A DNA stretch of 26,818 bases from a bacterium. Its GTDB lineage: Bacteria > DRYD01. A model generated the notes under the pieces. The model did not search any database, was not told the origin of the DNA, and worked only from the letters and a program-made list of their open reading frames with translations. The stretch spans positions 1 through 26,818 of the forward strand of contig JAUQQQ010000015.1 in assembly GCA_030549815.1 (NCBI GenBank). Direction: 5' to 3'. The position numbers and the translations under genes are program-made. Below are positions 1-26,818 of this stretch, piece by piece. Position 1 is the first letter of the stretch. Each line of letters starts with the position of its first letter.

Positions 1-12
1 TTATTCATAGAG

Positions 13-84
13 AGCGGTAGACGGGACTCGAACCCGCGACCCCAACCTTGGCAAGGTTGTGCTCTACCACTGAGCTACTACCGC
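13..84 (-). tRNA. tRNA-Gly (anticodon GCC)
   Basis: Read on the minus strand this is a complete cloverleaf. The seven-pair acceptor stem is GCGGTAG (84-78) with CTACCGC (20-14). The D arm contains AGCTCAGTGGTAGAGC. The anticodon stem CAACC/GGTTG encloses the loop TTGCCAA, giving anticodon GCC, and the T arm contains GGTTCGAGTCC. The discriminator base is U, as usual for bacterial tRNA-Gly. The 3' CCA is not encoded (the next bases are CTC), so it must be added by a CCA-adding enzyme. It lies 44 nt downstream of the ureohydrolase gene on the same strand with no terminator in between, so it could be processed from that transcript. Confidence 0.97.
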
Positions 85-128
85 ATCCCTCCCTTTTCTA
101 TTTCTATTTTTCCTTCAAATATCCTTCA

Positions 129-1085
129 TTATCTTGCCCAAACATAATACAATAAATGAACTAAATTCGAAACAGACCTTTCAACATCACCTACCAAAGG
201 ATTAAACTCAACCACATCCATACCAACAACCCTATAATTATCAAACAAATACCATAAAACTTTCAAAACAACATTCAATAACAATCCAAACGAATACGGT
301 GAATTAACAGAATCAATATAATTAATGTCTATACTGTCAGTATCAAGGCTAATATAAGTTGGCAAATCTTTTTGTAAATTACAAATTACGAATTCTATGA
401 TATTTTCAATATCAAAACATTCCAGATTATCCAAGTATTTTACATTAAATTCTCTTGCTCTTTCGTATAGGTAATCAGGATTAGCAGCATCGTTTATTCC
501 CAAAATAATAACGTTTAAATCTTCTTTGTAATTCGTTTTCAGAGAATTAAGGTAAGTTCCACCCGACAACCCTTCATCAACAGTTCTAAGGTCAAAATGA
601 GAATCAAAAACGAGTAAATTAATTTTACCAAAATATTTTATATACTTTCCAATGATCGGCTCAGTTATGCTATGATCCCCTCCAATGAAAAAAGGAATTA
701 CATTGTGTTCCAAAAGTTTTAATACATTTTCTACATACTTTTCAATATTATCAAAAGTTTTATCCTTTTCCCCAATAATTACTTTAACAAATGGTAAGAA
801 TAGGAGTGAATTTTTGAAATTTCGGTTTAAACTTAGGTTTATTATTTTTTCGATTATTTTTTGTGGTGCGAATCTTGCACCAGGCCTTCCTGCAGTGCTT
901 CCATCCCAACAAACAGGAATAATAGCATTTACTTTACGAGGTTCACTATTTAATATTTGTTCATATTTTTTTAATGCATCAAAAATTTCCTCAACAATAA
1001 TATTTTCTGCAAAATGAGAAATTTCTTTTATCTTTAAATTTTTCTTATCTCTTAAAAATAATGGGTATTTTTCAAAAAAATTCAT
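129..1085 (-). CDS. Ureohydrolase (agmatinase/arginase/formimidoylglutamase family)
   Basis: Family members are cytosolic binuclear Mn enzymes that hydrolyse a guanidino or formimino group. The metal ligands are visible (numbering from the 1085 start, 318 aa): GGDHS with His138, DSHFD with Asp161, His163 and Asp165, and SLDTDS with Asp248 and Asp250. An N-terminal stretch with GRPGARFAP resembles the substrate-entry segment of the agmatinase/formimidoylglutamase side of the family. Two motifs deviate: DSHFD instead of DAHFD, and the Pro/Gly-rich segment after the last Asp pair is replaced by IDINYIDSVNSP. The frame opens six codons earlier (1103), but I chose ATG at 1085 because it overlaps the phosphatase stop as ATGA, which suggests translational coupling. 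Family assignment is firm; substrate (agmatine, arginine or other) is open. Confidence 0.85.
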   Translation of the reverse strand: MNFFEKYPLFLRDKKNLKIKEISHFAENIIVEEIFDALKKYEQILNSEPRKVNAIIPVCWDGSTAGRPGARFAPQKIIEKIINLSLNRNFKNSLLFLPFVKVIIGEKDKTFDNIEKYVENVLKLLEHNVIPFFIGGDHSITEPIIGKYIKYFGKINLLVFDSHFDLRTVDEGLSGGTYLNSLKTNYKEDLNVIILGINDAANPDYLYERAREFNVKYLDNLECFDIENIIEFVICNLQKDLPTYISLDTDSIDINYIDSVNSPYSFGLLLNVVLKVLWYLFDNYRVVGMDVVEFNPLVGDVERSVSNLVHLLYYVWAR

Positions 1086-2179
1086 CGCTTTACATAATTG
1101 CAAAGTATTTGAAAAATTTCTGTATTATCTATTATAGGTTTAATTTTTAATAATGAATTATACGAATAGAATCCAACTATATGTTCAGCCGTGTGATAGG
1201 TAGTGCTGTAATTAACCTTAAATTCAGGTGTAAAGTAGGGTGCTTTGTAATCAACTAAAGTCAAACCCCCACAATCATGATCAGCCAAAAGCAAAACTAA
1301 AATATCGTTCTCCTTTTTGGAATTTTTATAATTGAAAATAAAACTTAATAATCTATCAAGGTCTTCCATTTCGTCAATCTCGTCCATTAGTTTGTTATCA
1401 TGTGCAAACCAGTCTATTTGGCTTGCTTCTACCATTAAGAAAAATCCATTTTTATTTTTTTCCAGTATTTTCAGAGCATACTCAACTTTTCTGTCAAGCT
1501 TAATTTTTCTTTCCTTATATTTTGGAGGATGAATAGAAGCAGTAAAGGCTATTAATCTTTCATAATTTTTCTTGTTAATTATTGCTTGGTAGAGTTCATC
1601 TTCACTTTTTATAATTGTGTAATTTTGTTTTTGTAAGTTGCTTAATAAGGGTTCGAAGTATTTTAGTCCTCCTCCTATGGCTACATCTATGTTTGAATAA
1701 ATAAGTTGTTGAGCAATAAATTGATCGTCTTTTCTCGATTTAGAGAAAGCATAAAAGGCAGCAGGTGTGGCGTGAGTAAGGGAACATTCAACAACTATCC
1801 CTGTAGATTTACCTTCTTCTTTTGCAATATCCATTATTGTTGGTACCCTTTTGCCGTTTTCGATTAGTCCTACTTGGTAATTGGGAACCTTTTTACCTGT
1901 TGCGAATGCAGTTGCAGCAGCCGCACTGTCAGTAATAACATAATCTTGGCTCCTTGTTCTAACAAGAAAAGAACCGTCAAATTTTTCAAAATTAGAAAAT
2001 CCATTTTTTTGATACTCACTTTTGTAGTACTCATAAGCTGAAATTATTGGCAATCCCATCCCGTCACCAATTATCAATATCACACTTTTACTATGATTTT
2101 CTTCTTTTGATGAAGACAGTAAAAACAACGAAACTACAGAAAAAACAATGGTTATTAATAAAATAATTTTTATTCTCAT
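1082..2179 (-). CDS. Alkaline phosphatase, exported or membrane-anchored
   Basis: A PhoA-superfamily phosphomonoesterase acting outside the cytoplasm. Residues 5-22 form a hydrophobic signal peptide or anchor after MRIK. The catalytic set is complete: IIGDGMG with metal-binding Asp39, TDSAAAATAFATGKK with nucleophile Ser85, THATPAA, MVEASQIDWFAHD (metal-binding Glu and Asp/His), LLADHDCGG and TYHTAEH. At 365 aa it is about 100 residues shorter than the E. coli enzyme, so it lacks some crown or surface insertions, as in many compact bacterial and thermophile forms. The start is supported by GGAGG five bases upstream (2185-2189). Its end overlaps the ureohydrolase start by four bases. Phosphate starvation control is typical of the family, but I did not identify a Pho box. 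Confidence 0.93.
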   Translation of the reverse strand: MRIKIILLITIVFSVVSLFLLSSSKEENHSKSVILIIGDGMGLPIISAYEYYKSEYQKNGFSNFEKFDGSFLVRTRSQDYVITDSAAAATAFATGKKVPNYQVGLIENGKRVPTIMDIAKEEGKSTGIVVECSLTHATPAAFYAFSKSRKDDQFIAQQLIYSNIDVAIGGGLKYFEPLLSNLQKQNYTIIKSEDELYQAIINKKNYERLIAFTASIHPPKYKERKIKLDRKVEYALKILEKNKNGFFLMVEASQIDWFAHDNKLMDEIDEMEDLDRLLSFIFNYKNSKKENDILVLLLADHDCGGLTLVDYKAPYFTPEFKVNYSTTYHTAEHIVGFYSYNSLLKIKPIIDNTEIFQILCNYVKR

Positions 2180-2319
2180 TTTTTCCTCCAGTTAACTACA
2201 TTTGTTTTAGTAACTCCTACCTTGCCATTCGTGAGCAAATTCATCATCAAATCTGAACTAACCGCTACATAATATTTTTCTCCTACATTTTCAAATATTC
2301 CTTTTATTTTTCCTCTTCT
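2176..2319 (-). pseudogene. 47-codon open frame downstream of the 205-aa gene, possible frameshifted C-terminus
   Basis: On the minus strand a stop-free frame begins inside the end of the 205-aa gene (the last in-frame stop lies just before 2319). It runs to a TGA at 2178-2176 that overlaps the phosphatase ATG. Its translation looks protein-like (pieces include GIFENVGEKYYVAVSSD and LTNGKVGVTKTNVVNWRKK). It has no ATG until codon 25 and no good SD of its own. It is in the -1 frame relative to the 205-aa gene, and the two frames meet at GGAAAAATAA (2313-2304), an A-run at the stop. The simplest readings are a one-base indel (natural or sequencing), -1 slippage on the A-run, or a small unannotated peptide. 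I do not recognise the sequence. Confidence 0.4.
2185..2189 (-). promoter_or_regulatory. Shine-Dalgarno site of the alkaline phosphatase gene
   Basis: GGAGG on the minus strand, five bases before the ATG at 2179. It lies inside the open frame that runs past the end of the upstream hypothetical gene. Confidence 0.8.
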
Positions 2320-2921
2320 TTAATTTTTTGCTTAAGAAATTGTTTAATTTCAGAGCTTATTAATCTACCAATTGTTTCGTTTACCAGTAATCCTCCACAT
2401 ATTGCTTTTAGCATTGAAGGAGGAAAAAATACTACTCCAGCTGCAGGTAAAACTATTGGTAAGATTTCAACTAATGATGCGATAAATCCATTTCTTAATC
2501 CTAACAATGTTGCTTGCTTTGATACTTTTTGGGCTTCATCATAATCAAGGCCAGCATTAATAGCTGCTTGAAATGTTGCCGATTCTGCTGCAAAAGCTTT
2601 TGTTAGAGTAGAAAAAATAGGATAAACAGGAAAAGTTAAAGATAAAAAAATAGTAGAAAGGATACTGTTGCAAATTCTATCTTTAGAATAAATTCCATCA
2701 GTATCATTGTATGCAGGAATTATAGCTTGGTATTTTCCCTTAGGTCCTTCAACAGTTATAGTTTGAAAACCTTTTTCCACCTTATATGATAAATCCTTTA
2801 ACTTTTTATCATTGATTAATTCAATAGTTGTACTATCTTTATTTTCCTTATCTATAACATTTTGGTCAAACTTTAACATAATACCATTTTTTTCATTTAA
2901 GTTTAGATTTCTTATATTCAT
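2304..2921 (-). CDS. Hypothetical membrane-associated protein, 205 aa
   Basis: Not recognised. Residues 1-75 are hydrophilic and beta-like. Two hydrophobic stretches follow: about 82-110 (SILSTIFLSLTFPVYPIF) and about 150-190 (ASLVEILPIVLPAAGVVFFP), the second rich in Gly and Pro. The C-terminus is highly charged (KQKIKEEEK). There is no cleavable signal peptide at the N-terminus. The start is supported by AAAAGGGGTG six bases upstream. The gene is first in the leftward unit with the phosphatase and ureohydrolase. Its stop falls in an A-run, and an open -1 frame continues beyond it to the phosphatase ATG, so the true product may be about 45 residues longer. It could be a membrane-inserting protein of unknown role; I assign no function. 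Confidence 0.65.
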   Translation of the reverse strand: MNIRNLNLNEKNGIMLKFDQNVIDKENKDSTTIELINDKKLKDLSYKVEKGFQTITVEGPKGKYQAIIPAYNDTDGIYSKDRICNSILSTIFLSLTFPVYPIFSTLTKAFAAESATFQAAINAGLDYDEAQKVSKQATLLGLRNGFIASLVEILPIVLPAAGVVFFPPSMLKAICGGLLVNETIGRLISSEIKQFLKQKIKEEEK

Positions 2922-2958
2922 AGAAACACCCCTTTTAGTTTTTTACACAATAAAGATT

Positions 2959-2964
2959 ATTATA
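2959..2964 (-). promoter_or_regulatory. Candidate -10 box for the leftward phosphatase unit
   Basis: A perfect TATAAT lies on the minus strand 38 nt before the ATG at 2921, preceded by TG. The -35 region at 16-18 bp spacing is only a T-rich run, so the assignment rests on the -10 match in a very AT-rich background. Confidence 0.4.
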
Positions 2965-2991
2965 CAGATTACAAAAAAGTAAAAAAATATT

Positions 2992-3043
2992 AAAATAATT
3001 GTAAAAAAATAAAAAAATTCTCTTTTATTTTTACAATTATTTT
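2992..3043. repeat. Long A/T inverted repeat in the divergent intergenic region
   Basis: The arms 2992-3007 (AAAATAATTGTAAAAA) and 3028-3043 are perfectly complementary over 16 bp. A further five pairs (3010-3014 with 3023-3027) follow after a two-base bulge, leaving an eight-base loop. It sits between two divergently transcribed units and cannot be a terminator for either, so a divergent operator or a structured 5' leader of deoB is more likely. The rest of 2922-3084 shows only A/T-rich sequence and the -10 box noted separately. Confidence 0.6.
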
Positions 3044-3084
3044 TATAAAGAGGAAGTTGTGTAAGGAAATTAAATAATTATAAT

Positions 3085-4299
3085 GTGAGGGTTTTCTTAA
3101 TAGTATTAGATGGAGCTGGTATAGGAGCGGCCAAAGATTGCTCGCTCTTCAACGATCCCCCAACAGTTAATACCATCCTTAATTCCTTAAAAAAATCAAC
3201 AGAAGAAGGAATGAATTTAAATTTAAATAATTTGTCTTTATTAGGATTACACAAAATATTACAATATAAAACTCCTACAATAACAGATGATGAGTTAGTA
3301 AAATTAGGTTTTAAAAATGATGTTAATATTATCTCGTCTTATGGTATAATGGAAGAGAAGTCTTTTGGGAAAGACACAATAACAGGACATTGGGAAATAT
3401 CCGGCATTATTTTAGATAAAGGATTTAATACTTTTGAGCACTTTCCCAAAGAATTAATAGAGGAATTTGAAAAAAAAATAAACAGAAAAGTTATCGGAAA
3501 CAAACCAGCATCAGGTACAGAAATAATAAAAGAATTAGGCGAAGAACATATAAGAACAGGAAATTTGATCGTTTACACATCAGCAGATAGTGTATTCCAA
3601 ATAGCAGCTCATATAGATGTAGTTAATTTAGATGAATTATATAAAATTTGTGAAATAGCTTATGAATTGGTTAAACCATATAGGATAGCAAGAGTAATAG
3701 CAAGACCCTTTGCAGGAAAAAATGGCGATTTTTACAGACTAAACGATAAAAGAAAAGACTTTGCAATTCCACCTCCTTCCAAAACAATACTTGATCTATT
3801 GAAAGAAAGTAATTTAGAAGTTATAAGTGTTGGGAAAATTGTAGATATATTCGCTAACAAAGGTATAACAAAATCATATAAAATATCAGGTAATAAGAAT
3901 ATCTTTCAAAAAGTTATAGAATTATCTGATGAAGATTTTGAAGGTTTAGTTTTTGCTAATTTAGTTGATTTCGATACTATTTACGGGCACAGACAAGACT
4001 ATAAAGGATGGGCATTAGCACTACAAGAATTCGATGATATGGTATTTGATTTAATAAATAAACTAAAAAAAGATGATATTTTGATAATAACAGCAGACCA
4101 TGGAAATGACCCTACTGACAATTCAACAGATCACACAAGAGAAAACGTCCCTGTTATAATAGTAAACAACAATAAAAAAGAAGAATACTTGGGAATAAAA
4201 CCAAGTTTTAGATTTATAACCCACGTAATCCAGAGTTTATTTAAGGAAAAGATTAAAGAAAAGTTAAGTTTAGAAGAATTTGAGGGAGAAAAAGTATGA
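3085..4299 (+). CDS. deoB: Phosphopentomutase
   Basis: Interconverts ribose-1-phosphate (or deoxyribose-1-phosphate) and the 5-phosphate in nucleoside salvage; cytosolic, Mn-dependent, alkaline-phosphatase superfamily. The N-terminal metal motif LDGAGIGAAKD has Asp9. GKDTITGHWE (about 95-104) carries the Thr that is phosphorylated in the family (probably Thr98). NLVDFDTIYGHR and TADHGNDPTDNSTDHTREN supply the remaining metal ligands. The length of 404 aa is typical. It starts with GTG, placed by the family's N-terminal pattern. No clear SD is seen, only AAGGAA about 19 nt upstream. It is the first gene of the long rightward unit, and its TGA overlaps the hslU ATG. Confidence 0.95.
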   Translation: MRVFLIVLDGAGIGAAKDCSLFNDPPTVNTILNSLKKSTEEGMNLNLNNLSLLGLHKILQYKTPTITDDELVKLGFKNDVNIISSYGIMEEKSFGKDTITGHWEISGIILDKGFNTFEHFPKELIEEFEKKINRKVIGNKPASGTEIIKELGEEHIRTGNLIVYTSADSVFQIAAHIDVVNLDELYKICEIAYELVKPYRIARVIARPFAGKNGDFYRLNDKRKDFAIPPPSKTILDLLKESNLEVISVGKIVDIFANKGITKSYKISGNKNIFQKVIELSDEDFEGLVFANLVDFDTIYGHRQDYKGWALALQEFDDMVFDLINKLKKDDILIITADHGNDPTDNSTDHTRENVPVIIVNNNKKEEYLGIKPSFRFITHVIQSLFKEKIKEKLSLEEFEGEKV

Positions 4300-5702
4300 T
4301 AGAATACTTAATAGAAAGTTTAGCTCCTAAAAGGATCGTAGAATTACTTGATAAATACATCATAGGTCAAGAGGAGGCTAAAAAATCTATAGCAGTAGCG
4401 ATTAGAAATCGATATCGAAGGATGAAATTAAAGGAAGAGTATAGGGACGAGATAATACCCAAAAACATATTAATGATAGGGCCAACAGGAGTAGGAAAAA
4501 CAGAAATAGCAAGGAGAGTTGCAAAAATCTTAGGAGCACCCTTCATTAAAGTAGAAGCTACAAAATATACAGAAGTTGGTTATGTAGGTAGAGATGTAGA
4601 AAGCATGATTAGAGACTTGGTTGAAGTTTCTTTTAGGAATGTCCAATCAGAAAAAATAAAATTGGTTGAGCAAAAAGCAAAAGATGAAGCAATAAAGAGA
4701 ATAGCAGAAATTCTAAAACCTTACCCAAGTTCTGGAAATCAAAATAATCCAATATTTTCAATATTCAACTTACAGCAGAATATAAATGTCCCAGAAGAGG
4801 TAAAAAAAGAAATTGATAATCAACGAGAAGAAATAATTAGAAAAATAAAGACAGGCATTATGGATGAAGAAACGGTAGAGATAGAAGTTGAAGCAAAACC
4901 CATAGTAGAAACATACTTCATTCCTGGTACAAACATGACTTTTGATTCCTATGGAATAGACATGAATGAGCTTTTTGCTTCACTTTATCCTAAGAAAACA
5001 AAGAAAAAAAAGATAAAAATAAAAGAAGCAATAGAAATATTAAAGATGGAAGAAGCAAAAAAGTTGATAGATTATGAAGAGGTAAAAAAAGAAGCAATAG
5101 AAAGAGCAGAAAATATGGGAATAATATTCATAGATGAAATAGACAAAATAGCATCGAGAGGAGAAACAAGAGGTCCCGATGTATCCAGAGAAGGTGTTCA
5201 AAGAGACTTATTACCAATAATAGAAGGAACTGTGGTTTTAACAAAATATGGAGCAGTAAAAACAGATCATATTCTTTTTATTGCAGCAGGAGCATTCCAT
5301 ATATCCAAGCCAACAGACTTAATCCCTGAACTACAAGGTAGGTTTCCCATAAGAGTTAAATTAAAAAATCTCAATAAAGATGATTTTTATAAAATCCTTA
5401 AACACTCTGAAAATAGCTTAATAAAACAATACAAACTCTTGTTAGAAGTAGAGAATATTTATATAGATTTTACAGAAGATGCATTAGAAGCTATTGCAGA
5501 AATAGCAGAAAACCTAAATAATTCAACTGAAAACATAGGTGCAAGAAGATTACATTCTATAATAGAAAAAGTCGTGGAAGATATTTCTTTCGATATTGAA
5601 AACCATAGAAATAAGAATATAATTATAGATAAAAACTTTGTTTACCAAAAATTAAAAGACATAATAGAAATAGAGGATAAAAGCAGTGTTTATATAATAT
5701 AA
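4296..5702 (+). CDS. hslU: HslU, ATPase subunit of the HslUV protease
   Basis: A hexameric AAA+ unfoldase that feeds proteins to the HslV peptidase. Walker A is GPTGVGKT (62-69), the pore loop is GYVG (95-98), an inserted charged I-domain spans about 110-250, Walker B is IIFIDE (276-281), and ELQGRFPIRV carries the conserved Arg region. The C-terminus ends in YII, like the hydrophobic tails that dock into HslV. The 468-aa length is normal. The start overlaps deoB by four bases (ATGA) and has GAGGGAG seven bases upstream. hslV, usually directly upstream, is absent from this window; here deoB takes that place. Confidence 0.95.
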   Translation: MIEYLIESLAPKRIVELLDKYIIGQEEAKKSIAVAIRNRYRRMKLKEEYRDEIIPKNILMIGPTGVGKTEIARRVAKILGAPFIKVEATKYTEVGYVGRDVESMIRDLVEVSFRNVQSEKIKLVEQKAKDEAIKRIAEILKPYPSSGNQNNPIFSIFNLQQNINVPEEVKKEIDNQREEIIRKIKTGIMDEETVEIEVEAKPIVETYFIPGTNMTFDSYGIDMNELFASLYPKKTKKKKIKIKEAIEILKMEEAKKLIDYEEVKKEAIERAENMGIIFIDEIDKIASRGETRGPDVSREGVQRDLLPIIEGTVVLTKYGAVKTDHILFIAAGAFHISKPTDLIPELQGRFPIRVKLKNLNKDDFYKILKHSENSLIKQYKLLLEVENIYIDFTEDALEAIAEIAENLNNSTENIGARRLHSIIEKVVEDISFDIENHRNKNIIIDKNFVYQKLKDIIEIEDKSSVYII

Positions 5703-5706
5703 TCTT

Positions 5707-7218
5707 ATGATGGTAGAGATAAGTAATAAAAAGGCAGTAATTTTTGATACCTCCGTAAAACATAGTGACAGGTGCAAATGTAAAAATTGCAGATTAAAAA
5801 AAGAAGCACCAAAACTGAAAATTTTGCTTCCCATAGATATAAAAAAATACTTTCCTGTTTTCGTTATTAACCCATTTGTTTCATTTATATTCATCAGTAA
5901 GCTATTTGAAGCAATTAATTCAAAATATTTAGATTCCTCATTCGACCCATCAAACATTACTCTACATAGTTATTTACAGGAAATTATTAATGAAAATTTC
6001 TCGAAAGATTTTATAAACTGCCTAAATTTCTTGATAAGCAGGGATATATTTAATGCAGTTGGATATTTCGAAGAAAACATAGATAAATTCGAGCAATTTG
6101 AAATGTTTTATTTATCTGGTATCATTAATTTTTATTTACAAAATTTAGACAAAGCATACGAAAATATAATCTCTGCTTTTGAAAGTAGGTTTGGAATTTC
6201 AATAAGTAATTTTAGTGAAGAAATTAAAAATAATGAATCCAACTTATTATTCCTATTTGATATGATGGTTATTTCGTTATATTCTAAAAAAGATGAAATC
6301 TTCTCTCAGATATTTGAGTATTTAATAAAACAAAATAATGAATTTAGTTTTTATACTTTTATGTTCTTTATCTTCCTTCTTTACTATGTATCTGATACCT
6401 ACATACTTTTAGAAAACATCGTTCATTTACAAAATAATTTAGAAAATGTAGGGAAGATAATTGCAAATTTTGAAAATAGTAATACAATATCTGCATATCT
6501 TTTATACATATTAATGTGTATTTCAAATTACCGTCCTGAAATATATAATGTTTTAATGAATGAGATTAATTCTATAGCAAAAACTATAAATCCTAATATA
6601 ACAACCATCGATGATTTTTCAAATACTTTAAACATTTGCTGCGAATTAGATAAAGATAATCTTTTATATAAGATTGCTTTACATAGTATAGATAGGAATA
6701 AATATAAAGAAATAATTTCAATGGCGGAGTTCTTACCTTTAAACAAAACTATAGCCAATTTTATCGATTATGTTAAGTTTGCAGATATATTGACCTCGAA
6801 ATTGATCACGTTTGATATTGGTTTGGAAACAAATTTTGTAAAAATAAAAGAATTAGTAGAATCTGAGCCCAACAATCCTTTCTTCTGGTTGCTAAATGGT
6901 TTAAAAAGTTTTGCTATGAAAGATTTTGATATCGCAAACAATTATTTCAGGGGAGCAGTTGCAACAGATAATAACCTAATAGAAGCAAGAATATTCTTCT
7001 CTACAACTCTACTACTAACCGGAGAAATAGAAAAATCCTTGAAAATTTTAGAAAACTCAGTTAATACATATAATAGTTTCCTATACGACATTGTTTTAAT
7101 AAATATGGCTTCAATATACAAACTGCTTGGAAAATATAACTTTGTTAATAATATTCTCCAAGAATTAGCTAATTTAGAAAGTATTGAAATAATGAAAGAG
7201 GTAACAGAAGGAGGATAA
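5707..7218 (+). CDS. TPR-like helical protein with an N-terminal Cys motif, 503 aa
   Basis: Not recognised as a named family. The C-terminal third (about 385-500) reads as tandem helical repeats of TPR type, with segments such as NPFFWLLNGLKSFAMKDF followed by DIANNYFRGAV, and EARIFFSTTLLLTGEIEKS. The middle is likewise alpha-helical and rich in Leu, Ile, Phe and Asn. Near the N-terminus, residues 19-28 (HSDRCKCKNC) have a CxCxxC cluster with a nearby His that could bind a metal. There is no signal peptide or membrane segment, so it is probably cytosolic. There are two possible start ATGs (5707, 5710) and no SD. It lies 4 nt after hslU, and its last codons contain the kamA SD, so the two genes are tightly linked. 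Probably a scaffold or adaptor. Confidence 0.75.
   Translation: MMVEISNKKAVIFDTSVKHSDRCKCKNCRLKKEAPKLKILLPIDIKKYFPVFVINPFVSFIFISKLFEAINSKYLDSSFDPSNITLHSYLQEIINENFSKDFINCLNFLISRDIFNAVGYFEENIDKFEQFEMFYLSGIINFYLQNLDKAYENIISAFESRFGISISNFSEEIKNNESNLLFLFDMMVISLYSKKDEIFSQIFEYLIKQNNEFSFYTFMFFIFLLYYVSDTYILLENIVHLQNNLENVGKIIANFENSNTISAYLLYILMCISNYRPEIYNVLMNEINSIAKTINPNITTIDDFSNTLNICCELDKDNLLYKIALHSIDRNKYKEIISMAEFLPLNKTIANFIDYVKFADILTSKLITFDIGLETNFVKIKELVESEPNNPFFWLLNGLKSFAMKDFDIANNYFRGAVATDNNLIEARIFFSTTLLLTGEIEKSLKILENSVNTYNSFLYDIVLINMASIYKLLGKYNFVNNILQELANLESIEIMKEVTEGG
7208..7214 (+). promoter_or_regulatory. Shine-Dalgarno site of kamA
   Basis: AAGGAGG, six bases before the kamA ATG and embedded in the last codons of the upstream gene. 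It is the strongest SD inside the long rightward unit; most genes there have none. Confidence 0.8.
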
Positions 7219-7220
7219 AG

Positions 7221-8537
7221 ATGAGACATTGGACTGAAATAGAAATGTGGAAAGATGTAAGCGAAGAGCAATTCGAAGATTTTCATTGGCAAACTCAAAA
7301 TAGAATAACAAATTTAGAAAAACTAAAAAAGGTTATTAATGTTACAGAAAATGAGGAAAGAGCAATAAAAGAAGGAGTAGGAGAAATCTTTACTCTCGGC
7401 ATAACTCCTTATTACGCTCTTCTAATGGATCCAAATGATCCGTTAGATCCAATAAGATTACAGGCAGTGCCACAGATACATGAATTAGAAAAAAGTCCTT
7501 TTGATTTGGAAGATCCTTTAGCAGAAGATGTTGATATGCCTGTTCCTGGAGTGGTTCATAGATATCCTGATAGAGTTTTATTCTTAGTAACAGACAGATG
7601 TTCAGTATATTGTAGGCATTGCACAAGAAGTAGGATGGTAAGTTATCGCCCAACTCCATGGAGCCAAATAGAAATGGGTATAGAATACATAAGACAACAC
7701 AAAGAAATAAGAGATATAGTTGTATCAGGAGGGGATTCCCTTTCTTTAAGTGATGAAAAAATTGAAAAAATCCTAAAAGAACTTAGGAGTATAAAACATG
7801 TTGAAATAATTAGATTAGGTTCAAGAATGCCAGTAACAAACCCAATGAGAATAACAAAAAATTTAACATCGATAATCAAAAAATATCACCCAATATTACT
7901 TAATACTCACTTCAATCATCCTAAAGAAATAACAAAGTATTCAGAAAGAGCATTAAACATGTTAGCAGATGCAGGAGTTGTATTAGGTAATCAAACAGTT
8001 CTATTAAGAGGAGTTAATGATTGTCCATTCGTTATGAAAAAATTATTTCAACTGTTATTAAAAAACAGATGTAGACCGTATTACATATACCAATGTGATT
8101 TAACTGAAGGGCTGGAGCATTTCAGAACAAGAGTATCAAAAGGAATAGAAATAATGGAATTTTTAAGAGGACACACATCAGGATTAGCAAATCCATATTT
8201 TGTTGTTGATGCTCCAGGAGGTGGTGGAAAAATTCCTGTAATGCCCAATTATTTAATATCAATGTCATCCGATAGAGTTATCTTGAGAAACTATGAAGGA
8301 AAGATTTTTATGTATCCTGAGCCAAAGCATACTGATTCTCCACACGACCCCGAAAAATGCCCTTATTGTCAAGAAATGAAAGATCAATTAGACGGCGTAG
8401 CTAAATTGTTGTGGGAAGGAAACAGGTCAAAAGTTAATTTAGATCCTACCAGTAAAAGAGATATAAGAAGAGCAAATAAAGAAAAAACATATAGCGAAAT
8501 AGTAGAATTAATGAAACATAAAACAAGTTGTTCATAA
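7221..8537 (+). CDS. kamA: Lysine 2,3-aminomutase (radical SAM, PLP)
   Basis: Converts L-alpha-lysine to L-beta-lysine using a [4Fe-4S] cluster, S-adenosylmethionine and pyridoxal phosphate. The cluster motif CSVYCRHC supplies Cys127, Cys131 and Cys134. DAPGGGGKIPVMPNY carries Lys337, the PLP lysine. Asp293 (YQCDLTEGLEHF) and Asp330 (VVDAPG) match the two Asp residues that bind the lysine side-chain amine in the Clostridium enzyme, which argues for lysine rather than glutamate as substrate. Cys380 and Cys383 in KCPYC fit the C-terminal zinc site. The 438-aa length is normal. No beta-lysine acetyltransferase (ablB) or lysine fermentation genes lie nearby, so the purpose (osmolyte, EF-P modification, fermentation) is open. 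Confidence 0.95.
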   Translation: MRHWTEIEMWKDVSEEQFEDFHWQTQNRITNLEKLKKVINVTENEERAIKEGVGEIFTLGITPYYALLMDPNDPLDPIRLQAVPQIHELEKSPFDLEDPLAEDVDMPVPGVVHRYPDRVLFLVTDRCSVYCRHCTRSRMVSYRPTPWSQIEMGIEYIRQHKEIRDIVVSGGDSLSLSDEKIEKILKELRSIKHVEIIRLGSRMPVTNPMRITKNLTSIIKKYHPILLNTHFNHPKEITKYSERALNMLADAGVVLGNQTVLLRGVNDCPFVMKKLFQLLLKNRCRPYYIYQCDLTEGLEHFRTRVSKGIEIMEFLRGHTSGLANPYFVVDAPGGGGKIPVMPNYLISMSSDRVILRNYEGKIFMYPEPKHTDSPHDPEKCPYCQEMKDQLDGVAKLLWEGNRSKVNLDPTSKRDIRRANKEKTYSEIVELMKHKTSCS

Positions 8538-8695
8538 TGAGTAGTCAAAAATTAGGTAAGTCTCTAATACTTGCAGGTATAATAATAGCAGTAATAGGCA
8601 CGATAATATATCTTTTCCAGGAAGAAGAAGAAGAAGTTAAAGATATAAAGAACCTAATAAAAGAAGCAGATAGGATCATAAAAGAAAACATTTAA
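8537..8695 (+). CDS. 52-residue single-pass membrane peptide
   Basis: A small gene between kamA and the ligase. Its ATG overlaps the kamA stop by one base (TAATG), and its TAA is 4 nt before the next ATG. Residues 1-8 are polar and basic (MSSQKLGK), and 9-27 are one hydrophobic helix (SLILAGIIIAVIGTIIYLF). A run of five Glu and an amphipathic charged tail (EVKDIKNLIKEADRIIK) follow. The helix resembles the first segment of small membrane proteins such as the DUF2905 type, but the rest does not, so I leave it unnamed. Its exact fit between neighbours and its clear protein architecture argue that it is real. It may assist the membrane protein encoded directly downstream. Confidence 0.7.
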   Translation: MSSQKLGKSLILAGIIIAVIGTIIYLFQEEEEEVKDIKNLIKEADRIIKENI

Positions 8696-8699
8696 AAAA

Positions 8700-11186
8700 A
8701 TGAGATACCTGCCTATTATTGCTTGTATATCAATAGGTTTCTTTTTTTGGTTATTAGATAGTTTGTGGAATTTTTTTGGTAAGCAGTTTCTAGAAGGCTT
8801 TTTCTTTGCCGGTGGATTACACCCAGGAGAACAATATATCTACATCATCACCCTTTCAATTATTTCTATTCTTTCATCAATTTTTATTTTTTTTTCAAAC
8901 AAGACTAAAATTAGCTTAATTCTAATTCTCTATTTTTGTTTTTTATTATTTGTATGGATATCTACGCTTATTTTCTCTGTTGATAAATTTGAAAGTTTAA
9001 GAGAATTTTGGGCATATACTTTAATGCTTTTTATTTGCTTTTATGCTTACAATTTTGTTATTAATCAAAATGATAAAGAAGAGTTTTTGTATAATTATTC
9101 TTTAATGCTTCTTACTCTTTTTGTAGTAAGCATATTGGTAGCAATTGTAGTAAGCTTAGGTTTACCTCCTGGCTCTCCCTGGATGTCATTCTTTTATCAA
9201 AAGAATGCGTACGGTGGTTTTGTTCTGCTTTTTATCCCAATTGCTTTTTCTCTTTTCATCTATTCTTTCATATATAGAGAATACTTAAAATCAACGCTTT
9301 TTTTTATTGCGTTTATTTTTGGTGTTTTTACATTAATTTTTAGTGCTTCTAAAGCTTCTTTTCTTTCTTTTATTATTGCATCTCCCCTTTACATGGGCTT
9401 AATAAGAGTAGCAAATATAGCGAATTTAAAAAATATAGATAAGCGCACAAAAACGATTTTCATATCTTCAGTATCAGTCTCTCTTTTCTTGCTAATTTTG
9501 CAGTTTATCTTAGATAAAAAATTTACATCATCACTTATAAATGCAATGAAATCAGTAATATCCAGCCTATCAAATACGGTTATAGCAAGGGTAGATTTTT
9601 GGGAAGCAAGTATAAAGATAGCTCATGACTTTCCATTTGGTTGCGGATTATATAACTTTTCTAAAGTATATCCACTTTATCAAGCCACTTTCTATCTCTA
9701 TTCAAAAGATCCACACAATTACTATTTAAAACTAATTTCTGAAGTTGGTTTTCTTGGGCTAATAAGTTTCCTATTAATTATTTTTTACTTCTTATACAAA
9801 GCATTTATGCTACATAAACAAGTCGATCTATCATTGGTCAATTCAGAAGAATACAAAGAAAATATCAATTTAGAAAAATTTGAACCTAATTTTAAGGAAA
9901 AAATATCAAAATTAGGCATTTTTGTTCTTTCTTCAGGAATAAGTATAGGAATAATACAAAGTTTAATTCACGTAGCTTTCGATGTAGATTTTAAATTCCT
10001 CTATATATTCATTATTTTCTTAATAAACCTTTTTATAAACTTAGCAATTATAGAGTCGTTTGATAAAAATACAGTTAATAATAATCAGTTAATAAACAAA
10101 ATTATAGGTTCGATATTTATTATTATTTCACTATTTTCACTTTATTTTGGTATTGTAGAGGCAAAAGCATATAGAATAGATAAGTTAGTAGAAAAAACTG
10201 GTAATTACAAAGATTATTTAGAAGCAATAAGAAATTCTTTTCCTGCATCCTCAAAATATGTAACAATGGCAGAATTATACAGAATTAGCTATAATATGGA
10301 AGAAGCAATAAAATGTAATAAGCAAGCTATAAAACTATCAAAATACAACATTAATGCTTATTTATCCTTAGCTTACATATACAACGATAAGATCGAAACC
10401 CTTTTATCCATTAACACAAAAGAAAAAAACTTAGATAATAAAATAAAAGAAGGAATAATAGAAAATTCAAACAACTTAAAAAACGTAGCTAAAGAAGCCT
10501 TTAAATATGATAATAAAAACTACCCTGACCTTTATCTACTCTTAGCTCAAAGTTATGAATACAAAGGATCAAAAAATTACAAAAATTTATACAGAATAAT
10601 TTTTATAATCATTTACCCACCACAGGAATATACAAATTTAATGGATATAAGATATAAAACATTCGGAGATGTTATAGCTCAAGCTTATATTAAATACTTT
10701 ATAAAAGATTTTCTCGATTGTCAAAAAGGTAAAAACATTGATAAATGTAAGGAAGTATCAAATTACCTTTACGAACCAATAGTTAAATACAACATACAAA
10801 CAGATATTCAAGATTTTTATCTCTTAGGAGCATTATCATCCTATATAACAGCAAAAAAACTATACGTCATTAATAAAGAAGAATCAAAACAATATTTCCA
10901 GCAAGCAAAAAATATTCTGGAAAAAATATATACGAATGATTTTGTAAATCTATACTATTATACAGCTTGCAATCTATATTTAGAAAACATTCCAACTGCT
11001 TTAGAATTAGCAAAAATAATAGTAAAATTCCCCTTCTTAGATAAAATGTCTGAAGATCAAAAAGAAAAATTAAAAATAGCAAAAATAAATACCTATTCAA
11101 TATTGGCATTTATCTACAGTAAAAAAGAAGAAAAACTGGCTAAATACTATGAAAAATTGTATAGAAAATACGAAAAAAACAGATAA
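8700..11186 (+). CDS. O-antigen ligase/polymerase-like membrane protein with C-terminal TPR-like tail
   Basis: The N-terminal half (about 1-475) has roughly a dozen hydrophobic helices. It contains the Wzy_C/WaaL-type signature GCGLYNFSKVYPLYQ followed by DPHNYYLKLISEVGFLGL, the periplasmic loop and following helix of the O-antigen ligase superfamily. Residues about 480-828 form a soluble helical tail with TPR-like repeats (for example KYVTMAELYRISYNMEEAI). Members transfer lipid-linked glycans to lipid A, proteins or polymers at the outer face of the inner membrane; the exact acceptor cannot be told. The 828-aa length exceeds plain WaaL because of the tail, a known architecture in many bacteria. 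No SD is visible. The end overlaps tgt by 38 nt. Confidence 0.85.
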   Translation: MRYLPIIACISIGFFFWLLDSLWNFFGKQFLEGFFFAGGLHPGEQYIYIITLSIISILSSIFIFFSNKTKISLILILYFCFLLFVWISTLIFSVDKFESLREFWAYTLMLFICFYAYNFVINQNDKEEFLYNYSLMLLTLFVVSILVAIVVSLGLPPGSPWMSFFYQKNAYGGFVLLFIPIAFSLFIYSFIYREYLKSTLFFIAFIFGVFTLIFSASKASFLSFIIASPLYMGLIRVANIANLKNIDKRTKTIFISSVSVSLFLLILQFILDKKFTSSLINAMKSVISSLSNTVIARVDFWEASIKIAHDFPFGCGLYNFSKVYPLYQATFYLYSKDPHNYYLKLISEVGFLGLISFLLIIFYFLYKAFMLHKQVDLSLVNSEEYKENINLEKFEPNFKEKISKLGIFVLSSGISIGIIQSLIHVAFDVDFKFLYIFIIFLINLFINLAIIESFDKNTVNNNQLINKIIGSIFIIISLFSLYFGIVEAKAYRIDKLVEKTGNYKDYLEAIRNSFPASSKYVTMAELYRISYNMEEAIKCNKQAIKLSKYNINAYLSLAYIYNDKIETLLSINTKEKNLDNKIKEGIIENSNNLKNVAKEAFKYDNKNYPDLYLLLAQSYEYKGSKNYKNLYRIIFIIIYPPQEYTNLMDIRYKTFGDVIAQAYIKYFIKDFLDCQKGKNIDKCKEVSNYLYEPIVKYNIQTDIQDFYLLGALSSYITAKKLYVINKEESKQYFQQAKNILEKIYTNDFVNLYYYTACNLYLENIPTALELAKIIVKFPFLDKMSEDQKEKLKIAKINTYSILAFIYSKKEEKLAKYYEKLYRKYEKNR

Positions 11187-12399
11187 ATCATTCTTTCAAT
11201 TAATCCGCAAATCAGATGAAGGTAATTTTAATTTAAGGGTAGGTAAAATTATTAACAGTAAAGGTTATGAATTACCAACTCCGTCATTTATCCCTGTTGC
11301 AACTAATGCATCGATAAGAGCATTAGATAGCAAGAAGATAATTGAATTAGGAATAAAGGGAATATTTGTTAATACATATCATATGCATTTGGCTCCAGGA
11401 GAAGATTATGTAGAAGAAGCTGGGGGATTACACAAATTTATGAATTACCAAGGAGTTATATTCACAGATAGCGGCGGGTTCCAAGCCTTTAGCTTAGGCC
11501 AAGCTATCGTAGATGGAGTCGGAAAAATAGTAAGTATCTTCTCAAAAGAAGGCAAAAGAAGAAATAAAAATGAAGAAAAATTTGCAGAAATAAAAGAAGA
11601 CAAAATAATATTTAAAAGCCATCTTGATGGAAAGATTATAGAATTAACCCCTGAAAAATCGATAATGATACAACAAAAACTTGGCTCGGATATCCTAATG
11701 GTTCTCGACGAATGCACTTCCCCTTTATCTTCATATGAGTACACAAAAAAAGCAATGGAAAGATCTAAAAAATGGGCTAAAATTTGTTTAGAATATTTTA
11801 AACAAACAACAAAAGGAGATCAATTTTTATACGGAATAATCCAAGGCGGATACCATTATGATTTAAGAAAAGATTCAGCGGAATTCATATGCTCCCTTGA
11901 TTTCGACGGCATAGCAATAGGTGGCTCTTTGGGAACATCAAAAGAAAATATAAAAGAAATATTATCATGGGTTTTACCTTACATACCAGAAAATAAACCA
12001 AGACATCTACTTGGAATAGGTAGTATACAAGAAATATTCACAGCTGTAGAAAACGGTATGGATACTTTCGATTGTGTAATTCCAACAAGATACGCAAGAA
12101 CAGGAACAGTATTCGTAAAAACTCCCCCCTCCTTCGTTAAAGACATAACCGCTAAATATTACAATGGATACGAAACAAAAAGATATCATAAACCAGTAGA
12201 TGAAAACTGCAATTGCTATACATGTCAAAATTATACGGTTTCGTACTTGCACCACCTATTCTATGTAGGTGAAATATCTGCTATGACTTTATTAACAATC
12301 CATAACCTAAATTTTTACAACAACCTATTGGCAGATATTAGAAAATCAATCATAGAAGGTAGGTATTTAGAGTTCAAAAAAAATTTTTTTCAAATATGA
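11149..12399 (+). CDS. tgt: tRNA-guanine transglycosylase (queuosine pathway)
   Basis: Exchanges guanine 34 for a queuine precursor in GUN-anticodon tRNAs. FTDSGGFQ supplies Asp107 and FDCVIPTRYARTG supplies the nucleophile Asp308. The zinc site is Cys354, Cys356, Cys359 (CNCYTC) and His385, with the spacing of the Zymomonas enzyme. An insertion of about 25-30 residues (roughly 120-150, Lys/Glu-rich) separates FSLG from FKSHLDG. Together with the following ECTSPLSSYEYT it resembles a TGT subgroup I associate with several candidate phyla. The 416-aa length is slightly long for this reason. The start overlaps the upstream gene by 38 nt; no SD is seen. Other queuosine genes are not in the window. 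Confidence 0.95.
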   Translation: MKNCIENTKKTDKSFFQLIRKSDEGNFNLRVGKIINSKGYELPTPSFIPVATNASIRALDSKKIIELGIKGIFVNTYHMHLAPGEDYVEEAGGLHKFMNYQGVIFTDSGGFQAFSLGQAIVDGVGKIVSIFSKEGKRRNKNEEKFAEIKEDKIIFKSHLDGKIIELTPEKSIMIQQKLGSDILMVLDECTSPLSSYEYTKKAMERSKKWAKICLEYFKQTTKGDQFLYGIIQGGYHYDLRKDSAEFICSLDFDGIAIGGSLGTSKENIKEILSWVLPYIPENKPRHLLGIGSIQEIFTAVENGMDTFDCVIPTRYARTGTVFVKTPPSFVKDITAKYYNGYETKRYHKPVDENCNCYTCQNYTVSYLHHLFYVGEISAMTLLTIHNLNFYNNLLADIRKSIIEGRYLEFKKNFFQI

Positions 12400-12989
12400 T
12401 AGTATTAGCATTTTCAAATATTTCAAATAATTTATCTGTTTCATTGATTGACAAAGACAAACTTTTATTGGATTTCTTTATAGGTATGCAAAATCAATTA
12501 ATTATGATTTCTTTGATTTTCGAAGGCATAAAAAAAGTTATCGATAAGGAAAAAATAGACAGAGTTTTTGTGACAAATGGTCCTGGATATTATACAACAA
12601 CAAGGATAACCTGCTTAATCGCCCAAATAACAGCTTTTACACTAAAAAAAGAGTTATTTTTTGTAGATAATTTTAAAGCTTTAAAAAACATTTGCTTTTA
12701 TATATTCGGGAAGCAAAATACTCTACCAGTTATAAAAATAGCTTCACATAGATACAGAACAGAAGGTAGTATAGAAACAACAAATTTACAAGAAATAATA
12801 AACCTTGCTCAAAAAGAAAAAAAAGATATAATATTTACCGATTTTTCAGAAAAAGAAAAAGAAATGTTAAGAGAAAGTGGTGTATCTTTCTATGATTTTT
12901 CCCATATCTATAGATCTTCATTGGCTTATATTTATTCGAAGAATGATTTGAAAAAATCAGAAAATTACGAAATAGAAGTAGTATATTAA
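12396..12989 (+). CDS. tsaB: TsaB-like protein (tRNA t6A modification), divergent
   Basis: TsaB is an inactive ASKHA-fold partner that binds TsaD in making N6-threonylcarbamoyladenosine of tRNA. The N-terminus (MIVLAFSNISNNLSVSLID) fits the first strands of the fold. VTNGPGYYTTTRITCLIAQ (about 60-78) corresponds to the usual GPGSFTGLRIG segment but is altered, and helix and strand positions follow the family through about residue 95. The C-terminal half is not recognisable. At 197 aa it is somewhat short. Its ATG overlaps the tgt TGA by four bases. Placement between tgt and ispF/map in a translation-rich unit supports the call. Divergence leaves some doubt. Confidence 0.7.
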   Translation: MIVLAFSNISNNLSVSLIDKDKLLLDFFIGMQNQLIMISLIFEGIKKVIDKEKIDRVFVTNGPGYYTTTRITCLIAQITAFTLKKELFFVDNFKALKNICFYIFGKQNTLPVIKIASHRYRTEGSIETTNLQEIINLAQKEKKDIIFTDFSEKEKEMLRESGVSFYDFSHIYRSSLAYIYSKNDLKKSENYEIEVVY

Positions 12990-12991
12990 TT

Positions 12992-13465
12992 ATGGAAAGA
13001 GCAGGAATAGGGTTTGATAGTCACAAATACAAGGAAGGTAATGGATTAGTTTTAGGTGGAGTTGTAATACCTTGTCAATACTCATTTGATGCTCATTCAG
13101 ATGGTGACATCATTATTCACTCAATAATCGATTCAATTCTTGGAGCATTACCAGATGTTTTTGATTACCAAAACATAGGATCCATCTTTCCCGATAATGA
13201 CCCTAATTTTAAAAATATAAGCTCCGTAAAATTATTAGAATATGTACTTGAAAAAATAAAACCTTGGAGAATATACAGCTGCGATGTAGTAATCATAATG
13301 GAAGATCCAAAGCTTAAAATCAAAGTCAGAGACATAATAGAAAATCTAAAAATACTTTTAAAAACGGAATTAGTAAATGTAAAACCGAAAACAGCTGAAG
13401 GTATGGGAATAATAGGAGAAAAAAAAGGTGCAGCAGCAATCTGTATAACGATACTAAAACAATGA
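12992..13465 (+). CDS. ispF: 2-C-methyl-D-erythritol 2,4-cyclodiphosphate synthase
   Basis: Cyclises CDP-methylerythritol phosphate in the MEP isoprenoid pathway; a cytosolic trimer. Zinc ligands are Asp9 and His11 (GFDSH) and His43 (AHSDGDIIIHS). SIFPDNDPNFKN and TAEGMGIIGEKKGAAA match the conserved cytidine-binding and C-terminal motifs. The 157-aa length is exactly typical. Two bases separate it from tsaB, and its stop overlaps the map ATG. Its presence shows that the organism uses the MEP route, which would feed the UbiA-family enzyme at 17041-17949. Confidence 0.95.
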   Translation: MERAGIGFDSHKYKEGNGLVLGGVVIPCQYSFDAHSDGDIIIHSIIDSILGALPDVFDYQNIGSIFPDNDPNFKNISSVKLLEYVLEKIKPWRIYSCDVVIIMEDPKLKIKVRDIIENLKILLKTELVNVKPKTAEGMGIIGEKKGAAAICITILKQ

Positions 13466-14271
13466 TAGTAAAAAATAACCAACAATTAGAAAAAATAAAA
13501 ATAGCAGGCTACATAAATTCTTTTACCCTTCAAATCCTTAAAAACATAACATTAGAAAAATTTAATAAAATAACAGCTTTTGACTTAGATGAATTAGCAT
13601 ATAAAATAATAACGATTTTAGGTGGTAAACCGTCGTTTAAGAATTACAAACCACCATTCTCCAAAACTCCTTATCCCTACAGTATAACCGTATCGATAAA
13701 TGAAGAAATTGTCCATGGATTACCAACAAAAAATAAAACATTCAAAGAAGGTGATATTGTTAGCATAGACTGCGGAACTTATTTCGGAGGATTTCATGTA
13801 GATAGCGCAATCAGTTTTACAATAGGAGAAAACAAAAGAATAGTTGAAGTTTGCGAAAAATCTCTATACCTTGCAATAAAAAACATAAAACACAATACTT
13901 ACATAAGAGACATAGGAAAAATAATAGAAGATTTTGTAAAAAGCAATAACTTCAAAGTGATAAAACAATTAACAGGACATGGTGTAGGGAAAACCATACA
14001 CGATGAACCCGAGATACCTAATTTCTATATCCCACAATTTTCCAAAAAATTTTATAACGGTATGTTAATTGCAATAGAACCCATGATTAGTGAAAGTACA
14101 GAAAACATAAAAATTCTTGATGATCAATGGACGATTATAACAGATGACAATTCCTTATCTGCACATTTTGAACACACAATATTGGTAGAAAAAGAAAAAT
14201 CAACAATAATAACTTCAACACCTTCAGATATTTTTAATACATTTTTTGACAAAATAAAACATATTTTGTAG
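13462..14271 (+). CDS. map: Methionine aminopeptidase, type I
   Basis: Removes the initiator methionine from nascent proteins. All five metal ligands are present: Asp103 (SIDCG), Asp114 (FHVDSA), His173 (GHGVG), Glu206 (AIEPM) and Glu237 (HFEHT). The substrate His85 (IVHGLP) is also present. No type II insertion and no N-terminal zinc extension are seen. The C-terminus carries about 25 extra residues after VEKEK. The gene starts with ATG overlapping the ispF TGA (four bases), without an SD, consistent with coupled translation. It is the last gene of the rightward unit, 24 nt before the terminator hairpin. Confidence 0.95.
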   Translation: MIVKNNQQLEKIKIAGYINSFTLQILKNITLEKFNKITAFDLDELAYKIITILGGKPSFKNYKPPFSKTPYPYSITVSINEEIVHGLPTKNKTFKEGDIVSIDCGTYFGGFHVDSAISFTIGENKRIVEVCEKSLYLAIKNIKHNTYIRDIGKIIEDFVKSNNFKVIKQLTGHGVGKTIHDEPEIPNFYIPQFSKKFYNGMLIAIEPMISESTENIKILDDQWTIITDDNSLSAHFEHTILVEKEKSTIITSTPSDIFNTFFDKIKHIL

Positions 14272-14295
14272 GATTTCGAAAATAATTTTGAAAAT

Positions 14296-14340
14296 AAGAA
14301 GGGGCGCTCGAAAAGGAAAGAGCGCCCCTTCTTCTGTTTT
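14296..14340. terminator. Strong bidirectional terminator between map and the protease gene
   Basis: A perfect 14-bp stem (14296-14309 with 14320-14333, core GGGGCGCTC) encloses the ten-base loop GAAAAGGAAA. It is followed on the plus strand by CTGTTTTTTCTT. On the minus strand the flank reads T-rich too, so the hairpin can also end the convergent protease transcript, whose stop is at 14354. Confidence 0.93.
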
Positions 14341-14353
14341 TTCTTAATATTCC

Positions 14354-15730
14354 TTAAGAAGGATTCCCAGGATTTGGTTGAGGATTTGGAGAAGGAAGCA
14401 TACTTAAGGCTTCCTTGACTGCCTCATAAACATTTACCAACCCTGCACCTTGATCGTATTGATCATAAGGTTTGTTATCAGTTGGATCAGTCTTATCAAG
14501 TTTAATAGCATGTTTCATTAATAATTCTTTAACTTGTTGTTGAGTAAGATTAGGGTTAGCGTTAAGAATAAGGAGCATAGCACCAGCAACACCTGGTGTT
14601 GCCATAGATGTTCCAGAAATTGCTACATACTTTCCGTCTTCTGTCATCGGTATTTTCCCTTGTTTTCCTAAGTTATATAATTCACTTCCTTCACTAACGG
14701 GAGCCCATATTTTGACACCAGGCATAGCAACATCAGGTTTCAATTTAGAAGCTTCATCAGGTGCATTCTTAACAGGTCCTCTGGATGAAAACCTAGCTAT
14801 TTCATCATCACTGAAATCTTCAGTTTTGTTATCTTGGTAAGCAGCAACGGTAACAGCATTAGGAGCTATTGCGGGCGTTCCAACTGTATTAGGATAAGGA
14901 CCACTGTTACCTGCAGCTATAGCAAAATAGACACCATCTTGGATTGCTTTTTCAACGGCCAAAGCCAATGGATCCTGGTTCCATGGTTTAAAAGCATATC
15001 CTCCTAAACTCATGTTAGCAACAACTTTTTTACCAGTTTGCTTAGCCATCTCAACAACTTTATTTATCCCTCTGATGATATCTGATGTATATCCAGATCC
15101 TTGATCACTTAGCACTTTAATACCCCATATTTCAGCTGCAGGAGCTAATCCACCAAATTTTCCATCTCCAGCAGCTATACCAGCAACATGTGTGCCATGC
15201 CCATGTCCATCATGTGGTTTATCATGACCCGCACTTGTTGCATCGAAATAGTAAGTTAACCTATTACCGAAGTTATCGTGATTAGCCACACCTGTATCTA
15301 TAACAGCTAATACTAATCCTTGCCCTTTATATCCCATTTCCTGAACTTTATTTGCACCTGTAATTTCGAGTGTAACATTCTTTTCAGGAAGTCCCTGCGT
15401 ATCTCTCTTTTCTACTTCTTCCTTCATTTTTTTCAACTTTTTGGCTTGTTTTAATTCCTCTGGTTCAACAAGTCCTACTTTTTCATCTTTAAATGCGTTC
15501 ATTCCCTCGGGTAAAGCCTTATATATGTTAGGTAAAGCATCTTTATTAACTTCAGCTAAGACAAATCCATTTCCAAGATCTTCAACAACTCTTCCTGCTT
15601 TCAATTCCGTGAGCAATTTTTCTATCTTTGCTTTATCCCCTGTAAATATCATTCTTTCTAAATTAGTTTTAGTTACTTTAGATTTATGAGCAGCCTTAGG
15701 TCCTCTACCTATTGGATTAATGTTATTCAT
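14354..15730 (-). CDS. Subtilisin-family serine protease without a signal peptide
   Basis: A peptidase S8 enzyme of 458 aa. The catalytic triad is Asp145 (AVIDTGV), His181 (GHGTHVAG) and Ser375 (SGTSMATP), with oxyanion Asn275 (AAGNSG). Residues about 20-95 look like an inhibitor I9-type propeptide (MIFTGDKAKIEKLL, then FVLAEVNKDAL), followed by a Lys/Glu-rich linker (91-115). The C-terminus is a Pro/Asn-rich tail (PNPQPNPGNPS). The N-terminus (MNNINPIGRGPKAAHK) is polar and not a signal peptide, and the perfect SD fixes this start. It is therefore either an intracellular subtilisin or exported by a non-classical route. Codons are richer in G/C than those of the neighbours, suggesting high expression. 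Its 73-nt upstream gap may hold its own promoter. Confidence 0.92.
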   Translation of the reverse strand: MNNINPIGRGPKAAHKSKVTKTNLERMIFTGDKAKIEKLLTELKAGRVVEDLGNGFVLAEVNKDALPNIYKALPEGMNAFKDEKVGLVEPEELKQAKKLKKMKEEVEKRDTQGLPEKNVTLEITGANKVQEMGYKGQGLVLAVIDTGVANHDNFGNRLTYYFDATSAGHDKPHDGHGHGTHVAGIAAGDGKFGGLAPAAEIWGIKVLSDQGSGYTSDIIRGINKVVEMAKQTGKKVVANMSLGGYAFKPWNQDPLALAVEKAIQDGVYFAIAAGNSGPYPNTVGTPAIAPNAVTVAAYQDNKTEDFSDDEIARFSSRGPVKNAPDEASKLKPDVAMPGVKIWAPVSEGSELYNLGKQGKIPMTEDGKYVAISGTSMATPGVAGAMLLILNANPNLTQQQVKELLMKHAIKLDKTDPTDNKPYDQYDQGAGLVNVYEAVKEALSMLPSPNPQPNPGNPS

Positions 15731-15736
15731 TTTTTT

Positions 15737-15747
15737 TCACCTCCTTA
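15737..15747 (-). promoter_or_regulatory. Perfect extended Shine-Dalgarno of the protease gene
   Basis: TAAGGAGGTGA on the minus strand is an 11-base match to the usual 16S rRNA 3' end complement, six bases before the ATG at 15730. It fixes the start and shows that the polar N-terminus is genuine. Confidence 0.9.
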
Positions 15748-15772
15748 CCCATAAATTTTAGATAAAACTAAA

Positions 15773-15805
15773 TAAAAAAAACATTGCACTTTTTAAAAAA
15801 ATGTT
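15773..15805 (-). terminator. Weak candidate terminator after the inositol-phosphate synthase gene
   Basis: On the minus strand AACATT and AATGTT (15805-15800 and 15785-15780) can pair around a 14-base loop, followed by a run of T. The stem is short and A/T-rich, so partial read-through into the protease gene is possible. Confidence 0.25.
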
Positions 15806-17021
15806 AATTTTTGATCGGAATTTTTTTATAGAATTCTAAGAGTAAATTAAAAGCATCGAAAAATGATAAAACAAGTTTATCCTTGTATAGTGGTATATTA
15901 CTTCTTGAATACCTACTTCTTAATGGATGCTTGAAATATATAGCCAAATGCTCTTGGATTCCATAATTTTGATTTCTTCGAGAAAAATCCATATGTTTAA
16001 TAAGATCTAAAACAAGGGGTGCAGCAAGAATAGAATCTCTACCCAACCAGTTTATCTTAAAACTCATAGGTAATCCTAAAAATCCTTCAAAATCAATACT
16101 ATCCCAAGCTTCCTTATTATCATACCTTGGTCTATAATAGCTAATATCGACAACATGCTCAAAATCTGAGTAGCCCAAGATCGGTTCAAGGACGCTCAAT
16201 TTATCCTCTATTTTTAAAGCTTTATGTTCAGGTCTCGATAACACCTTCCCATCATTATTACCTAAAATATTAGTACTATACCATCCAATTAGCTTAAAAT
16301 TTCTTATTTTTAACATTGGAGCAATTAAGGTTTTCATAAGCGTTTGCCCAGTATTACCGTCCATCCCTGCCAATGGAACTTTATTTTTAATGGCTAAATC
16401 CTCTACAAAATCAAGCTGCAAGGTTAAATTTGGTGTAAAATCCACAAACGGGCAACCTTCAAGAATAGCACCAACAGCATAAGCAACAGAAGAAGGTAAA
16501 TAATTACCATCTAACATTGTAAGATCTTCAAAGCATACTTTATTCAAATCTTCTAACTTTCTCCTATTCTTAAGAGGTAATCCTAAATAAACTACAACAA
16601 CATTTTCCAAGTTATTTTTCTTTTTAAATTCTTCTATATCTTTTCTTACCATATTCACTGCTTCCATGAAATTTTTTAGATTCCACATCTTGATAGAATA
16701 ATCACTATTTATTGCTTCATCAGTATCCCATTCATTTACATATCCTTTCAAAGGTGTTAATCTTTTAAGAAATTCTTCCGAGTTTTTATATAATTCAAAA
16801 GGTATTATTTTGTGATAGTTAGCAGCTTGGAAAGCGTCAGTATAAAATACATCCCATCCACCAAAAACCATTTCTTCTTCCTTAACAAAATCTATATCTT
16901 TAAAATAGTTTGTTGCTAAAATACTTCCTAAACTTTTCTTTTCGCTTTCAGCTTTAACACCGCTTACAACTGTATTAGCTACCGCACCGTTTAAACCAAC
17001 AAGCATCACACCTATCATCAT
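15804..17021 (-). CDS. myo-Inositol-1-phosphate synthase
   Basis: Converts glucose-6-phosphate to L-myo-inositol-1-phosphate with bound NAD+, the first step to inositol lipids or the thermophile solute di-myo-inositol phosphate. The N-terminal Rossmann strand and turn (IGVMLVGLNGAVAN) are visible. Family motifs include GMDGNTGQTLMKTLIAPML, WYSTNILGNNDG and LSRPEHKALKIEDK, and a C-terminal GRDSILAAPLVLDLIK follows. The open frame begins at 17027, but AAAGGGG directly abuts that ATG. The in-frame ATG at 17021 is six bases from the SD and fits the family's short N-terminus better. It lies about 19 nt after the UbiA-family gene and is last in the leftward six-gene unit. Confidence 0.92.
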   Translation of the reverse strand: MMIGVMLVGLNGAVANTVVSGVKAESEKKSLGSILATNYFKDIDFVKEEEMVFGGWDVFYTDAFQAANYHKIIPFELYKNSEEFLKRLTPLKGYVNEWDTDEAINSDYSIKMWNLKNFMEAVNMVRKDIEEFKKKNNLENVVVVYLGLPLKNRRKLEDLNKVCFEDLTMLDGNYLPSSVAYAVGAILEGCPFVDFTPNLTLQLDFVEDLAIKNKVPLAGMDGNTGQTLMKTLIAPMLKIRNFKLIGWYSTNILGNNDGKVLSRPEHKALKIEDKLSVLEPILGYSDFEHVVDISYYRPRYDNKEAWDSIDFEGFLGLPMSFKINWLGRDSILAAPLVLDLIKHMDFSRRNQNYGIQEHLAIYFKHPLRSRYSRSNIPLYKDKLVLSFFDAFNLLLEFYKKIPIKN

Positions 17022-17040
17022 TACCATCCCCTTTCACTTA

Positions 17041-17949
17041 TTACTTTATTAATAAACCAATTCCGATTAAAAACAAAGAAATATAACCAATATTAACTTG
17101 ATTTTTCATAACAGGCAAATGCTTCTGTAAATCAATGTAATTCAAACTGTTAACAAAATTCCTAATAAAAAGAGGCACAGTTATCAATGAAGCTATTGAA
17201 AAAATAGGTAAAAAACCAATATACACTAAGTAAATTATCAAAGCATAGTAAATAATCATCATAAAAGCATAGATAAAGGCAGTATTTTTTCTACCAAACC
17301 TAACTATCCAGTTTCTAACATTAGCTTTCTTATCATTTTCATAGTCAGGAAATTCGTTTATAACAAGGACAGTTGATTTCCATAAACCGGGTAGCAAAAA
17401 AAGTAAAAACGTATTAAAGTCAATAACGTATTTATCAGGCTCAAACATAGAAAAATACGTCCCGAATGTAATACAAGAAAAACCGATTATCATTGCTAAT
17501 TCCCCTAAACCTGCAGGTTTAAAAACAGGTGTATATAGTAAAATCATCATTCCACCAATAAGTCCAATTAAAAGTATTATTTTATGTTGAAAACTTAGAT
17601 AAATCCCGATAGATGCTCCTATCAAAAATAAAAGGATGGCAAAAGTTCCCATCTCAAATGGAGATATGAGCCCTTTAACAAGATATCCTCCTCCTCCACT
17701 GTATTCTGAAACCGCTTCAATAGTATCGTTACCCCTTAGATAATCAAAAACTTCATTGAAAGCATTAACAGAAAGATGTAAAACAAGTGCTCCAACCAGA
17801 GTTAATACAGCATTAAGCAGATCAAAATATCCCCTGTTTAAAGCCATTGCCAAACCAATAAACCAACAAGGAACAGACATTAAAATAATATGCGGCCTTA
17901 AAGCTACGATATATTCTCCAATCCTATTAATCTGAAAATTAAAAACCAT
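17041..17949 (-). CDS. UbiA-family prenyltransferase (MenA-like)
   Basis: An integral membrane enzyme that attaches an isoprenoid chain to an aromatic or other acceptor. The first Asp-rich motif NEVFDYLRGND (65-75) and the second DYEND (202-206) bind the prenyl diphosphate through Mg2+. About eight or nine hydrophobic helices are apparent. SGGGGYLVKGL (about 84-94) after the first motif resembles MenA-type members, so 1,4-dihydroxy-2-naphthoate prenylation (menaquinone) is one possibility. Lipid-forming UbiA members are another. The start is supported by AAAAGGGA six bases upstream. A 64-nt gap separates it from the methyltransferase gene, and it is closely followed by the inositol-phosphate synthase gene. 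Confidence 0.85.
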   Translation of the reverse strand: MVFNFQINRIGEYIVALRPHIILMSVPCWFIGLAMALNRGYFDLLNAVLTLVGALVLHLSVNAFNEVFDYLRGNDTIEAVSEYSGGGGYLVKGLISPFEMGTFAILLFLIGASIGIYLSFQHKIILLIGLIGGMMILLYTPVFKPAGLGELAMIIGFSCITFGTYFSMFEPDKYVIDFNTFLLFLLPGLWKSTVLVINEFPDYENDKKANVRNWIVRFGRKNTAFIYAFMMIIYYALIIYLVYIGFLPIFSIASLITVPLFIRNFVNSLNYIDLQKHLPVMKNQVNIGYISLFLIGIGLLIK

Positions 17950-18013
17950 AAAAATCCCTTTTAAATAGTATTCTCAAAACTTTCACACTTACCTTTATTG
18001 AGAACTAAAAGCC

Positions 18014-19483
18014 CTATAAATTTTGTATAATGAACTGTGCTTTAGAAGAAGGGATTTCACTTATAATCTTTCCATTTTTAATAACCGCACATCCTATAAC
18101 TAAACCGTTATACTTTACAGCAACAAAAGGAAAGCCATTCAACCTTTGCTCCTTAAAACTACTCAAATCGATTTCTTGTCTACTTAAGAATCTTTTTAGC
18201 AAATTAACATCAAATTTTAACTCAACAAAATTATCCGAAATATATCTATTCATTAACGTTAAGAATGAACTGGTTGGTTTATATATTTTTAGTGGTTTAA
18301 AAAATCTGAGAGCTTTTAGTCCAAAATATTCAACAGTCAAAGGTCCTTTTTGCTTTACCAGAAATTCCATGTTTGACTTTACAAATATCTCCGAAATCTT
18401 ATCCTCCTTATCCTTGTAAAACCAAAAATAATCGCTAATAATATCCAAAGGAATACCAAAGAATTTTAAGGATTCATAAACAAAAGATGGATCTATCTCT
18501 TTTATCTTATACACTTGGTAAATATGATCTTTGTCTTTTGTAATAATAGCTAAAGATTTATCAGGTGTTACTTCTTTTTTGTTTGGTAAGATTTTACTTA
18601 AAAACATTCCACCCATGTTTATCGGTTCTATTCTAACACTGTACCTTAAATTATCATCAAAAGATAATTCTTTAAATCTTAAAATTCCGTTAGAAAAATT
18701 AGGAAGCAAATTTTTAACAGGTAAAACTTTTATTCCCTTTTCCTTTATACATCTATCAACATTATACTCGTTTTCCAAAGGGTTGAAAGTGCATGTAGAA
18801 TATACTATTTCAGTAGATGGGTAAGATATATCCACAGCCCTTGATAGTATCGAATACTGCAAAGAAGAAACATAATCAACAAAATTCTTGTGCTTGTTAA
18901 TATTGTAATTATAGTAATCATCCAGATTGGATTCTGCAGAGCAAGGGACATCCGCTAAAATGAAATCGATTTCCTTATTCGTTATGAAAGGAAAGAATTT
19001 AGCATTACATTGAGTGACAATTATATTAATAGTTCCCATTCTTTGGACATTATGAATTAAACTCTTTATCCTATCAGAGCCAATATCATTGGCAATGATA
19101 GTTGAATTAGGAAAAATAGACGCAAGTAATATAGCTTTACCTCCTGGAGAAGCACATAAATCTATTACCAAATCAACATTTTGCTTTTTTGAAAAAGAAT
19201 AAACAACTGCAGCAGATGCCAAATCTTGGATGTATAAATATCCCAACAAATGCTCAGGTTTCTTACTGATGTTACCTTTTTTTACAATAAAATAGTTTTC
19301 AATAAACTCAGATTTCTCTATTTCTAAATCTTCATAATTCAATAAAGCATTAATTATGTTTTCTTTGTTTTCTTTTATCGTGTTCACTCTGAAATATACG
19401 GGTTTAGGTTTAACGAGGTTTTCAAAAAATTTTTCTTTATCCTGGATAAAATCGTATTCCTTTAAAACTTCCCTGTAATCCAT
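18014..19483 (-). CDS. RNA (cytosine-5) methyltransferase, RsmF/NOP2-Sun family
   Basis: A SAM-dependent enzyme that makes 5-methylcytosine in rRNA or tRNA. The SAM motif DLCASPGGK spans about 108-116. Motif IV ADVPCS contains Cys181 (release) and motif VI STCTFNP contains the nucleophile Cys231. The C-terminal half (about 270-489) is an extra RNA-binding region ending in a PUA-like segment (FPFVAVKYNGLVIGCAVIK), the architecture of RsmF (YebU) rather than RsmB. At 489 aa it is close to E. coli RsmF (about 480). The exact target base is not deducible. It begins 13 nt after the stop of the acidic helical protein gene, without an SD. Confidence 0.9.
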   Translation of the reverse strand: MDYREVLKEYDFIQDKEKFFENLVKPKPVYFRVNTIKENKENIINALLNYEDLEIEKSEFIENYFIVKKGNISKKPEHLLGYLYIQDLASAAVVYSFSKKQNVDLVIDLCASPGGKAILLASIFPNSTIIANDIGSDRIKSLIHNVQRMGTINIIVTQCNAKFFPFITNKEIDFILADVPCSAESNLDDYYNYNINKHKNFVDYVSSLQYSILSRAVDISYPSTEIVYSTCTFNPLENEYNVDRCIKEKGIKVLPVKNLLPNFSNGILRFKELSFDDNLRYSVRIEPINMGGMFLSKILPNKKEVTPDKSLAIITKDKDHIYQVYKIKEIDPSFVYESLKFFGIPLDIISDYFWFYKDKEDKISEIFVKSNMEFLVKQKGPLTVEYFGLKALRFFKPLKIYKPTSSFLTLMNRYISDNFVELKFDVNLLKRFLSRQEIDLSSFKEQRLNGFPFVAVKYNGLVIGCAVIKNGKIISEIPSSKAQFIIQNL

Positions 19484-19496
19484 TTAATTTTTTAAA

Positions 19497-21290
19497 TTAA
19501 GTGAAAAGATTTTCTATAATTTCTCCCGCTTTTTTCTTTAGATTTCTTGAAAAAACATTACTATCCATTACCATCATACAAAATTTTCCAAGGTTATCAA
19601 GAGATATGATTTGATTATTTCGCAAATAATCAAGAAATTGGGAAAGCAATTTTTCCTCTCTTTCAGACCATTCAATGAATTCATTATTCGCAATATAGTT
19701 ATGAAAATTAACCTTATTATAAAATTTAAAACTATCCACCATTTCTGCTAAACTATTAAAATTTTCATTAGAAAGCAAAACGTAAACAATATTTTTTATA
19801 AATATATCCGCCTTATTCTGATCAAATTTTTGGGAAAGTTCTATTATTTTTTTTACTTTCTCAAACTTTTCTTCGAGATATTTTTCATCGAAAATAAATG
19901 TTTCCAAAGTTTCCCAACTATTTTCTTTTCCCTCTTCAATTAACTTTCTAAATTCTTCATTATTAAGATCTATTTCATCATCAAAGAATTTTTTTAAAAC
20001 AATCATTAATTCATCTTTTTCCTTCTTTTCATCATGTTTTGTTAGTAATTCATCAATATCTTGAGATATCTCTTCAAAAACTTGCTCGATTTCTTCTTTT
20101 GCTTCCTTTTTTTCCTCTTTTACTTGCTCATTTTCCTCTTCCAACGTTCTCTCTTCAAATTCTTTAACATTTTCAATATATTCTTCATTAATTTTAGTTT
20201 CCTTTTGATATTCTACTACCTTTTCTTCTTTAACAAATTTAGAAGAATTTATTTCGATTAAAGCATCCTCAAAAAAAAGATATTCACTTTCAACATCTGA
20301 AAGATCTATTTCAACATTCAAATTTTCAATATTACAAATTTCCAAGTATCTTTGAATTATTGCCAAATATATACCCCCATAATTTTCCTTAACATAGTTT
20401 TTTAGCTGTTCTTTTAAACCATCATTTTTAGTTAAAACATAATAAACAAGTTTATAAAATATGTTTTGCAGCAAAGATGATTCAATTTCAGGAGTAAAAA
20501 TCAAGGTAGGAGTGTTATTTTTTAGTGAAAATAAGAAATGATGAAGAAACAGAGATTTCAAATCTGCCTCTTTATCATTAATTTTATCAAAAATCTTATC
20601 CAATAATTTTATATCTTTAAAATACATAGAGAAGAGGATAAACAGAAAATAATAATCAAAATTGGACATTTGATTCAAAAATTCCTCAATTTTATATCCC
20701 AAAGCATAAAGCAGGTTCAAATAAATTAATTTTTCTAAGTAATTAGAAATAGCGAATTTATCAAGAATAATCTTGAAAAACTTTTCTGTATAATCAGGGT
20801 TATTCTTCAAAATGAGAACAAAATTAAAAAAATCAGTGTTATTTTTAGTAATTAAATCGAGTATTTGACTTTCCAACCCAGGAAATGATTCGATTAATCC
20901 CTTTATCAGCATGTATCTTTTATTTGATTTAATTAAAGGATTATTAAAAACTTCATTGAATACCCATTCCTTAAAATCGTTTTCTTTTTTTATTTCTTTT
21001 ATTTTTCTAATTATGATTAAAACTTTCAACTCGTCTAATTCTTCTTTCATAAGTATATTAACAAGTTTATTATAAGCCTGATCATTATTAAACTGAGTAT
21101 TAAGTAAATACCCAAAAGCTTCCAATCTGTATTTCAGGTCAACCGAACTGTTTTCAAATACGTTAGTAAATATTTCTATTGCTCTATTTTTTTCTTCTTC
21201 ATCTTCGGAATTAAAAAGTATTTTTGCTTTGGCAATTTCCAATTTTGGGGAAAATTCTTTTTCCTGATCCTTCAATAAAATCACCCCCAT
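19497..21290 (-). CDS. Acidic helical-repeat protein with Glu/Lys-rich coiled-coil region, 597 aa
   Basis: Not recognised. Residues about 1-330 are alpha-helical, with a TPR/HEAT-like texture (KAKILFNSEDEEEKNRAIE and similar). About 345-420 is extremely rich in Glu and Lys (FEERTLEEENEQVKEEKKEA) and likely coiled coil or disordered. About 430-597 is again helical. No signal peptide or membrane helix is seen. The ATG at 21290 overlaps pheS by 10 nt. A TTG at 21275, five bases after GGGGGTGA, is a plausible alternative start with a better SD. It may share a scaffold role with the TPR-like protein at 5707-7218, with which it has similar composition. I infer this from texture only. Confidence 0.7.
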   Translation of the reverse strand: MGVILLKDQEKEFSPKLEIAKAKILFNSEDEEEKNRAIEIFTNVFENSSVDLKYRLEAFGYLLNTQFNNDQAYNKLVNILMKEELDELKVLIIIRKIKEIKKENDFKEWVFNEVFNNPLIKSNKRYMLIKGLIESFPGLESQILDLITKNNTDFFNFVLILKNNPDYTEKFFKIILDKFAISNYLEKLIYLNLLYALGYKIEEFLNQMSNFDYYFLFILFSMYFKDIKLLDKIFDKINDKEADLKSLFLHHFLFSLKNNTPTLIFTPEIESSLLQNIFYKLVYYVLTKNDGLKEQLKNYVKENYGGIYLAIIQRYLEICNIENLNVEIDLSDVESEYLFFEDALIEINSSKFVKEEKVVEYQKETKINEEYIENVKEFEERTLEEENEQVKEEKKEAKEEIEQVFEEISQDIDELLTKHDEKKEKDELMIVLKKFFDDEIDLNNEEFRKLIEEGKENSWETLETFIFDEKYLEEKFEKVKKIIELSQKFDQNKADIFIKNIVYVLLSNENFNSLAEMVDSFKFYNKVNFHNYIANNEFIEWSEREEKLLSQFLDYLRNNQIISLDNLGKFCMMVMDSNVFSRNLKKKAGEIIENLFT

Positions 21291-22357
21291 AAACTATTAA
21301 ACTCGAGATAATTTTCGAAAAACATTCTTATGTCAGGTATTTTATATTTAAGCATAGCAATTCTTTCTATACCCATTCCAAAAGCAAACCCGCTAAATTT
21401 TTCGTAATCGATTCCGACGTTTCTTAAAACGACAGGATTAATCATTCCACATCCGAGTATTTCTATCCATCCCGTTCCCTTACAAACACTACATTGACTG
21501 TTTTGTTGATTACAGGCAAAACAGCTAACAGACATCTCTGCGCTGGGCTCAGTAAATGGAAAATAGCTTGGCACAAAATTAACTTTACTATTTACCCCAA
21601 AATACTTTCCAACAAACTTATATAATGTCCTAATTAAATCCAAAAAACTGATTCCTTCATCTATAGAGAAACCTTCTAATTGGTGGAATTGAAAAGAGTG
21701 AGTAGCATCCATATTATCTCTTCTGTAGCATTTACCTATAGAGATAGCTTTTATCGGAGGCTTTCTCTTCTCAAGAATCCTGATTTGCATATTGGAAGTA
21801 TGAGTCCTTAAAATTCCGTTTTGCAAATAGAAAGTATCCCACATATCTCTGGCAGGATGGTCAGAAGGAATGTTAAGTGCCTCGAAATTATGATACTCAT
21901 CTTCTATTTCAATACCATCAATAATTTCAAAACCAAGCTCTGCAAAGACATTCATTAATTCTTCTTGAACTATTGTAAGTATATGAAAATGTCCCTTCTC
22001 TTTGAAGGTATAATTAACAGACAGGTCTAAATTTGTATAATATTTTAATTCCTTTTCTTTCTCTTCTATTTTTTCTGTTATGCTTTTAACAAAGCTTTCT
22101 ATTTCTTGTTTAAATTCATTAATTTCTTTTCCTAATTCTTTTCTTTGTTGTTGGTCGAGTTTTGATAATTGGTTTAAAAGGGAAGCAATAATTCCTTTTT
22201 TTGAGAGGAACCCAGATTTTAGGGTTTCAATTTTTTTCTTAATTTCGTTAATCTTTTCTTTTACATTTTTTGCATTTTCTATTTTTTCAATTTCTTTTTC
22301 TATTTCGGACGCAATTTTCCAGAAACTTTCTTTGTAATCATCCTTTATTATACTCAT
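21281..22357 (-). CDS. pheS: Phenylalanine-tRNA ligase alpha subunit
   Basis: The catalytic class II subunit that charges tRNA-Phe. An N-terminal coiled coil (about 15-105) for tRNA binding is followed by HPARDMWDTFYL, RTHTSNMQIR, motif 2 GKCYRRDNMDATHSFQFHQLEG and motif 3 FAFGMGIERIAMLKY. FPFTEPSAEMSVSC is followed by a four-Cys insertion (CFACNQQNSQCSVC) before KGTGWIEILGCGM, a probable zinc knuckle seen in many bacterial PheS. The 358-aa length is normal. pheT, the beta subunit normally next door, is absent from the window; the downstream neighbour is the acidic helical protein instead. It starts 12 nt after the upstream secreted-protein gene and has no SD. Confidence 0.96.
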   Translation of the reverse strand: MSIIKDDYKESFWKIASEIEKEIEKIENAKNVKEKINEIKKKIETLKSGFLSKKGIIASLLNQLSKLDQQQRKELGKEINEFKQEIESFVKSITEKIEEKEKELKYYTNLDLSVNYTFKEKGHFHILTIVQEELMNVFAELGFEIIDGIEIEDEYHNFEALNIPSDHPARDMWDTFYLQNGILRTHTSNMQIRILEKRKPPIKAISIGKCYRRDNMDATHSFQFHQLEGFSIDEGISFLDLIRTLYKFVGKYFGVNSKVNFVPSYFPFTEPSAEMSVSCFACNQQNSQCSVCKGTGWIEILGCGMINPVVLRNVGIDYEKFSGFAFGMGIERIAMLKYKIPDIRMFFENYLEFNSLWG

Positions 22358-22369
22358 AAATTGATAATT

Positions 22370-23449
22370 CTATTTAAATTCAACAATTTCCTGCTTTATT
22401 GGTCCTATTTCTTCAATAGATAATTTTACTTTGTCGGAAGAGATGTTTTTATCATATTGTATGTCGTATTTAGCGAAATAAACAAATCCTGTAACAGTCC
22501 CTCCTGGTGGGACAGCGGTATCTAAACCAACATCGTATTTTACTGCCTTATACCTTTTTCCATCGCTTCCTATTAAATAAATCTTGTAAGCAAATGGAGA
22601 AAGGGGAAGTGGTTGATTGTAAGTATTAAATACGGTTATCTCAAAAATAAAGAAATCGTCTATATTTGTAGAACTTACCAAATTCTTGTAATAATTTTCG
22701 AGGTAATTTTTATCATAGATTGCCTCCTTGTATCCATGCAAGATAGTCCTTGCTTTTGCTAATTCATCATTAAGATAAACTATTTGAATATAGGAGTCAG
22801 GTATATTTTGATTATTCATTTGTGGCCCCTTAACATTTTGGAAAGTATTCCACAGATTTCCCAACAAATTGAACAAGAAAAAATTAGATACAGCAGAAGA
22901 AACTCCTGAAACTCCTGAAATTTCGGAAAGTAATCTGTAATTTTCATATTGATTATAAAGTAGGAAAACTTGGGTAGGGTCTATGATAACACGAGTTGGA
23001 ACATTGGAGTTAGGACCAAATTTTATTACCTTAGTATTCTTTGCCAAAACCTGACTATAGTATTTCAATCCATCATTGAGTTTATCATAAGGTAAACTGG
23101 ACGAAACATTCGAAACATTGTAAACATTAATATCCTTAGGTTTAACATCAACTTCTGCTTTACCTTGTGAATAAACAAAATATAGAGTATCACCGGTATT
23201 GATTTGTCCTTCAACTATTGAAAGCAAAACATTTTTATTTTCATCTATTTGTTCAATTTTTACTTTACCAACTTTTTGGTTAGATCTATAAACATCCAAA
23301 ACATCACCTTGTTTTAGTACTACATAAACTTTTCCATAAAAGTAATTATCAACTTGTTTGTATATAACACCAACGATGTTATAATCTTGAGCAAGAGTGA
23401 GGAAAGTGATTAATATAAAGATTAAAGCAATGATAATAATTTTTTTCAT
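22370..23449 (-). CDS. Secreted protein of unknown function, 359 aa
   Basis: Residues 1-20 are a clear signal peptide (MKKIIIIALIFILITFLTLA, then Q), so the product goes to the periplasm or cell surface. About 22-95 is a beta-rich domain (VYVVLKQGDVLDVYR, VGKVKIEQIDENKNV) reminiscent of FlgT/CsgG-side assembly or SH3-like modules. About 265-359 is another beta-rich region (FEITVFNTYNQPLP, VPPGGTVTGFVYFAKYD) resembling DUF4352-type immunoglobulin-like domains. The middle is Asn/Ser-rich. GGGGGTG seven bases upstream (23457-23463) supports the start. It is the first gene of the leftward six-gene unit and is divergent from the porin gene. The function is unknown. Confidence 0.8.
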   Translation of the reverse strand: MKKIIIIALIFILITFLTLAQDYNIVGVIYKQVDNYFYGKVYVVLKQGDVLDVYRSNQKVGKVKIEQIDENKNVLLSIVEGQINTGDTLYFVYSQGKAEVDVKPKDINVYNVSNVSSSLPYDKLNDGLKYYSQVLAKNTKVIKFGPNSNVPTRVIIDPTQVFLLYNQYENYRLLSEISGVSGVSSAVSNFFLFNLLGNLWNTFQNVKGPQMNNQNIPDSYIQIVYLNDELAKARTILHGYKEAIYDKNYLENYYKNLVSSTNIDDFFIFEITVFNTYNQPLPLSPFAYKIYLIGSDGKRYKAVKYDVGLDTAVPPGGTVTGFVYFAKYDIQYDKNISSDKVKLSIEEIGPIKQEIVEFK

Positions 23450-23541
23450 ATTTCAACACCCCCTATTTTGAGATTTCAACAAAAATACTTTCCTATCCTA
23501 TATCTATAAACAAATTTATTGAAAATATTTTTTATCAAAAT

Positions 23542-23559
23542 TATTGATAAATATCAATA
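23542..23559. promoter_or_regulatory. 8+8 palindrome in the divergent region, candidate operator
   Basis: TATTGATA and TATCAATA are exact inverted repeats with a two-base centre. Each strand presents TTGATA, a fair -35 hexamer, so the site could be an operator or paired -35 elements for the divergent porin and secreted-protein genes. No convincing -10 box is seen at ideal spacing. The region is very AT-rich, so chance is possible. Confidence 0.35.
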
Positions 23560-23624
23560 AAAATTAAATATTTTTCAGGTTGGTTTTTAAGAAGGAGAAA
23601 AGAAAAATAGGTTTAATAAATAGA

Positions 23625-23702
23625 TTTAGAAGGTGGAGTGTGGGGTAAGAATAGGAAGAAACGAAGGAAAGTCCTATCTTGAGCCCACGCGCACCTTCTA
23701 AA
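23625..23702 (+). ncRNA. Structured 5' leader hairpin of the porin mRNA (candidate cis-regulatory RNA)
   Basis: Three stacked helices form one 78-nt hairpin. The outer helix is 23625-23635 with 23692-23702 (11 perfect pairs, TTTAGAAGGTG). After a 2x1 internal loop the middle helix is 23638-23644 with 23684-23690 (seven pairs, one G-U). After a 2x3 internal loop the inner helix is 23647-23656 with 23672-23680 (nine pairs, one bulged A). The 15-nt apical loop is purine-rich, AGAAACGAAGGAAAG. The stems are far richer in G/C than the flanks. The structure ends eight bases before the porin SD. I do not match it to a known riboswitch. It could be an mRNA-stabilising leader, a protein- or ligand-binding element, or a small RNA. 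Confidence 0.65.
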
Positions 23703-23710
23703 AATAAACA

Positions 23711-23718
23711 AAAGGAGG
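23711..23718 (+). promoter_or_regulatory. Shine-Dalgarno site of the porin gene
   Basis: AAAGGAGG, eight bases before ATG at 23727. It decides the start: the frame is open back to 23679, but only the 23727 start gives a proper signal peptide and leaves the leader hairpin untranslated. Confidence 0.9.
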
Positions 23719-23726
23719 TCGTGCGT

Positions 23727-26312
23727 ATGTGGCGTATAGTGTTGTTAGCTGCGTTGCTAACAATGCTGTCCGTGGGTATCTCAAAAGCCGCTCCATTTCC
23801 CGATGTCCCTGATACCCACTGGGCAAGCAGTGCTGTCCAACAACTCAAAGCAAAGGGTGTCCTTGAAGGATATCCCGATGGCCTATACAGAGGTAAAAGA
23901 GCTGCATCAAGATACGAAATGGCAATGGTCGCTTCCAGAATCGTCGCTAAATTAGAACAACTCGAAGCTTCATTGCCCGATTTCAGCCAATTCGCTACTA
24001 AGGAAGAATTGGCAGCAGTCAAAAGAATGGTTGATTTGAATAGCCAAAAAATCGAAGAACTCGGTGTTAGAGTCGATGCACTCGAAAAGAAAGTCGGCGA
24101 ATTAGATGAAAGACTATCCAAATTAGAAAAGATAACTTTCACAGGTTGGTACGACGCTGTATATGTTAACCAAGGTTTAGAAGCTGACCAAATCGGTAAC
24201 GTCACAGTTGGGAGAAGCACAACAGTAGGTAACCCCGCAAATCAAAGACTGTTCTGGTTTGAACCAACAGCAGCATACTCAACAGCTTTAGTAGGTTGGA
24301 ACAATGAAGAAGTTAAACCTTGGAACAGTTACGTATTTACAAAAGGATGGAACTCTTTACCTATTTCTACAACTGTTGGAATGAACGATACAGGATACAT
24401 CTACATACACGGAAAAATCGCAGATAACTGGAGAGTTAAAGTTACAATAAGCGGTGAAAACTTGTTAGCTCAAATGGGCAATAAAAATCATGAAGTATCT
24501 GTTCCTACTGGCTTCGCATTCTCAACAGTAGGAGAAGGTAATTGGATAAGACCATATTCTAAAAAATCTCAACTAAGATACAACAGTATTTACCAACAAT
24601 CACTTGGCCCTAGCCCTCTTCCTTTCTTAGTTAGCATTGTTCCAGATAATGGTCTATATTTTGAAAGTATAAAAATATGGAACAGTGATAAGAATTTCGC
24701 AGTAACCTTAGGTGGTTTTAATCCACAATTAGTTGATAAATCTGTTTTTGCAGGTCCAGAAGTCCCATTCCTATGGAATGGCCCTGAAAATTTTGCAGTT
24801 GATGGTTTTCATATTTACAACAAACCAGCTCAAACAATATTCGGAACAAATTTCGAATATGAAATATACGGCGGTAATATAGCTAAGTATGACTTTGTAT
24901 CAGGTTATGTTGGAGTTAATCTTAATCCTGTTCGTCTCCAAGGCTTAACTCAAAGAACGTTTGGATTAACAACCAAATTTAATTTCCAAAAAGGACACTT
25001 TAGAATAGGATACAATGTTACCGAAGACTCTCAAGAAGAATTTAATCAATTAGGAAACTTTAGATTTTCTGGGGTCCAATTTTTAGCAACAGGTCCATAT
25101 TTGGGATTAGGATGGAGCTGGATGCAACAAGATGATCCAGTTTTAACAAATCCTCCATTCAATAGTAAATACGGAAGTTCAGCTGGACGATTTGTAATGG
25201 GTCCACAGCATCAGTCAACAATTGGTGCTGATTTTAAATATAACATAAATGAAAGATTCTCTTTCGAAGGCAGGTTTGCAACAAGCACATACCAACCAGT
25301 TAAAGAACTTGGACTTGATACAAGTGGATCAATGTTCAGTGCAAAATTACATGGAACCTGGGGTAATACAAATGAAGCTGAATTCGAAAAAGATGGTCTA
25401 AAAACAAAAAGCGGACACTTCTCAATTGAATACCTCTCCGTTGACCCAGATTTCTCTCCATTCTTAGGTATAAATGGTGCATATTATGCTCACGCTAATA
25501 ACTTCTTCGTGGGTTCATTCGGTTATTATGATAACCTCTATTGGGCACAATTACCATACCCTGTCTACTTATCAGCATTCTCAGATGTTGTAACATACAG
25601 TGTGCATGATGCAAAAATGTATCCTAATAACAGAGAAGGATTAAGGTTAAATGTTCAATACAAATTCTCTGATGCTTTCTTAGGATGGGCTTCATATGAA
25701 TCATTAACACAAAAAGAAGCAGCAAGAGATATGGATGGTGTTGGTGGTGGAACAATTAAATGGGGTTGGTATGAACCTATTTTCGGAACTAATACAAATG
25801 ACTTAGGACTAAATGCAAGAGATGTTGTAAAGAAAGGAACAATCAGGACATTTAACGTCGGATTTAACTATAAATTCCAAAGCGGAAAATTTGACTTTAC
25901 AGGACAATACTACAATACAGATGTAGCAAGAAAAATACCAGCAAATGCTAGGAATTTTGATGATAACATAGATTACACTGTTACTGCATTTGATGTAATG
26001 TTCAGATATATGCCTAATGAAAAATGGACGTGGCACATTGCTTACACCTCTGTTCAATCTGATGGAAAATTCATGGATTCACAAGATACAGCAACTTATC
26101 AATCTGAAAACGCAAGCTGGGAATCAAATGCACTAAGAATTGGAACAGATTGGAAAGTTAGCGACGATGTACATTTCTTCGCTAACTATAGATTCATTAA
26201 TTTTGATACAAAAACATTCGAAAACGATAATGGTACATTAACAATAGACAATGGAGATTGGAAAGGAACCCAAATGTGGTTCGGTGCCAGAATTAAATTC
26301 GGACAAAAATAA
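23727..26312 (+). CDS. Outer-membrane porin with an N-terminal SLH domain
   Basis: An 861-aa exported protein. The signal peptide is about residues 1-20 (MWRIVLLAALLTMLSVGISK). An SLH domain follows at about 21-75 (FPDVPDTHWASSAVQQLKAK then GYPDG and SRYEMAMVASRI), which anchors such proteins to the cell-wall polymer. A coiled coil (about 80-130, VRVDALEKKVGELDERLSK) spans the periplasm. The rest is a beta-barrel with alternating aromatic strands (FNVGFNYKFQSGKFDFTGQYY) ending at WFGARIKFGQK. This matches the SLH-coiled-coil-barrel porins of Thermus, Thermotoga-like and Negativicutes bacteria. A strong SD, a structured leader and its own terminator suggest an abundant protein. The first ~140 codons prefer C-ending codons much more than the barrel part does. 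Confidence 0.92.
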   Translation: MWRIVLLAALLTMLSVGISKAAPFPDVPDTHWASSAVQQLKAKGVLEGYPDGLYRGKRAASRYEMAMVASRIVAKLEQLEASLPDFSQFATKEELAAVKRMVDLNSQKIEELGVRVDALEKKVGELDERLSKLEKITFTGWYDAVYVNQGLEADQIGNVTVGRSTTVGNPANQRLFWFEPTAAYSTALVGWNNEEVKPWNSYVFTKGWNSLPISTTVGMNDTGYIYIHGKIADNWRVKVTISGENLLAQMGNKNHEVSVPTGFAFSTVGEGNWIRPYSKKSQLRYNSIYQQSLGPSPLPFLVSIVPDNGLYFESIKIWNSDKNFAVTLGGFNPQLVDKSVFAGPEVPFLWNGPENFAVDGFHIYNKPAQTIFGTNFEYEIYGGNIAKYDFVSGYVGVNLNPVRLQGLTQRTFGLTTKFNFQKGHFRIGYNVTEDSQEEFNQLGNFRFSGVQFLATGPYLGLGWSWMQQDDPVLTNPPFNSKYGSSAGRFVMGPQHQSTIGADFKYNINERFSFEGRFATSTYQPVKELGLDTSGSMFSAKLHGTWGNTNEAEFEKDGLKTKSGHFSIEYLSVDPDFSPFLGINGAYYAHANNFFVGSFGYYDNLYWAQLPYPVYLSAFSDVVTYSVHDAKMYPNNREGLRLNVQYKFSDAFLGWASYESLTQKEAARDMDGVGGGTIKWGWYEPIFGTNTNDLGLNARDVVKKGTIRTFNVGFNYKFQSGKFDFTGQYYNTDVARKIPANARNFDDNIDYTVTAFDVMFRYMPNEKWTWHIAYTSVQSDGKFMDSQDTATYQSENASWESNALRIGTDWKVSDDVHFFANYRFINFDTKTFENDNGTLTIDNGDWKGTQMWFGARIKFGQK

Positions 26313-26339
26313 GCTAAACCCAATTAACTAAGGAATATT

Positions 26340-26372
26340 AAGGGGGAGTAAAAACTCCCCCTTCTTTTTTTT
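26340..26372 (+). terminator. Rho-independent terminator of the porin gene
   Basis: A ten-pair stem (26340-26349 with 26354-26363, core GGGGGAGT) with an AAAA loop is followed by C and eight T. It lies 27 nt after the porin stop. Confidence 0.95.
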
Positions 26373-26380
26373 GCCTTACT

Positions 26381-26602
26381 CTTAGCTTAACAGATGGATT
26401 AGAAATAGTAAATAATGGAAGTAGTGAAAATCAAAATTTATATTGGGCAAAAATGATAGATACAGGTGGGGAAAACGAATACGATTGGTATAATTCAGCA
26501 ATATTCAATGGAAACAATTTTTTCATTGTCGGATATCAAGAATATCCAAACGGTCAAACTTTTTCCAAAAGGCTATCAAATTTTGTGATATATCATTCTT
26601 AG
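26381..26602 (+). pseudogene. Start-less C-terminal remnant of a protein gene
   Basis: The plus strand is open from the porin terminator to TAG at 26600-26602, and it translates to convincing protein (pieces include LYWAKMIDTGGENEYDWYN and FFIVGYQEYPNGQTF). There is no usable start codon or SD at its 5' end; the first ATG is deep inside. The texture (repeated aromatic, Gly and Asn; IVGYQ) resembles the last blade of a surface beta-propeller-type protein. It is probably a gene tail left after deletion or recombination next to the porin terminator. The parent family is uncertain. Confidence 0.55.
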
Positions 26603-26662
26603 GCGCCAACAATTTTCTAATTTCTGGTTGGTAATACGTTTCGTGTTTTAGTCAGTTGTATC

Positions 26663-26818
26663 TTACTTATGCTTTTCTACTTCTATTTTCTTTACTTTTC
26701 TCTCTTTGCTATCTACTACTATTCCTATCAAATATATTTCTTCAAATCCTTCATATTTCTCATAATACCTTTTCTTTTTTATCCGTTCCAATGCTTCCTC
26801 TTTATCCACTTTGAATTC
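26663..26818 (-). CDS. C-terminal end of a PD-(D/E)XK nuclease-family protein (partial)
   Basis: The last 51 codons of a leftward gene that enters from the right window edge and stops with TAA at 26665-26663. The visible part begins with EFKVDKEEALERIK, where E-F-K fits the E-x-K catalytic pair. It continues with KRYYEKYEGFEEIYLIGIVVD and a Lys/Glu-rich end. This is the typical C-terminus of the DUF1703/PDDEXK_9 domain, usually fused behind an AAA-ATPase-like domain (function poorly known; often multicopy). The N-terminal part lies outside the window, so completeness cannot be judged. The 60-nt stretch 26603-26662 before its stop holds no gene that I can see. Confidence 0.65.
   Translation of the reverse strand, partial: EFKVDKEEALERIKKKRYYEKYEGFEEIYLIGIVVDSKERKVKKIEVEKHK

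Follow-up and report, generated by a model that had tools for sequence, protein, structure and literature searches.

A conserved three-helix leader RNA and its putative role in the translational control of an SLH-domain porin gene

The analyzed stretch of DNA, called the window throughout (26,818 nt), contains a gene for an SLH-domain outer-membrane porin of the OmpM/SlpA type. The protein has one SLH domain (Pfam SLH, E 3.9e-9), and its best PDB relatives are 8bys and 8bym, two SLH-domain proteins that we take to be Veillonella OmpM, and 7zgx (SlpA). Of the seven genomes analyzed from the phylum, six have a match, and each appears to carry a single copy. Among the five relatives with the gene, four have it broken at contig ends with differing break points (G001:C106, G002:C33, G003:C112/C125 and G004:C6/C8; loci L003-L006, L018 and L019), which suggests strain-level variation in the source populations. 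The divergent neighbor of the porin gene (22370-23449) encodes a protein that matches no Pfam family and whose N-terminus resembles a signal peptide. Elsewhere in the window, strong hairpins lie between converging genes at 14291-14380 and are likely to form a bidirectional terminator. The porin gene starts 24 nt downstream of a large predicted RNA hairpin, and the features of the gene and its leader are as follows:

23544..23572, forward strand: predicted sigma-70-type promoter, TTGATA - 17 nt - AATATT, 9 of 12 matches
23589..23602, forward strand: purine-rich tract, AAGAAGGAGAAAAG, near the predicted mRNA 5′ end, from the alignment of four leaders
23625..23635, forward strand: 5′ strand of helix P1, UUUAGAAGGUG, from the fold and the alignment of relatives
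23638..23644, forward strand: 5′ strand of helix P2, GUGUGGG, from the fold and the alignment of relatives
23646..23656, forward strand: 5′ strand of helix P3, UAAGA-a-UAGGA, from the fold and the alignment of relatives
23658..23670, forward strand: conserved apical-loop core, GAAACGAAGGAAA, general form G-N-AAC-N2-4-GG-NN-A
23672..23681, forward strand: 3′ strand of P3, UCCUA UCUUG (UCCUAUCUUG), from the fold and the alignment of relatives
23684..23690, forward strand: 3′ strand of P2, CCCACGC, from the fold and the alignment of relatives
23692..23702, forward strand: 3′ strand of P1, CACCUUCUAAA, containing the anti-SD ACCUUCU (23693-23699)
23710..23719, forward strand: Shine-Dalgarno (SD) motif, AAAAGGAGGU, in which AGGAGGU (23713-23719) is complementary to the anti-SD
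23727..26312, forward strand: SLH-domain outer-membrane porin (OmpM/SlpA type; Pfam SLH PF00395), the controlled gene

A sequence-only reading of the window had proposed a hairpin of three stacked helices at 23625-23702, upstream of the porin gene. The sequence was inspected and folded over 300 nt upstream of the gene. Folding of the region 23600-23740 with RNAfold yielded the same structure, with a minimum free energy (MFE) of -41.9 kcal/mol compared with -23.3 +/- 3.2 kcal/mol for 200 dinucleotide shuffles, none of which was as good (z -5.83). The three helices agreed with the proposal, and the number of base pairs had to be corrected from 27 to 28 (11 + 7 + 10, with a bulged A23651). The hairpin also ends eight bases before the SD, as had been stated, at 23702 with the SD AAAGGAGG starting at 23711. 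By itself, the 78-nt hairpin has a free energy of -36.2 kcal/mol, and its stability lies at about the 0.01th percentile of 49,148 90-nt windows drawn from a 247-kb sample, rather than the whole, of the same genome. The apical loop is AGAAACGAAGGAAAG (23657-23671). A scan for terminators found no terminator-like site, and the GC-rich stem is not followed by a U-tract, which rules out an intrinsic terminator or attenuator. In Rfam 15, the window matched no family at the gathering score or at E <= 5, except for a meaningless match of a plant miRNA on the other strand, and 17 other loci gave no relevant match at gathering or permissive thresholds.

The predicted promoter at 23544-23572 would place the start of transcription near 23579, upstream of the hairpin, which would thus lie within the transcript. 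The promoter score alone is no better than expected from shuffled sequences; the relatives G005 and G004 both have such an arrangement, TTGAC/TATATT, at the matching position. The purine-rich tract reads AAGGAGGATAAAT and AGGGAGGATAAAT in relatives; it is SD-like and resembles either a standby site for ribosomes or the SD-like tracts that stabilize mRNAs at the 5′ end. A perfect palindrome (TTGATAAATATCAA, 23544-23557) that resembles an FNR/CRP-family box overlaps the predicted -35 element, and near-palindromes occur at the matching site in G004 (TTGACAAAAGTCAA) and G005 (TTGACTTTTATCAA). This site could serve to control transcription of the porin gene or of its divergent neighbor. A small upstream open reading frame (AUG-UAA) is present in two relatives only and is not kept in the window, and it was dropped as a leader feature.

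Next, conservation within the phylum was analyzed. The 5′ end of the gene is intact in the window and in three relatives (G005, G004, G003), and the three-helix hairpin was found at the matching position in all four leaders, where its 3′ end lies 24-39 nt upstream of the start codon. Whether homologous leaders conserve the pairing had been set in advance as a test of the hairpin, and the four leaders do keep it, with compensatory changes. The stems are almost wholly different, and 16 of 31 aligned pairs show two-sided changes in a structural alignment made by hand; this alignment leans on the structure, and each of the four leaders also folds so independently. Bulges and helix lengths vary between the relatives. 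The apical loop, in contrast to the stems, is retained in the form GRAAC-NNN-GGAAA in all four cases, with the cores GAAACGAAGGAAA (twice), GGAACAGUGGAAA and GAAACUAAGGAAA, and the core of the window occurs only once in its genome. A covariance model of the four leaders (R1) found no further significant copy in the seven genomes; the best other match had an E value of 0.17, and weak extra matches in G005 and G000 fell in DNA that is AT-rich or resembles coding sequence and has no hairpin of this kind.

The loop core was also found outside the phylum. An initial pattern derived from the four leaders was sought in distant SLH-gene leaders, and the class was then defined by the core G-N-AAC-N2-4-GG-NN-A, a closing helix of at least 4 bp and a position within 200 nt of the start codon. 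The window itself falls into this class: its core GAAACGAAGGAAA is closed by a 6-bp helix and lies 69 nt upstream. Thermaceae and other taxon names were deduced from protein sequence, for the Thermaceae from SlpA, the best PDB relative of the family being SlpA 7zgx (2.4e-38). The core recurs about 40-115 nt upstream of SLH/OmpM-type genes. It is present in 31 of 32 Thermaceae leaders, a result that the initial, narrower pattern had all but predicted. The parallel with Thermus S-layer leaders drawn in the sequence-only reading was borne out at the sequence level, as 29 of 30 Thermaceae slpA leaders carry the loop core in a hairpin of the form GAG-GAAACGCGGMAA-CUC or similar, and the remaining leader (L084) differs in one variable base only. 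Among non-Thermaceae SLH-gene leaders, 27 of 72 have the core with a stem of at least 4 bp, compared with 18 of 3090 control blocks from the same loci and none of 104 antisense leaders (Fisher 2e-35), an enrichment that comes from sequences that are not independent and is somewhat optimistic because the general pattern was refined on the data on which it was scored. The phyla of G010 and G021 yielded further matches, as did a broad sample of 386 genomes. Since the genomes of the window phylum, of the Thermaceae and of the phyla of G010 and G021 belong to separate groups, the core spans at least four phyla.

The closing helix covaries: in 14 sequences, 92.9% of its positions were paired, compared with 55% after shuffling and 38-52% after sliding, and two-sided changes were observed at all six pairs. 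The MFE of the leader alone did not separate distant SLH genes, but the loop core did. A spacer of 2 nt is found in 21 of 31 distinct core forms, whereas the window phylum has 3 nt. A covariance model with N in gap columns (R2) performed poorly in a genome-wide search. Model R3, built from other phyla only and including no 3-nt-spacer form, gave the window hairpin a low score (9.5 bits, E 2.3, rank 5 in the window) because of the 3-nt spacer in its loop, and the link of the window to the wider class rests on the gene, the position and the core motif. The core is absent from many SLH leaders, including those of some paralogues, and nearly half of the sampled families lack it. In one such family (f142, L149-L151), SLH genes occur in 5-8 copies per genome and their leaders have an SD hairpin (UUUCCU-AAA-GGGGGAAA) and no core, possibly representing a different leader type. 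The Thermaceae slpA leaders (L055-L081) contain, beside the core, a second, upstream hairpin (GGAYGCAAGG...CCUUGCRUCC), and the arms of their SD hairpin covary (ACCCU/GGGGGU, ACCUCC/GGAGGU).

The 3′ strand of P1 connects the hairpin with translation initiation. In the window, all seven positions of ACCUUCU (23693-23699), which lies wholly within P1, can pair with AGGAGGU (23713-23719), one of them as G-U. In other leaders the two elements change jointly, e.g., GAUCCCCC/GGGGGAUC (L131), CUCUCCU/AGGAGAG (L142), GCCUCCU/AGGAGGC (L146), CCUCCUUGG/CCAAGGAGG (L132) and UUUACCUCCUU/AAGGAGGUAAA (L002). Over 31 leaders, the hairpin 3′ strand paired with its own SD at -12.2 kcal/mol and with the SDs of other leaders at -9.5 kcal/mol, and the preference for the own SD persisted in five draws with one leader for each of 19 families (permutation p <= 0.0007). 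The match is weaker in G003 (5 nt), in the G010 family and in the G021 phylum (3-4 nt). Formation of the hairpin and pairing of the anti-SD with the SD are mutually exclusive. The SD-open state is favored by 4.7 kcal/mol (ddG) in the window and by 0.1 to 6.2 kcal/mol in relatives, the two states being equal in G005. The SD is mostly unpaired in all four leaders of the phylum from 37 to 75 °C, and an RNA thermometer is ruled out, as the SD is already open at 37 °C and remains so.

These results support the earlier proposal of a cis-acting control element of the gene for an abundant envelope protein, with pairing in all four leaders of the phylum and anti-SD evidence that points to a translational switch rather than to stabilization of the mRNA alone. 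We hypothesize that the hairpin is a two-state translational control RNA of the SLH-porin mRNA, in which the anti-SD covers the SD when the hairpin is lost, and regard this as probable from the computed hairpin, its compensatory conservation, the presence of the core at a matching position before the same gene in different phyla, and the covariation of anti-SD and SD. In the on state, the P1-P2-P3 form would lock the anti-SD into the stem and leave AGGAGGU open, so that the porin would be made. In the off state, with the hairpin unformed or its base open, ACCUUCU would pair with AGGAGGU and initiation would be blocked. Since the window strongly prefers the open state at 37 °C, the off state would need help. 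The apical core GAAACGAAGGAAA could be the recognition site of a factor, either a small ligand or an RNA-binding protein, that shifts the balance. Transcription in the hairpin form, interconversion of the two states, binding of the factor and the direction of the response are what we infer from these data. Judged from sequence, the window leader is best read as one that would work like a translational riboswitch or a protein-controlled leader.

As to the nature of the factor, a metabolite riboswitch, with the core as the aptamer for a small signaling molecule, is a tentative option: it was proposed earlier for the SLH motif (Stav et al. 2019, PMC6429828), and the anti-SD architecture would suit an expression platform. 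However, about nine conserved nucleotides in a loop of 12-14 nt on a variable stem are few for a metabolite aptamer, and a core this compact is equally typical of a protein-binding hairpin. Recognition of the core by a protein, be it the porin system itself, an envelope regulator or Hfq, may likewise be entertained with some reserve. A compact loop core on a free stem would resemble protein-binding hairpins, Hfq is present in all four genomes tested, and Thermus thermophilus slpA was reportedly found by Castan et al. in 2001 to be controlled through its 5′ UTR. Against this, the gene for CsrA, the best-known binder of GGA hairpin loops, was found in none of the seven genomes of the phylum, some of them incomplete, in a search for which control genomes were positive, so CsrA is an unlikely binder of the AAGGA loop.

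The same leader could also serve expression without any regulation, the hairpin stabilizing the mRNA of an abundant protein and trapping an anti-SD-like strand so that the SD stays open. The mostly unpaired SD of the four leaders, a product that is an abundant envelope protein and the conserved 5′ purine tract, similar to stabilizing SD-like tracts, would fit such a constitutive leader, but it would leave unexplained why different phyla retain a small loop core on fully rewritten stems and why the stem contains an anti-SD that matches its own SD, and we consider it unlikely. A role as an RNase III processing site or another element of RNA decay is very improbable: a 28-bp helix could be a plausible substrate, but the conserved part is the loop and not the duplex, and bulges and helix lengths differ between relatives.

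We know of no mechanism by which cells set the amount of OmpM/SlpA. We see even chances that many diderm phyla, among them the window phylum, that of Thermus and its relatives and those of G010 and G021, control the OmpM/SlpA tether of the outer membrane by one ancient cis-regulatory RNA, which consists of an anti-SD stem and the 12-14-nt apical core and senses the state of the envelope, the published SLH motif being only the Synergistota/Firmicutes part of this RNA. In most diderm Terrabacteria, the tethering of the outer membrane to the cell wall is attributed to proteins of the OmpM/SlpA type (PMC10628300). If true, an RNA element common to their genes across phyla would represent an old, common control of envelope anchoring. 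With the core present in Thermus slpA leaders, this orphan class of RNA now includes a genus that is amenable to genetics, and the ligand or protein can be sought there directly.

Among known systems, the SLH motif is the closest. This riboswitch candidate was described from Thermovirga lienii and judged to be cis-regulatory without a known ligand; its 80 examples come from Synergistaceae, Clostridia, Negativicutes and metagenomes, and about 60% of them precede SLH-domain genes (Stav et al. 2019, BMC Microbiol 19:66, PMC6429828). The sequence-only reading had recognized no known riboswitch; this is true of Rfam families, but the published candidate probably covers the hairpin (PMC6429828). The SLH motif and the window share a structured leader RNA, the cis position and the place before an SLH-domain gene. 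In contrast to the reported hosts, the window belongs to a different phylum and has a 3-nt loop spacer, and Thermaceae, other taxa and the SD covariation are added. The window hairpin class is probably the SLH motif, matched on gene association and cis position. New here are the window phylum, Thermus slpA, the phylum of G010 and the anti-SD covariation. The main text of two later surveys with a similar pipeline mentions neither SLH nor Thermus, and a limited literature search returned nothing on the structure of the slpA leader.

The leader of Lactobacillus slpA, likewise an S-layer gene, also has a stem-loop with the SD left open, the protein family being unrelated. Translational riboswitches with a sequestered SD resemble the window in that the anti-SD pairs with either the switch stem or the SD, whereas the conserved part of the window is one small apical loop with no known ligand. 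The 5′ UTR of Thermus slpA is similar to the window leader in three respects: the core GAAACGCGGMAA is closed by GAG/CUC within a longer hairpin, the distance to the start codon is similar, and the SD lies beside an anti-SD. Unlike the window, it has two hairpins and a 2-nt spacer, and its anti-SD is situated mainly in a separate small SD hairpin (ACCUCC-AAA-GGAGGU).
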